Shown piece by piece: positions 1 through 64,000 of a stretch of DNA of 64,000 nt (positions are counted from its first letter, which is position 1; each line of letters begins with the position of its first letter). Origin of the DNA: an uncultured Litoreibacter sp. (GTDB lineage: Bacteria; Pseudomonadota; Alphaproteobacteria; Rhodobacterales; Rhodobacteraceae); assembly GCA_947492995.1 (NCBI GenBank), contig CANLOU010000003.1, positions 496,001 through 560,000 on the forward strand, read 5' to 3'. The notes under the pieces are model-generated. The model was given only the letters and a program-made list of their open reading frames with translations. It did no database searches and was not told the origin of the DNA. The position numbers and the translations under genes were made by a program.

Positions 1-762
1 TGGGTCGCACGGCGCATGGTCCTTCACGGCCTGAAACGTATCGCCTTTGGAGGCCCAGTCGCCGTAATCCACAATGATCCCCGCGCCACCATGGCGCTGA
101 ATGCGATCCGACACCTCCGCCACGATCTGCGGGGCGGCGGGGCAAAGCTCCACCACGTCACCATCGCCTGTGTCTTGCAGGCGATGCGCCAGCGCCTCCA
201 TCGGGACTGGCTCGCTGAGGCCAAAGGTAAGTGCGTCGCCGTCGCGGCCCACCCGCCGCTCCGCCCAGCCGCGCCCCTGCCGGAGGAACTGTCGGATGGG
301 CAGAGCGTCGAAAAACTCGTTGGCCACAAGGAACAAGGGCGTTTCAGGCAACTCCGCCACGCTGTCATGCCAAATCACGTCAACGCCCTTGAGCGTCGCG
401 CGCTGAATGTCGCGCAGCGCGGGGCTGGCCTCGACCAGATGTATCTCGGGCGCAAAGCCGGGCACGGCTTTGGTTGCGCGCAGCATGTCGGCCATCAACG
501 TCCCGCGCCCGGGGCCCAGCTCCACCAAGGCGCATGCACCACCGCCCTGATCCATCCACGCCTGTGCAAGGCACAGGCCCAACAGCTCGCCAAACATCTG
601 GCTGATCTCCGGCGCGGTGATGAAATCGCCGCTTTGCCCAAAGGGGTCGCGGGTGGCGTAGTAGCCAAATTCGGGGTGCAGCAGGCAGGCCTGCATATAG
701 TCGGCAAGGCTCATCGGGCCGTCGACCTCGATTTGCCGGATCAGCTGCGCCTTCAGGCTCAT
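1..762 (-). CDS. SAM-dependent methyltransferase, MidA/DUF185-like (3' end truncated by window edge)
   Basis: Manual translation of the minus strand from ATG at 762 gives [62 protein letters not shown]...[15 protein letters not shown]...[29 protein letters not shown], which has MidA-family motifs. Start overlaps the lgt stop (ATGA). Confidence 0.85.
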
Positions 763-1649
763 GACGCGCGGCGGCGCGCGCCCATGATAATCAGCAGCCC
801 GACGATAATCATTGGCGTGGACAGCAACTGCCCCATTGTCAGCCCCAGCTCCCCAAACTGCCACGCATAGCCCAGCGGGTTGGTGTCGGAGGTGAATTGC
901 GCATCCGGCTGGCGCACAAATTCGACCACGAAGCGCGCAATGCCGTAGCCTGCCAGGAAGGCGCCAATCAATGCGCCCGGCGTTTTCAACCAGCCTTTGC
1001 GCAGCGCCAGATAGATCAGCACGGCAAAGAGGATCAAACCCTCTAGCAGCGCCTCATAGAGCTGCGACGGGTGGCGGGCACACATCTGTTCAACCGTGGC
1101 GCAGGCCTGTGCTGCGTCTCCGGGGAAGATCACCGCCCATGGCAGCTCGGTTGGGCGGCCCCAAAGTTCAGCGTTGATGAAATTGGCGATGCGGCCAAGG
1201 AAGATGGCGGGCGGGGTGGCCACCACGATGGCGTCCCCAACGCTGAGCGGCGAAAACTTGTTCTTCCAGCAGAAAATCAGCCCGGCTATCAGCACGCCCA
1301 ACGCCCCGCCGTGAAACGACATGCCGCCCTGCCAGATTTGCAAAATCTCGCCGGGATTGGCGAAGTAATAGGCCGGTTGGTAGAACAGCACGAAGCCGAA
1401 GCGGCCCCCCAAGACCACGCCCAGGATGATCCATGTCACTAGATCGGACGCGTTCTCCGACGTCATGGGGGACTTGTTGTCGGGCCATAGCCGCGCCCGT
1501 TTGAACAGCTGCACCGCGATGAACCAGCCGATGACGATCCCCACGATATAGGCCATCGCGTACCAGCGCAGCGAGAACTCGCGGCCGAACAGCTCCAGCG
1601 TGAAAATGTCGGGGCCGATATCGGGGAAGGGAAGAAGCGCTGCTAACAT
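759..1649 (-). CDS. lgt: Prolipoprotein diacylglyceryl transferase
   Basis: ORF 759..1781; probable start [38 protein letters not shown] at 1649; [11 protein letters not shown] and [16 protein letters not shown] motifs typical of Lgt. Confidence 0.95.
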
Positions 1650-1742
1650 AGCCGCATGGGTGCGACGCCCCTGCGACGATGTCAACCTTGAGAAATGGCC
1701 AAAGCCTCCCCATATAGAGGTCAGGCAAGCACGAGGTACGAT

Positions 1743-2012
1743 ATGCAAACCCGCAACAAATTCTTCGACGACATGTCGCAAATGATGACCAACGCCATGG
1801 GCGTGGCCCAGGGCGCCAAGTCCGAGGCCGAGAACGCCATGAGCTCCATGGTTGACCGCTGGCTGGCGGACCGCGATTTTGTGACCCGCGAGGAATTCGA
1901 CGCCGTCCGGGCCATGGCCCAGAAGGCCCGCGAGGAGAACGAGGCCCTGAAGGCCCGCCTGGATGCGATGGAAAAGAAGCCGGCCAAAAAGGCGGCACCC
2001 AAAAAATCCTGA
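1743..2012 (+). CDS. UbiK/YqiC-like accessory factor (BMFP family)
   Basis: [77 protein letters not shown]...; coiled-coil C-terminus and Lys/Ala tail. Confidence 0.8.
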
Positions 2013-2018
2013 GGCTTT

Positions 2019-2039
2019 CGAATTTTCGTCGAAAATTCG
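2019..2039. terminator. Palindromic hairpin CGAATTTTCGTCGAAAATTCG between convergent genes
   Basis: 10-bp perfect arms immediately after the ubiK-like stop and before the convergent membrane-protein gene. Confidence 0.5.
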
Positions 2040-2055
2040 CCCGCGCTGAACAGCT

Positions 2056-2622
2056 TCAGCCGCCCAGGCTGAAGCCCAGCAGCATCACGATCACGTAAGA
2101 AAAGCACAGGGCGGCCACGAACAGGGGCCGCGCCATGTAGGTCAGCCGCCCGTAGCGGTCGACCACGTCCGCCACCTCGTCGCGCGTCAGCCCGAACCGC
2201 AGGCTGCGCAGCGTCTGCTCGGACGCGTCGCGCGCGGCCTCGCCCGCGTCTCGGTTCCACACCAGCACCGCGATCAGGTCCAACGCGATGGACATCGGCC
2301 ACAACAGCACGCCGGACACGGCCCCGATAAGCCGCCCGGCCTTGGCCGCGGCCTTGCGCGATTTGTACTTCTCCACCAGCCCCGCGTAGTCATACGCCCA
2401 TTCGCTCACCGCCTTCTCGACGATGCCGAACAGCAGGTACATCAGGACCAAATCCCGCAGCACGGCGGGCAGCCCAACGGGCAAGGCGTCCCGCGCGTCG
2501 CGGTACACATCAATGCCGGACCCCAGCCAGCCCTTTGGCACCCAGCCAAAGCCGCCCGCCACCAGCGAGGCCAGCACAACCAGCGACAAAAGCCAGCACA
2601 AAAGGACAATCACGCGCATCAT
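2056..2622 (-). CDS. Hypothetical membrane protein
   Basis: ORF 188 aa with several hydrophobic segments ([43 protein letters not shown]). Confidence 0.7.
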
Positions 2623-2727
2623 GGGGGCAGGCCTAGCCCGCCCGCCGCCAAGTGTGAAGGGGGAGCCTTGCGCCTGCGCTCCCCTCCAAGCTAGGCTCGC
2701 CCGATCATTTCATCTGGAGCCTGACAC

Positions 2728-3513
2728 ATGAAACTGCTGACCACGCTATTTGCCGCCACCCTCGCAACCTCCGCCATGGCCGACGGCCACCTGCCAAACC
2801 TCGACGGCAAGGAAGTCGTCTTCGTCACGGAAAACGCCTACCCGCCGCTGCAATTCGTGGAGCCGGGCACTGGCAATGCCGTCGGCTGGGAATATGACGC
2901 GGTGGCCGAAATCGCCAAGCGCATCAACATCACCGTGGTCTATGAAAACACCAGCTGGGACGCGATGATCCCGGCGGTCTCCAGCGGGCAGTACGATGTC
3001 GGCATGACCGGCATCACCATCCGCGAGGACCGCAAAGAGCAGGTCGATTTCTCCGACAAATACATGACCTCCGAGATGGTCATGCTGGTGCGCGGCGACG
3101 AAGACCGGTTCAATGACGCCAAATCCTTTGCCGCCGACGCCGACCTTCTTATGGCCGCGCAACCTGGCACCACGCCGTTTTATGTCGGCGTCTATGACGT
3201 GCTGGATGGGGACGAGGCAAACCCGCGCATCATCAAGTTCGAAACCTTCGGGGCAGGGGTCGCGGCCTTGCGCACAGGCGATGTGGATCTGGTGCTGACG
3301 GATGGCACGGCAGGCAACGGCTATGTGGCATCGTCGGACGGGGCGCTGAAAATCGTGGGCGAGAAGCTCGGGACCGAGGATTTTGGCTTCATCTTCCCCA
3401 AAGGCTCTGACCTTGTGGCCCCCATCAACGCTGCGATTGCCGACATGACCAAGGACGGCACCATCGACGCGCTGAACACCAAATGGTTCCTCGACTACAA
3501 GCTGGGCGGCTAA
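2728..3513 (+). CDS. Amino-acid-type ABC transporter substrate-binding protein
   Basis: Signal peptide plus SBP_bac_3-like sequence ([62 protein letters not shown]); followed by a permease. Confidence 0.9.
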
Positions 3514-3531
3514 GCCACCCGAGCCCGCAGG

Positions 3532-4326
3532 GTGATGGGCCCCTCAAACCCCGATAAGGATTTCCCCTATTGGCTCGTCCTCTTGGGCGGGCTGATGGCG
3601 TGGATGTTTTATCAGGTCTGGGTGAATGATCTCTATTCCCAAGTCATGGGAACGCTGTCCAAAGGCATCCGCATCACCGTCATGGTGACGCTGATTGGCT
3701 TCTTCATGGCGTCGGTCACGGGCCTGATCCTTGCGGTCATGTCGCTGTCGCGCTCCATCATCCTGCGCCAGATCGCGCGGTTCTATATCGAAATCGTGCG
3801 CGGCATCCCGATCATCGTGCTGCTGCTTTACGTGGCCTTCGTGGTGGCGCCTGCGCTGGTCTACGCGATCAACTGGGCGTTGGAGCCGCTGGGCGCGGAC
3901 CCTTGGCGCACCCGCGACTTCCCGCTTTTGTGGCGTGCCACGGCCGCGCTTGCCATCGGCTATTCCGCCTTCATCGCGGAAGTGTTTCGCGCGGGCATCC
4001 AATCGGTGGAGCCGGGCCAGATCGAGGCGGCGGAGGCGCTGGGCCTGAGCCGCTGGCAACGCTTCCGTCACATCATCTTCCCGCAGGCCATCCGCACCAT
4101 CCTGCCGCCGCTGGGCAATGACTTTGTGGCGATGGTGAAGGATAGCTCGCTTGTGTCGGTCCTGGGCGTCTCCGACATCACCCAGCTGGGCAAGGTCACC
4201 GCCGCAGGCAATTTCCGCTACTTTGAAACCTACAACATCGTGGCCCTTATCTACCTGACCCTCACCATCACCCTGTCCATCGGCCTGCGCCGGTTGGAAC
4301 GACAAATGCGTGACAAGCCGCATTGA
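3532..4326 (+). CDS. Amino-acid ABC transporter permease (HisM/GlnP type)
   Basis: EALGLSRWQRFRHIIFPQAIRTILPPLGNDFVAMVKDSSLVSVLGVSDITQLG motif. Confidence 0.92.
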   Translation: MMGPSNPDKDFPYWLVLLGGLMAWMFYQVWVNDLYSQVMGTLSKGIRITVMVTLIGFFMASVTGLILAVMSLSRSIILRQIARFYIEIVRGIPIIVLLLYVAFVVAPALVYAINWALEPLGADPWRTRDFPLLWRATAALAIGYSAFIAEVFRAGIQSVEPGQIEAAEALGLSRWQRFRHIIFPQAIRTILPPLGNDFVAMVKDSSLVSVLGVSDITQLGKVTAAGNFRYFETYNIVALIYLTLTITLSIGLRRLERQMRDKPH

Positions 4327-4380
4327 CCCGTTGCAGCCCGCCATCAGCGCATTAGGTTGACCGCCAAAGGAGACCCCTCA

Positions 4381-6402
4381 ATGACAAACCCGCTGCTCGC
4401 CCCTTGGAACACCCCCTTTGAGCTGCCGCCTTTCGGCGCCTTCACCGATGACGACGTGGCCCCCGCGTTCGAACAGGCCCTGACCACCGCCCGCGCGCAG
4501 CTAAAGGCTATCGCCGAAAACGCGGATGTGCCCACCTTTGCCAACACCATCGACGCGCTGGAACTGATGGGCGAAGACATGGAAAAGGCGCTGGCGCCTT
4601 TCTACCTGCAAGCCGGGGTCGACTCGAACCCCAAGCGACAGGAGTTGCAGCGCGACTTCTCCCCCAAACTTGCCGCATGGGGGTCCGAGGTCATGATGAA
4701 CCGCGACCTGTTCAAACGGGTCGAAACGCTCTGGTCCCAAAAGGACGATTTGGACCTGACGGAAGAACAACACCGTGTCCTGTTTTTGCAGCGCCGAAAC
4801 TTCCTGCGGGCAGGCGCGGCGCTCGAAGGGGCCGATTATGATAGGTTAAAGGACATTAAGAACCGCCTTGCGGTGATCGGGACGGAGTTTACCCAAAATC
4901 TGCTCGCAGATGAGCGCGACTGGTTTGTACAAATTGGGTTAGAGGACCTCTCAGGGTTACCCCAATTTGTACAAAACTCTGCACAAGAGGCTGCGAAGGA
5001 GCGTGGCATTGACGGATATGCAATCACTCTTTCGCGTTCGTTAATTGTCCCGTTCCTACAGTATTCTGACCGCCGCGACCTGCGCGAAAAAGCCTACACA
5101 GCATGGGTGTCACGCGGCGCAAATGGCGGCGAGACCGACAACCGCGAGATCGCTTTAGAGACGCTGGCCCTTCGCCGCGAACGCGCCAACCTGCTGGGCC
5201 ACGACACGTTTGCCGATTTCAAACTGGTCACCGAGATGGCGCAAACCCCTGAAAACGTTCGCGAATTGCTGATGAAAGTGTGGGAGCCTGCCAAGGCGCA
5301 GGCGCTGCTGGACGCCGCCAAATTGGAAGACATGATGCATGCCGACGGCGTCAACGGCGCGCTTGAGCCATGGGATTGGCGCTACTATTCCGAGAAGCGC
5401 CGCGCCGTTGAACACGATCTGGACGAGGCGGCATTGAAGCCTTACCTGCAGCTTAACAACATGATCGAAGCGGCCTTTGATTGCGCTAACCGCTTGTTTG
5501 GATTGGAGTTTTCGTCCCTGCCGGACGTCGCGCTTCACCACGAGGACGCCCGCGCATGGGAAGTCACCCGTGATGGCCAGCACGTCGCTGTTTTCATTGG
5601 AGATTATTTCGCCCGAGGCGGAAAACGTTCTGGCGCATGGTGCTCCGCCCTGCGCTCCCAGCAAAAACTCAAAGGCAACATCCGCCCCCATGTCATCAAC
5701 GTCTGCAACTTCGCCAAAGGCGACCCCGCGCTCTTGTCCTACGACGATGCGAGGACACTGTTTCACGAGTTCGGCCACGCGCTGCACCAGATGCTGTCGG
5801 ACGTAACTTATGAAATGATTTCAGGTACTTCCGTGCCGCGTGACTTCGTGGAATTGCCCAGCCAGCTGTATGAACATTGGCTCGAAGTACCGGAGGTTTT
5901 GCAAAAACACGCGACCCATTTTGACACTGGCGAGGCGATGCCAGCGGCCCTTTTGGACAAGATGTTGAAGGCCGCCACCTACGACCAGGGCTTCGCCACC
6001 GTCGAATACGTCGCCTCCGCCCTCGTGGACCTCGAATTCCACAACGGCCCCGTCCCTGACGACATCATGGCCCGCCAAACCGAAATCCTCGACGGTTTGG
6101 GCATGCCCCACGCCATCCGCATGCGCCACGCCACGCCCCATTTCGCCCATGTCTTCGCAGGCGACGGATATTCATCTGCCTACTATTCTTACATGTGGTC
6201 CGAGGTGATGGACGCGGATGCGTTTGAAGCCTTTGAGGAGGCAGGTGGCGCGTTTGATCCTGAGATGGCTAAGAAGTTGGAATCGCAGATACTTTCGACT
6301 GGTGGTTCCCGCGAAGCCGGTGATTTGTACATGTCTTTTCGTGGCAAGATGCCAGGGGTAGACGCGCTGCTGAAAGGACGCGGATTGGATAAGGTGGCGT
6401 GA
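4381..6402 (+). CDS. M3-family oligopeptidase (oligopeptidase A/Dcp-like)
   Basis: HEFGHALHQ zinc-binding motif (FHEFGHALHQMLS), full-length M3 architecture. Confidence 0.95.
   Translation: MTNPLLAPWNTPFELPPFGAFTDDDVAPAFEQALTTARAQLKAIAENADVPTFANTIDALELMGEDMEKALAPFYLQAGVDSNPKRQELQRDFSPKLAAWGSEVMMNRDLFKRVETLWSQKDDLDLTEEQHRVLFLQRRNFLRAGAALEGADYDRLKDIKNRLAVIGTEFTQNLLADERDWFVQIGLEDLSGLPQFVQNSAQEAAKERGIDGYAITLSRSLIVPFLQYSDRRDLREKAYTAWVSRGANGGETDNREIALETLALRRERANLLGHDTFADFKLVTEMAQTPENVRELLMKVWEPAKAQALLDAAKLEDMMHADGVNGALEPWDWRYYSEKRRAVEHDLDEAALKPYLQLNNMIEAAFDCANRLFGLEFSSLPDVALHHEDARAWEVTRDGQHVAVFIGDYFARGGKRSGAWCSALRSQQKLKGNIRPHVINVCNFAKGDPALLSYDDARTLFHEFGHALHQMLSDVTYEMISGTSVPRDFVELPSQLYEHWLEVPEVLQKHATHFDTGEAMPAALLDKMLKAATYDQGFATVEYVASALVDLEFHNGPVPDDIMARQTEILDGLGMPHAIRMRHATPHFAHVFAGDGYSSAYYSYMWSEVMDADAFEAFEEAGGAFDPEMAKKLESQILSTGGSREAGDLYMSFRGKMPGVDALLKGRGLDKVA
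4924..4975. repeat. 15-bp inverted repeat with nested palindrome inside the M3 peptidase CDS
   Basis: TTTGTACAAATTGGG (4924-4938) and CCCAATTTGTACAAA (4961-4975); inner AGAGGACCTCT (4941-4951). Confidence 0.85.
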
Positions 6403-6548
6403 CCCAAATGGGTGCTACGCACGCAGTTTTATCTAGGGGGCTCTGCCCCCGTCGCTGACGCTCCTCCCCCGGGATATTTAAGGAACATGGGAAGGGGAGG
6501 TTGTATCTTACCGATGTTAATGATTTGAAGATTTGAGCCAAACCGGGG

Positions 6549-7385
6549 ATGCTTTGGATGATTTCAGACGATCAGATGACCGCGTTGATTGAGACCGTGC
6601 GCGACGTGGCGCGGGTGGAAATCCTTCCTCATTTCCGCAACTTGGATGCGTTGCAGATCGACAGCAAATCTGCGCCGGATGATTTGGTGACCATCGCCGA
6701 CCGAGCGGCGGAGCTGGCAATTTCAAAAGCAGTTCACAGCATATTGCCTGATGCCGCAATTATTGGCGAGGAAGCGGTCTCGTCTGACAAGAGCGTGCTG
6801 GCGCGGGTGAAAGAGCCCGGGCTGGTTGTGGTGATCGACCCGATTGATGGAACGTGGAACTACGCCAACGGGATCGCGACCTACGGGGTGATCCTGGCCG
6901 TCATCGAAGACGGGCAGTGCATTTTTGGACTGCTTTATGACCCTAGCTATGATGATTGGATCATGGCCACAAAGGGCGAAGGGGCCTTCTTTTGCAGGCC
7001 GGACGGCACCAAGCGTGCGCTGCAATTGGCACCACCGCCGGACAAGTTGTCGGATTGTTTCGGGTTTGTGGGGCTTTACCTGTTTGGCAAGGAGCGGCAG
7101 GCACAATTGGCTGCAGCTTTGCCGTCTTTTCGCAGGTCCATGACGCTGCGCTGTTCGTGCCACGAGTACCGGATGCTGGCCCAGGGGGCTTCGCAGTTTT
7201 GTTTGAACGGCATGCTCAACGTCTGGGATCACGCTGCGGGCGTATTGATTTACCAGGAGGCGGGTGGCGTTGCCCGGCTGCTGGACGGGCGCAATTATGA
7301 CCCTGTGATGCGAAAGGGGCATCTACTGACCGCGGCCTCGGAGCCGCTTTGGGAAGAGCTGTCGGAGCTGTTTGGCGAGGCTTAG
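6549..7385 (+). CDS. Inositol monophosphatase family protein
   Basis: IGEEAV...VVVIDPIDGTWNYANGI and WDHAAGVLIYQEAGG motifs. Confidence 0.93.
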   Translation: MLWMISDDQMTALIETVRDVARVEILPHFRNLDALQIDSKSAPDDLVTIADRAAELAISKAVHSILPDAAIIGEEAVSSDKSVLARVKEPGLVVVIDPIDGTWNYANGIATYGVILAVIEDGQCIFGLLYDPSYDDWIMATKGEGAFFCRPDGTKRALQLAPPPDKLSDCFGFVGLYLFGKERQAQLAAALPSFRRSMTLRCSCHEYRMLAQGASQFCLNGMLNVWDHAAGVLIYQEAGGVARLLDGRNYDPVMRKGHLLTAASEPLWEELSELFGEA

Positions 7386-7873
7386 TCGCGCGTCTCGCCG
7401 GCCATCAGGCCCCAGAACGCGCTGCGTTTGATCCAGCCTTTGGACCCTTCTGCTGTGACCCGGCACCAGTTGCCGGTGCATTTGCCCAGCCGTGCGATGA
7501 CACCGGCCTCCAGGTAGGCCTGCACTGGGGAGCTTTCCTCGGCGGTGTGATGAATTGCAGCCATGTCCTGTTCAACGAGCACCGTGCGCACGCCTGAGAG
7601 CAGGGTGTAGTGGACCCAGCCGCCGGCACCGTCGCGGTCCTCGACGCGCCGCCAATGGCCGTGCTCTGCCACGATCTGCAGGGGCATATTGCGGCGTTTG
7701 AAGACCCAGTCGATGCGGTGCGTCAGGGATGGACCGCGTCGCACATTGCCCTCAGAGGCTTTTAGCGACACGAAGCGCGGCATTGGCAAATTGGTGACGG
7801 GGCCGCGCTCGGCGAAAGCGCTGCTAGACGAAAGGACGACGCAAACCGCCGCCATACTCAAAACCGATTTCAT
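7382..7873 (-). CDS. Secreted SH3-domain-like protein
   Basis: Signal peptide MKSVLSMAAVCVVLSSSSAFA; bacterial SH3-like SEGNVRRGPSLTHRIDWVFKRRNMPLQIVAEHGHWRRVED. Confidence 0.8.
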   Translation of the reverse strand: MKSVLSMAAVCVVLSSSSAFAERGPVTNLPMPRFVSLKASEGNVRRGPSLTHRIDWVFKRRNMPLQIVAEHGHWRRVEDRDGAGGWVHYTLLSGVRTVLVEQDMAAIHHTAEESSPVQAYLEAGVIARLGKCTGNWCRVTAEGSKGWIKRSAFWGLMAGETRD

Positions 7874-7952
7874 AAGCTGCCTGCCCTGACTGCTATTTCT
7901 TTGTTAGGGGCTTATTCTGCTTGCCCCTTTAAGCGTGATCTTGTCACTATGA

Positions 7953-8969
7953 ATGTATGATTTCCAGCAGGGAGGCGTCATCTTGCCAAGACAAAAGCTA
8001 AGTGTTGTCGTGACGCGACGGTTGCCCGACGTGGTGGAAACGCGGATGAGCGAGCTGTTCGACGTCAAGCTGCGTGAAAGCGACGTGCCAATGACCAAGC
8101 CGGAGCTTGCCGAAGCGATGCGCGAGGCGGATGTGCTGGTGCCGACCCTGACTGACAAGATCGACGCGGGACTTTTGGGACAGGCCGGTGACAAGCTAAA
8201 ACTCATTGCCAATTACGGCGCGGGCGTTGACCACATTGACGTAGCGACCGCGCGCCAGCGCGGCGTTCTGGTGTCCAACACTCCCGGTGCCGTGACCGAG
8301 GACACCGCTGATATGACGCTGGCGCTGATCCTGTCCGTGACGCGGCGTATCCCCGAAGGCCTGAACAAGATGCAAAGCGGGTCGTGGGACGGCTGGTCCC
8401 CAACCGCATTGATGGGGGGACGGATCGCGGGGCGCCGATTGGGCATTCTGGGGATGGGGCGCATTGGTCAGGCTGTGGCGCGACGCGCCAAGGTGTTTGG
8501 AATGCAGGTGCATTACCACAACCGCACGCCGGTGCACCAGGGCATCTCGGACGAGCTGGAGGCAACCTATTGGGAGAGCCTTGACCAGATGATTGCCCGC
8601 ATGGACATCGTGTCGGTCAATTGTCCACATACGCCCTCGACATACCATTTGCTGAATGCGCGGCGGCTGAAGTTGATGAAACCCTCGGCGGTGGTTGTGA
8701 ATACGTCGCGGGGCGAGGTGATTGACGAGAACGCGCTGACGCGGATGCTCAGGGCAGGGGAACTGGCGGGGGCCGGACTGGATGTGTTCGAGCATGGCAC
8801 CGACATAAACCCGCGGCTGCGAGACCTGCCAAACGTGGTGGCCTTGCCGCATATGGGATCGGCCACCGAAGAAGGCCGCATCGAGATGGGCGAGAAGGTG
8901 CTTTTAAACATCAAGACCTTTGACGACGGCCATAGGCCGCCGGATCAGGTCGTGCCGGGGATGTTGTAG
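7953..8969 (+). CDS. 2-hydroxyacid (D-glycerate-type) dehydrogenase
   Basis: GRRLGILGMGRIGQAVARRAK Rossmann motif, NTSRGEVIDENAL, LPHMGSATEE; start may be TTG at 7983. Confidence 0.92.
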   Translation: MYDFQQGGVILPRQKLSVVVTRRLPDVVETRMSELFDVKLRESDVPMTKPELAEAMREADVLVPTLTDKIDAGLLGQAGDKLKLIANYGAGVDHIDVATARQRGVLVSNTPGAVTEDTADMTLALILSVTRRIPEGLNKMQSGSWDGWSPTALMGGRIAGRRLGILGMGRIGQAVARRAKVFGMQVHYHNRTPVHQGISDELEATYWESLDQMIARMDIVSVNCPHTPSTYHLLNARRLKLMKPSAVVVNTSRGEVIDENALTRMLRAGELAGAGLDVFEHGTDINPRLRDLPNVVALPHMGSATEEGRIEMGEKVLLNIKTFDDGHRPPDQVVPGML

Positions 8970-8979
8970 GCCTGCGCAA

Positions 8980-9795
8980 TTAGCGGTCGATGCGGGCCGC
9001 CGACAACGCGATGGCCTGCTGGTAGACCGTTGCTGCGTTCCATTCATTCAACACGCGAAAGTTGGCTGTGCCTTGCTGGTACGGCTGACCCGGCTGCCAA
9101 CCTTTGGCACGCAGGAAATTTGCCGTTGACGCCAGTGCATCGGCTTGGTTGTAGAAATCAGCACGCCCGTCGCCCGTCGCATCCACGCCATATTTCAGCG
9201 CGTTGCCAGGCAAAAACTGGGTGTGGCCCAGCTCGCCATGTGCCGCACCGCGTTGGCCGGGGCTCAGGATGCCACGGTCGACCATCGCCAGCGCCGACAG
9301 CGCATGTGGGATGAAGAAGGCGGAGCGGCGGCAGTCATAGGCGACTGTCAGGATCGAATCCACCACCGGCGTGTTGCCCATGTTGCGGCCAAAACCCGTT
9401 TCCATGCCGTGGATGGCCAGCAAGATGCCTGCGGGCACGCCATATTTGGCTTCAAGTGATTGGTAGAAGCCGGCGTTCTGGGCCTTGCGTTTGCGGGCCT
9501 GCGCCGCAAATCCGTCGACGGAACCGAGCCGAATTTTGATGAACCGGTCGAGCGAATATTTCACGCCTTTCTGGTTGCGATCCGCCGCAATGGTGCTGTT
9601 GGAATACCTGGCGTTTGCCAAGGCCTGAAGGCCGCGATTGCCGATGCCGGCTTGCTTGGCCTCGCTGGCAAACTGGGATTTCCACGTGCCGAACCCACCG
9701 GAGTTGTTCCCGCATTGCGCAGCGAATGCCGCGGCAGGGGCCATGGCGATGAGTGCGGCAAGTGCGGCGCGTCTGAAGGATCGGCGGTTGGTCAT
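8980..9795 (-). CDS. Lytic murein transglycosylase
   Basis: Signal peptide; YGVPAGILLAIHGMETGFGRNMG and ELGHTQFLPGNALKYGVDATGDGRADFYN motifs. Confidence 0.9.
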   Translation of the reverse strand: MTNRRSFRRAALAALIAMAPAAAFAAQCGNNSGGFGTWKSQFASEAKQAGIGNRGLQALANARYSNSTIAADRNQKGVKYSLDRFIKIRLGSVDGFAAQARKRKAQNAGFYQSLEAKYGVPAGILLAIHGMETGFGRNMGNTPVVDSILTVAYDCRRSAFFIPHALSALAMVDRGILSPGQRGAAHGELGHTQFLPGNALKYGVDATGDGRADFYNQADALASTANFLRAKGWQPGQPYQQGTANFRVLNEWNAATVYQQAIALSAARIDR

Positions 9796-9970
9796 GGCAA
9801 AGGCTCCCGTAAAGTAAACACTGCGCCATCCTAAAGCGAAGGCTGCGCAGCGAAAAGCAGAATTCTGCTGGCAGGCCCTCGGGCGCCTTAATTTGCCCTT
9901 TGTACGCCCAATTCTCTCCGTATTGCCTGTCTATGCCCTTGGTCGATTATCACGTGAAATGGTGGATCAC

Positions 9971-11002
9971 ATGTCGAAGATAGCTTTTGTTCTGCCGGTC
10001 GCATTCGGGGTGATGGCCCTTGGGGCGACGGTTGGGCTGGATTTTTACAAGAAGCAGGCTTTGGCTGGCGAGGACGGCTATTCCGTCGCCAAATATGTTG
10101 AAGATGTGAAAACCTCCTTCACCGCGCAGGCGCGGGAAGCGATCGCGAACCGCAACATGGCTGACTACTTGGGGACCGCCGCAGAAGGCTGGACCAAGCG
10201 CCCTTTCGAGGCGAAAGACATGGAATTGTTGACCGGCAAAACTGCGCCGGAGACCAAGGACGACATCCCCGGATTGTCCAAAGGCGACAAGGCGATGATG
10301 GACCTTGTCTCCGCCAGCGTGACCCGTGGCACCCAAACGGCCGGCAATACCTTCGAGAAAGACGGCACCGTTGTGATCGTGAAAGGGGTCTTTCTGCCAG
10401 CCCGCATCATGAAGGGTTTTGGTGGCAAGCAATTGGGCATGATGGCCGACATGATGAACGGGGTCGGGCTTGGCACCGATTTTGCAATCGTGCGCGGCCT
10501 CAAGTTCCAAGAGGCCATGAACCTGAGCAACGATGCTCCTTATCGCCGCCTCACCGCGTCGTTGACCCCGCAATTGCAATTGTCAGTGATGACCAATGCT
10601 CAGGAAGATGCGGATGTGATGGAAGTTCTGGCGACGCTTGATATTGCGAGTCTGAACCAAATGGTGGTCAAGCCGATCCCCAAAATGGGCGAAAATGACA
10701 TTCTCTTGCTGGCGTCGGCGGAAGGTCTGGCCAACGGGCAGCCCAAGGCCAAATCGGCCGCGTTGGAGGTGATTATGGAGGAGATCGCCAATGCCGAACA
10801 GGAAGCAGAGAAGGCCATTGCGCAATTGGCGGAAGACACAGCGCCAATAAGCGACGCGGAACAGCCGCTGTCGTTTGCGGATCGTCTGTCGTCGCTGCTT
10901 GGGTCGGGCAAATCGTCCACCGAAGAGGTCGAAAAGCCACGTCGCATGGTGTGCAAGATGCAGCAAGGGTTTAAGCGCTGCGCCTTCCCCAAGGAAGAGT
11001 AA
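9971..11002 (+). CDS. Hypothetical secreted/membrane-anchored protein
   Basis: ORF 9893..11002; probable start MSKIAFVLPVAFGVMALGATVGLDFYKK with an N-terminal hydrophobic segment. Confidence 0.65.
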   Translation: MSKIAFVLPVAFGVMALGATVGLDFYKKQALAGEDGYSVAKYVEDVKTSFTAQAREAIANRNMADYLGTAAEGWTKRPFEAKDMELLTGKTAPETKDDIPGLSKGDKAMMDLVSASVTRGTQTAGNTFEKDGTVVIVKGVFLPARIMKGFGGKQLGMMADMMNGVGLGTDFAIVRGLKFQEAMNLSNDAPYRRLTASLTPQLQLSVMTNAQEDADVMEVLATLDIASLNQMVVKPIPKMGENDILLLASAEGLANGQPKAKSAALEVIMEEIANAEQEAEKAIAQLAEDTAPISDAEQPLSFADRLSSLLGSGKSSTEEVEKPRRMVCKMQQGFKRCAFPKEE

Positions 11003-11103
11003 CGACCCGCAGGTCGCAATTGGCACACGAATGTCGATACCCGCTCCGCAATCCATCCCAAAACAGGCAATTTAGGCGCGACACCATTTGAGGGACTGCG
11101 CCC

Positions 11104-13590
11104 ATGAAAACTCACGTTAAAGCACTTGTCGTTGGCGGCGGCGCAGTTGGTACCTCGATTGCCTATCATCTGGGGAAAGCCGGATGGGACACAATGCTGC
11201 TGGAACGCGACGAGTTGACGTCCGGTTCGACGTGGCACGCGGCGGGACTGCTCCCCTATTTCAACATGAGCTATGCCACCACGCATATTCATGACTATTC
11301 CATCAAATTCTACAAAACGCTGGAAGAAGAAACTGGCCTGAACGCGGGCTTTTCCATTTGTGGCAACCTGCGCATGGCGCAGACCAAGGAACGGATGGAC
11401 GAGTATGCTCTCTACGGGGCCACGGCGGAATCCGTGGGAGTTCCTTACGAATGGTTGACCGCCAAGGACATCAAGGACCGCTGGCCGCTGATCCGCACCG
11501 AGGATTTGGAGGGCGCGATTTACCATCCGACCGATGGCTACATCAACCCGGCTGACGTGACGATGGCGATGGCCAAGGGCGCGCGCCAGCATGGCGTGAC
11601 GGTGGAACGTAAGTTGCAGGTTGATGGCTACGAATGGACCGGGTCCGAATGGAAGGTCACAGTTACGAAGATGGTTGAAAAGGGCGGCAATCTTGTCGCC
11701 TCGGACGAGCAGACCGTTATCACGGCAGAACATGTGGTCACCGCGACGGGCAACCACGCGCAGCGCACGGCTGAGCTGTTGAAGATCAAAATTCCGGCGA
11801 TCCCCGTTGAGCACCAGTTCATCGTAATGGAGCAGGACCCCGCGCTGGTGGAATGGCGCAAAGACAACCCCGAGCATCCCGTGATCCGTGATGCCGACGC
11901 GCAGTCCTATGTGCGCGAGGAACGCGGCGGCTGGATTCTGGGCGTCTACGAAAAGAATGCGCCCGCGCGGTTTGAATATGGGGTGCCTGACAGTTTCCGC
12001 GCCGACCTGTTCCAGCTGGATCTGGAGCGGATCGAGGAGCAGTATATGGCGATGATCCATCGCATCCCGTCTTGTGAAACCTGCGGGCTGAAGGACGATT
12101 TCAACGGCCCGATCTGCTACACGCCTGATGGCAACCCGCTGGTCGGCCCCGCGCCGGGGCTGCGGAATATGTGGCTGGCGGAAGGGTTCTCCTTCGGGAT
12201 CACGGCGGCAGGTGGCACGGGCTACTACCTCGCTCAGATGATGGTCGAAGGCGAGGCGGAGATCGACATGGCGTCGCTCGACCCCAAACGCTACGGCTCA
12301 TGGATGACCACCGAGTTTGCCGCGCGCAAGAACGAGGAATGCTACGACCACGTCTACATTCTGCATCACCCGGACGAAGAACGCCCGGCGGCGCGCCCCC
12401 TGCGGACATCACCCGCCTATGACCGCCAAGTCGCACGCGGTGCGCAATTTGGCTGGGTGAACGGCTGGGAACGTCCGAACTACTATGCGCCCGAAGGGTT
12501 TAACGACCATGACAGCCGGTCTTTCCGGCGCGGCGCATGGTGGCAATATGCAGTTGAAGAGGCCAAGGCGATCCGCGAGGGCGTGGGTTTGGTTGATGCG
12601 ACGGCTTTCACCAAACACATCGTCAAAGGCGCAGGCGCTGCGGCTTTTCTGGATTGGTTTACGACCAACAAGCTACCGCGTGTGGGGCGTATCAACCTGA
12701 CCTATGCGCTGACCGGAGCTGGCACGACGCGTACCGAATACACCATCGTGCGATTGGCCGAGGATGAGTTCTACCTCGTGTCGGCGGGGGCATGGACCGC
12801 CTATGACGCTGACTACCTGCGCAAGGCTATCGAAGACAAAGAGGCCGAGTTTGGCCGGATCGAATGTCAGGACGTGACAACCCAATGGGGCGTCTTCGCT
12901 ATCGCGGGGCCGAAGTCGCGCGATGTGTTGAACGCGATCATCAAAGACGCCGATCCTGAAACGGCGCTGTCCAACAAGCGCTTCCCGTGGCTGTCGGCCA
13001 AGCAGATCGAACTGGGCATGTGCCCCGTCAACGCAATCCGAGTGGCCTATACCGGCGAGCTGGGTTGGGAGCTGCACCACCCTATCGAGATGCAGAACTA
13101 CCTGTTCGACTTGTTGGAAAAAGCGGGCGAGCCGCACGGGATGAAGTTGGTTGGTGCGCGGGCGCAGAACTGGCTGCGTCAGGAAAAATCATACCGCGCC
13201 TTTGGCACCGAGCTGGGCCGCGACGCAACGCCTGCGGAGGCTGACTTGCCGCGCTTTATTGATCTCGACAAAGATTTCCACGGAAAAGATGCGATGCAAG
13301 CCATAGGCATCCGCTCGAAATGTGTGACCTTCTTGATTGATGGGCCGGACGACGCCGACCCATGGGGCCGCGAGGCGATCTATGACGGCGACACAAAGGT
13401 TGGGCGTCTCACGTCTGGCGGCTATTCGGTAGCCTTTGGCAAGAGCATCGGTATGGGCTATGTCTCGCCCGAGTTGTCGGCCGTAGGGACCAAGCTACAG
13501 GTCCGCATGCAGCGAAAATTGTGGGACGCCACGATTGTCGAAGACAGCCCCTATGACCCACGAAATGAAACGATCCGCAAAGACGGTTAG
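11104..13590 (+). CDS. GcvT-family FAD-dependent oxidoreductase (dimethylglycine/sarcosine dehydrogenase-like)
   Basis: N-terminal FAD motif VVGGGAVGTSIAYHLGKAGWDTMLLERDELTSGSTWHAAG plus C-terminal GcvT-like domain (YTGELGWELHHPIEMQNYLFDLL). Confidence 0.9.
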   Translation: MKTHVKALVVGGGAVGTSIAYHLGKAGWDTMLLERDELTSGSTWHAAGLLPYFNMSYATTHIHDYSIKFYKTLEEETGLNAGFSICGNLRMAQTKERMDEYALYGATAESVGVPYEWLTAKDIKDRWPLIRTEDLEGAIYHPTDGYINPADVTMAMAKGARQHGVTVERKLQVDGYEWTGSEWKVTVTKMVEKGGNLVASDEQTVITAEHVVTATGNHAQRTAELLKIKIPAIPVEHQFIVMEQDPALVEWRKDNPEHPVIRDADAQSYVREERGGWILGVYEKNAPARFEYGVPDSFRADLFQLDLERIEEQYMAMIHRIPSCETCGLKDDFNGPICYTPDGNPLVGPAPGLRNMWLAEGFSFGITAAGGTGYYLAQMMVEGEAEIDMASLDPKRYGSWMTTEFAARKNEECYDHVYILHHPDEERPAARPLRTSPAYDRQVARGAQFGWVNGWERPNYYAPEGFNDHDSRSFRRGAWWQYAVEEAKAIREGVGLVDATAFTKHIVKGAGAAAFLDWFTTNKLPRVGRINLTYALTGAGTTRTEYTIVRLAEDEFYLVSAGAWTAYDADYLRKAIEDKEAEFGRIECQDVTTQWGVFAIAGPKSRDVLNAIIKDADPETALSNKRFPWLSAKQIELGMCPVNAIRVAYTGELGWELHHPIEMQNYLFDLLEKAGEPHGMKLVGARAQNWLRQEKSYRAFGTELGRDATPAEADLPRFIDLDKDFHGKDAMQAIGIRSKCVTFLIDGPDDADPWGREAIYDGDTKVGRLTSGGYSVAFGKSIGMGYVSPELSAVGTKLQVRMQRKLWDATIVEDSPYDPRNETIRKDG

Positions 13591-13593
13591 GGC

Positions 13594-13941
13594 TTATTTC
13601 GGCAAGCTCTTCTTGTGCGCCCTCCGGCGCTTCCACAGTTCAAAACGCCGGCGCGTGCGGATCATCGTGTTCGACATTGGCGCGCGTAGCATAGGTAGAT
13701 CGACAGCCAGCAACAGCAGCCCCACGGGCAGCATCCAGAACCCCAGGAATGGCAAGATGGACAGGATGCCCCCTGCAACAAACAGCAAGGCTATGGGCAG
13801 ACGTATGATCCACCAGCCACGCGCCCGTATTGCGTTAAGCGGGCGTCTAAGGGCGGGGAACTGGCGAGACAGCGCGTCAAACTGGCGATCAAGGCGCCGT
13901 TCGTGGCGGTCCTTCAAGGAGTTAAGATCACGGGCCATCAT
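13594..13941 (-). CDS. Hypothetical small membrane protein
   Basis: 115 aa ORF with hydrophobic hairpin (IIRLPIALLFVAGGILSILPFLGFWMLPVGLLLLAVDL). Confidence 0.6.
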   Translation of the reverse strand: MMARDLNSLKDRHERRLDRQFDALSRQFPALRRPLNAIRARGWWIIRLPIALLFVAGGILSILPFLGFWMLPVGLLLLAVDLPMLRAPMSNTMIRTRRRFELWKRRRAHKKSLPK

Positions 13942-13981
13942 GCCTGCTATTTAGGCAGAGCGGGGTTGCAAATCAACGATC

Positions 13982-15052
13982 TCAAGAAAATCGGGCCGGA
14001 CTGAGTGCTTTAATGACCTCAGGGGGCAGAAGCGACTTTTGGTCTGCAAGGATGTCAGCAAGCAGTTGGCTTGCTGCCGGGGCCGTTTGAAAGCCGTAAC
14101 CGCCTTGTCCCGCGCACCACAAGAAGTTTGGCTGTGCTGCATCTCTTCCGATGACCAATGCGCGGTCTGGCGCAAAGCTGCGAAGTCCTGCCCATGTCGT
14201 CTCGGGCCGGGTGACGGGTTCTGTCACCATTTCTTCGTATCGCGCCAACCCTTCGGCCAACACCATGTCGTCTGCATAGGCATCGCAAGGTGCCAACGGG
14301 TCTTCCTCAGATGGGGACACTAATAGCTTGCCGGCAGACGGTTTTGCATACCATGCCTCGTTCACGCCATCGACGAAGGGCCAACCTGTCATATCATGGC
14401 CTCCAGGCGCTGCGAGCTGCGCGAATGAGCGGCGAAAGGGTTGCAACCCAATTGGCTGGACCCCGGCCATCAGCGCGACTTGGTCGGCCCAGGCGCCAGC
14501 GGCGTTCACAAGTGTCAAGGCCGCGTATGTCTTTGTATCTGTCCGTACTGTCCAGCCCGTCGGGGACCGAGAAATGTCTTGGACGCGCGCGGTTGTCTCT
14601 ATTTCGGCACCATCAGTCCGGGCGGCTTTTGCGAAGCCCTGCACCATGAGATCGGTGTCGAGGTCATGGATGTCTTCGCGGTACCCGGCAAAGCCAACAC
14701 GTGCCGGGTTCAATATCGGGAACTTCGTCTGTGCCTCTGCAATGCTGATCTGTTCCATGTTGAAGGATGGGTATTCCGCTTCAAATGCCTCCTGCTCGCT
14801 GTGCTTGCCCAGCATCATCATGCTGCGCTCTTTCAACAAAGCTTGGTCATGCAGGTAGTCCTCGGAGGCATAGTTCAGCGCGCGCACGACGTCGTTGCCG
14901 TAGTCCTTCAGGAAGATGGCGGCTGAGCGACCGGTCGCGTGGTAGCCAAGGCTGTCCTCTGCCTCCAGAACGGTCACGCTGGCGAATGGTGCGATGCGGG
15001 CGGCGGCGGAGAGGCCTGCGACGCCGCCACCGACAATCAGGACGTCGATCAT
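13982..15052 (-). CDS. FAD-dependent oxidoreductase (DAO family)
   Basis: MIDVLIVGGGVAGLSAAARIAPFASVTVLEAEDSLGYHATGRSAAIF; C-terminal GQGGYGFQTAPAAS. Confidence 0.9.
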   Translation of the reverse strand: MIDVLIVGGGVAGLSAAARIAPFASVTVLEAEDSLGYHATGRSAAIFLKDYGNDVVRALNYASEDYLHDQALLKERSMMMLGKHSEQEAFEAEYPSFNMEQISIAEAQTKFPILNPARVGFAGYREDIHDLDTDLMVQGFAKAARTDGAEIETTARVQDISRSPTGWTVRTDTKTYAALTLVNAAGAWADQVALMAGVQPIGLQPFRRSFAQLAAPGGHDMTGWPFVDGVNEAWYAKPSAGKLLVSPSEEDPLAPCDAYADDMVLAEGLARYEEMVTEPVTRPETTWAGLRSFAPDRALVIGRDAAQPNFLWCAGQGGYGFQTAPAASQLLADILADQKSLLPPEVIKALSPARFS

Positions 15053-15053
15053 T

Positions 15054-15986
15054 TCACGCTTCTTCAAGGCGGTCTGTGGCCGGGGCGGGGTTTTGGGTGA
15101 GCGCCGTTACGTCTTGATAGATGGCATCGGTCATCTTGAAGGACGCGGCCGCGAGAGAGGGTTCCAACTGCTCGACCGAGCGGGCGGAGATGATGGGCGC
15201 GGCGATGCCTGCGTTGTAAGCGACCCATGCGACCGCAAGCGTGGCGGCGTTCGTTCCGTGTTTTTCGGCCAAAGCGGGCAGGGCGGCGGCGGTTTTATGC
15301 ATCCAGTCGACGTCGTAGCGCTTGGAATACATGTCGACGTCTTTCAAACGGCCACCGGCGCCTTGGGCGTATTTGCCGGTCAGAAGCCCGCCGCCCAGTG
15401 GGGAGTAGGGGACGACCGCGACGTCTTGGTCGGCGCAGGCGGGGATGATCTCGACCTCGGCCTGACGTTTCACAAGGTTGTACATTGGCTGTAGCACGTC
15501 GATTTTCAGGTCGAACGTGGCGGCGGTCTGGACGGCTTTCATCACCTGCCACGCCGCGAAGTTCGAGATGCCCACGTAGCGGATCTTGCCTTGTTGTTTC
15601 AGCTCGGCGAGGGCCTCGAGGCTTTCTTGGAGCGGGGTCTCGGCGTCCCAGCGATGGAGGTACATCAAATCGACGCTGTCCATCTTGAGGCGGTCGAGGC
15701 TGGTCTGGGTGCTGCTGAGGATCGTTTGACGGGTGGAGGGCTGGTCGTAGGCGATCTTGGTGGCGACGATCACGTCGTCCAGTTCGGGGGCTGCGAGCTC
15801 TCCGAGGAAGGTCTCGGATGTCCCGTCGTTATAGACGTAGGCCGTGTCGAAGAAATTGATCCCAGCGGCGCGGCAGGCTTGGTAGAGCGCGGCGGAGGCG
15901 GCGTGGTCGGCGTTGGATCCGAACTGCATGGTTCCGAAGCATAGGGGTGAGGCGGGGGCGCCGGAGCGGGTGAAAAGCTGGGTCAT
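15054..15986 (-). CDS. Aldo/keto reductase
   Basis: INFFDTAYVYNDGTSETFLGE, DSVDLMYLHRWD, IRYVGISNFAAWQ motifs. Confidence 0.93.
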   Translation of the reverse strand: MTQLFTRSGAPASPLCFGTMQFGSNADHAASAALYQACRAAGINFFDTAYVYNDGTSETFLGELAAPELDDVIVATKIAYDQPSTRQTILSSTQTSLDRLKMDSVDLMYLHRWDAETPLQESLEALAELKQQGKIRYVGISNFAAWQVMKAVQTAATFDLKIDVLQPMYNLVKRQAEVEIIPACADQDVAVVPYSPLGGGLLTGKYAQGAGGRLKDVDMYSKRYDVDWMHKTAAALPALAEKHGTNAATLAVAWVAYNAGIAAPIISARSVEQLEPSLAAASFKMTDAIYQDVTALTQNPAPATDRLEEA

Positions 15987-16030
15987 GAGGGGATCGTGGC
16001 AGAGAGAGGACGCGGGGGGAAGTGAAAATC

Positions 16031-16103
16031 CGACGCATGCGTCGAATTCTGTAACCTACTGATATTAATTGGTATTATATTTTTTCTTTACCGCTTATTA
16101 ACC
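16031..16103 (+). repeat. 73-bp intergenic repeat, copy 1 (CGACGCATGCGTCG palindrome ... TTTA-N7-TTAACC)
   Basis: Collinear, gap-free similarity with 36093-36165 (49/73 identical by hand count; first 14 bp and last 7 bp identical). Confidence 0.7.
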
Positions 16104-16219
16104 CGGAAATCATGTGGCCTGAGCGCACCCACGGCGATGTGAAGGGTCGGGTTGCTCGACATCGGCCACGTCTCGCGGTAGCAGGTTTGCAAACAAGGGC
16201 TGAAGGCTGCGGGCGGGTT

Positions 16220-16834
16220 ATGACTGTGAAATTGAATGTTTTGAAGGCGGTGGTTTTTGCCGCGCTGGTGGCCCTTGGGGCGTGCGGCGGCGCGCCGTCT
16301 GCGCGCGATGGCTCTGTGGCACAGGTCGAGCAGGTCAACCGCAACGTGGCGGAGCTGACTGCGGGCATTTTGGCGCTTGGGGCGGGGATTGACCCCGAGG
16401 AAGCGGCGCGGGCCGCGCGGATTTCCTACAGCTATACCGCGCAGCTTGCGCAGGAATACGAAATCGAGGACGCCGCGATTATCCACAACATCAAGGTCAA
16501 TCGCGGCACCAAGCCACGCGGGCTGTGCTGGCACTGGGCCGAGGATATCGAGAACCGTCTAAAGGCGGAGAACTTCCAGACGTTGGACCTGCACCGCGCG
16601 ATTGCAAATTACGACAATTGGCGGTTGGAGCATTCCACAGCCATCATTAGCGCCAAGGGTGCCAGTATGTATGACGGCATGGTGCTGGATCCGTGGCGCG
16701 AAGGCGGGGAGCTGACCTGGAAAACCGTGCGCGACGACAAGCGCTATGCATGGTCGCCTCGGCTGGAGGTGTTCGAGTGGAAGCGCGCGCGCGGGCTTCT
16801 GACCACGCGCTACGTGAAGGCTGCGGGCGGGTAG
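16220..16834 (+). CDS. Putative lipoprotein
   Basis: Start MTVKLNVLKAVVFAALVALGACGG with lipobox LGAC. Confidence 0.7.
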   Translation: MTVKLNVLKAVVFAALVALGACGGAPSARDGSVAQVEQVNRNVAELTAGILALGAGIDPEEAARAARISYSYTAQLAQEYEIEDAAIIHNIKVNRGTKPRGLCWHWAEDIENRLKAENFQTLDLHRAIANYDNWRLEHSTAIISAKGASMYDGMVLDPWREGGELTWKTVRDDKRYAWSPRLEVFEWKRARGLLTTRYVKAAGG

Positions 16835-16935
16835 GCGGTTGTTGCAGACCCGTCAGTCGCGGCACGCCAGTAAATGTCTTGACGCGCGTTCTGAGTTTTG
16901 GGTTTTGGTGAAGCGCGCAGAGCAGCTGAGCGCGC

Positions 16936-17802
16936 TCAGGTCGCGCTGATCCGAATGAAGTCTTTGCCGAGCGAGGTGTTTTTCTGTGCGTCATAGGCCC
17001 CAAGCAGCTCTAGCGCGACATCGTTTGCTTCAAAGACGAGCGCGGCGATTGCAGCTTGTCTGAGTAACTTGTCCGCCGACAAGTCCACCTGCGTCCGAAA
17101 GAAAACCGCGTCTGACCAGATCAACGTCGACCCAGCTATGCCGGGCGACATTTTGGCCGCCTGAGAGCGGGCCAGATAAGAGGGATCGTGCAGGCTATGG
17201 AAGTCAAAACCGCTTTGCGTCAGGGAGGTGAAGACATCCCCGAACAGCGGCTGATTTTTGTAAAGGCTTTGAAATTCCACCTCGGACATCACACACAGAG
17301 TTTTCGCAAGCGTCTTGATGGCGTGAGCCATGATCGTCATTTCGAAACCCTGCACGTCGAGTTTTACGAAGTCCACCACCTCGGGTAGCTCAATGGCGTC
17401 TAGCCGGACGGTGTCCATGGTGAGCTCGGACACAGTTTCAAGCCCGTCGAGCAGTTCGAAACGCGCATTCAGCGCCCCGTTGAGGGGCAACATCGAGGAG
17501 GTCACGTCTTTGTTGTTGAGATAGAGCGTTTCGGGTGTGCCAGCACCAAGCGCTACGGCGCGAATATCGGCATGAGGATCAGCCGCGTTGCGTTCATCCG
17601 CCTTTTCTTTGATCGGCTCGAACCCGACGACCTTGTCGACCAACCCGGCGTCCAACAGCGGCTGGTATACATGCCCGAAAAGGCCCTGCGCCCCGACATC
17701 CACGACCACCAGTTTGCCTTTCAGACTGGCGAAAACGGAATTGGCCAGCGCTTTGACAATCTTGCGGCGGCGGCGTTTGCGGAGGGATCTGAGGAGTTTC
17801 AT
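16936..17802 (-). CDS. FkbM-family methyltransferase
   Basis: VVDVGAQGLFGHVYQPLL...VVGFEPIKEK...VRLDAIELPEVVDFVKLDVQGFEMTIM motif pattern. Confidence 0.85.
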   Translation of the reverse strand: MKLLRSLRKRRRRKIVKALANSVFASLKGKLVVVDVGAQGLFGHVYQPLLDAGLVDKVVGFEPIKEKADERNAADPHADIRAVALGAGTPETLYLNNKDVTSSMLPLNGALNARFELLDGLETVSELTMDTVRLDAIELPEVVDFVKLDVQGFEMTIMAHAIKTLAKTLCVMSEVEFQSLYKNQPLFGDVFTSLTQSGFDFHSLHDPSYLARSQAAKMSPGIAGSTLIWSDAVFFRTQVDLSADKLLRQAAIAALVFEANDVALELLGAYDAQKNTSLGKDFIRISAT

Positions 17803-17844
17803 ATCAGGTTGCTATGCTGCGCGGCCAAACGGGTCAAGCGCTAC

Positions 17845-17876
17845 AAAAAAGGCCCGCATTTGCATGCGGGCCTTTT
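17845..17876. terminator. Rho-independent, potentially bidirectional terminator
   Basis: AAAAAAGGCCCGCATTTGCATGCGGGCCTTTT: 9-bp perfect stem with flanking A and T tracts; located just after the bmpA-type gene (minus strand). Confidence 0.85.
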
Positions 17877-17899
17877 CCCTATTTGCAGGTTGGTATCCC

Positions 17900-18994
17900 T
17901 TAGTTGGGGATTTCAGCCGTGAGGCCTTCGACATAGAAGCTCATGCCGGCGAGGCCGTCATCGCCGAAATCTTGAGCGGTTTCGCCCTCGGCCAGCCAGA
18001 CGGAGCCGTCTTGCTTGTTAATTGGGCCGGTGAAGGCATGGTAGGAGCCGTCTGCCAGCGCGTCTTTCATCGCCAGTGCTTCGGCTTTGACGTCAGCAGG
18101 CACCGCGTCGGAGATTTTACCGATGGCAACCATGCCTGCGCCGATGCCATCCCACGTGTCTGTCGATTCCCATGTGCCATCCATCACCGCACCAACCCGG
18201 GCGATGTAGTAGGGCGCCCAGTCGTCAATGATCGAGGACACGCGCGGCAGCGGCGCGTATTCGCCCATATCGGAGGCCTGACCAAAGGTGATGACGCCTT
18301 CGGCCTTTTGGGCTGCGGCTTGCGGCGCCGTGGAGTCGGTGTGCTGCAGGATCACATCTGCGCCTTGCTCGATCAGCGCGGTGGCGGCGTCAGCCTCCTT
18401 GGCGGGATCGAACCATGTGTAGGCCCAGATGATGTTGAATTCCACGTCTGGGTTCACCTTCTTGGCGTGGATATAGGCGGAGTTGATGCCGCGGATAACC
18501 TCGGGGATCGGGAAGGAGGCGATGTAGCCGATCTTGTTGGTCTTGGTCATCTTGCCCGCGATATGGCCCTGAATGGCGCGGCCCTCGTAGAAGCGCGCCG
18601 AGTAGGTGGACACGTTCGGTGTTTCGCGCTTGTAGCCGGTGGCGTGTTCGAACTTCACGTCCGGAAACTTGGCGGCAACCGCGTTGGTCGGGTCCATGTA
18701 GCCGAAGGAGGTGGTGAAGATGATGTCAGCGCCTTGCAGCGCCATTTGGGTGATCGCGCGTTCCGCGTCGGCACCCTCTGGCACGGATTCCTGGTAGACG
18801 GTTTCGACCTTGTCGCCATAGGCTTCTTCGACCGCGAGACGACCCTTGTCGTGCTCGTAGGTCCAGCCGCCGTCCCCGATGGGGCCGACATAGATGAAGC
18901 CCACTTTGGTTTTGGCGTGGCCGTCGGCATATGCGCCTGTGGTGGCAAGGGCCAGCGCGGCGACGCCGGCGGCAAGGATTGATCTGCGTTTCAT
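17900..18994 (-). CDS. BMP-family ABC transporter substrate-binding protein
   Basis: MKRRSILAAGVAALALATTGAYADGHAKTKVGFIYVGPIGDGGWTYEHDKGRLAVEE; followed by paired permeases and an ATPase. Confidence 0.93.
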   Translation of the reverse strand: MKRRSILAAGVAALALATTGAYADGHAKTKVGFIYVGPIGDGGWTYEHDKGRLAVEEAYGDKVETVYQESVPEGADAERAITQMALQGADIIFTTSFGYMDPTNAVAAKFPDVKFEHATGYKRETPNVSTYSARFYEGRAIQGHIAGKMTKTNKIGYIASFPIPEVIRGINSAYIHAKKVNPDVEFNIIWAYTWFDPAKEADAATALIEQGADVILQHTDSTAPQAAAQKAEGVITFGQASDMGEYAPLPRVSSIIDDWAPYYIARVGAVMDGTWESTDTWDGIGAGMVAIGKISDAVPADVKAEALAMKDALADGSYHAFTGPINKQDGSVWLAEGETAQDFGDDGLAGMSFYVEGLTAEIPN

Positions 18995-19035
18995 TTGGTT
19001 TCTCCCCAGTTGGATAGTTAGCAGCGGTTTTGCCC

Positions 19036-19968
19036 CTAGGACGAGGCGTGAAAGAGTTTGCCCAGACAGGCAGGCGCGTTGAGCGCGGCCTTGGCCTTGC
19101 CGGACGACATGATGACCAGCACCGCGATAGTTATCAGATAGGGCGACATGGACAAGTACTCCACCGGGATGGCGACGCCTGCGGCCTGCAGATTTAGCTG
19201 CAGCACGGTGACGCCGCCGAATAAATAGGCACCCAGCAAAACCCGGAAGGGCCGCCACGCGCCAAACACCACGATGGCCAGCGCGATCCAGCCGGCACCG
19301 GCGGTCATGCCCTCGGTCCATTGGGGGACGCGGACAAGCGACAGGTAGGCCCCGCCCAGCCCTGCGCAGGCCCCGCCGAAGGTGATGGCCATCAGCCGCA
19401 CCTTGACCACCTTGTAGCCCAGCGCGTGGGCGGCGTCGTGGTTCTCGCCGACGGCGCGCAGCACCAGCCCCGCCCGGGTGAATTTCAGCACCGCCCAAGT
19501 GGCGACCACCAGCGCGAGGGCGAAATAGACGACGATGTCGTGGTTGAACAGGATCGGGCCCAGCACGGGGATGTCGGAAAGGAGCGGAATTTCCAGCTTC
19601 CCCGTCGCGGGAGGGCGGATGCCGATATAGCCTTGCCCCATCAGCGAGCTGAGGCCGAGGCCGAAGAGCGTCAGGCCCAGCCCGGTGGCCACTTGGTTGG
19701 ACAGGAAATACTGGGTCAGGACGCCGAAGAGCAGCGACAGCACCGCGCCACCCGCCGCCGCCGCCACGAAGCCCAGCATCGGCGAGCCTGATTCCACCGC
19801 AATGGCGAAGCCGCAGATGGCGCCGGTTATCATCATGCCCTCGACGCCGAGGTTCAGCACGCCGGATTTCTCCACCACCAGCTCGCCGATTGCGGCGAGG
19901 ATGATGGGGGTGGCCGCAACCATGAGGGAGGCCACCAGCAGAATGGGATTAATGGATGTCAGGTCCAA
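19036..19968 (-). CDS. BMP-type ABC transporter permease
   Basis: GVLNLGVEGMMITGAICGFAIA; AVGENHDAAHALGYKVVKVRL motif. Confidence 0.93.
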   Translation of the reverse strand: MDLTSINPILLVASLMVAATPIILAAIGELVVEKSGVLNLGVEGMMITGAICGFAIAVESGSPMLGFVAAAAGGAVLSLLFGVLTQYFLSNQVATGLGLTLFGLGLSSLMGQGYIGIRPPATGKLEIPLLSDIPVLGPILFNHDIVVYFALALVVATWAVLKFTRAGLVLRAVGENHDAAHALGYKVVKVRLMAITFGGACAGLGGAYLSLVRVPQWTEGMTAGAGWIALAIVVFGAWRPFRVLLGAYLFGGVTVLQLNLQAAGVAIPVEYLSMSPYLITIAVLVIMSSGKAKAALNAPACLGKLFHASS

Positions 19969-20246
19969 TGTTGGCCTCCGATCATGAGGCAGTAGGCGCA
20001 GATCATGCCGAAGCCCGCCGCAGCTGCCAGAACCATCAGCGGCACATGGTGTTTATGGCGCCGCAGCGTGCCGAGGCGGCGTCTTACGCTTGGCAGAACG
20101 AGGCCAAGGGCCATGATAAGCGCGATACCCCCGATATGGGCCAAAACGAAGATCAGCCCTGCGTCGCGACCAGCGCTATGGACCATCCATGGAAGCATCA
20201 GCCCCATCAGCAAACCCATCAACACGGGCATCTTGGGAATTGTCAT
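19959..20246 (-). CDS. Small membrane protein encoded between the two ABC permeases
   Basis: 95 aa: MTIPKMPVLMGLLMGLMLPWMVHSAGRDAGLIFVLAHIGGIALIMALGLVLPSVRRRLGTLRRHKHHVPLMVLAAAAGFGMICAYCLMIGGQHWT; abuts one permease and overlaps the other. Confidence 0.75.
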   Translation of the reverse strand: MTIPKMPVLMGLLMGLMLPWMVHSAGRDAGLIFVLAHIGGIALIMALGLVLPSVRRRLGTLRRHKHHVPLMVLAAAAGFGMICAYCLMIGGQHWT

Positions 20247-21329
20247 CTACGCCACCTCCCGTTTGCCAAATCGCACGCGGAAGTTGGTCAAGACGTCGAC
20301 CGCGAGCAAGAAGAACAGCAACATGCCCTGAAACGCCTGAATGGCGGCGGCTGGCAGGCCCAACGACGACTGTGCGGCCTCGCCGCCGATATAGGTCAGC
20401 GCCAGCAAAAGCCCCGCCAGCAGGATGCCGATGGGGTTGAGCCGTCCCAGAAACGCCACGATGATCGCGGTGAAGCCGTAGCCGACGTTGAAATCAATGC
20501 TGACCTGGCCTGCGGGGCCGGTGACTTCGAACATGCCCGCCAGCCCTGCCAATGCCCCTGACATGCCAAGGCAGAACAGGATCAACCGCGAGGGGTTCAC
20601 GCCGGCAAATCGTGCTGCCCGGGGGGCTTGGCCAGCGAGTTTGATCTGAAACCCCATCTGATGGCGGGCGAACAAAACATAGGCAAAGATTACGGCGATG
20701 AAGGCTGCGACGACACCCCAATGCATGCCAGAGCCTGCAATGATTTCTTCATTGTAACCAGACGGGTAGGAGCGGAAGTTACGAGACCCCGGAAAGCCCG
20801 CGCCGTCAGGGTTTTTCAGCGCACCCAGCGCCATTGACGCCAGGATGAACTCCGCCACGTAAACCAATAGAAGTGATACCAAAATCTCGTTGGTATTGAA
20901 CTTCACGCGTAGAATGCCGGGGATCATGGCCCACAGAAACCCGCCCAAAGCCCCCGCCAAAATCATCAGCGGGAAGACGATGAAGCTGGCCCACGGGTAG
21001 AAGGCCAATCCGACAGCGGCCCCGCAGATCGCCCCGATGATATATTGCCCCTCTGCGCCGATGTTCCAGATACCCGCGCGAAACCCCATCGACAGGCCAA
21101 TCGCGATCAGGATCAGCGGGCCTGCTTTGACCAGCAATTGCCCGCGATAATAGAAGGCGAATTCCCCAAAGATCGGGTCCCAGAAGATGGTCCGTATGGC
21201 CTCGACCGGGTCCTTGCCAAGGGCTGCGAACATCAGCCCGCCCGCAATCATGGTCAGCACGACGGCCAAAGGCGGCGTCAGCCAAGACCAGAGCTGAGAT
21301 GGCTCGGGGCGTTTCTCCAGAGCGATCAC
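20247..21329 (-). CDS. BMP-type ABC transporter permease
   Basis: GIWNIGAEGQYIIGAICGAAVGL; GYGFTAIIVAFLGRLNPIGILLAGLLLA. Confidence 0.93.
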   Translation of the reverse strand: MIALEKRPEPSQLWSWLTPPLAVVLTMIAGGLMFAALGKDPVEAIRTIFWDPIFGEFAFYYRGQLLVKAGPLILIAIGLSMGFRAGIWNIGAEGQYIIGAICGAAVGLAFYPWASFIVFPLMILAGALGGFLWAMIPGILRVKFNTNEILVSLLLVYVAEFILASMALGALKNPDGAGFPGSRNFRSYPSGYNEEIIAGSGMHWGVVAAFIAVIFAYVLFARHQMGFQIKLAGQAPRAARFAGVNPSRLILFCLGMSGALAGLAGMFEVTGPAGQVSIDFNVGYGFTAIIVAFLGRLNPIGILLAGLLLALTYIGGEAAQSSLGLPAAAIQAFQGMLLFFLLAVDVLTNFRVRFGKREVA

Positions 21330-21371
21330 GACAACACCATCACTGTTCCAAAAATATCCAAACCCAACACC

Positions 21372-22886
21372 TTAAGCATTCGCAGGCTCCAGATCATGCG
21401 CGCCACCCATCATCAGGCCGATTTGATCCACTGTCAGGCCAACGGCAGGCACGGGCGCGGTGAGCCGCCCCTCGTTCAAAGCGGCAAATCGGTCGGAGAT
21501 TTCCATCAACTCATCAAGGTCTTGGCTAATGACGATAATGCCTGCACCTTCCGCCGCCAAATCCAAAAGCGCTTGTCGGATTGCGGCCGCTGCGGCGGCG
21601 TCCACCCCCCATGTTGGTTGGTTGACGACCAGCACCTCGGGGCGCTGCAATATCTCACGACCAATGACGAATTTCTGTAGGTTGCCCCCCGACAGCGCCC
21701 GCGCAGCGGTATGGGCGCCGGGCGTGCGCACGTCGAAATCCTTGATAACGTCGGTGGCGAATTTTTGTGCCAACCCCCAATTCAAAAACCCGTTATTTAC
21801 CAGCGACTTGCGGATCGTTCCTGTCAGCGCAGCATTTTCTGTCAGGCTCATATCAGGCGCAGCGGCATGGCCCAGTCTTTCTTCGGGGGCCGCCAGCAGC
21901 CCGATCTGTCTGCGGGCGTTCGGCCCAAGCGGCCCGACATCGCGATCCTTGAAAAACACGTGCCCGGCTGCCGCTGGCAGCTCGCCTGACAATACTGCGG
22001 TCAACTCGTCCTGCCCGTTGCCTGCGACGCCACCGATGCCCAGCACCTCGCCGCGATGCAGGGTCACGGTGACGTCCTTGAGCGAGGTGCCAAACGCGCT
22101 GGGCGCATTGATAGACAGACCGCGCAGCTCCAGCGCGACCTCGGTGGCGCGGTGTGGTGTGCGTTCGGGCACGTGCAGCACCTCGCCCACCATCATCTCC
22201 GCCATGGCGCGCGCGGTTTCCTGACGTGGATTGCACGTGGCCACGTTCTTGCCCAGCCGCAGAATGGTTGCGGCGTCACACAGCCTGCGGATTTCTTCCA
22301 GCTTGTGGGAGATATAGAGGATGGATGTCCCCTCCGAGCGCAGCTTTTCGAGGGTTTTGAACAGGATCTCGACCTCTTGCGGGGTGAGCACCGAGGTCGG
22401 CTCGTCCATAATCAGCAGCTTCGGGTTTTGCAGCAGGCAGCGGATGATCTCAACCCGCTGCCGTTCCCCCGCCGACAGATCACCCACCAGCCGCGACGGG
22501 TCCAGCGGCAGACCATAGGCGTTGGAGACGTCTGTGATTTTGGCGGCCAAGTCGCGCATCTTGGGCGGGTTTTCCATGCCGAGCGCGATGTTTTCGGCCA
22601 CATCCAGCGCCTCGAACAGGCTGAAATGTTGGAACACCATCGCCACGCCCGCGGCCCGCGCGGCGCGGGGTTCAGCGGGCGTGAAGGGCTGTCCGCGAAA
22701 CTGCATCTGCCCTGCATCGGGCTTGACCAACCCGTAGATCATTTTGACCAAAGTCGACTTGCCGGCCCCGTTCTCGCCCAGCAGCGCATGCACCTCGCCG
22801 GGTTTGATGGACAGCGACACATCATCATTTGCCACGACACCGGGATAGGCCTTGGTCAGCCCCGTCAACGTCAAAAGATCCGTCAT
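21372..22886 (-). CDS. BMP-type (sugar/nucleoside) ABC transporter ATP-binding protein, duplicated ATPase
   Basis: Start MTDLLTLTGLTKAYPGVVANDDVSLSIKPGEVHALLGENGAGKSTLVKMIYG; signatures LSAGERQRVEI and LSGGNLQKFVIGRE. Confidence 0.94.
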   Translation of the reverse strand: MTDLLTLTGLTKAYPGVVANDDVSLSIKPGEVHALLGENGAGKSTLVKMIYGLVKPDAGQMQFRGQPFTPAEPRAARAAGVAMVFQHFSLFEALDVAENIALGMENPPKMRDLAAKITDVSNAYGLPLDPSRLVGDLSAGERQRVEIIRCLLQNPKLLIMDEPTSVLTPQEVEILFKTLEKLRSEGTSILYISHKLEEIRRLCDAATILRLGKNVATCNPRQETARAMAEMMVGEVLHVPERTPHRATEVALELRGLSINAPSAFGTSLKDVTVTLHRGEVLGIGGVAGNGQDELTAVLSGELPAAAGHVFFKDRDVGPLGPNARRQIGLLAAPEERLGHAAAPDMSLTENAALTGTIRKSLVNNGFLNWGLAQKFATDVIKDFDVRTPGAHTAARALSGGNLQKFVIGREILQRPEVLVVNQPTWGVDAAAAAAIRQALLDLAAEGAGIIVISQDLDELMEISDRFAALNEGRLTAPVPAVGLTVDQIGLMMGGAHDLEPANA

Positions 22887-23857
22887 GCCTTGGCGTGCCC
22901 CCCCGTCGCCTGCGTGCCCTTGCGTCCGTCTCTGGCCCGGCTGCGCGACTGCATCACTAGCGCGGCGGCAACACCCAAAGCAATAGCCTGCGGATGCTTG
23001 CCCAAACCCGGGTCCCCGATGGGACAGGTAATCCGCCCAATCTGCGCATCTGCGTGCCCCAGAGACCTTAACCGCGTCTGAAAGCGCGCCCATTTTGTTT
23101 TTGACCCGATCAGCCCGGCCCCGGCAAAGCCGTGCGACAGCAACTGATGGCACAGCTCAAGATCCAGCGTGTGCGCGTAGGTCAGGATCAGGTGCTGCGC
23201 ATGCGATGGCGCCATTGCCACCGTGGCGGCGGGGTTTGTGGCGGGCAGGGCCGTCACACTGGCAGGGATGTGGTCGGGGAACCGGTTCAGCTCGGTGTCC
23301 ACCCAAGTGATGGCGAACTCCGGCAGCGGGGCCATGGCCCCGACGATGGCGCGGCCCACATGGCCAGCCCCATAGACCCAAAGCGGCGTGGGCTGGGACC
23401 TGACGGGTTCGGCCAGCCACCCGTTTTGGAACGTCAGGGGGCCGGGTTGTCCCGATCTGGCCTGCGCCACCAACCGCGTCACGCTCAGCGGCATGTCCGC
23501 ATCGCCCGACACCCGCCTGGCGTGGACCGCATCGCTCGGGTCGATCTGCGCCAGATCCGCCGCGCCGAAGACCTCGCTGACAAGCGTGACCGCCCCGCCG
23601 CAGCATTGGCCCAACGCGGGGCCCAGCGGCAGTTTGTCGACCGTCGTGCCGGGCGCGGCCAGCCGCGCGCGCAGCGCGTTGACGGCCTGGTACTCAAGCG
23701 CGCCGCCCCCAATTGTGCCGGACTGCCCGCCGTCCCAAACCAACATGGATGTCCCCGTTTCGCGGGGCGCGGACCCCGCATGTGCGGCGATCACGATGCG
23801 GCCAACGACGCCGTGAGAGGCAACCGTGTCCCGCAAGGCGTGAAGATCAAAGCTCAC
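22883..23857 (-). CDS. xdhC: Xanthine dehydrogenase accessory protein XdhC
   Basis: XdhC/CoxI-like: GGALEYQAVNALR, QCCGGAVTL, VYGAGHVGRAIV, YIGSKTK-like GLIGSKTKWARF; adjacent to xdhB. Confidence 0.93.
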   Translation of the reverse strand: MSFDLHALRDTVASHGVVGRIVIAAHAGSAPRETGTSMLVWDGGQSGTIGGGALEYQAVNALRARLAAPGTTVDKLPLGPALGQCCGGAVTLVSEVFGAADLAQIDPSDAVHARRVSGDADMPLSVTRLVAQARSGQPGPLTFQNGWLAEPVRSQPTPLWVYGAGHVGRAIVGAMAPLPEFAITWVDTELNRFPDHIPASVTALPATNPAATVAMAPSHAQHLILTYAHTLDLELCHQLLSHGFAGAGLIGSKTKWARFQTRLRSLGHADAQIGRITCPIGDPGLGKHPQAIALGVAAALVMQSRSRARDGRKGTQATGGHAKA

Positions 23858-26127
23858 CTTTGGCCGCGCTTCACGGCCGCCAGCACCCGCTCGGCGGTCG
23901 CGGGGGCGTCGAGGGCGGGGTAAGCGGTGCCGGTGGAGGCGATGGCATCCGACAGGGCCATCAAGGCCGAGATGCCCAGCATCAATGGTGGCTCGCCAAC
24001 GGCCTTCGATCTGTAAATCGTGTCAGCGGGGTTGTCCCCCTCCCACAACGCGACGTTGAAGACGTCCGGCGCGTCGGAGGCGCATGGGATTTTGTAGGTG
24101 GCGGGCGCGTGGGTTTTCAACGCGCCGTTGTCGTCCCAGACCAGTTCTTCGGTGGTCAGCCAGCCCGCGCCTTGCACGTAGCCGCCCTCGATCTGGCCGA
24201 TGTCCAGCGCCGGGTTCAGCGACGCGCCGCAATCATGCAGGATGTCGGCGCGCAGGATGCGGTTTTCGCCGGTCAGCGTGTCGATCACCACCTCGGTCAC
24301 GGCGGCCCCATAGGCAAAGTAGAAAAACGGGCGGCCTTGGCCCTTGATACGGTCCCACGCCACGTCCGGGGTTGCGTAAAAGCCCGTGGCCGACAGCGAC
24401 ACCCGGTGCTCATATGCCGATTTGACCGCCTCTTCAAAACGCATCACCCCGCCTGGTGTGGTCACGTTGCCATTTGCAAAACTGACCTCGCCACCAAAAT
24501 GGGCGGCCATCCGGTCGCAGATTGTCTCGCAGGCGGCTTTCACCGCCATCCCGTTCAAATCCGTCCCGCTGGAGGCCGCGGTCGCGGATGTGTTTGGCAC
24601 CTTGCCCGTGTCGGTGGCGGTGATTTGCACGCGGTCGGGTGACACGCCGAACACGGATGCCGCGACCTGTGCCACTTTGGTGAACAGCCCTTGCCCCATC
24701 TCGGTGCCGCCATGGTTGAGATGGATCGAGCCGTCCTGATAGACATGCACCAACGCGCCCGCCTGATTGAGATGGGTCAACGTGAACGAAATCCCGAATT
24801 TCACTGGGGTCAGCGCGATGCCCTTTTTCAGAACGGCGTTCTCGGCATTCCAGGCAGACACCGCCGCCCGCCGCGCCTGATAATCAGAAGAGACCTCCAG
24901 CGCCTCGGTTAGCTCGTGCAGGATGCTGTCGGTGACCGCCATCCCATACGGGGTCGTGGGCTTCGTTTTGGCAGAAATACTCGCGGCGGACGGGTAGTAA
25001 TTGGCGCGCCGCACCTGCAGCGGGTCCACGCCCAGATGATGCGCCACATGATCCATCACCCGCTCAATGCCAAGGATGCCTTGCGGCCCGCCAAAGCCTC
25101 TGAATGCGGTGTTGCTTTGGGTGTTGGTCTTCAGCCGGTGCGACGTGATCCGCGCATGATCGAGCAGGTAGGCATTGTCGGCATGCAGCATGGCGCGGTC
25201 GGCCACGGGCAGGGACAGGTCCTGGGCCCAGCCGCATTTGGCGTATTGGGTGAAATCAACGCCCGACACGCGGCCCGCATCATCAAAGCCCACGTCATAG
25301 TCGATGCGAAAGTCGTGGCGCTTGCCGGTAATCATCATGTCGTCATCGCGGTCATAGCGCATTTTGCAGGGCCAGCCGGTCAGCCGTGCCGCAATGGCGC
25401 AGGCCACGCATAGCGCGTTGCCCTGACTTTCCTTGCCGCCAAACCCCCCGCCCATCCGGCGCACCTCGACCCGCACGGCATTCATTGGACAGCCCAACGC
25501 CTCGGCCACCTTGTGCTGGATTTCGGTCGGGTGTTGGGACGAGGCATGCACCACCATCTCGCCGCCATCTTGCGGCAGGGCGAGGGCCGCGTGGCCCTCA
25601 AGGTAAAAATGTTCCTGCCCGCCAATGTCAATGGATCCCGACAGACGGTGCTTGGCGCTGCCCAAAGCCGCTTCGACATCTCCTTTTGCGTAGATCCGTG
25701 GGCCTTCTTCAAAGCGGCTTTCGGCGGCAAGGGCATCTTCAATTGTCAGGATCGGCGTGTCTTTGGCATATGTGATCTGCCCAAGGCGGGCCGCTTTGCG
25801 GGCGGCCAGGTGGGACGTCGCGACCACCAGAAAAATTGGCTGGCCAATGTAATGAACAGATCCCGTGCTCAAGAGCGGCTCATCATGGGCGGAAGGGGAC
25901 ACATCATTGTCAAAAGGCAGGTCGCGCGCGGTCAGAACGGCCACGACCCCATCTGCGGCCTCTACCGCGCCGAGGTCCATTTCGGTGATTGAGCCATTGG
26001 CGATAGCGGATGTCGCAAAAGCCAGATGGAGCGTATTCGCGGGCGTCGGGATGTCGTCGGCGTAGCGTGCGGCGCCGGTGACGTGCAGCGTGCCGCTGTC
26101 ATGGGGGCGAGAGCGGTGGACGGTCAT
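23854..26127 (-). CDS. xdhB: Xanthine dehydrogenase molybdopterin-binding subunit
   Basis: MRRMGGGFGGKE-type motif (VEVRRMGGGFGGKESQG), AFRGFGGPQG, KAVGEPPLMLG. Confidence 0.95.
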   Translation of the reverse strand: MTVHRSRPHDSGTLHVTGAARYADDIPTPANTLHLAFATSAIANGSITEMDLGAVEAADGVVAVLTARDLPFDNDVSPSAHDEPLLSTGSVHYIGQPIFLVVATSHLAARKAARLGQITYAKDTPILTIEDALAAESRFEEGPRIYAKGDVEAALGSAKHRLSGSIDIGGQEHFYLEGHAALALPQDGGEMVVHASSQHPTEIQHKVAEALGCPMNAVRVEVRRMGGGFGGKESQGNALCVACAIAARLTGWPCKMRYDRDDDMMITGKRHDFRIDYDVGFDDAGRVSGVDFTQYAKCGWAQDLSLPVADRAMLHADNAYLLDHARITSHRLKTNTQSNTAFRGFGGPQGILGIERVMDHVAHHLGVDPLQVRRANYYPSAASISAKTKPTTPYGMAVTDSILHELTEALEVSSDYQARRAAVSAWNAENAVLKKGIALTPVKFGISFTLTHLNQAGALVHVYQDGSIHLNHGGTEMGQGLFTKVAQVAASVFGVSPDRVQITATDTGKVPNTSATAASSGTDLNGMAVKAACETICDRMAAHFGGEVSFANGNVTTPGGVMRFEEAVKSAYEHRVSLSATGFYATPDVAWDRIKGQGRPFFYFAYGAAVTEVVIDTLTGENRILRADILHDCGASLNPALDIGQIEGGYVQGAGWLTTEELVWDDNGALKTHAPATYKIPCASDAPDVFNVALWEGDNPADTIYRSKAVGEPPLMLGISALMALSDAIASTGTAYPALDAPATAERVLAAVKRGQR
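24961..24982 (-). repeat. 22-bp repeat GAGTATTTCTGCCAAAACGAAG within xdhB
   Basis: Exact reverse complement of 36247-36268. Confidence 0.8.
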
Positions 26128-27488
26128 GCCCGCACCTGCAAGACATCTGTCATATGGCCGGATTTTTCATCGAAAAACCGCTGCAACATGCCTTGCGCAA
26201 CCTGCAACCGGTACTCGGCAGAGGCGCGCATGTCGCTCATAGGGGTGAAGTCTTTTTCAAAACACGCTTTCGCCGCATCAAGTGTCGCTTGCGTTGCGGG
26301 CTGGCCTTGCAATGCGGCCTCAACTGACGACGCGCGCTTTGGGGTCCCGGCCATGCCGCCAAAGGCTACGCGGGCAGATGTTATCACCTCGCCTTCCATC
26401 ACAATGTTGAAACACCCGCAGGCCGCCGAGATGTCCTGATCGAACCGTTTCGAAATCTTGTAACAGCGCAGGGTATCCGCTTGTCGGGGGATCGACACCG
26501 CCTCGACAAATTCGCCCGCTTCCCGGTCCTGTCGCCCGTATTCGACAAAGAAGTCCTCCAACAAAATCTCGCGCCGAATGTCCCCTTTTCGCAGGTGCAA
26601 CGTGGCCCCAAGCGCGATCAAGGCGGGCGGGCTGTCGCCAATGGGTGAGCCATTGGCGATGTTGCCGCCAATGGTGGCCGCGTTGCGCACCTGAACCGAC
26701 CCGTAGCGCCTGAGCATGTCGGCAAAAGAGGGATGCACATCGCGCATGGCGTTCAACACTTGCGTGATGGTGCAGGCCGCGCCGATCCGGATGGTGGTGT
26801 CGTCGATGGTAATCTGCTGCAGATCGGCGCACCGCCCCAGAAAGGCGACCTGAGAGAGCTCTTGCAACTGCTTGGTCACCCAAAGACCGACATCTGTTCC
26901 GCCGCCGACAAGCGTTGCGTCGGGATGCTGGCTGTACCAGGCGGCCAGCTCGTCGGAACTTTCGGGCAGTACAAATTCGGACGGCAAGCCGTCAATGGCG
27001 CTGACGTCTTCCTCCATCCAAAGCGGCACCGCGGCAGACGCCGCCGCCTGTGCGGCGCGCAGGATCGGGGCATATCCGGTACAGCGGCACAGATTGCCCG
27101 CAAGCTGGTCCTTGTGATCGGTCGCCCCGTTTTTATGCGCGGCCGCCATGGTGGTGATGAAGCCGGGTGTGCAGAAGCCGCATTGCGAGCCGTGATGATC
27201 GACCATCATCTGCTGCACAGGGTGCATGCCACCATTGGGCCCCGAGATACCCTCCACCGTGCGCACGGCGCGCCCGTGAAGCTGGGGCATGAACAAAATG
27301 CAGGCGTTTTGGGCCTGCGCCACGCCGTCCGCGCCCGTCACAATGACCGAACACGCGCCGCAATCGCCTTCGTTGCAGCCTTCCTTGGTCCCGGTCAGCC
27401 CCATCCGCTCACGCAGAAAATCAAGCAGCGTGTCGGTGGCCCCGACGCGGCTTTGAACGATCTCCCCATTCAGAAGAAACGTCACCAT
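26124..27488 (-). CDS. xdhA: Xanthine dehydrogenase small subunit (2Fe-2S/FAD)
   Basis: Start MVTFLLNGEIVQSRVGATDTLLDFLRERMGLTGTKEGCNEGDCGACSV; CGFCTPG; NLCRCTGYAPI. Confidence 0.95.
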   Translation of the reverse strand: MVTFLLNGEIVQSRVGATDTLLDFLRERMGLTGTKEGCNEGDCGACSVIVTGADGVAQAQNACILFMPQLHGRAVRTVEGISGPNGGMHPVQQMMVDHHGSQCGFCTPGFITTMAAAHKNGATDHKDQLAGNLCRCTGYAPILRAAQAAASAAVPLWMEEDVSAIDGLPSEFVLPESSDELAAWYSQHPDATLVGGGTDVGLWVTKQLQELSQVAFLGRCADLQQITIDDTTIRIGAACTITQVLNAMRDVHPSFADMLRRYGSVQVRNAATIGGNIANGSPIGDSPPALIALGATLHLRKGDIRREILLEDFFVEYGRQDREAGEFVEAVSIPRQADTLRCYKISKRFDQDISAACGCFNIVMEGEVITSARVAFGGMAGTPKRASSVEAALQGQPATQATLDAAKACFEKDFTPMSDMRASAEYRLQVAQGMLQRFFDEKSGHMTDVLQVRA

Positions 27489-27734
27489 ATAGGATGTATC
27501 CCGCCGCCTTACCCGTTGGTTTGCTTCTTTCAATGCGGCGTCGATGCGGCGTAGACGGCGCGAAAAGCTGTGTAACACCGAAATGCTAAGCCGGACTGCC
27601 CGCCGATGGCAAGCGCATGTGCCCATGGCGGGGTGAGATTGCACAACCTGCGCACACATTCGCCCTGAAAATGACCGATTGACGCGCAATACGTTAACAG
27701 TTGACGAGCAATAAGTGATCTGAGGGAACCGGGG

Positions 27735-28910
27735 ATGTTGAAGCGACTTTTATCGCGGGACACAAAAGGCAAGGTGGCTGAACGCGCCAAAACCACGTTG
27801 GAGGCAAGTGCTGCCGCTGTGCCTGACCCCGCGCCAATCGAGCCGGTTTCGGCGGCGCCCGCGCCTGCGCCTACTCCTGCGCCAATGCCGCCCATTGCCC
27901 GCAAAACGAAAAGCATGCGCGACAGCGATGTGAAGGACGAATTTGGCCGCTCCGCCGAACAATTGGCCGCGGAGGCCGCCAAAGAATTTGACATTATGGG
28001 CGTTGCGGCCCGCGCCGCTGGTATGGACGAACGTCCTGACCGGCCCCGCAAATCCGAGACCACCGACGCAACTTCGACCGGGGAATTTGGCGTGATCGGT
28101 GCGTCGCCGAAGCCTGCCGCCGTGCCGGCTGTGCAAGCGGCTGCTCCGGTCGTCGAAACGGTTGTTGAAACGGTTGAGGTCGCGGCGCCGTCGAAGCTGT
28201 CTTTGCAAGATGGCCACATTCTATTCCCCGCGCCAAACCCGTCTGCACTTGAAGCTACATTTGATACGCGCGACGCCTATTGGAACAAAGTCGGCGTCTC
28301 CGACGCGGAACTGTTTGGATATGCGGTCTGCCCTGAGCTGAAAGGCGCGCCCGCTTGGCCCACCCAGCGCCAGAGCTTTCGAATTGTGCGGACCGAGAAC
28401 AGCCTCATCATCGCCTCCGAAGGGTTGAGCGATCCATTTGCCGCCTTCAGAGGTCCAACCGATGTGAACGGGTTCGGGCTTGAGGTCTTCATCGAGCTGC
28501 ATCAATGGAACAAGACCGATGCAGACCGTTTGCGCGCCGGATGGGCGTATAAAGCGATCGAACAATTCGCCCGCCTGTGTGCGCATGGCGATAATATGTT
28601 GGACGTGCTTGATGAGCATGGCGTGTTGTCGTTGGACCTTCCGTCAAATTGCGTGCCGCCTGAGTGGATCGTTGAAGGCATAGCGGAACCCGCCGGTGCG
28701 CTTATCAATCTTCCAGTGCCGCCCGGTCGCAGCGAAATGACGCAAGCGCCGTTGTCGCCCATACGTGTCGTGCCGCTGACATTGATTTTCCCGGAAGAGC
28801 TGGAAGATTGCGTTGTCGGCGGAGTAAATGAGCGTCGCGGTTTGGCCAATGATCTTTTGACAACGGGATATGGCCACAAGACCGATCCCAAGCGGTCCAG
28901 CCTGCGCTAG
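27735..28910 (+). CDS. Hypothetical protein with Pro/Ala-rich N-terminal region
   Basis: Single long ORF with plausible start MLKRLLSRDTKGK; no recognised domain. Confidence 0.7.
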   Translation: MLKRLLSRDTKGKVAERAKTTLEASAAAVPDPAPIEPVSAAPAPAPTPAPMPPIARKTKSMRDSDVKDEFGRSAEQLAAEAAKEFDIMGVAARAAGMDERPDRPRKSETTDATSTGEFGVIGASPKPAAVPAVQAAAPVVETVVETVEVAAPSKLSLQDGHILFPAPNPSALEATFDTRDAYWNKVGVSDAELFGYAVCPELKGAPAWPTQRQSFRIVRTENSLIIASEGLSDPFAAFRGPTDVNGFGLEVFIELHQWNKTDADRLRAGWAYKAIEQFARLCAHGDNMLDVLDEHGVLSLDLPSNCVPPEWIVEGIAEPAGALINLPVPPGRSEMTQAPLSPIRVVPLTLIFPEELEDCVVGGVNERRGLANDLLTTGYGHKTDPKRSSLR

Positions 28911-28983
28911 GCATCCACAGAAAACTCGGGACGCCCCAGATTTTCTCACTTCCCCTCGGGGCAGGGCCAGATAATGTGGTCGC

Positions 28984-31900
28984 ATGGCTGACCAACCCCG
29001 ATTCATTCACCTGCGCGTTCACAGCGAATACTCCCTTCTTGAGGGCGCAATCCGTATCAAAAAGCTTGCTGGCATGTGTCAGGATGCAGGCCTTCCAGCG
29101 GTGGCGGTCACGGACACGAACAACATGTTCGCGGCGCTTGAATTCTCGGAATATGCGTCCGGCGCGGGCGTGCAGCCCATCATTGGGTGCCAAGTGGACG
29201 TGGCCTATGACATTGCGGCCCCCGGCGAAAAGCCCCGCGCGCCTGCACCGATTGTGCTGCTGGCCCAGAACGAGGCCGGCTACGAGAATCTGATGAAGCT
29301 GAATTCCTGCCTCTATCTGGATGCGGGTGGGCAACTACCGCAGGTCACTATGGAGGAGCTTGCGCAGTATTCGGACGGCTTGATTTGCCTTACAGGCGGC
29401 CCCGACGGGCCGGTTGGACGGCATCTGCGCGGCGGCCAGCACCCCAAGGCGGAAGCCGTGTTGCGCCAACTGGCGCAGACCTACCCGGATAGGCTTTATG
29501 TCGAATTGCAGCGTCATCCCGGCGATGACGGCCTGCCGGAGGCAGAGAAGCTGTCAGAGCGTGGGCATGTCGAGATGGCCTATGCCATGGGTCTTCCGCT
29601 GGTTGCCACCAATGATGTCTATTTTCCCAAATCGAACATGTACGAGGCGCATGACGCGCTGATTTGCATCGCGGAAGGGGCCTATGTTGACCAGCAGGGC
29701 GACCGCCGCAAGCTGACGCCGCAACACTATTTCAAAACCCCGCAAGAGATGGCGACGCTGTTCGCGGACCTGCCTGAGGCGCTGGAAAACACCGTCGAAA
29801 TTGCGCGGCGCTGCGCGTTCAAGGCCTATAAGCGCGATCCGATTTTGCCGAAATTTGCTGATGACGAGGTCGAAGAACTGCGCCGTCAGGCCAATGAAGG
29901 CCTGCAAAAGCGGCTTGCCGTTATCCCACATGCTGTGTCCGTCGAGGAGTATCAAGCGCGGCTGGATTTTGAGCTGGGCATTATCGAAGGCATGGGGTTT
30001 CCCGGCTACTTCCTGATCGTGGCCGACTTTATTCATTGGGCCAAAGACAATGACATCCCCGTGGGCCCCGGTCGTGGGTCGGGTGCGGGTTCGTTGGTTG
30101 CCTACGCGCTGACCGTGACCGATCTGGACCCGCTGCGCTATTCCCTTCTGTTCGAGCGGTTCCTGAACCCCGAACGGGTGTCGATGCCCGATTTCGACAT
30201 CGACTTTTGCATGGACCGCCGCGAGGAAGTGATCCGCTACGTTCAGGAAAAATATGGCCGCGACAAGGTGGGGCAGATCATCACTTTCGGTGCGTTGCTA
30301 TCAAAGGCCGCCGTGCGCGATATCGGGCGGGTCTTGCAGATGCCTTACGGGCAGGTGGACCGCCTGTCGAAGATGATCCCCGTGGAAGGGGTGAAGCCGG
30401 TTTCGATTGAAAAGGCGCTGGCCGACGAGCCGAAGCTGCGCGAAGAGGCCAAGAACGAAGAGGTCGTGGCCCGCCTGCTGGATTACGGCCAGCAGGTCGA
30501 GGGGCTGCTGCGCAATGCCTCGACCCACGCGGCGGGTGTGGTGATCGGCGACCGTCCTTTGGACGCGCTGGTGCCGCTGTATCAAGACCCGCGCTCTGAC
30601 ATGCCCGCAACCCAGTTCAATATGAAATGGGTCGAGCAGGCGGGGCTGGTGAAGTTCGACTTTTTGGGGCTGAAGACGCTCACCGTGATCCAGAACGCCG
30701 TGGACCTGATTAAGACATCGGGCCGCACGCTGCACACCGCGCCTGATGGCACCCAATTGTTTGAGCCGCCCGAAGGGCTGGTCAACGACATCGGGACGAT
30801 CCCGCTGGATGACAAGAAGTCCTATGACCTGTATTCCTCGGCCAAGACCGTTGCCGTGTTTCAGGTGGAAAGCTCAGGCATGATGGATGCGCTGCGGCGC
30901 ATGAAGCCCACCTGCATCGAGGATATTGTGGCGCTGGTGGCGCTGTACCGCCCCGGCCCGATGGAGAACATCCCGACCTATTGCGAGGTGAAGAACGGTC
31001 TGAAAGACCTTGAATCCATTCATCCTTTGATCGACCACATTCTGGCCGAAACCCAAGGTATCATCGTCTACCAAGAACAGGTTATGGAGATTGCGCAGGT
31101 CATGGCGGGCTACTCGCTGGGTGGCGCTGATCTGTTACGCCGCGCCATGGGCAAGAAGATCGCTGAGGAGATGGCCAAGGAGCGCCCCAAATTTGAAACG
31201 GGCGCCAAAGAGAACGGCGTTGACGCGAAGAAAGCTAAGGAAGTTTTTGACCTTCTTGAGAAATTTGCGAATTACGGCTTCAACAAATCGCATGCGGCGG
31301 CCTACGCGGTGGTCAGCTATCAAACGGCCTGGCTGAAGGCCAACCACCCCGTCGAGTTCATGGCGGGTGTGATGAACTGCGACCTGCATCTCACTGATAA
31401 ACTTGGGATTTATAAAGAAGAGATCACCAAGGTTCTGGATATTGAGATCGTGCCGCCTTGCGTCAACCGCTCTGCTGCGATGTTCAGCGTTGCCGATGGC
31501 AAGGTGGTCTATGCGCTGGGCGGGCTGAAGAATGTGGGCGTCGAAGCGATGCATCTGGTGACCGACGCCCGTGTGGTGGACGGGGCCGAGAAGCCGTTTG
31601 CGACGCTCTTCGACTTTGCCCGTCGGGTGGACCTGAAACGGGTTGGCAAACGGCCACTTGAAATGCTGGCGCGCTCTGGTGCCTTCGATCAGTTGGACCC
31701 CAACCGGCACCGGGTGTTTTCGTCCCTTGATGGGTTGGTTAGCTATTCGGCCGCGATCCACGAACAACGAAATTCGAACCAGGTTTCCTTGTTTGGGGAG
31801 GCTGGGGACGACCTTCCCGAGCCGCGCCTTTCACCTGTTGACGACTGGCTGCCCTCAGAGCGGCTGGCGCAGGAATTTACCGCCATTGGCTTCTACCTGT

Positions 31901-32493
31901 CGGGGCATCCACTGGACGACTATGTTCTGGCGCTGAAGCGCAAACGCGTGTCCACGCTGGCGGAGATCGAAGAAAAGGTGCAGGCCGGGGCCTTGGTGAC
32001 CAAGCTTGGGGCAACGATCTCTGGCAGGCAGGAGCGCAAGTCTGCCCGAGGCAACCGTTTTGCCTTCGTGCAGGGCTCAGACCCCACCGGCATGTTCGAG
32101 GTGACGGTGTTTTCGGATACGCTGGAACAGGCGGGCGCGCATCTTGTGCCCGGAAGCAATGTCGTTTTGACGGTCGAGGCGACTTACGAATCTGAGCAGC
32201 TCAAGCTGCTGTGTCGCGGCGCGCAGCCAATTGATGGCGCGGTTGATGCGGGATCCATGGGGTTGAAGATATTTGTGGAAGACGACGCGGTGATTGGTTC
32301 AATCGCGTCAGTGTTGGAACGCTCAGGGCAGGACAAATCCATCCGGGCTCGCGGTCCCGTATCGCTATGTCTGATGAACCCGGAGTTGCCCGGCGAAGTG
32401 GAAGTCTCCTTGGGCGATGCGTTTGCGGTCAATCCAAAGGTCAAGGGGGCGATCAAGTCGCTGGGTGGTGTGGTGATGGTAGAGGAAATTTGA
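28984..32493 (+). CDS. dnaE: DNA polymerase III subunit alpha
   Basis: [65 protein letters not shown]. Confidence 0.98.
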   Translation: [1169 protein letters not shown]

Positions 32494-32498
32494 GCGGT

Positions 32499-32546
32499 AA
32501 GATTTTTCGATCGAAAAATCTTGAAAATTCTTCGTAGAAGAATTTT
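32499..32546. terminator. Tandem hairpins between convergent dnaE and slyX
   Basis: Perfect 24-bp palindrome AAGATTTTTCGATCGAAAAATCTT (32499-32522) followed by AAAATTCTTC-GTA-GAAGAATTTT (32524-32546). Confidence 0.7.
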
Positions 32547-32552
32547 ACGTCT

Positions 32553-32756
32553 CTAGTAATGCGGAGGTCGCTCGTCGCCCAGAACGACATGACCACCAGC
32601 ATCTTGCTGACGCTCCGCTTCTCGCTCCATCAATGTGCGCACACGATGGGTCAGCAGCGAAATTTCTTTTTCCTGCCGGGCGACGACATCCGACATCTCC
32701 TCGACCATGCGTGTCAGGTGAGCCAGTTGTTCTTCAAATTGAGTGGTCTGGGACAT
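32553..32756 (-). CDS. slyX: SlyX family protein
   Basis: [67 protein letters not shown]; characteristic C-terminal PPHY. Confidence 0.9.
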
Positions 32757-32838
32757 AGCCCCCATGTGGCAGGTTGCTTGTCTTGCGTCCAGCCCTTCGC
32801 TATTGCGGCCTTTAAGTTTTACATCAGGACCAAAGCCC

Positions 32839-34305
32839 ATGGCCAAAGTGAGAAAGCAGCCCCGTCCAAAGGCGGAAACCCCCAAAGGGTTTCGCGACTA
32901 TTTCGGCGCGGAAGTGGCGCAGCGCAAGGCGATGCTGGATCAGATTACAGCTGTCTATCAGCTTTATGGCTTTGACGCGCTGGAAAGTTCGGCGGTCGAA
33001 ACGGTGGAGGCTCTGGGCAAGTTCCTGCCAGATGTGGACCGCCCCAACGAGGGCGTGTTTGCCTGGCAGGAAGACGAGGCCGATTGGCTTGCCCTGCGCT
33101 ATGATCTGACCGCGCCGTTGGCGCGCGTCTTTGCCCAGCACCGCAACGACTTACCAACGCCCTATCGCCGTTTTGCCATGGGGCCGGTCTGGCGCAACGA
33201 AAAGCCCGGGCCAGGGCGGTTCCGGCAGTTTTATCAATGCGACGCGGATACGGTCGGGTCGGGCTCGGTCGCGGCGGATGCCGAGATTTGCGCGATGTTG
33301 TCGGACGTCCTGGAGGCCGTCGGTATCCCACGTGGCGACTATCTGGTGCGGGTTAACAACCGCAAGGTGTTGAACGGCGTGTTGGAGGTCATGGGGCTTG
33401 CCGACGACCCACGCCGCGACGACGTGCTGCGCACCATCGACAAGTTTGACAAGGTGGGGGAGCGCGGCGTGCGCGAATTGCTGACCACCGGTCGCACTGA
33501 CGCTTCGGGTGCCGAGATCGACGGCGTGGGGCTCAGCGACGCGCAGGCCGGCCCGGTGCTCGCCTTCTTGACCGCCAAGCAGGACAAGACCGAAGACACG
33601 CTGGCGCGGCTGCAGGACGCAGTCGGCGAGAGCGCGATCGGGACGGACGGCGTCAATGAATTGCGCCAAATCGGCGACTTGCTGAGCGCTCAGGGCTACG
33701 GCGCGGACCGGATCGAGATCGACCCGTCGGTCGTGCGCGGCTTGGGCTATTACACCGGCCCCGTCTACGAGGCCGAGCTGACTTTTGAGATCACCGACGA
33801 GAAAGGCCGTCCGCGCCAATTTGGCTCGGTCGCGGGCGGCGGGCGGTATGACGATCTGGTCAAGCGTTTCACCGGGCAGGAAGTGCCCGCCACGGGCGTC
33901 TCCATCGGAGTGGACCGGCTGCTGGCGGCGCTGCACGCCAAAGGCCGCATGGACAAGGCCACGGTTGGGCCCGTTGTGGTCACCGTCATGGACCGCGCCC
34001 GCATGTCGGACTATCAAAGCATGGTCGGCGAGCTGCGCGCCGCGGGCATCCGCGCGGAAGTCTATCTTGGCAACCCAAAGAATTTCGGGAACCAGTTGAA
34101 ATATGCCGACAAGCGCAACGCGCCCGTTGCGGTGATCGCGGGCTCCGACGAGTTTGACGCGGGCGTCGTACAGATCAAGGACCTTGTGCTGGGGGCCAAG
34201 ATTGCTGAGACCGCCACCCATGAGGAATGGAAGGAGCAGCCCGCGCAGTTCGAGATCAAGCGCGCTGATCTGGTCGCGGAAGTTCGCAAGATACTGGACG
34301 TGTAG
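32839..34305 (+). CDS. hisS: Histidine--tRNA ligase
   Basis: Start [33 protein letters not shown]; class II aaRS motifs ([22 protein letters not shown]). Confidence 0.96.
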
Positions 34306-35394
34306 ATGCCCGCGAAATCTGACATAAAGGCGGAGGCTGCGCGGCTGTTTTCGGCCTTTCAGCTGGCGGGCGCGATGCCGGTGGAAACCGACTTGCTGCA
34401 ACCCTCAGATCTGCTGCTGGACCTGTATGGTGAGGACATCCGGGCGCGGGCCTATGTGACCTCGGATGCGATCCGGGGCGAGCAGATGCTGCGGCCTGAT
34501 TTTACGGTGCCCATCGTGCAGTCCCACATGAAAGACGGCGCGGAGCCCGCGCGCTACACCTATATGGGGGACGTCTTTCGCAAGCAGGATGCGGGGACGG
34601 GCCGCGCCAGCGAATATATGCAGGTGGGCTACGAGGTGTTTGACCGCGCGGACCCCGCTGCCGCGGATGCGGAAGTGTTTGCGCTTTTTGCCGATGTTTT
34701 GAAGGACGCGCCACTGCAGGCCTCGGTCGGGGATATTGGTATCTTGATTGCGGCGGTTCAGGGCCTGACCACGTCTGATCGACGCCGCGCGGCGTTGATG
34801 CGCCACATCTGGCGGCCCAAGCGGTTCCGGGCGTTGCTGGATCGGTTTGCGGGGCGGGCTGACATGCCGCCGGGTCGGGTGGAGTTGATCGGGGCATTGG
34901 AAGGCCTGGACGTCGACCAGATCGTGCAAGGGGCGGGGCCGGAGATCGGGCTGCGCAGCGCCCCCGAGGTTTCGGCCCGGCTGAATGCGTTGCGTGAGGA
35001 CATGCAGGTGGGCCCCATTCCGGCGGAAGAACTGGACGCCGTCAGCGCCTTGTTGGCGCTGTCCACGAGCGCGGAGCGGGCGGCGGGTGAGTTGGCTGAC
35101 ATTGCCACTCGCTTTGGGGCCATCAAGTCTGCGGCGCAGGGCTTTGCACAGCGGCTGAACGCTTTGAAGGCGCGGGGCGTTGACGTGGGCGCGGTGGCCT
35201 ATGAAGGCTCATACGGGCGGACCTCGATGGAATATTACGACGGATTCGTCTTCGGGTTCGCGGTGAACGGGTCCGCGCCTGTGGCCTCGGGCGGGCGCTA
35301 TGACGCGCTGACCCGGGTGCTGGGGCAGGGGCGGGAGATCCCTGCCGTGGGCGGGGTGATCCGGCCGGAACTGTTGTTGGAGGTCCGCTCATGA
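34306..35394 (+). CDS. hisZ: ATP phosphoribosyltransferase regulatory subunit
   Basis: HisRS-like paralogue immediately between hisS and hisG. Confidence 0.93.
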   Translation: MPAKSDIKAEAARLFSAFQLAGAMPVETDLLQPSDLLLDLYGEDIRARAYVTSDAIRGEQMLRPDFTVPIVQSHMKDGAEPARYTYMGDVFRKQDAGTGRASEYMQVGYEVFDRADPAAADAEVFALFADVLKDAPLQASVGDIGILIAAVQGLTTSDRRRAALMRHIWRPKRFRALLDRFAGRADMPPGRVELIGALEGLDVDQIVQGAGPEIGLRSAPEVSARLNALREDMQVGPIPAEELDAVSALLALSTSAERAAGELADIATRFGAIKSAAQGFAQRLNALKARGVDVGAVAYEGSYGRTSMEYYDGFVFGFAVNGSAPVASGGRYDALTRVLGQGREIPAVGGVIRPELLLEVRS

Positions 35395-36083
35395 GCCTGA
35401 AGCTGGGCGTGCCCTCGAAGGGGCGGTTGATGGAGGACACGTTTGCCTGGTTCGGCGCGCGGGGCATCACGTTGGAGCGGACGGGGTCGGACCGTGAATA
35501 TGCCGGCGCCGTGTCGGGTGCGCAGGGCGTCGAGCTGATCTTGATGAGCGCGGGCGAGATCCCGCGTGAGCTGGCGGCGGGGCGGATTGATCTGGGGGTG
35601 ACGGGCACCGATCTGGTGCGCGAGAAGATCGCGCTGTGGCCGGAGCAGATTGAGACGCTGGTCGAGCTGGGGTTCGGGTTTGCGGACCTGATTATTGCGG
35701 TGCCCCGGTTCTGGGCGGATGTGTCCACCTTGGATGATCTGGACGCGGTGGCGGCGTCTTTCAGAGCCAAGCACGGGTTCCGGCTGAGGATCGCCACGAA
35801 ATATCACCGGCTGGTGCGCGAGCATCTCAAAGAGGCGGGCGTGGCGGACTATCAGCTGGTGGACAGCCAAGGGGCCACGGAGGGCACGATCAAGAACGGG
35901 ACGGCGGAGGCTGTGGCCGATATTACCTCTACGGGTGCGACGCTGGAGGCCAACCATTTGAAGGTTTTGGGGGGCGATCCCGTTTTGAAATCCCAGGCGA
36001 CGTTATTTGCCTCCAAGACCTCTGAATTGAGCGGTGATGATCGGACTGCCTTGGTGGGTTTGAAGGCCAAACTGGGGCTTTGA
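35391..36083 (+). CDS. hisG: ATP phosphoribosyltransferase catalytic subunit
   Basis: LKLGVPSKGRLMEDT; GRIDLGVTGTDLVRE; short-form HisG. Confidence 0.95.
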   Translation: MSLKLGVPSKGRLMEDTFAWFGARGITLERTGSDREYAGAVSGAQGVELILMSAGEIPRELAAGRIDLGVTGTDLVREKIALWPEQIETLVELGFGFADLIIAVPRFWADVSTLDDLDAVAASFRAKHGFRLRIATKYHRLVREHLKEAGVADYQLVDSQGATEGTIKNGTAEAVADITSTGATLEANHLKVLGGDPVLKSQATLFASKTSELSGDDRTALVGLKAKLGL

Positions 36084-36092
36084 GGCGCGGTC

Positions 36093-36165
36093 CGACGCAT
36101 GCGTCGGATTTTCTAAACCTTTGATATTGAATGATTCCATTTGGAATTTTAAGAGGTCATTAACC
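36093..36165 (+). repeat. 73-bp intergenic repeat, copy 2 (palindrome ... TTAA-N7-TTAACC)
   Basis: See copy 1; here the palindrome extends to TCCGACGCATGCGTCGGA (36091-36108). Confidence 0.7.
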
Positions 36166-36246
36166 TGAGATGAGCGCCTTGCGGCGCGCGTGATGTTTTT
36201 GCGTTCTTGGGGAGGTTCCCTCCCCGCCACGCGGGCATCCCCTTGA

Positions 36247-36268
36247 GAGTATTTCTGCCAAAACGAAG
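36247..36268 (+). repeat. 22-bp repeat GAGTATTTCTGCCAAAACGAAG, intergenic copy
   Basis: Identical to the reverse complement of 24961-24982; near-identical to 38475-38497. Confidence 0.8.
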
Positions 36269-36282
36269 CTGTGTGGGCGTGG

Positions 36283-36711
36283 TTAGCGCACGCCTATATC
36301 GGCCAGCGCCGCGCTGAGTTGCGGGGGGAGGGATTGTTCGCGGGCGCGGTGGGCTGGCAGGTCTGCGGGGGCGTCTTCGGGCTTGAGGTAGCGCCAGCCC
36401 TGAAAGGGGCGTTTGGTCATGTTCTCGACGCGGATAAGCTGCTGGTCAAAGACCAGCGCGCAGCGGCGGATGCCGTCTCCGCGGTCATATTCATCGAGGC
36501 GCAGGATTTTCTGGCGTGCTTGCACGACGCCTTTGATAACCCAGTAGATTGAGCCGCCATTGAGGATTTCGGCTTCGCGTTTGGGCCACATGCGGGTGAC
36601 ATGGCGCGGGTTGCCATCCGCGCCTTTGGGGCGCGGGCTGTCTTGCCAGTCCTGCAAGCCCTCGACGGTTTCCGTGCCGACGGATAGCTTAATTAAATTT
36701 ACATACGACAT
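36283..36711 (-). CDS. DUF1489 family protein
   Basis: Start MSYVNLIKLSVGTETVEGLQDWQ...HVTRMWPKREAEILNGGSIYWVIKGVVQARQKIL, the typical DUF1489 pattern. Confidence 0.85.
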   Translation of the reverse strand: MSYVNLIKLSVGTETVEGLQDWQDSPRPKGADGNPRHVTRMWPKREAEILNGGSIYWVIKGVVQARQKILRLDEYDRGDGIRRCALVFDQQLIRVENMTKRPFQGWRYLKPEDAPADLPAHRAREQSLPPQLSAALADIGVR

Positions 36712-36792
36712 GCTCGACGCCCCCAATGCGTGCTATATATAGTAGAGGCCTGCTGCCCGACTTCAACTCGAATCCAGACGAAAGCCACTGCC

Positions 36793-39066
36793 ATGAGCCG
36801 TTTTGCTGCCCCCATTGCCGACCAGATCTGGGACATGAAATACCGCTTCAAGGAAGCCGATGGCACGCCGATTGATGTAACGGTGGAAGACAGCTGGAAA
36901 CGGATTGCGGGCGCTTTGGCGGCTCCCGAGGCTGACCCGTCAGCGTGGTCGGCCAAGTTTTACGACGCGTTGGAAGATTTCAAATATCTGCCTGCTGGCC
37001 GGATCACGGCTGGCGCGGGGACCGAGCGGAGCGTGACGCTGTTCAATTGCTTTGTCATGGGCACCGTGCCGGATTCCATGGGCGGCATTTTTGACATGCT
37101 CAAGGAAGCCGCGCTGACGATGCAGCAAGGTGGCGGGATCGGCTATGATTTTTCGACCATCCGGCCCAAGGGCGCGGGCGTCAAAGGCGTGGCGGCGGAT
37201 GCGTCCGGGCCGCTGAGTTTTATGGATGTGTGGGACGCGATGTGCCGCACGATCATGTCGGCGGGATCGCGGCGCGGCGCGATGATGGCCACGATGCGCT
37301 GCGACCACCCCGATATTGAGGATTTCATCACCGCCAAACAGGATGCGGCGCGGCTGCGGATGTTCAATCTGAGCGTGCTGGTCACCGATGATTTCATGGA
37401 TGCGGTGAAGGCGGAAGAGTCCTGGGATCTGGTCTTTGGCGGCGAGGTGGTGCGGACCGTCAAGGCGTTGGATTTGTGGAACCTGATTATGCGGTCCACC
37501 TATGATTTCGCGGAACCCGGCGTGATCTTCATCGACCGGATCAATGCCGCGAATAACCTGAACTATTGCGAGACGATTGCCGCGACCAACCCTTGCGGGG
37601 AGCAGCCATTGCCGCCCTATGGCGCGTGTTTGCTGGGGTCGATCAATCTGGCACGCCTGGTGGCGGAGCCGTTTGAGCCGCATGCGGAGCTGGACATTGA
37701 GGCCTTGGATGATCTGGTGCGCACCGCCGTGCGGATGATGGACAATGTGGTAGATGCGTCAAAATTCCCGTTGGAAGCGCAACGGCAGGAGGCCTTGGCC
37801 AAGCGCCGCATCGGGTTGGGTGTCACGGGGCTGGCGGACGCGCTGTTGATGGTGGGGTCGCGCTATGGATCGCAGGAGGCGGCGCGTCTGACGGACCGCT
37901 GGTTGCATGCCATCGCCCGCGCCGCATATCTGGCCTCTGTCGATTTGGCCAAGGAGAAGGGCGCGTTCCCGTTATTTGACGCGGACGCCTATTTGGCGTC
38001 GGGCGCGATGCAGGATATGGACGCGGACGTGCGCGACGCCATTGCGGAGCACGGCATTCGCAACGCGTTGCTGACCTCGATTGCGCCGACGGGGACGATT
38101 TCTTTGTATGCGGGGAATGTGTCGAGTGGCATCGAGCCGGTCTTTGCTTATGCGTATACGCGCAAGGTGTTGCAGAAGGATGGCTCGCGCACCGAGGAAG
38201 AGGTTGTCGATTACGCGGTGCAGCTGTGGCGCGAGAAGTTTGGCGATGTGGACCTGCCGGACCATTTTGTGAACGCGCAGACATTGGCGCCCCTAGACCA
38301 TGTGCGGATGCAGGCGGCGGCGCAGAAATGGGTGGACTCGAGCATTTCGAAGACCATCAACTGCCCCGAGGATATCAGCTTTGACGATTTCAAAGAGGTC
38401 TACATGGCCGCCTGGGATCAGGGCTGCAAAGGCTGCACGACCTACCGGCCCAATGATGTGACAGGGTCGGTTTTGAGTATTTCCAGCCAAAACGAAGCGG
38501 AAGATGACAAACCCGTGGCCGTCCCTGAAGGGGGCGAGGTGGTGTATATGTCCGAGCCTTTGGACCGCCCTTCGGAATTGGAAGGCCAGACCTACAAGGT
38601 GAAGTGGCCGGACAGCGAGCACGCGCTTTACATCACGGTGAACGACATTGTGCTGAACGGGCATCGGCGGCCGTTTGAGGTGTTTATCAACTCCAAGAAC
38701 ATGGAGCATTTTGCGTGGACGGTGGCGCTGACGCGGATGATCTCGGCGGTGTTCAGGCGCGGGGGCGACGTGTCCTTCGTGGTGGAAGAGCTGAAGGCCG
38801 TGTTTGACCCGCGCGGCGGGGCCTGGGTGAAGGGCAAATACATCCCGTCCATTCTGGCGGCCATTGGCGGGGTGATCGAGCAGCACATGATCGCCACGGG
38901 CTTCATCGCGGGCGAGGGGCTGGGGCTGAAATCCGACCCGTCGGCGGATGTGGTGGCCGTGGGCGAGCGGCGCGGCAAGGCCTGCCCCAGCTGCGGGCAA
39001 TATGACCTGCGCATGGTTGAGGGCTGCATGACCTGCGCGTCGTGCGGCCATTCTAAATGCGGGTAG
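36793..39066 (+). CDS. nrdJ: Adenosylcobalamin-dependent ribonucleoside-diphosphate reductase
   Basis: Start MSRFAAPIADQIWDMKYRFKEADGTPIDVTVEDSWKRIAGALA; NPCGEQPLPPYGACLLGSINL; C-terminal CPSCGQYDLRMVEGCMTCASCGHSKCG. Confidence 0.95.
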   Translation: MSRFAAPIADQIWDMKYRFKEADGTPIDVTVEDSWKRIAGALAAPEADPSAWSAKFYDALEDFKYLPAGRITAGAGTERSVTLFNCFVMGTVPDSMGGIFDMLKEAALTMQQGGGIGYDFSTIRPKGAGVKGVAADASGPLSFMDVWDAMCRTIMSAGSRRGAMMATMRCDHPDIEDFITAKQDAARLRMFNLSVLVTDDFMDAVKAEESWDLVFGGEVVRTVKALDLWNLIMRSTYDFAEPGVIFIDRINAANNLNYCETIAATNPCGEQPLPPYGACLLGSINLARLVAEPFEPHAELDIEALDDLVRTAVRMMDNVVDASKFPLEAQRQEALAKRRIGLGVTGLADALLMVGSRYGSQEAARLTDRWLHAIARAAYLASVDLAKEKGAFPLFDADAYLASGAMQDMDADVRDAIAEHGIRNALLTSIAPTGTISLYAGNVSSGIEPVFAYAYTRKVLQKDGSRTEEEVVDYAVQLWREKFGDVDLPDHFVNAQTLAPLDHVRMQAAAQKWVDSSISKTINCPEDISFDDFKEVYMAAWDQGCKGCTTYRPNDVTGSVLSISSQNEAEDDKPVAVPEGGEVVYMSEPLDRPSELEGQTYKVKWPDSEHALYITVNDIVLNGHRRPFEVFINSKNMEHFAWTVALTRMISAVFRRGGDVSFVVEELKAVFDPRGGAWVKGKYIPSILAAIGGVIEQHMIATGFIAGEGLGLKSDPSADVVAVGERRGKACPSCGQYDLRMVEGCMTCASCGHSKCG
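38475..38497 (+). repeat. Copy of the GAGTATTT..GCCAAAACGAAG repeat inside nrdJ
   Basis: GAGTATTTCCAGCCAAAACGAAG; encodes part of the linker SVLSISSQNEAEDDK. Confidence 0.7.
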
Positions 39067-39126
39067 GGGCCAAATGCGGGGCATTTTCTGCGGGAACTCC
39101 GGCCTGAGATGCGCTAACCATTTGGG

Positions 39127-40020
39127 ATGAGCGTGAAACCCTCCAAGACGTGGTCGATCTGGCGGGACTCCGTGTTGGGGGTCTGGGGCCAGATTGAGGA
39201 GCAGAACCTGAGCCTGATCTCGGCGGGGATCGCGTTTTTCGGGATGCTGGCGATTTTCCCGGGGCTGGCGGCGGTGATTGCCATCTTTGGGCTGGTGGCG
39301 GACCCCGTGGTCATCCAGGACCAGATCAACCTGCTGCGCGGCATCGTGCCGGACGACATCTACACCCTGATCGACGCCCAGCTGCGCCGCATCGGCACGG
39401 CGCGGGGGGAGACGCTGGGCTGGACCACCTTCATCTCCATCTTGCTGGCGCTTTGGTCGGCGCGCGCGGGCGTGGGCGCGATGATGCGGGGGCTGAACAC
39501 CATTTACCGCTCGCCCAACCGCAGCTTCCTGATGGCCTATGTGGCGGCGTTTACGCTGACGCTGACCTTGGTGATGGTGGCGCTGGTGGCGGGGGCGGCG
39601 GTCGTGGTGACCCCGATTGTCGTGGCGTTCCTGCCACTGACATTGGAGACCATCGGGTGGATCGACATGGTGCGCTGGACGGCGGCCATTTTTGTGATCA
39701 ATTTCGGGATTTCGCTGATCTACCGCTACGGGCCGCGCAAGCGGGACGGCAAGCGGGCGTCCTGGCTGACACCGGGCGCGGTGTTTGCGGTGGTGATGTG
39801 GGCGGGGGCGTCCTACGCGTTTTCGGAATATCTGGCGAATTTCGGGCGGTATAACGAGGTATATGGCTCCATCGGGGCCGTTGTGGCGTTGCTGATGTGG
39901 CTGTATCTGAGCGCGTTTTTGGTGCTGCTGGGGGGCGCGCTGAACGCGCAGATTGAGCGGCGCACGGAGGCGGCGGAGGCGATGGAGCAGATCAGCCAGA
40001 GGCAGGAGGACGCGCCATGA
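39127..40020 (+). CDS. YihY/BrkB family inner membrane protein
   Basis: LSLISAGIAFFGMLAIFPGLAAVIAIFGL; YRYGPRKRDGKRASWLTPGAVFAVVMW; SIGAVVALLMWLYLSAFLVLLGGALNAQIERR. Confidence 0.95.
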   Translation: MSVKPSKTWSIWRDSVLGVWGQIEEQNLSLISAGIAFFGMLAIFPGLAAVIAIFGLVADPVVIQDQINLLRGIVPDDIYTLIDAQLRRIGTARGETLGWTTFISILLALWSARAGVGAMMRGLNTIYRSPNRSFLMAYVAAFTLTLTLVMVALVAGAAVVVTPIVVAFLPLTLETIGWIDMVRWTAAIFVINFGISLIYRYGPRKRDGKRASWLTPGAVFAVVMWAGASYAFSEYLANFGRYNEVYGSIGAVVALLMWLYLSAFLVLLGGALNAQIERRTEAAEAMEQISQRQEDAP

Positions 40021-41465
40021 GGCCGCTAGGCGTGACCCCGGAGCAGTGCTTTATTGGCGGCGTTTGGACGGAGGGTGCGTCTGGCGAGACCTTGCCTTTG
40101 ACCAACCCGTCGGATGGCCAAGCGCTGTGCGCAATAGCGCGGGGCTCCGCTGAAGACATTGACCGCGCAGTGCAGGCCGCCGAGGGCGCGATGCAAGGCG
40201 CGTGGGGGCGGTCCACGGCGGTGGAGCGCAGCCGCATCTTGTACAAGATCGGGCAGCTGGTGCTGGACAATATTGACGCGCTGGCCGAGCTGGAGGCCCT
40301 GGACGTTGGCAAGCCGCTGAAACAGGCCCGCGCGGATGTGGTGGCCCTGGCCCGCTACATGGAATTTTACGCGGGCGCTGCGGACAAAATTCACGGCGCG
40401 ACCATTCCCTATATGGACGGCTACACGGTCTACACTTTGCGCCAGCCGCATGGGGTGACGGGCCATATCGTGCCGTGGAATTACCCGATGCAAATCATTG
40501 GTCGCTCTGTCGGGGCGGCTTTGGCGATGGGCAATGCCTGCGTGTTGAAACCCGCCGAGGAAGCCTGCCTGACCGCGCTGTGTTTCGCGGAACTGGCCCA
40601 TCGCGCGGGCCTGCCTGCGGGGGCGTTGAACGTGGTACCGGGGCTGGGCGCGGAGGCGGGGGCCGCCTTGGCGGCGCATGAGGGGGTGCATCATATTTCG
40701 TTCACCGGCTCGGTCGGCGTGGGCAAATTGATCCAGCAAAGTGCTGGCGAAAATGTGGTGCCGGTGACGTTGGAGCTTGGGGGCAAGTCGCCTCAGCTGG
40801 TGTTTGACGATGCCGACATAGAGGCGGCGCTGCCGTTTCTGGTCAATGCGGGCATTCAAAATGCGGGGCAGACCTGTTCGGCCTCCTCGCGGATATTGGT
40901 GCAACGGGGCGTCTATGACGAGGTTGTGGCCAAAATGGCAGACCGCTACGCCGCCCTGAGAGCCGGCCCCGCCATGGATGATCTGGATGTGGGGCCGCTG
41001 GTGTCGACCCGTCAGAAAGACATTGTCGAGGGCTTCCTGAAACAAGGCGCGGACCTGACGATCGCGGCGCAGGGCCAAGTGGTGTCAGACGCGCCCGCAG
41101 GCGGGGCCTATGTCGCGCCGACGCTGTTTGAGGCGGTCAACGCGGATCACGCGCTGGCGCAAGACGAGATTTTTGGCCCGGTGCAGGTCATCATCCCATT
41201 CGACACCGAGCAAGAGGCGCTGGCGATTGCCAATGGCACGAAATACGGGCTTGTGGCATCGGTCTGGTCGGCCAACGGGGCGCGGCAGATGCGGCTGGCG
41301 AAAGCCTTGAGGGCAGGGCAGGTCTTCATCAACAATTACGGCGCGGGTGGCGGGGTGGAACTGCCTTTTGGTGGCACCGGCTTGTCGGGCCATGGCCGCG
41401 AGAAAGGGTTCGAGGCCCTGTACGGGTTTTCAACGCTCAAGACGGTGGCGGCGCTGCATGGATAA
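40017..41465 (+). CDS. Aldehyde dehydrogenase family protein
   Basis: NYPMQIIGRSVGAALAMGNACVLKPAEEA; VTLELGGKSPQLVFDDAD; AGQTCSASSRILVQ. Confidence 0.95.
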   Translation: MRPLGVTPEQCFIGGVWTEGASGETLPLTNPSDGQALCAIARGSAEDIDRAVQAAEGAMQGAWGRSTAVERSRILYKIGQLVLDNIDALAELEALDVGKPLKQARADVVALARYMEFYAGAADKIHGATIPYMDGYTVYTLRQPHGVTGHIVPWNYPMQIIGRSVGAALAMGNACVLKPAEEACLTALCFAELAHRAGLPAGALNVVPGLGAEAGAALAAHEGVHHISFTGSVGVGKLIQQSAGENVVPVTLELGGKSPQLVFDDADIEAALPFLVNAGIQNAGQTCSASSRILVQRGVYDEVVAKMADRYAALRAGPAMDDLDVGPLVSTRQKDIVEGFLKQGADLTIAAQGQVVSDAPAGGAYVAPTLFEAVNADHALAQDEIFGPVQVIIPFDTEQEALAIANGTKYGLVASVWSANGARQMRLAKALRAGQVFINNYGAGGGVELPFGGTGLSGHGREKGFEALYGFSTLKTVAALHG

Positions 41466-42630
41466 CGCTCTGGTTGACCGGCTGAGGGCGCAGACGCCTG
41501 CCTGCGAAAAGATCATTCATTTCAACAATGCAGGTGCCGCGCTGATGCCTGACCCTGTGTGGGACGCCATGCAGGGGCATCTGACTGCGGAGCGGGAGAT
41601 TGGCGGCTACGAGGCCGCCGCCGCGGCGGATCTGGATGCCTTCTACGCCGAGTTCGCGGCATTGCTGAACGCCAAACCGTCCGAGATTGCCTATGTCGAG
41701 AACGCCACCCGCGCCTGGGACGCGGTATTTTACGGCTTGGATTTGGGGGAAGGCGACCGGGTGCTGACCCATGCTTCGGAATACGTGTCGAACTATCTGG
41801 CCTTCCTGCAACTGGCCAAATCGCGCGGCGTCGAGGTCAATCTGATCCCGTCAGACGGGGCTGGCGCGGTGGATGCTGACGCCATTGCGCCGCTTATCAC
41901 ATCGCGCACCAAGCTGATCGCCATCACGCATATTCCGACCCAAGGGGGCCTGGTCAATCCGGCCGAAGCCGTGGGCAAAGTGGCGCGGGAGCACGGGATT
42001 TTCTACCTGCTGGATGCCTGCCAATCGGCAGGGCAAATGCCGCTGGACGTGCAGGCCATTGGCTGCGACGCCCTGTCGGGCACAGGGCGCAAGTTTTTGC
42101 GCGGGCCGCGCGGGACAGGGTTTTTGTGGGTCTCTGAGGCCGCACAGGACCGCGTGACGCCGCCGATGATCGACCTGCGCGCCGCGCGGTGGATTGACGG
42201 GGAGAGCTACGATTTGGCCCCTGACGCCACCCGATATGAAAATTGGGAAAGTTTCGTGGCTGGCCGCGTCGGGCTGAGTGTGGCGGTGCGCTACGCCCGC
42301 GAGATCGGGCTGCAGGCCATCGAGGCGCGGGTGACCGGCCTGGCCGCGTCGCTGCGCGACCGGCTTGGCGGGGTTGCGGGCGTGAGCGTGCGCGACCTTG
42401 GGACCCGGAAGTCGGGCATTGTGACCTTGACCAAACACGACGAGGCGGCAGGCGCGTTGCAAGCGCGGCTATTGGCGGCGGGGATCAACACCTCGGTCAG
42501 CCATTTGGGCTCTGCCCGGCTGGATTTTGGCGCGCGCGGCATTGACGACGCCCTGCGGGCGTCGCTTCATTACTACAACACGGACGCAGAGATCGACCGC
42601 TTCATCGCGGTTTTGGAGGGGGCGACATGA
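41458..42630 (+). CDS. Aminotransferase class V-fold PLP-dependent enzyme
   Basis: HFNNAGAALMPDPVWDAM; LDACQSAGQMPLDVQAIGCDALSGTGRKFLRGPRGTGFLWV (Lys in GTGRKF). Confidence 0.92.
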   Translation: MDNALVDRLRAQTPACEKIIHFNNAGAALMPDPVWDAMQGHLTAEREIGGYEAAAAADLDAFYAEFAALLNAKPSEIAYVENATRAWDAVFYGLDLGEGDRVLTHASEYVSNYLAFLQLAKSRGVEVNLIPSDGAGAVDADAIAPLITSRTKLIAITHIPTQGGLVNPAEAVGKVAREHGIFYLLDACQSAGQMPLDVQAIGCDALSGTGRKFLRGPRGTGFLWVSEAAQDRVTPPMIDLRAARWIDGESYDLAPDATRYENWESFVAGRVGLSVAVRYAREIGLQAIEARVTGLAASLRDRLGGVAGVSVRDLGTRKSGIVTLTKHDEAAGALQARLLAAGINTSVSHLGSARLDFGARGIDDALRASLHYYNTDAEIDRFIAVLEGAT

Positions 42631-43355
42631 GACTTGAGGGCAAAGTGGCGATTGTGACCGGCGGCGCGTCGGGCTTTGGGGCCGGGATCGTGCGCAAATT
42701 CGTGGCCGAAGGCGCGCAGGTGATGATTGCCGACCTCAATATCGGGGCGGCGGCTGAATTGGGCGTCGAGGCCGTGCAGGCCAACGTGACCAAGGACGCG
42801 GACGTGCAGGCCATGGCGCAGGCCACGCTGGACGCGTTTGGGCGCATCGACATCCTTGTCAACAACGCCGGGACCACCCATCTGCCCGCCCCGATGGAGG
42901 AGATCAGCGAAGACGACTTCGACAAGGTCTTCGCGGTGAACTGCAAATCGGTCTATCTGGCCGCCCGACACATCGTGCCGTTGATGAAGACGCAGGGATC
43001 GGGGGCGGTTTTGAACGTGGCCTCGACGGCGGGGGTGTCGCCGCGCCCGAGGCTGAATTGGTACAACGCCTCGAAAGGCTGGATGATTACGGCGACCAAG
43101 GCCATGGCGGTGGAACTGGCCCCGCAGGGCATCCGCGTGAACGCCATCAACCCGGTGGCGGGGGAAACCCCGTTGCTGAAGTCCTTCATGGGCGAGGACA
43201 CGCCCGAGATACGGGCGAAGTTTATCTCCACCATCCCGCTTGGGCGGTTCTCCACCCCCGAGGATATGGGCAACGCGGCATGCTATTTGTGCTCCGACGA
43301 GGCCAGCATGGTCACCGGCGTGTGCATGGAGGTTGACGGGGGGCGCTGTATCTAG
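42627..43355 (+). CDS. SDR-family oxidoreductase
   Basis: AIVTGGASGFGAGIVRKFVAEGA; ILVNNAG; YNASKGWMITATKAMAVELAPQGIRVNAINPVAGETP. Confidence 0.95.
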   Translation: MRLEGKVAIVTGGASGFGAGIVRKFVAEGAQVMIADLNIGAAAELGVEAVQANVTKDADVQAMAQATLDAFGRIDILVNNAGTTHLPAPMEEISEDDFDKVFAVNCKSVYLAARHIVPLMKTQGSGAVLNVASTAGVSPRPRLNWYNASKGWMITATKAMAVELAPQGIRVNAINPVAGETPLLKSFMGEDTPEIRAKFISTIPLGRFSTPEDMGNAACYLCSDEASMVTGVCMEVDGGRCI

Positions 43356-43386
43356 TCAGGTCCGCTTCGGATGCAGGGAGGACAAC

Positions 43387-44586
43387 ATGCAGGCACCATC
43401 CAAGACCAGCTATGACGTGGTGATCGTGGGGGGCGCGATGTATGGGTCCTCGGTGGCGTGGTGGCTGTCGCGCAACCCCGATTTCGACGGCTCCATCCTG
43501 GTGGTGGAACGCGACCCGACCTACGAGTTCACCTCGACCTCGCACACCAATAGCTGCATCCGACAGCAGTTCTCCAACGAGGTGAACATCGCGATTTCGC
43601 AGTTCGGGGCCGAATTCATCCACGGGTTCCAAGACTTCATGGCCGACGAGGACGCGCCCAAGATCGTGCTGCAAAGCTACGGCTACATGTATCTGGCCGA
43701 CACGCCGGAATTTGCCGGGACCCTGCAAGAGCTGCAGAAGGTGCAGGCCAAGCTGGGGGCGGGGACCAAATACATGACCGCCGAGCAGATCAAGGCGGAT
43801 TACCCGTTCTACATGCTCGACGACATCATTGGCGGCAACCACAACCTGATCGATGAAGGCTATTTCGACGGCGGCACCATCTTTGACTGGTGGAAGCGCA
43901 AGGCCCGCGCGAACGGGGCAGAATATGTGCATAACGAGGTGGTCGCGATGACCCGCAACGCTGCGGGCACGCGGGTGGAAAGCGTGACGCTGGCGTCGGG
44001 CGAGGTGATTGCCTGCGGCACGGTCGCCAACTGCGCGGGGCCCCGCGCCGTGGTCACATCGCGCATGGCGGGGATCGAAATCCCTGTGGAGCCGCGCAAG
44101 CGCTACACGTTCATCTTTGACGCCGAAACACCCTTGGACCGCGACCTGCCGCTGACGATCGATCCGTCCGGAGTGCATATGCGGACGGAGGGGACTTATT
44201 ATCTGGCCGGATGCCCACCAGATGACGACCCGGCGGTGGATTACGACGACTTCATACAGGACCATTCCATCTGGCAGGAAAAGGTCTGGCCCATCGTGGC
44301 GACCCGCGTTCCAGCCTTTGAGGCGGTCAAGCTCATCAACTCATGGGCGGGGCATTACGCGTTCAACACGTTTGACCAGAACGCCATCATCGGGCCGCAC
44401 ACCGCCGTTGAAAACTTTGTTTTCGTCAACGGCTTCTCGGGCCATGGCTTCCAGCAATCGCCCGCCATGGGGCGCGGCGTCGCGGAATGGATCGCTTACG
44501 GCGAATACCGGACCATTGACCTGAGTGCATTTGGGTTCGAGCGGATCGAGACGCAGACCAAGTTCATGGAAAAAGCGGTGATCTAG
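43387..44586 (+). CDS. FAD-dependent oxidoreductase (DAO/sarcosine oxidase-like)
   Basis: YDVVIVGGAMYGSSVAWWLSRNPDFDGSILVVERDPTYEFTSTSHTNSCIRQQFS; GFSGHGFQQSPAMGRGVAEWI. Confidence 0.92.
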   Translation: MQAPSKTSYDVVIVGGAMYGSSVAWWLSRNPDFDGSILVVERDPTYEFTSTSHTNSCIRQQFSNEVNIAISQFGAEFIHGFQDFMADEDAPKIVLQSYGYMYLADTPEFAGTLQELQKVQAKLGAGTKYMTAEQIKADYPFYMLDDIIGGNHNLIDEGYFDGGTIFDWWKRKARANGAEYVHNEVVAMTRNAAGTRVESVTLASGEVIACGTVANCAGPRAVVTSRMAGIEIPVEPRKRYTFIFDAETPLDRDLPLTIDPSGVHMRTEGTYYLAGCPPDDDPAVDYDDFIQDHSIWQEKVWPIVATRVPAFEAVKLINSWAGHYAFNTFDQNAIIGPHTAVENFVFVNGFSGHGFQQSPAMGRGVAEWIAYGEYRTIDLSAFGFERIETQTKFMEKAVI

Positions 44587-45476
44587 TCCATCCCCGGCAA
44601 GGCCAGCTGTGCGTTGCGGGCGTAAACCTTGGCCACGGCGCTGTCATCCTCGTGCCCCAGGCCCATGCCTGCGGCGGCGATGAACTGCTGCAGCGCGGCG
44701 GCGGTGATCGGCGCGGAGAACTGCGCGGATTTTGCGATGTCCAGCACGATGCCCAGATCTTTGGGCCAAATGTTGACCGAGGAGAGCGGTGTATAATCCC
44801 CTGCCACGATATGGGGCGCACGGTTTTCAAGCATCCATGAGCTTCCGGCGCATTTGCTGATAACCTCGACGAATTTGTCGGGTGTCACGCCTTGGGTCAT
44901 GCCAAAGGTCAGCGCCTCCGCCATGGTCGCGATATGCACGCCTGCCAGCAATTGGTTCACGGCCTTCATTGCGGACCCCGCGCCCGCCGCGTCGCCAAGT
45001 TCAAACACTGTTTCCGAGGTCGCCGCCAGCACGTCGCCCGCCGCCGCGAATGCGGCTTTGGTCCCGGATGCCATCACCGACAACGCGCCTTGCGCGGCCT
45101 TGCCCGCCCCGCCCGATATGGGCGCGTCGAGGTAATGCACGCCATGTGCCAAGCAGCGGGCTTCCATGTCGCGGGCAAACTCTGGCGGTACGGTTGCGCA
45201 GGCCATGACAACCGCGCCACGCGCAAGCAAAGGCACGATGCCGCCTTCGCCGAACAAAACCGCCTCCGTCTGTGCGGCATTCAGCACCACCACCACTGCC
45301 GCATCCAAGCTGGATGCGACTTCGGCAATGGTTCCGGCGCTACCACCTTCAGCCTGAAACCGGTCAACCTGCGCAGGCACCATATCAAACCCATGTGTCA
45401 CATGGCCCGCCCGTAATATGGATTGGGCAATGCCATACCCCATTGAGCCAAGGCCAAAGATTGCGACGGTGCTCAT
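44583..45476 (-). CDS. NAD(P)-dependent oxidoreductase (3-hydroxyisobutyrate dehydrogenase/L-threonate dehydrogenase-like)
   Basis: MSTVAIFGLGSMGYGIAQSILRAGHVTHGFD; YLDAPISGGAGKAAQGALSVMASG; GSAMKAVNQLLAGVHI. Confidence 0.9.
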   Translation of the reverse strand: MSTVAIFGLGSMGYGIAQSILRAGHVTHGFDMVPAQVDRFQAEGGSAGTIAEVASSLDAAVVVVLNAAQTEAVLFGEGGIVPLLARGAVVMACATVPPEFARDMEARCLAHGVHYLDAPISGGAGKAAQGALSVMASGTKAAFAAAGDVLAATSETVFELGDAAGAGSAMKAVNQLLAGVHIATMAEALTFGMTQGVTPDKFVEVISKCAGSSWMLENRAPHIVAGDYTPLSSVNIWPKDLGIVLDIAKSAQFSAPITAAALQQFIAAAGMGLGHEDDSAVAKVYARNAQLALPGMD

Positions 45477-45504
45477 GATGTTTCTCCTGATGTGTTTTGT
45501 GTGT

Positions 45505-46446
45505 TCACGTGTCGCCCTTCCACCTTTTGAGGGTGCCAACGGAGACCACGTTTTTGGCGATGCCAAGCGATGCGCCCAAGAGGCCAAGGAAGATAGACAG
45601 CGCCAAGGGCAGCGCGTCGTTTACCAGCCGGTCCATCCAGCGCGACGTTATCTGCGTTTTGACGGCCCCGATGCGCTGCACCACCATCGCGCTGTTGCGC
45701 GGCGGGGAGGTCGCGACCAGTTCGAAATCCGAGCGGGGGCCAAGCGGCGCGGTTATGAGAATTTGCGCCGGAACCGGGTCGCCGGACTTGTCCAACAGCG
45801 AAATGGAATCGCCGGGCAGGAAGCTGCCCCTGGCCACGACGGATGGCCCCGACGAGAGCTTGAGCGACTCGCGGATTTCGTAGACCCCGCCTTGAAGCAA
45901 CTGGGTGGATCCCGTTTCGGCGACCTCGCCGATCACCAAATGGCCCGCCGCCACCAGCGAGGCGGTGTCTTCCAGAGACTGCCGTTCAAAGACCAGCACG
46001 CTTTGATCCGTGATCTCGGCCGTGTCAAAGGTTGATGTGCGCGATGCGCCCTCCGGCACCGTGATATGGGCGCTGAGATAGGTTTCGTCCATGCCACTGA
46101 TGGTCAGAACGACGCCTGTTTGCCAAAGAACCTCAGCCTCTTCGCTTTGGTGGCTATTGTAGTATTTGAGGTCACACAGAGTGCCCTCGCCATCCCCACC
46201 ACCTTCGGCGCGCTGGCACAGCGTGGCGCCCGCGACATACCACGGGGCGGGGTCTGCATCGGTCAACTCGATCCGCGCGGATTTGGTTTGGACATGCAAG
46301 GTGAAGGATTGCTCGCGTTCCAACAGATAGTAGAGGGCAACGCCGGCAAAGACACAAAGCAGCAACACGCGCAGCGCCACCTCCGGGGAGATGCCGCGCA
46401 GCATCGCGGCCAGTTTTGCTGAGCTGCCCCCGCTGGCCGTGCTCAT
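45505..46446 (-). CDS. Hypothetical membrane protein with N- and C-terminal TM segments and periplasmic domain
   Basis: Start MSTASGGSSAKLAAMLRGISPEVALRVLLLCVFAGVALYYLL; C-terminal ALPLALSIFLGLLGASLGIAKNVVSVG; overlaps upstream gene by 4 bp. Confidence 0.7.
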   Translation of the reverse strand: MSTASGGSSAKLAAMLRGISPEVALRVLLLCVFAGVALYYLLEREQSFTLHVQTKSARIELTDADPAPWYVAGATLCQRAEGGGDGEGTLCDLKYYNSHQSEEAEVLWQTGVVLTISGMDETYLSAHITVPEGASRTSTFDTAEITDQSVLVFERQSLEDTASLVAAGHLVIGEVAETGSTQLLQGGVYEIRESLKLSSGPSVVARGSFLPGDSISLLDKSGDPVPAQILITAPLGPRSDFELVATSPPRNSAMVVQRIGAVKTQITSRWMDRLVNDALPLALSIFLGLLGASLGIAKNVVSVGTLKRWKGDT

Positions 46447-47192
46447 TCGATCACCGGCACAACGATCTGCACGGTTGGCCCGGCTTTGGAGCGCCCGTTG
46501 TGGAGCCGGTCGTAGCTGAACCGCGCCATCCCGCTGATGCCACGCGGCAGCGGGACCTCGCAGGAAAAGTTGAACTTGATGGCGTCCAGCTGCGCCAGCT
46601 TGCGGCATTGCGCGTCCACGTCCCCCTGCGGGGTTGCAAGCGTGGCCTCGATCTCGGAGGTTTTTCTGGCGTGGATATTGAGCACAAGGGTGACGTCGCC
46701 CCGGTCTGTGCGATCCACCGTGCCGACCCCGTTCAGCACCGAGGGCAGGACAATGGTGTCCGGACCCGCCGCCAGATCGCAATCGCCCACCGACACCACA
46801 ATCCCGGCGTTGCCAAGCGACGACTTGGACCAGATGTCGGGAAACGCGGTTGGGTAGTTCAGCTCGACCCCGCCGCCGGCAAGGGCCTGCGTTGCGTCAT
46901 ATTGCGCCGTCGCCGCGAAACGGCCGTCGATGGTGATGGCCTCCACGCATAACGTGCCTCCGGCAAAGCCATCTGGCAGGAATGTCAGGAGCCGTGGCAG
47001 CCGCTCGGACGGGGACGATTTCAGATGCAGGCCGACCAACCAGTTTGGCGCGGCGATCAGGCCCTCTTCCTCGGGGATGTCCTGGAACTGAGTGGGCGCG
47101 AGCACGGGGACGTCTTGCGCAGCAGCCGGGGCCGGTGCAGTGTTGAGCGCGAGGCACAGGCACCCCGCAGCTTGTGCCAATAATCTACGCAT
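46443..47192 (-). CDS. Hypothetical secreted protein
   Basis: Signal peptide MRRLLAQAAGCLCLALNTAPAPAAAQ; 249 aa ORF translationally coupled to 45505..46446. Confidence 0.7.
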   Translation of the reverse strand: MRRLLAQAAGCLCLALNTAPAPAAAQDVPVLAPTQFQDIPEEEGLIAAPNWLVGLHLKSSPSERLPRLLTFLPDGFAGGTLCVEAITIDGRFAATAQYDATQALAGGGVELNYPTAFPDIWSKSSLGNAGIVVSVGDCDLAAGPDTIVLPSVLNGVGTVDRTDRGDVTLVLNIHARKTSEIEATLATPQGDVDAQCRKLAQLDAIKFNFSCEVPLPRGISGMARFSYDRLHNGRSKAGPTVQIVVPVIE

Positions 47193-47213
47193 AGCAGTTC
47201 ACGACCCTTCCTT

Positions 47214-48281
47214 ATGATGACAATTAAACACGCACGATACATCTGGACAAGCTGCATGGCGGCCGCGCTGCTGCTTGCCAATGTGCAGCCGGGATGGGCC
47301 GCGACCATGGCGGACGTCAACAACGAGAAGGGGCATGCGTTCCTTGTCAGCTACGGGGGCAATTGCTACGCCGTTTTGCCCGATCACGTGGCCACGTCGG
47401 ACCGCATCTCGCTGGTCTCGCCGTTGCCGCAGACGGCGGGCGTTGGGTCGGTCTTCTGGCGCAGCGCGGAGGATGATCTGGCGCTTGCCTATGTCGAGGG
47501 GGAGCTTGCGGACCATTGCGAACAGAAATGGGACCCGCTGAACCGCAAGGTTGGCCCCTTGTTGCAAGAGCAGGGCGCGGGCTCGCTTGCGCGTATCAAC
47601 TGGGGCGGCGACATGATCGACCGCGCCGAGGGGGTCGTTATCGACGCCGACGAGACGCAATTTGTGGTCAACACCACCGAAAGCTGGGCGGAGGGCGAGG
47701 TTGAGGGCGGCGTCAGCGGCGCGCTGTATTACCGGGGCCGGGTGCCGGTCGGCATGGCGCTGAGCGCGATCAACAACCGCCGCGCCAGGTTTTTGCGGAT
47801 GGACCGGATTTACGCGCTGCTTGACCCGGTGCTGAACGGCAAGTCGGCGGCCCACCCCGCAGTGGCTGACATCGCCACCTCCACCAACGGCGTCGGGTTC
47901 CGGGTGACGGGGCAGGCGGTTGATATGGGGGGCACGCTGCGCGGGCTTGCGGGCACGATGCAGTGGCCATGGACGGGCGCCCCCATCGAGATAGAGCTGA
48001 CTCTGTCGAACGAGGCCCCCTTGCCGATCAACGTGATCCGGCTGAAAAGCCGGTCGAGCGCCGAGGCGGGCTTCGCAGCCCCGCAGCGCATCAAGATGGA
48101 ATTGGACGGCGGCATGCCGGGCAGCCCGTTCTGGCGTATTCTGGGGGTGAACGATATGCCGCCCAATGGCGTGTTGGACATCCCCACCGGCGGCAGCCGC
48201 GCGCGGCGGATCAAGCTGCGCATCGAAACTGTGTGGGGGCAGGCCGAGCGTGTCGGGCTGGAAAGCATCGCGCTGGAGTAG
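47214..48281 (+). CDS. Secreted trypsin-fold-like protein (putative serine protease)
   Basis: Signal peptide; H (VLPDHVATSD), D (AEDDLALAYVEG) and S (EGGVSGALYYRGRVPVGMAL) spaced as in chymotrypsin-fold proteases. Confidence 0.6.
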   Translation: MMTIKHARYIWTSCMAAALLLANVQPGWAATMADVNNEKGHAFLVSYGGNCYAVLPDHVATSDRISLVSPLPQTAGVGSVFWRSAEDDLALAYVEGELADHCEQKWDPLNRKVGPLLQEQGAGSLARINWGGDMIDRAEGVVIDADETQFVVNTTESWAEGEVEGGVSGALYYRGRVPVGMALSAINNRRARFLRMDRIYALLDPVLNGKSAAHPAVADIATSTNGVGFRVTGQAVDMGGTLRGLAGTMQWPWTGAPIEIELTLSNEAPLPINVIRLKSRSSAEAGFAAPQRIKMELDGGMPGSPFWRILGVNDMPPNGVLDIPTGGSRARRIKLRIETVWGQAERVGLESIALE

Positions 48282-48284
48282 CGG

Positions 48285-48908
48285 CTATTCCTTGAGGTCG
48301 ATAGAGGCCTGAGCGCGCCCGGTGTTCATGAAGATTGGCCCGCGTAACACGCCATCAGGCCCAAGCGTCAGGTTGGCCTGCGCTTTCCAACTGTTGAAGG
48401 AATAGTTGTACTGCACATTTAGGCCCCTGATAAAAAAGCGGCACGTGTCGTTTCGTGTGGCCCAGCACGTCCCGTTGAAGGTTTGAGTGCTCAACATTGC
48501 TGAAGCCGTCGTTTCTGTTGCAACGCCCCCGACATGTTCAACCCATCCGTAGCTTTCTAGGCCGGTACCTCCGGTTATGTTCATCCGCACCTGCGGATTG
48601 GTTTCGAACACCGACACAATCGCCATGTTTTGTACCACGGGGTTGGTGGAAAACAGCGCAAACTCGCGCCCGATGCGGACGAGGGCGGGGTCTTTTTCTT
48701 CGAGAAGAATCTTGAGCAAGGCGTATTGGGTGTTGGGATCGGAAGATTGAAGGGCGCGGAGCACCTCGTTGATCTCTTCGGCTTTCTTCTGCGCCTCGGC
48801 AACAAGGTTGCTGGCGTTGGATTGCGCCTGCGCGGATGGGGTCCACCCAAATGCGCACAGAGCCATTGTGGCGCAGAAAGCGCCGCCCCGCAGAAATGCA
48901 GTCACCAT
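48285..48908 (-). CDS. Hypothetical secreted protein
   Basis: Signal peptide MVTAFLRGGAFCATMALCAFGWTPSAQAQ; helical segment followed by Cys-containing C-terminal domain. Confidence 0.7.
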   Translation of the reverse strand: MVTAFLRGGAFCATMALCAFGWTPSAQAQSNASNLVAEAQKKAEEINEVLRALQSSDPNTQYALLKILLEEKDPALVRIGREFALFSTNPVVQNMAIVSVFETNPQVRMNITGGTGLESYGWVEHVGGVATETTASAMLSTQTFNGTCWATRNDTCRFFIRGLNVQYNYSFNSWKAQANLTLGPDGVLRGPIFMNTGRAQASIDLKE

Positions 48909-49041
48909 GTTAAGCCGCTCCCAAAGTCAGTCATTCCAAATTCAGCACAGGCTGCCGTGGCAGCCTTAGGAATGCTAGCCGCAAGCGTCTTGCCCGTCCA
49001 GATTTGACATGGGGTATTTTGTACGACGCCCCGCCGCGCCG

Positions 49042-49689
49042 TCAGCGGTTCAGGCTGGCCACCAGTTGGTGAAATTTTTCGCCCTGAACGGCCACATGGC
49101 TGCGCAGGATGTCGCCAGCTCTTTGCGCGTCGCCGTCTTGAAGGGCGGACAAAATCTGCGAGTGCTCGCTCATGGATTGGGTGAGCCGTCCGCGAAACCG
49201 AAGCTGGATGCGGCGATAGGCTTTCAGCCGGTTTTGAAGTTGAAGCGCCTGCTTTTCGAGAAAGCTGTTGGCCGCGCCGCGGTAGATGATCTGGTGAAAG
49301 CTCTCGTTTTCAAGGTAATACTGGTCGTGATCGGCCGCCTCGATTGCCTTTTGGCAGCGGTCATTTGCAGCGCCAAGGGCCGCTAGGTCCTGATCGCTCA
49401 TTCGGGTTGCTGCCAACCGGCCACATGCGCTTTCCAGCTCGGCCATTGTTTCAAACATCTCCATCAGCTCGACCGGGCCGGGCTGGCGGATAAAGACACC
49501 GCGACGTGGGATTTGTTCGGCCATGCCCGAGGTCACCAAGACCTGCAACGCCTCGCGGATGGGGGTGCGGGACACGTGAAACTGTTCCGCCAATTTCACC
49601 TCGTCCAGCCGTTCGCCATCCTGAAAGTCACCCGCGAAAACGAGCTTTTCCAAGGTGTTGGCGATCTGATCTGCGAGTCTGATGTCCAT
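49042..49689 (-). CDS. GntR-family (FCD-type) transcriptional regulator, probable malonate regulator
   Basis: LDEVKLAEQFHVSRTPIREALQVLVTSGMAEQIPRRGVFIR; divergent from the malonate operon. Confidence 0.9.
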   Translation of the reverse strand: MDIRLADQIANTLEKLVFAGDFQDGERLDEVKLAEQFHVSRTPIREALQVLVTSGMAEQIPRRGVFIRQPGPVELMEMFETMAELESACGRLAATRMSDQDLAALGAANDRCQKAIEAADHDQYYLENESFHQIIYRGAANSFLEKQALQLQNRLKAYRRIQLRFRGRLTQSMSEHSQILSALQDGDAQRAGDILRSHVAVQGEKFHQLVASLNR

Positions 49690-49736
49690 AGTTGAGAGAT
49701 ACCATCAACCGGCAAATAGATGCAATCATTTCCAGA

Positions 49737-49746
49737 TTGTATACAA
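49737..49746. promoter_or_regulatory. MatR-type operator palindrome TTGTATACAA
   Basis: Exact palindrome in the divergent GntR/TRAP intergenic region. Confidence 0.75.
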
Positions 49747-49830
49747 GATAATTGACTTGCTATGCGAAAGATGGAATCGTCTCGCATGTCGCATCGGCCC
49801 CGTGGCTGATTCACACCCAGGGAGGAACTT

Positions 49831-50817
49831 ATGAATTTCGTTAAACTTACGGCCACTGCCATGGCTACGTGCCTCGCCATCGGATCGGCCGCGAGCGCAG
49901 AAACGCTGCGCCTGTCGCACCAATGGTCCAACCAAGATGTCCGCCACCAAGTTGCGCAAATGGTCGCCGATGAAGTCGCTGCGGCAGGGGTTGATCTGGA
50001 CATCCAGATCTTCGGCTCGAAGTCGCTGTTCAAGCCGCGTGAGCAATACCGCCCGCTCAGCCGTGGGCAGTTGGACATGACGGTTCTGCCGCTTAGCTAT
50101 GCTGGCGGCCAACAGCCTGCCTATAACCTGACGCTGATGCCCGGCATGGTGAAAAACCATGACCACGCGGCGCGTCTGAGCGCCTCGCCTTTCATGGCGG
50201 CGCTTGAGGAGAAGATGGCCGATGATGACGTCATGGTGCTGGTCCACGGCTATCTGGCGGGCGGATTTGTCGGCAAAGACAAATGCATCACCAAGCCTGA
50301 AGACGTGCAAGGGTTGCAAACCCGCGCGGCGGGCAAGGCGTTCGAGCAGATGTTGGCGGGTGCCGGCGCGTCCATCGCGTCCATGGCGTCGTCCGAGATC
50401 TACAACGCCATGCAAACCGGCGTTCTGACGGCGGCGAACACCTCGTCCTCGTCCTTCGTGTCCTACCGCATCTACGAGCAGGTGAGCTGCTACACGCCCG
50501 CCGGCGACGTGGCGCTTTGGTTCATGTACCAGCCGCTTTTGATGAACAAATCAAAGTTCGACGGGCTGACCGCTGACCAGCAAAAGGCGCTGATGGACGC
50601 CTCTGCCAAGGCGCAGGACTTCTATTTGGCGGAGGCCAAGAAGCAAGACGCAGCGTCGGAGCAAGTGTTCCGCGACGCCGGTGTCGAGATTGCGCAAATG
50701 TCGGCCGAGGATTTCGAGGCATGGCGCGCTTTGGCGCAGGAAACCTCTTACGCGGCATTCGTGTCCGAGGTTGAGGGCGGCCAAGAGCTGCTCGATATGG
50801 CGCTGGCCGTCGAATAA
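49831..50817 (+). CDS. TRAP transporter substrate-binding protein (DctP type)
   Basis: Signal peptide; GFVGKDKCITKPEDVQGLQTRAAGKAFEQMLAGAGASIASMASSEIYNAMQTGVLTAANTS. Confidence 0.93.
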   Translation: MNFVKLTATAMATCLAIGSAASAETLRLSHQWSNQDVRHQVAQMVADEVAAAGVDLDIQIFGSKSLFKPREQYRPLSRGQLDMTVLPLSYAGGQQPAYNLTLMPGMVKNHDHAARLSASPFMAALEEKMADDDVMVLVHGYLAGGFVGKDKCITKPEDVQGLQTRAAGKAFEQMLAGAGASIASMASSEIYNAMQTGVLTAANTSSSSFVSYRIYEQVSCYTPAGDVALWFMYQPLLMNKSKFDGLTADQQKALMDASAKAQDFYLAEAKKQDAASEQVFRDAGVEIAQMSAEDFEAWRALAQETSYAAFVSEVEGGQELLDMALAVE

Positions 50818-50825
50818 CCACGCAA

Positions 50826-50854
50826 GGCCGGGCCGCTATTTGTGCGGCCCGGCC
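50826..50854. promoter_or_regulatory. Strong intercistronic hairpin between dctP- and dctQ-type genes
   Basis: GGCCGGGCCGC-TATTTGT-GCGGCCCGGCC, 11-bp perfect stem, 7-nt loop. Confidence 0.75.
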
Positions 50855-50883
50855 ACTCCAACACCCTTTCCAAGGACATCGTT

Positions 50884-51432
50884 ATGGCGGGCCAAAGCAC
50901 TGGCGCGGTGGCGCAAACCGGGAACAACCCGTTTCTGCGGCTCGTGGCTGCACTCTCTACACTTGCGGGCTGGTGCTCGGCGGCGATGATCGTGGCGGCC
51001 GTGGCCATCACCTGCCAGATGATCTTCATCCGGTTCGTCCTGAACGGGTCCACCATCTGGCAGACCGAGGCGGTGATCTATTTGGCCATCGGCGCGACGC
51101 TGGTGGGGCTGCCCTACGTGCAGCGCCTGCGGGGCCATGTGAATGTTGACCTGATCCCGCTGGCGCTGGGGCCAAGCGCCCGCTTCGCGCTGGCGGTGTT
51201 CACCCTGTCACTGTCCATCGTCATGGTCGCAATCATGGTGTGGTATTCCTACGAATTCTGGCACCTGACCTGGGAGCGCAACTGGAAGTCCGACACCGTC
51301 TGGGGGGTGCGCCTGTGGATCCCCTACCTGGCCTTGCCCGTGGGGTTTGCGCTGTTCTTGCTGCAACTTATTGCCGATTTGGTCGCGATCCTTTTGAAGA
51401 TTGAAAAGCCCTTCGGCTTGGAGGACGCGTAA
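50884..51432 (+). CDS. TRAP transporter small permease (DctQ type)
   Basis: ORF 50842..51432; start more likely MAGQSTGAVAQTGNN at 50884, downstream of the hairpin; four hydrophobic segments. Confidence 0.88.
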   Translation: MAGQSTGAVAQTGNNPFLRLVAALSTLAGWCSAAMIVAAVAITCQMIFIRFVLNGSTIWQTEAVIYLAIGATLVGLPYVQRLRGHVNVDLIPLALGPSARFALAVFTLSLSIVMVAIMVWYSYEFWHLTWERNWKSDTVWGVRLWIPYLALPVGFALFLLQLIADLVAILLKIEKPFGLEDA

Positions 51433-52748
51433 TGGATCCGCTCACCCTTGGCGCGATTGTTGCCGTTTGCACCATCCTCGTGCTGTTTTCCGGCGTGTCG
51501 GTGGCGTTGGGGCTGCTTATCGTGTCGACCGCTTTCATCATGATTTTCGATGGCATGCGGTCGCTGGAGCTGCTGCCTGAAATCCTGTTCGGCAAGCTGG
51601 ACAATTTCGCGCTGCTGTCGATCCCGATGTTCATCATCATGGGGTCGTCCATCGCGTCGACCCGCGCGGGCGCGGACCTGTACGAGGCGCTTGAGCGCTG
51701 GCTGACCCGCGTGCCGGGCGGTCTGGTGATCTCCAACCTGGGGGCCTGCGCGTTGTTTGCGGCGATGTCGGGCTCCAGCCCCGCGACATGTGCGGCCATC
51801 GGCAAGATGGGCATCCCCGAGATGCGCAAACGCGGCTACCCTGACGGGGTCGCCGCGGGCTCCATCGCGGCGGGTGGCACGTTGGGCATCCTGATCCCGC
51901 CTTCCGTCACCATGATCGTCTACGGCATCGCCACCGAGCAATCCATCGGGCGGCTGTTTCTGGCGGGCGTTTTCCCGGGCCTGATGCTGGTCGGCCTGTT
52001 CATGGCGTGGTCCCTTTACGCGACATGGAAATCCGGCGACCAGAACCTGCTGGCGCAGGGCACCTACAGCTGGAAGGAAAAGTTCGAGATCCTGCCGCGT
52101 GTCGTGCCGTTTCTACTTATCATCGTGGGCGTCCTTTACGCGATGTATGGCGGCGTTGCGACGCCGTCCGAGACCGCCGCCGTTGGTGCCCTGTTGTGCC
52201 TGCTGATTGCGATGGTCATCTACAAGCTGTGGAACCCCAAAGACCTTTGGGTCGTGCTGCGCGACAGCACCAAGGAAAGCGTGATGATCCTGTTCATCAT
52301 CGCGGCGGCGGGCGTTTTCTCCTACATGTTGTCGAGCCTCTTTATCACGCAATCCATTGCCGCGTGGATTGGCACGCTGGATGTGAACCCGTGGGTGCTG
52401 ATGGCGGCGGTGAACGTCTTTCTCATCATTGCGGGCTTCTTCCTGCCGCCGGTCGCGGTGATCTTGATGGCGGCCCCGATCCTGTTGCCGATCATCACCG
52501 CTGCGGGGTTTGATCCCATCTGGTTTGCGGTGGTGCTGACCATCAATATGGAAATTGGGCTGATCTCGCCTCCGGTCGGCCTGAACCTCTACGTCATCAA
52601 CGGGATTGCGCCCGACATCTCGCTGAAAACCATCCTGGCGGGGTCGCTGCCCTTCGTGGCCTGCATGGTCATCGCGATCATCTTGCTGTGCATCTTCCCC
52701 GGCCTTGCCACATGGCTGCCCAACGCGGTGATGGGGACGGCGGTATGA
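51432..52748 (+). CDS. TRAP transporter large permease (DctM type)
   Basis: SIPMFIIMGSSIASTRAGADLYEALERWLTRVPGGLVISNLGACALFAAMSGSSPATCAAIGKMGIPEM; LGILIPPSVTMIVYGIATEQSIGRLF. Confidence 0.95.
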   Translation: MDPLTLGAIVAVCTILVLFSGVSVALGLLIVSTAFIMIFDGMRSLELLPEILFGKLDNFALLSIPMFIIMGSSIASTRAGADLYEALERWLTRVPGGLVISNLGACALFAAMSGSSPATCAAIGKMGIPEMRKRGYPDGVAAGSIAAGGTLGILIPPSVTMIVYGIATEQSIGRLFLAGVFPGLMLVGLFMAWSLYATWKSGDQNLLAQGTYSWKEKFEILPRVVPFLLIIVGVLYAMYGGVATPSETAAVGALLCLLIAMVIYKLWNPKDLWVVLRDSTKESVMILFIIAAAGVFSYMLSSLFITQSIAAWIGTLDVNPWVLMAAVNVFLIIAGFFLPPVAVILMAAPILLPIITAAGFDPIWFAVVLTINMEIGLISPPVGLNLYVINGIAPDISLKTILAGSLPFVACMVIAIILLCIFPGLATWLPNAVMGTAV

Positions 52749-53983
52749 GCTATCTCGGCGGGCTGTTCTCGACGGTGTTCGAGCGGCGCTTTGCGCGCAA
52801 AGTGTCGTCGCAGGCGCAGGGGCGCGGGATAAAGGAGCTGTCCCTTGATCTGCTGGGCGCCACTGGCGAGGTGTCGGGCAACACGCTCGCGCGGCTGATC
52901 CTCGACGAGTATGGCGACGCCGATGCCGCCGACAAACGCGCCTTCTTCAAGTTCATGCTGCATGATCTTGAGATCGACCCGGAGCACGTTGTCGACAGCC
53001 TCAAACAGTACCAGCAGGCGCCGTCGAAACGCAGCTACCGCGCCTATGCCCGTGCCAGCGAGCCGAAACGGCAAGAGCTGCTGCGCAGACTCAATCAGGT
53101 GCGCGGCGGCACCGGGCGGCTGGTGTCGATGCGCAAGGACCTGTTGCAGATGATGCGCGACGACCCGACGCTGGGGCCGATTGACGTCGATTTTCAGCAT
53201 CTCTTCGCGTCGTGGTTCAATCGCGGCTTTCTGGTGCTGCGCCCGATCAATTGGTCCAGCCCGGCCGAAATCCTTGAAAAGATCATTGCCTACGAGGCGG
53301 TGCACGCGATCGACAGCTGGGATGATTTGCGGTTGCGGCTCCGCCCGTCGGACCGCCGCTGCTTTGGGTTTTTTCACCCTGCCATGCCCGACGAGCCGTT
53401 GATCTTTGTGGAAGTGGCGCTGACCATCGGCATCCCCAACTCGGTGCAGATGTTGCTGGCGGATGGCCGCGACCCGATTGACGCGGAGGACGCCAACACG
53501 GCCGTCTTCTATTCCATCTCAAATTGTCAGGAGGGGCTTGCGGGCGTGTCCTTCGGGAACTCGCTTATCAAGCAGGTGGCGGCAGATTTGTCGCGCGACC
53601 TGAGCGGCCTTGAAACCTTTGTGACCCTGTCGCCGATACCGGGGCTGGCCCGCTGGCTAGAGACCCACGATGCGGCTGCGGTCAAGGCGACCCCAATCGA
53701 CGTTCAGGCCGCCCGCTATCTGCTGGAGGCAAAGCGCGGCGATGGCGCGCCGCTTGATCCGGTCGCGCGGTTCCATCTTGGCAATGGGGCAGCGGTTCAC
53801 GCGGTGCATGCGGGTGCGGATATTTCTGAAAACGGGATGCGCCAATCTGGTGGCGCAATGGTCAATTACCTTTATGATCTGTCCCAAGTCACGACCAATC
53901 ACGAACACTTCGTAACCGAGAAAACTGTCGCGGCGTCCCCCGAGGTGCGGGCGCTCATCGCATCGGTTAAGTCTGGAAACTAG
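52745..53983 (+). CDS. Malonyl-CoA decarboxylase
   Basis: LFASWFNRGFLVLRPINWSSPAEILEKIIAYEAVHAIDSWDDLRLRLRPSDRRCFGFFHPAMPDEPLIFVEVAL; next to malonyl-CoA synthetase. Confidence 0.93.
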   Translation: MSYLGGLFSTVFERRFARKVSSQAQGRGIKELSLDLLGATGEVSGNTLARLILDEYGDADAADKRAFFKFMLHDLEIDPEHVVDSLKQYQQAPSKRSYRAYARASEPKRQELLRRLNQVRGGTGRLVSMRKDLLQMMRDDPTLGPIDVDFQHLFASWFNRGFLVLRPINWSSPAEILEKIIAYEAVHAIDSWDDLRLRLRPSDRRCFGFFHPAMPDEPLIFVEVALTIGIPNSVQMLLADGRDPIDAEDANTAVFYSISNCQEGLAGVSFGNSLIKQVAADLSRDLSGLETFVTLSPIPGLARWLETHDAAAVKATPIDVQAARYLLEAKRGDGAPLDPVARFHLGNGAAVHAVHAGADISENGMRQSGGAMVNYLYDLSQVTTNHEHFVTEKTVAASPEVRALIASVKSGN

Positions 53984-53993
53984 GAAGACCACG

Positions 53994-55505
53994 ATGGCCA
54001 ACCCGCTTTACGACGCATTGTTCGGGCAACATCTTGAAAATGACGGGGCTTTCCTGCACCTCGCGGGCGATAAGACGCTGAGCTACAAGGCCTTTCTGGG
54101 ACTGGCCGCGCAATATGCGGGGCTGCTTGGCGATATTGGGCTCAAGCCCGGAGACCGCGTTGCGGTGCAGGTGGCGAAATCACCGCAGGCGCTGGCGGTC
54201 TACGCCGCCTGCGTGCAGGCCGGCGTGATCTTTCTGCCGCTCAACACCGCCTATACCGCCGACGAGGTCGCCTATTTCGTCAAAGACAGCGGCGCGCGGA
54301 TCGTCATCGGTGATGACGGCAAACACGCTGAGTTGCAGCCCATCGCCGCGGCGTGCAACGCCCGGCTCGAAACATTGAACGCGGACGGGTCGGGCTCGTT
54401 TTCGCGAAAGTCAGCCGCGTTCCCGACCACATTTGAAACGGTCGCACGAGACCCAGGCGATCTTGCGGCCTTCCTGTATACCTCGGGGACCACGGGCCGC
54501 TCCAAAGGGGCGATGCTCAGTCAGGACAACCTGCTGTCCAACGCGCGGGTCCTGGAGAAGGAGTGGCGGTTTACGGCATCCGACGTGCTGTTGCATGCCC
54601 TGCCGATTTTCCACACCCACGGGCTGTTCGTGGCGACAAATGTGACCCTGCTGTCAGGCAGCCAGATGATCTTCTTGCCCAAGTTTGATTTGGACGCGGT
54701 CATTGCCAATCTGCCGCGCGCCACCACGATGATGGGGGTTCCGACCTTTTACACCCGCCTGCTTGGCGACGCCCGGTTTACGCAAAGCCTTGCCGCCCAT
54801 ATGCGGTTGTTCGTGTCCGGCAGCGCGCCGCTGCTGGCAGAGACCCATGTGCAATTTGAAGACCGCACCGGGCACCGCATTCTGGAACGCTACGGGATGA
54901 CGGAAACCAACATGAACACCTCCAACCCCTATGAGGGCGAGCGCCGGGCGGGAACCGTCGGGTTCCCGCTGCCAGGGGTCGAGCTGAAAATCACCGACAG
55001 CGCCACCGGCGCCACACTGCCCCAAGGCGAGATCGGCGAGATCGAAGTGCGCGGCGCCAACGTGTTTCAGGGCTATTGGCAGATGCCCGAAAAGACCGCC
55101 GAGGAGCTGCGGCCAGACGGGTTTTTCATCACGGGCGATTTGGGGCAAATTGATGCGGATGGCTATGTGTCAATCGTTGGGCGCAACAAGGACCTGATTA
55201 TCTCGGGCGGCTACAACATCTACCCCAAGGAAATCGAGCTTTTGCTCGACGAACAGGACGGGGTGCTGGAAAGCGCAGTTGTGGGCGTGCCGCACCCCGA
55301 TTTTGGGGAAAGCGTCATTGGCGTCTTGGTGCCCCATCCCGACCAGCAGCTGGATCTGGATCACATCAAGGAATGCGTCGGCAGGTCTCTGGCGCGGTTC
55401 AAACAACCCCAAAAACTTGTGGTGCTGCCCGAACTGCCCCGCAACACGATGGGCAAAGTTCAAAAGAAAGCCCTCCGCGAGGAATTCGCATCGGCGTTTT
55501 CCTGA
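53994..55505 (+). CDS. matB: Malonyl-CoA synthetase (MatB-like acyl-CoA synthetase)
   Basis: AFLYTSGTTGRSKGAMLSQDNLLSNA; RYGMTETNMNTSNPYEGERRAGTVGFPLPGVELKI; GGYNIYPKEIE; operon with MCD. Confidence 0.9.
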   Translation: MANPLYDALFGQHLENDGAFLHLAGDKTLSYKAFLGLAAQYAGLLGDIGLKPGDRVAVQVAKSPQALAVYAACVQAGVIFLPLNTAYTADEVAYFVKDSGARIVIGDDGKHAELQPIAAACNARLETLNADGSGSFSRKSAAFPTTFETVARDPGDLAAFLYTSGTTGRSKGAMLSQDNLLSNARVLEKEWRFTASDVLLHALPIFHTHGLFVATNVTLLSGSQMIFLPKFDLDAVIANLPRATTMMGVPTFYTRLLGDARFTQSLAAHMRLFVSGSAPLLAETHVQFEDRTGHRILERYGMTETNMNTSNPYEGERRAGTVGFPLPGVELKITDSATGATLPQGEIGEIEVRGANVFQGYWQMPEKTAEELRPDGFFITGDLGQIDADGYVSIVGRNKDLIISGGYNIYPKEIELLLDEQDGVLESAVVGVPHPDFGESVIGVLVPHPDQQLDLDHIKECVGRSLARFKQPQKLVVLPELPRNTMGKVQKKALREEFASAFS

Positions 55506-55658
55506 AGCCTGTTTCTTAATATTACGGACGATATTTTTGCCCAACGCAGGCATAGGACCTGTCCGCTCGCTTGATGGCGGCCCCGGTGACCAAGCAACCG
55601 CCCAAAGGGCAGATGGGGCCACGCCCCAATACCACATATCGCAAAGGCATGAATTTGT

Positions 55659-55675
55659 TGGAGGCGAGTACCGGA
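55659..55675 (+). repeat. att direct repeat (left), TGGAGGCGAGTACCGGA
   Basis: Identical to 62931-62947, the 3' end of tRNA-Cys. Confidence 0.92.
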
Positions 55676-55736
55676 CCCGCTGCCATTTTTCTAAGCCATT
55701 GATTAACTTAGTATATCAAGTGTGAGGTTAAATTGT

Positions 55737-55751
55737 GTGTCTCACTTTGTG
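55737..55751 (+). repeat. Terminal island repeat GTGTCTCACTTTGTG (putative integrase arm site, left)
   Basis: 14/15 match, same orientation, with GTGTCCCACTTTGTG at 62871-62885. Confidence 0.55.
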
Positions 55752-56394
55752 CCGCACCTTATGGACCGAATGTGTGGTTTTGTCAAAGTATGAACTTATG
55801 ACATGCCGATGAATTCTTAACAGATATAACCATGAATATCTAAGCCGAAGTATCCTAAGTGTTTATTATATAAGAAATATATCGGCTCTAAGGTTAACCG
55901 AAAACAAATAGATACCCTAAGAAAGGTAAGAGTATTGAAGGGCGATATTCTACACGGATAACGAGAATTAGATTGAATGCAAAGTATAAGAATAAGAATT
56001 GACATCATTATGCTAAGTATATGAAAATACGTATAAATATATGGATCAGACAGATACCTGAATTCTCAAATTCATTGAATAAGCAGTAATATAGCTCAAA
56101 CAGATACCGCATTACCTCTGTCTATATGTGCGCAGTTCGGAATATCCTATATAAAACATATAGATACGGGCTTTCGAGGTGATTATATCTCAAAGCGCGT
56201 ACTTCTGCCGATCGTTTGCAAAGTCACTGTGTAGTCATGTCTTCAAGTAGTCAATTGGTTGTCGGGTCTACGAGCGCCACCAAAAGACAGGATAGACTGC
56301 GTGGTCGTGCTGAACGGCAAGGTATTGGGGAAGGTCGGGCTTCGCTTGGTAGTATATCCGACCGCGAAAAAATGTTCTGAAAATTTTTGAGCGA

Positions 56395-56658
56395 TCATTC
56401 GTCCATTGATGCAAGTTTGTGGACAATCTCAGATGCGTCGAAGTCCAGTGCCTCGCTTAGCTTAATCAACTCGACAACATCAACGCGGCGCTCGCCACTT
56501 TCAAGTCTTGCAATAAAGGATTGGTAGACCTTCATACTCTTGGCAAGTTCCACTTGTTTCAAGCCTGCCTCTGTTCGCTTTTCCACAAGAAAGCGGACCA
56601 ATGCGTCGTGTCGTTGGTCTCCAAGAGTTTTAGGCATGAAGTCCTCGCACAACTGCAT
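56395..56658 (-). CDS. XRE-family helix-turn-helix regulator
   Basis: LVEKRTEAGLKQVELAKSMKVYQSFIARLESGERRVDVVELIKLSEALDFDASEIVHKL. Confidence 0.88.
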   Translation of the reverse strand: MQLCEDFMPKTLGDQRHDALVRFLVEKRTEAGLKQVELAKSMKVYQSFIARLESGERRVDVVELIKLSEALDFDASEIVHKLASMDE

Positions 56659-56674
56659 CGGACCGATTGACTAA

Positions 56675-56704
56675 ATCTAAAATTCAGATATCTAAAATTC
56701 AGAT
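56675..56704. promoter_or_regulatory. Tandem 15-bp operator-like repeat (ATCTAAAATTCAGAT x2)
   Basis: Two exact back-to-back copies in the divergent intergenic region; each half-site pair ATCT...AGAT is an inverted repeat. Confidence 0.75.
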
Positions 56705-56722
56705 ATTTTGGAGGTACTTTAA

Positions 56723-57010
56723 GTGATCGGTGTAGTCCTGTTCATAGTTGTTGCAGCGCTCTTACTTCGGCAATGGACAATCCACAGTGGTAAAAGGTTT
56801 GTCCGCGCTGCAATGTATCTGGAAGCACTACCAAGCGTGGCATCGCCTCAAGAGGCCAACTCACTTGTGTCTGAAATATGCACCCGCAAGTCGGACCCCG
56901 AGAACGATGTATTTGTTATCCAAAGGGCAAGGGCCTTCGCCCACAACTACTTTGATGGGAAGCAACAACTTGTCGTTCAGGTTGCGCGATCAAAGGGCTT
57001 TTTGGGTTAG
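56723..57010 (+). CDS. Small N-terminally membrane-anchored protein of unknown function
   Basis: GTG start preceded by GGAGG (56710-56714); MIGVVLFIVVAALLLRQWTIHSGKRFVRAAMYLEALPSVASPQEANSLVSEICTRK... Confidence 0.6.
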   Translation: MIGVVLFIVVAALLLRQWTIHSGKRFVRAAMYLEALPSVASPQEANSLVSEICTRKSDPENDVFVIQRARAFAHNYFDGKQQLVVQVARSKGFLG

Positions 57011-57241
57011 CGCGTCGCGCACAGAAGTGGTTTGTGCGTTACGTTCATCGGATGCAGTGCGGAGTTTGATCATCATGGTTTAGCTTTCCCAACAGTGATC
57101 GGCCCATAGCTGCCGTTCTCCCACCCTCGGCAATGCTGCAATGTGGCCGATCATTGCGGACATTCGCTGCAAGCGCAAAGTTCACCTACGTCAAAAGCTT
57201 CGCCCTCAAGCGCTCGGCTTCAAATTCAGCAACCACTTTGC

Positions 57242-60200
57242 TCAATCGGCAGGATCATCATCTTCGACACTTACGCTTTCGTAGCTGGGAAAGAGTCCAT
57301 TCCAAACAAGACGTGTTCTTTTAGCACCTATTACTACATCACTTACTTTGCGGCTAAATTCGCGATCTTCTTCCTGCTTGGCAAAATTCTCCATGGAACC
57401 TGTTAGAAGATCTTTAGTGGCATCCGCCGAATGCTTGATGAAGTCCGCAACCCGCTTGCGCCCCAACTTAACAAACGCTAACAAAAGTTGACGGTTTTTC
57501 GCATCAAGCGCAGTGCTCAAGAAATGCCTTATGATGTTCTCTTTCTCAGCAGCCATGACCCTATCGCCATCTGTTACAACTCCGACAATGACATCTGGCA
57601 TTACGCGCATTGCATTTTGTAAACCTTTTGCGGTCACTGATCGAACACCCTCCCGACACTGGCGAAACAGATCAGAATGGAAGCTCTTCGGGATTGTTTG
57701 GAAGACTGCGTCAAAGTTGATTGCCGAAGACGAGACGTCAGTATTTTCATCTAGGACGTTGAGAACAAAACTCTGAAATGAAGACCTAAACCTTTCATCT
57801 GGCATGGAAATTTCTGAAAGAGCTGAATACTCAACAAGTAGGGAAACCTCATGAGAACTGGATGCTAGGTAAGAAGCCCAATCGTCTCCGTTTATAGATA
57901 GAAGCTCTTTTCGAACTAAATCGAATAGGTTCTGATAACCCTCATTGGTTGCATCTCTGATTTTTCCTAGCGCGCCTGATGGCACATCTCTCAGTTTTGT
58001 TTTGCCAACTTCTTCAGTAGTAAATCTATCTTGGAGTTGACTAATCACTCTACCAAAATCTGTACCAAGAACTCTATCGAGATAGCCAAAGTGTCCCAAT
58101 AGCGTAGGTAGCCCGATATATGGTAACGGTGGTTTTTCGAATGCTTTTCTAACCACGCCGTCAATCAAAGTGTGCGCAGTGTACTTATCGCCATCTTTAA
58201 TCCACCTTGTTACAATCTTTCGCTCTTGAGCGTGGGCTGCAATAGCACTGAGCTGCTCGTCCGATAAGTCCACTTCGCCATCGTAGAGTTGCTTAAAGCG
58301 CTCGTAACCAGCTTTTGCAGTAGTTGTCGGCGCCGCACCAGCGACACCCTTTAATGCAGGCAGTTCTTCGCCAGAAAGCTGTGTGTGCGCGAGAAATATT
58401 GCGTGGGCAACTCCTTCATCATTGTCGCTCTCTTCGAATACTTCTCCAAAACCATCGAAAAATACCGAACTGCGAAGGATTGGCGCAATGTCCAAGGATT
58501 CACGGACGTCTTTTGGTGCCTTGTTCATCAATAGAACCAGAATCTTCAACGTTCTTGAGAATTTTTCGGTTTCATGCGTTTCTGCATCTTGCAGGTTTTT
58601 AATTACTTTTTGCCCAACAAGTGACCATTGAGAACTTTTCACTGCATTGGCGTTAAGAAGCTCTGAAAATGCCTCAAATGCCAGGTGGTAGTTCTCATCA
58701 GCAAAATCGATCAATGGATTTTCGTCCGTGTCGTTTTTGGGTACAGGCATTGAAATCTTACCATGTGCTTTCAATGGAATAGCATACTCATGGGAACCGT
58801 AAGCGCAGCCAAGCAAAAAATCGGGAATACTAGGAAGAGAAACCGTCGATAATGCGCTTTCAACCATTGATAGACCGGCATCAGGTTTGAATATTTCCCT
58901 TACGTCGCTTAGGAAACTTACCCAATTGCGCCCCATTCGATAGTCCGCCGGTTCCTCAGTTGAAATACTATTCAGCGCCTTCCTCAAAATTGTACGAAGT
59001 ACGCTTGAGACCCTGTCTTCCCCACAATAACTCACCAGACTAAGGTAGTCGGAGTATTGTTCTTCGACCAACACAATTTCTTTTACCTCACTCAAGGATA
59101 GGCAAAGCCCCTCGATGATTTGGCTTCTGGCGTCCCCGTCGTGTTCCTCAAAAAGCTTTCCAAAGTTACGAATGACTTGACCTAGCTCGCCAGAGCTTGA
59201 CCATATTCTCTGGCTATTCGCTATCACTTCGCCAACTCTCAATTCAAAGCCTTTTGATTTCGAAAGAGCTATCAACTCGTCCGCAGAACTGGCCTCGGCG
59301 GCACTTAAAATTCTGCTGTCCAAAAGCAGTTCAAGCGCAAGATCGCTATCTACATTGTACAACAGCGCTGCTAGGTTTTCTTCGAGCTGCGTGTCAGGAG
59401 CCAAACGGCGGATTCTCGAATCCAAGAACTCTTCGTCTGTCAAAACGTATGGGTCGTCTTCAATCGCCTCACGAAAGCAGATGAACACAGCGACAGTCGT
59501 AAGATCGTATGTTCCGAGGTGCATTTCGAACAAGCCAGTCAACTCGTTAATGAATGCAATGATCTGGCGCGGAGTAAATTGTTTGTTTCGAGCTCCAAAG
59601 TGAGAATTAAAAATCAAATAGCAACGAAAAAGTTCATCCGCATCATTGTAGTTGGGCAACGCTTCAGCAATTTTGCTTTCAAAGAAAGCGCGCGAGTTTG
59701 ACATAACTGGCGGAGCAACATGCAATATCTCGTCAAACGTCTTTGATAGTAGCTCCCTTCGGACGAATACTCCTTCGTTGTCTATATTTCCATCATCGTC
59801 AAAGGCATTTGTTGGCAAGATATGAGCGCGATCATAGGGGACAATTGCTGTAATTTCCGAGTTTTTTTTAGCGTTAGAAGCCGTGCCGTTCTTAGTGAAA
59901 ATCGAGCGTACAGCGGACCAATAGTCATCTAGGTCCTCTTTTGGAATTCGGTCTATGTTATCTAGAACCAGAACGATCTTGTTTTTTGGACCTTGAATTG
60001 TTGTTAAAATCTCTGTCAACGTTTCTTGGAACTCAAAGTCGTTCGGGTCTACCTCTCGGATGTGTTGGGTAACTTCTTGGCTCTCGTATTGCTTGGCACT
60101 GATCAAGAGAGTTCGTGACAGAGAGGACCTAAACGATGGGTCTTTGTCACTGCTTTTAGCATACTTAAGGAGGGCTCGCAGTAGCGTTGCAACTAAAAAA

Positions 60201-60757
60201 AAGTATAAACAGATCATAGGACCGGATTTTAGGAAGACTACTGCAGGATCATCAAAAACCTTCTTAGCCCAAAAGTAGAATATCGGTAAGAAAGGAAGGA
60301 CCACTAGAACCGCAACACCATACCAATCTAGCATTGGGTTACTGTCGGTGGTCAGATGTTTTGTCTTTCCCTTTACCTTTTGCTCAATCAACTTGAGCTT
60401 GTCTTTTTTCTTAGGAAACTCAGAAAGTGACCAAGACACGAGATGTTCAAGAAATGTTCGCCGGAAAGCTGTGCCTTGGGACTTCCATATGTCAAATGTA
60501 AAGAAGCTGAAACGGGTCGAAGTTCCCTGATCCTGGTCGACAAGTTGCTTCTCCGCCATCTCGACGACACTTGACTTACCGCTTCCCCACGCACCTTCCA
60601 ACCCAATCGCACGATCTTCGGATTCAAATTCTGCGATGGCATCGGCTAATGCTAAAGCCGTTTTGTGATGTCCCTTACCATCAAAAAGATCTTTCTTAAT
60701 TGGCGCGTCGATCAATATCTTACGTTTAAATACTTGCTTATCGCCCAACGCTTTCAC
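57242..60757 (-). CDS. KAP-family P-loop NTPase, 1171 aa, with transmembrane segments
   Basis: Walker A GLEGAWGSGKSSVVEMAEK, Walker B-like KIVLVLDNIDRIPKEDL, inserted hydrophobic pair (WYGVAVLVVLPFLPIFYFWAKKVF; GPMICLYFFLVATLLRALL), the KAP layout. Confidence 0.85.
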   Translation of the reverse strand: MKALGDKQVFKRKILIDAPIKKDLFDGKGHHKTALALADAIAEFESEDRAIGLEGAWGSGKSSVVEMAEKQLVDQDQGTSTRFSFFTFDIWKSQGTAFRRTFLEHLVSWSLSEFPKKKDKLKLIEQKVKGKTKHLTTDSNPMLDWYGVAVLVVLPFLPIFYFWAKKVFDDPAVVFLKSGPMICLYFFLVATLLRALLKYAKSSDKDPSFRSSLSRTLLISAKQYESQEVTQHIREVDPNDFEFQETLTEILTTIQGPKNKIVLVLDNIDRIPKEDLDDYWSAVRSIFTKNGTASNAKKNSEITAIVPYDRAHILPTNAFDDDGNIDNEGVFVRRELLSKTFDEILHVAPPVMSNSRAFFESKIAEALPNYNDADELFRCYLIFNSHFGARNKQFTPRQIIAFINELTGLFEMHLGTYDLTTVAVFICFREAIEDDPYVLTDEEFLDSRIRRLAPDTQLEENLAALLYNVDSDLALELLLDSRILSAAEASSADELIALSKSKGFELRVGEVIANSQRIWSSSGELGQVIRNFGKLFEEHDGDARSQIIEGLCLSLSEVKEIVLVEEQYSDYLSLVSYCGEDRVSSVLRTILRKALNSISTEEPADYRMGRNWVSFLSDVREIFKPDAGLSMVESALSTVSLPSIPDFLLGCAYGSHEYAIPLKAHGKISMPVPKNDTDENPLIDFADENYHLAFEAFSELLNANAVKSSQWSLVGQKVIKNLQDAETHETEKFSRTLKILVLLMNKAPKDVRESLDIAPILRSSVFFDGFGEVFEESDNDEGVAHAIFLAHTQLSGEELPALKGVAGAAPTTTAKAGYERFKQLYDGEVDLSDEQLSAIAAHAQERKIVTRWIKDGDKYTAHTLIDGVVRKAFEKPPLPYIGLPTLLGHFGYLDRVLGTDFGRVISQLQDRFTTEEVGKTKLRDVPSGALGKIRDATNEGYQNLFDLVRKELLSINGDDWASYLASSSHEVSLLVEYSALSEISMPDERFRSSFQSFVLNVLDENTDVSSSAINFDAVFQTIPKSFHSDLFRQCREGVRSVTAKGLQNAMRVMPDVIVGVVTDGDRVMAAEKENIIRHFLSTALDAKNRQLLLAFVKLGRKRVADFIKHSADATKDLLTGSMENFAKQEEDREFSRKVSDVVIGAKRTRLVWNGLFPSYESVSVEDDDPAD

Positions 60758-61291
60758 CTCGAAATCAAGAATGTAACCTACCTTTTACGAGTAACCCTTA
60801 AAGTTGTTTATCACAATGCTGTTCAACTCGATACAATGGGCATCCCAGCGCATATTATCCTTTATGTCAGCAACACGGTCATTGTTTTCGATATGCGCCA
60901 GTGAGCAGTTGTAAGTGCGGCGGTTGTCCGAAGAATTCCTACCTACCTACACATTTGCTACTCAGCCTCGGAAAGAAGAGGTTGAACCCTACCCTCACCA
61001 AAGCGGGTCGCGAGGTAATGGTGAAAGCCGTTTTGGGTAGGTCCATACCGTTCAACGAGGCGACCGCACATAATGTTTATGTTGAAGGTCCGCTTTTTCC
61101 ATGCCTAATCTGAAGCTTCATTCCTGCAGCGAAAGTCTCCTTCCCGCCCCGCACCACGATAGTAAAGTCATTTTATCAAAGTTTGTTCGTCACGTGTGGA
61201 AGGCTCGTCGTAGATGAAAATTGGCACTTATGCTCCAAAACCAGCTTTCGAGAACTCCTACCAACTAAGCTGCAGCCTATGGTCAGCATTT

Positions 61292-62863
61292 TCATGCCTC
61301 GAAGTGATCGACCGCTTCCTTCAATTGAGCGAGTGTGTAGCCTTCTTTGAAATATGAAGCCTGAGTCACCCCTTCCTGAGCATGGCCGACCAGACCTTTT
61401 ATAACAGGCTCTGCTACGTTTGCTTGCGCCAGTCTGGTAATCATTGTGTGTCGGAAACTGTGGAAGACAAGAGATGGTTCTTTTAGTCCAAGCTTGGGTA
61501 AGAAGGTCTCGTTGCACCAACGGCCTAGGCTACGGCCATACCCTCCGTTTGCATTGAAGTTGTAGTCCGAGAATAAGCGGTTATTACTCCTCTGGCTTTC
61601 AACAAATTTAAGAAAACCCAAGTTGATCATCTCACTGTGGAGGGGAACTTTACGTCTACTCGCATCGGCCTTCACACGCTTCATGCCGTTGCCTTCGTCG
61701 GTAATGTTCAGAAACCATATACTGTCTTCGCATTGAACGTCTGCAGTTTCGAGTTGGCAGATTTCGTTTAACCTTGCTCCAGTGAATAGTCCCAAGAGTG
61801 AGGCCCACTTGTTACTTTCCTTTCGCACAAGGCCGGAGGGGTTCTGGGTCAGCTCATTGAAGATCAACGCCGTTTGCTCCTTTGAGAACGGTTTTCGCTC
61901 CGTTGCAGCATTCTTGGCCTTTGGTACTTTCATGCCCTCAAACAACTTGTGTGGTGCGTGGCCGTGCCGCTCTGACCAGTCGAAGAACCGACGAAAAGTG
62001 TCGATGTGGCTGTTGATGGTCTTGGGCGATATCCTCCTGTGACCTTTCACTTTGACTGCTTCTGACAAGGACAAAGCTTTCAATGCAGGTTTGGTGTTTC
62101 GGCTTGCAGGTAGAGCCTGCAGTACCTTTTTGACCTCGCTTGCGTCTTGCTTGGAGATCGCTTCCAAAAGGCGCTCTGAACCAAAATACTCGACAAGGAT
62201 ATTAAGATAAGCCCGGACCTGCTTTCTGGTCTTTTCTGGCCACTGACGGGAGTGCTCGTCTATGAAGTCATCGATGGCGCGACCCAGCGGCGCAGAGGCG
62301 GGCGGAGAGGGCGCAATCGTTACGGCAGGCGCATCGTCGTAGGAATAGTGCTCAAGGCGCTCAGCGGCCTTTAAAACGGCCCGCAGCATATCCCGGCGAC
62401 CTTTGCGAAGCTCTTGTTGCATCGCTGGCTGACTATCGCGCCAATCCTGAGCCGAAATTCCAGATTTTCGTATAAACCGACGCACCTTAAGGTATTGATT
62501 GGTATCGCGCTCATGAGTGAGATGATCTTCATGGTCCAGCATCTCACAGCGCACGTCTTCCAATGCGTTCTGAGTGAGGCCGCGAGTGTCTAACCAGTGA
62601 AGGTACTGCTGAAGTTGAGCCTTGAAGTAGGCCGTAACCATCTCCCGAATTTCGTTTCTCTTGTAGGACGTCAAGTCATTGTTATCCCTCATTACTCGCC
62701 CACAGGATGCAAGATGTCTGGCAAGATCACCAGCGCGATCTGGGCATCGTGTTCGAAGGGATAACTTGATTGTTTGTCGGGTTTGGCCTTCAATCGTCGG
62801 AAGTGGCCAACGGAAGTAATAAACTCCATGCCTTGAAGGGCTTAGATAAGATGACAGCATCAT
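61292..62863 (-). CDS. Tyrosine-type site-specific recombinase/integrase
   Basis: GARLNEICQL (Arg box), LVFHSFRHTMITRLAQ (HxxR), LVGHAQEGVTQASYFKEG (H...Y); adjacent to tRNA-Cys. Confidence 0.93.
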   Translation of the reverse strand: MMLSSYLSPSRHGVYYFRWPLPTIEGQTRQTIKLSLRTRCPDRAGDLARHLASCGRVMRDNNDLTSYKRNEIREMVTAYFKAQLQQYLHWLDTRGLTQNALEDVRCEMLDHEDHLTHERDTNQYLKVRRFIRKSGISAQDWRDSQPAMQQELRKGRRDMLRAVLKAAERLEHYSYDDAPAVTIAPSPPASAPLGRAIDDFIDEHSRQWPEKTRKQVRAYLNILVEYFGSERLLEAISKQDASEVKKVLQALPASRNTKPALKALSLSEAVKVKGHRRISPKTINSHIDTFRRFFDWSERHGHAPHKLFEGMKVPKAKNAATERKPFSKEQTALIFNELTQNPSGLVRKESNKWASLLGLFTGARLNEICQLETADVQCEDSIWFLNITDEGNGMKRVKADASRRKVPLHSEMINLGFLKFVESQRSNNRLFSDYNFNANGGYGRSLGRWCNETFLPKLGLKEPSLVFHSFRHTMITRLAQANVAEPVIKGLVGHAQEGVTQASYFKEGYTLAQLKEAVDHFEA

Positions 62864-62870
62864 AGGTCAT

Positions 62871-62885
62871 GTGTCCCACTTTGTG
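62871..62885 (+). repeat. Terminal island repeat GTGTCCCACTTTGTG (putative integrase arm site, right)
   Basis: 14/15 match with 55737-55751. Confidence 0.55.
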
Positions 62886-62930
62886 TCACACTTGACGTAT
62901 TGAAAGCTAAGTTGCTGATTTAGAATAAAA

Positions 62931-63004
62931 TGGAGGCGAGTACCGGAATCGAACCGGTGTACACGGATTTGCAATCCGCTGCGTAACCACTCCGCCAACT
63001 CGCC
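62931..63004 (-). tRNA. tRNA-Cys (GCA)
   Basis: Reverse complement GGCGAGTTGGCGGAGTGGTTACGCAGCGGATTGCAAATCCGTGTACACCGGTTCGAATCCGGTACTCGCCTCCA; acceptor stem, T-loop GGTTCGAATCC, anticodon loop TTGCAAA, encoded CCA. Confidence 0.95.
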
Positions 63005-63137
63005 GCCGGTGGTGCCCGCAGTCTCTAGCCCACGCGTTATTTCCGCGCAAGGCCACATTGGCGGCGATCCGTTATTGTCCGCCCTTTCTTTATGTGGCAA
63101 ACGGGATATAACTGGAACTAGACTGATGAGTTTAGTA

Positions 63138-63791
63138 ATGACTGACTTTGCCACAAACCGCACCATGATGGTGGACACACAGGTCCGCCCCTCTGATGTG
63201 ACCAAATTTCCGATCATCGACGCGATGTTGACGATCCGCAAAGAAGCGTTCGTGCCGCCGTCGCGGCGCGACGTGGCTTACGTGGATGCCAATATCAAGC
63301 TGGGCGGCAATCGGGTGATCCTTGAGGCGCGCACGCTGGCCAAGATGCTGGACGCGCTGGATGTGCAGCAGTCTGAGATGGTGCTGAACGTGGGCGCGGG
63401 GCTGGGATATACCGCCGCGATCCTGTCGCGGATGTGCGAGGCCGTGATTGCGGTCGAGGAAGACGAGGCGCTGGCGTCAGAGGCGGAAAGCAACCTGTCG
63501 GACCAAGACGTCGACAATGTGGTGGTGATCGAGGGCCCGCTTGCGTCGGGCGCGGCCAAGCATGGCCCATACGACTCGATCCTGATCGAAGGCGCGGTGG
63601 AGCAGGTGCCAGCGGCCTTGACCGACCAACTTAAAGATGGCGGTCGTATCGCTGCAGTGTTTGCCAAGGGCGTGCTGGGTGAATGCCGCATCGGCTACAA
63701 AATAGACGGGCAGGTCAGCTGGCGGCTGGCCTTCAACGCAGGCGCACCGGTTTTGCCCGGGTTCGAAGCCGAAAAGGCATTTGCGCTTTAA
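63138..63791 (+). CDS. Protein-L-isoaspartate O-methyltransferase family protein
   Basis: [50 protein letters not shown]...[18 protein letters not shown]. Confidence 0.9.
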
Positions 63792-63813
63792 CCCAGAGGA
63801 TTGCGAGGCAGAA

Positions 63814-64000
63814 TGAAATCACCGTCATGGCGTCACGCCGCCGCTCGCATCTCCTGTGTTGCGGTGCTTCTTTTGTCCCCCGTCGCGGCGCAGGCTGAGA
63901 CGCTGCAAGACGCGCTGGTTTCGGCCTACAAGAATTCAAACCTGCTGGAACAAAACCGCGCCCTGCTGCGGGCGACCGATGAAAATGTTGCGGTGGCCTT
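63814..64000 (+). CDS. TolC-like outer membrane efflux protein (5' part; truncated by window end)
   Basis: Manual translation MKSPSWRHAAARISCVAVLLLSPVAAQAETLQDALVSAYKNSNLLEQNRALLRATDENVAVA; signal peptide followed by OEP-like start. Confidence 0.8.

Follow-up and report, generated by a model that had tools for sequence, protein, structure and literature searches.

The window (the whole stretch of 64,000 nucleotides analysed) carried a compact island between two exact 17-bp direct repeats, TGGAGGCGAGTACCGGA, located at 55659-55675 and 62931-62947. The features of the island and its flanks were the following:

53994..55505, + strand: host flank, AMP-binding (MatB-like) ligase (PF00501)
55659..62947, no strand: whole integrative element, 7,272 bp core to core (exact cores, GC drop, shared termini)
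55659..55675, + strand: distal att site, a copy of the tRNA-Cys 3' end (exact core match)
55736..55770, + strand: probable integrase arm site at the distal end, TGTGTCTCACTTTGTG... (imperfect repeat, conserved in the eight-element terminal alignment)
56395..56658, - strand: XRE-family regulator, 87 aa, backbone gene (HTH_3, E 4.5e-10)
56675..56704, no strand: tandem 15-bp near-palindromes ATCTAAAATTCAGAT, probable XRE operator (repeat search)
56723..57010, + strand: small protein with one N-terminal transmembrane (TM) helix, 95 aa, backbone gene (hydropathy)
57242..60757, - strand: KAP-family P-loop NTPase, 1,171 aa, cargo (PF07693, E 1e-16; intact ORF)
61292..62863, - strand: tyrosine integrase, 523 aa, transcribed away from the tRNA (PF00589, E 2.6e-11)
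62870..62904, + strand: probable integrase arm site at the tRNA end (imperfect repeat, conserved in the eight-element terminal alignment)
62931..62947, + strand: tRNA-side att site within the tRNA-Cys 3' end (tRNA call and exact core)
62931..63004, - strand: tRNA-Cys (GCA), intact after insertion (ARAGORN; Rfam RF00005)
63138..63791, + strand: host flank, protein-L-isoaspartate O-methyltransferase, pcm (PF01135; adjoins tRNA-Cys in the genus)

The initial annotation had proposed a tRNA-Cys island delimited by these repeats, with a tyrosine integrase next to the tRNA, an abrupt shift to AT-rich sequence, an XRE regulator, a small membrane protein and a KAP P-loop NTPase as the main cargo, and all of these were borne out, the small membrane protein as probably real. 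The 17-bp core had no third copy in the window with up to 3 mismatches allowed, two core matches arose in none of 100 shuffled sequences, and the exact 17-mer occurred only twice in the whole 3.84-Mb genome. Since the tRNA-Cys (GCA) gene called by ARAGORN and by Rfam (65.2 bits) occupied 62931-63004 on the minus strand, the right core copy was the 3' end of this tRNA, CCA included. The GC content fell from about 0.61 outside to 0.42-0.53 between the core copies, and recovered beyond. The copies matched over 17 bp only, because the distal end is the element's own sequence; it was conserved in seven other elements, the reverse complement of the distal att region (AGAAAAATGGCAGCGGG/TCCGGTACTCGCCTCCA) matching the distal ends of L062 and L093-L098. 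An imperfect 35-bp direct repeat (TGTGTCYCACTTTGTG...) was present just inside both ends (55736 and 62870), and its two copies are, judging from the sequence, probable integrase arm sites. Rfam detected no RNA other than the tRNA within the island, and the promoter and terminator scans gave scores at chance level.

The tRNA-Cys gene beside pcm (whose start was placed at 63138, not 63009, as judged by homologues) recurred through the genus and constitutes a conserved host site. The gene for the MatB-like ligase was also found beside a different tRNA-Cys island (L051 in genome G008), which split the MatB-side gene cluster from the tRNA-Cys. Relatives lacking the island were expected to keep a single core copy: several genomes, for example G016 and G019, had one copy only, as would be expected of an unoccupied site, but the flanking genes differed, and matB joined directly to an unoccupied tRNA-Cys (the exact flanks of the window) was not found among the genomes of the genus.

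Relatives of the integrase (E<=1e-25) were detected in 44 of 397 genomes of the bacterial family. Those 60-69% identical, from other genera, all adjoined tRNA-Cys where the tRNA was readable, and farther relatives (about 40-50% identity) sat at tRNA-Ser or tRNA-Ala. Seven other complete elements (L062 and L093-L098) had this integrase type and both termini, kept the distal end AGAAAAATGGYRGCGGG/TCCGGTACTCGCCTCCA with few changes, and set the size range of the family, core to core, at 5.6-14.5 kb; in L094 the tRNA carried TCCGGC and the distal core copy the same TCCGGC. With its integrase at the family's distance of 40-70 bp from the 3' end of tRNA-Cys, an exact distal core and conserved termini, the island is a mobile element belonging to a compact family defined by a common integrase, a common target and both termini. 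This family, with its exchanged cargo, is newly delimited here; no description of it was found in the openly accessible literature (subscription papers were mostly outside the scope of the search). Neither the integrase nor the KAP protein was found in the 20 other genomes of the genus.

The cargo between the integrase and the distal end was exchanged across the family. RM-type genes were present in five of the seven other complete elements: a type III RM in L062 (MTase_III, E 7e-151, and ResIII), type I RM-like genes in L094 (MTase_I, E 0; specificity, E 1e-41) and, homologous to these, in L095 (M subunits 80% identical), a type II RM with Vsr in L096 (MTase_II, E 1e-143; REase_II, E 3e-76), and, in L093, a type II methyltransferase (E 6e-94) whose neighbours were not recognised. 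L098 carried cyd-like respiratory and regulator genes, classed as metabolic from ORF reading alone, and L097 no recognised defence gene, which indicates that the slot is not reserved for defence.

Further genes recurred with these different cargoes. XRE homologues 72-76% identical to that of the window (L095, 72%; L092, 76%) sat in elements without KAP, and more distant ones were found in L093, L099 and L062. The 95-aa TM ORF did not match any Pfam family; it is probably real, because its GTG start is preceded by a Shine-Dalgarno-like GGAGG and it has a homologue in another element. Homologues of the TM protein (37% identity) were carried by the L054/L062 element of G055 and by L099, in each case divergent from an XRE gene, accompanying type III RM or metabolic cargo. 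A protein of 463-493 aa recurred in L093, L094, L095, L097 and L103. In the window, L092 and L095 alike, the XRE gene was preceded by tandem ATCTAAAATTCAGAT-like sites, which are probably the XRE operator. In the window these repeats occurred only between the XRE and TM genes, with none near the KAP start, and no XRE or TM homologue was found near any other KAP gene (tblastn, E<=0.05). The XRE and TM proteins, recurring with other cargo and not found near other KAP genes, were thus considered parts of the element and not partners of KAP. The proposal of the initial annotation that KAP is controlled by the XRE regulator was accordingly rejected.

Other islands at tRNA-Cys in the genus had the same att core and chromosomal site as the window, but different cargo and unrelated or distantly related integrases. 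Seven other genomes of the genus had the tRNA-Cys 3' end in a second copy, and the islands of six of them carried known defence genes: retron I-C in G008 (RT-Toprim, E 8e-171), PARIS in G017 (AriAB, E 1e-195), GmrSD/Orf5/HEC-06 in G001 (E 4e-166), type II RM genes in G018, and, in intervals of 52 kb, BREX in G007 (BrxC, E 0; PglX; PglZ, E 0; BrxL, E 1e-291) and Hma in G005 (HmaB, E 0; HmaC, E 7e-288). Nothing was recognisable in the G014 island, for which one protein was scanned. Together with the same-integrase elements, recognised defence genes were present in 11 of 14 other tRNA-Cys occupants, a small, hand-gathered sample in which methyltransferases score readily in PADLOC. Host flank proteins served as a control: ten of them, put through the same scan, yielded no system-specific match, the only match being that of the housekeeping pcm to a generic methyltransferase model. 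By this gene content, the tRNA-Cys site of the genus is a defence hotspot.

The KAP NTPase matched PF07693 over residues 32-292 (61.5 bits, with a curated cut-off of 20). Walker A lay at about residues 55-62 and Walker B (VLDNIDR) at 264-270; between them, hydropathy and an AlphaFold2 model placed two TM helices (about 145-167 and 179-201). Domain score, Walker motifs and TM segments inserted in the domain identify it as a member of the KAP family. Helices inserted between the Walker motifs are reportedly what drew notice to the KAP family in the work of Aravind et al. in 2004. The Walker motifs and other motifs were invariant across 17 aligned relatives. In the model (pLDDT 76.9; pTM 0.51, a low value) the P-loop domain was followed by an all-helical alpha-solenoid (about 350-1155). 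Mean identity to nine relatives was 50% for residues 1-516 and 25% for residues 517-1171; such C-terminal divergence is what would be expected of a sensor region in an arms race, and could alternatively reflect relaxed constraint. Foldseek with this model returned nothing beyond generic HEAT/ARM solenoids and weak matches to RdrA, at TM-scores of 0.1-0.2 that are uninformative as to identity, and a search of PDB sequences gave only P-loop or chance matches.

KAP is a rare, sporadic, single gene. It was present in 1 of 21 genomes of the genus, 3 of 397 of the family and 2 of 385 of the class, at the thresholds used and with the window's own genome counted. Full-length relatives were found in Palleronia, Ruegeria, Shimia, Amylibacter, plasmids of Rhizobium and MAGs. 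No partner gene was conserved across these loci (of which L007 and L014 were one contig), apart from one 178-aa ORF common to L004 and L008. In Ruegeria (L003) the relative stood first among the genes of an 8.8-kb island at tRNA-Lys, which has a separate integrase and an imperfect att copy and is independent of the tRNA-Cys element. Other relatives lay near AbiJ/Abi_C (L007) and near GmrSD (L013). No relative was found in the phage collection.

Several known KAP systems were compared with the window. QatA (of qatABCD, PMC13279940) and F-plasmid PifA share the KAP P-loop domain and gave local HMM matches around the P-loop. The gene was not assigned to Qat (QatA NCBIfam, 31.7 bits against a cut-off of 600; no qatB, qatC or qatD in the island), nor to PifA, whose match spanned model positions 6-81 of 720. 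By description, the closest known kind is Tmn: in this defence system a single gene, tmnA, encodes a KAP NTPase with two TM domains of an unusual sort, and it acts against T2, P1, phiVi and phiX (PMC11846954, citing Gao et al. 2020). The window's KAP fits this description, being a single gene encoding a KAP P-loop NTPase with two TM segments within the NTPase domain, but differs in its long, divergent C-terminal solenoid and belongs to a family known here from Alphaproteobacteria. No Tmn-named family appeared among its PADLOC and NCBIfam matches. The system first put forward as a candidate undescribed one is therefore not entirely without precedent in kind, since Tmn is already a single-gene KAP defence with two TM segments.

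We consider it likely, by analogy with the other occupants of the site, that the island is a site-specific tRNA-Cys element whose slot mostly carries anti-phage genes, and that the stand-alone KAP gene is here a putative defence gene. With RM genes in five of the seven sibling elements and known defence genes in six of the seven genus islands, defence is the best explanation for KAP, and an anti-phage function is probable. The initial suggestion of defence cargo is thus backed, indirectly but strongly, by what fills this slot and this att site in other genomes. Defence is not the only role of KAP NTPases, and a part in metabolism or stress, played by an accessory NTPase of the envelope or of signalling that travels as neutral or niche cargo, would agree with the diversity of KAP proteins and with the respiratory genes of L098; given the recognised defence genes in 11 of 14 other tRNA-Cys islands and the KAP relatives near AbiJ and GmrSD genes, this is unlikely. 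A factor for maintenance or transfer of the element (segregation, addiction or helper-phage exploitation) rather than for host defence might be suspected, because KAP is the only large gene of the element and no other transfer genes were recognised. Nevertheless, the seven complete siblings with the same integrase and termini lack it, so the element does not need KAP, and relatives occur outside the family (in the tRNA-Lys island, on plasmids and at other loci), which makes such a role distinctly improbable. Least credible is the single regulated cassette of XRE, small TM protein and KAP envisaged at the outset: the three genes are adjacent, and a divergent HTH gene is likewise found close to an unrelated KAP gene of Enterobacter, but the first two recur with other cargo and were not found at other KAP loci, the operator has no copy near the KAP start, and KAP is transcribed from its own distal end. 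We give this reading very little credence.

KAP may also be a direct TmnA orthologue, hence merely a divergent Tmn. Besides the shared description (PMC11846954), homology to KAP proteins of enterobacteria, about 1,090 aa long, may speak for this, with an alignment limited to residues 15-516 (hhalign probability 99.6%); against it, the C-terminal 650 residues of the KAP family did not align with these proteins, and identity was about 15%. Orthology is accordingly a serious possibility, somewhat short of an even chance. Tentatively, KAP may instead found a defence family of its own, a single-gene one separate from Tmn, Qat and PifA, consisting of a membrane-anchored NTPase with a variable alpha-solenoid sensor and spread by undescribed minimal tRNA-Cys elements that swap defence cargo; this too is a serious possibility, though less likely than not.

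The element's own tyrosine integrase would insert the element into the tRNA-Cys 3' end, leaving the tRNA intact. On the preferred reading of KAP as defence cargo, the two TM helices within its P-loop domain would hold the protein in the inner membrane, and its fast-diverging C-terminal alpha-solenoid may recognise either a product of the phage or a change that infection induces. The conserved core would then bind or hydrolyse NTP and oligomerise, leading to a membrane-located response that halts phage replication; we infer both sensor and effector roles for KAP. Purified QatA, another KAP protein, assembles as heptamers or octamers (PMC13279940). The XRE protein, a backbone component, most likely regulates its own gene and the TM gene divergent from it, and not KAP.

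As a vehicle, the element resembles the I23/I44/I55-type islands and phage defence elements (PMC12595487) in its site at a tRNA/tmRNA 3' end, short direct repeats, tyrosine integrase, defence cargo, lack of transfer genes and conserved distal end. I55-type islands lie downstream of tmRNA with intY and alpA or a 23-bp end, TTCAGATTACCCCGGCTCCACCA (Zhao et al. 2025, PMC12595487). The window's element was not assigned to them: its site is tRNA-Cys and not tmRNA, no AlpA, RadC or YqaJ was recognised among its ORFs, its family spans 5.6-14.5 kb against about 20-70 kb (PMC12595487) and has XRE, TM and 470-aa backbone genes, and its host group is unmentioned in PMC12595487. As a class, the tRNA-Cys elements work like I55-type islands, with a putative defence role for the KAP of the window, and would give a second clear case, from a different bacterial class, of tiny islands without transfer genes moving immune systems. 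KAP is best described as a putative defence-type cargo, itself new, of small tRNA-Cys elements whose family is newly delimited. The limits of the slot are known to the base and its content is mostly defence, so any cargo gene in it that is not recognised (the KAP NTPase, the recurrent 470-aa protein) becomes a focused candidate. The integrase and the two conserved ends provide a precise, reusable handle for finding the family, and AGAAAAATGGYRGCGGGTCCGG together with the integrase forms a search pair for it across Rhodobacteraceae.

Five tRNA-Cys elements differing in cargo (the complete elements L093, L094, L095 and L097, and the further element L103) had in common a protein of 463-493 aa, with 32-70% identity across elements and, in the two members scanned (L093 and L094), without a Pfam or PADLOC match:

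L093:7134-8576, 463-493-aa protein
L094:2617-4068, 463-493-aa protein
L095:4056-5468, 463-493-aa protein
L097:15332-16723, 463-493-aa protein
L103:4165-5646, 463-493-aa protein

The sibling element L098 (14.5 kb), with the same integrase and termini as the window element, carried apparent cyd-type respiratory genes and regulators in place of defence genes (L098:2747-14925). In the window element, about 700 bp of AT-rich sequence (55676-56394) separates the XRE gene from the distal att site; this stretch lacked a convincing gene and matched nothing in Rfam.

For the BREX island at the same tRNA-Cys in genus member G007, PglX was encoded by two ORFs of 629 and 628 aa (L059:2883-6655), which matched consecutive halves of a single PglX model. 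In Rhizobium gallicum, the KAP homologue (L013:9995-13479) is broken up into a pair of ORFs, of 622 and 548 aa.

The Amylibacter KAP gene (L009:7949-16327) was flanked by genes for a HATPase (620 aa) and a TrwB/HerA-like protein (709 aa); a HATPase gene was also present in L103. Another locus with a KAP relative, L007 (JAHVJD010000002.1), was identical in its genes to contig G258:C2, both 593,153 long, and since G258 is placed in the window's family, the title of the L007 record, Nocardioides marinus DP1N28-1, is probably wrong.
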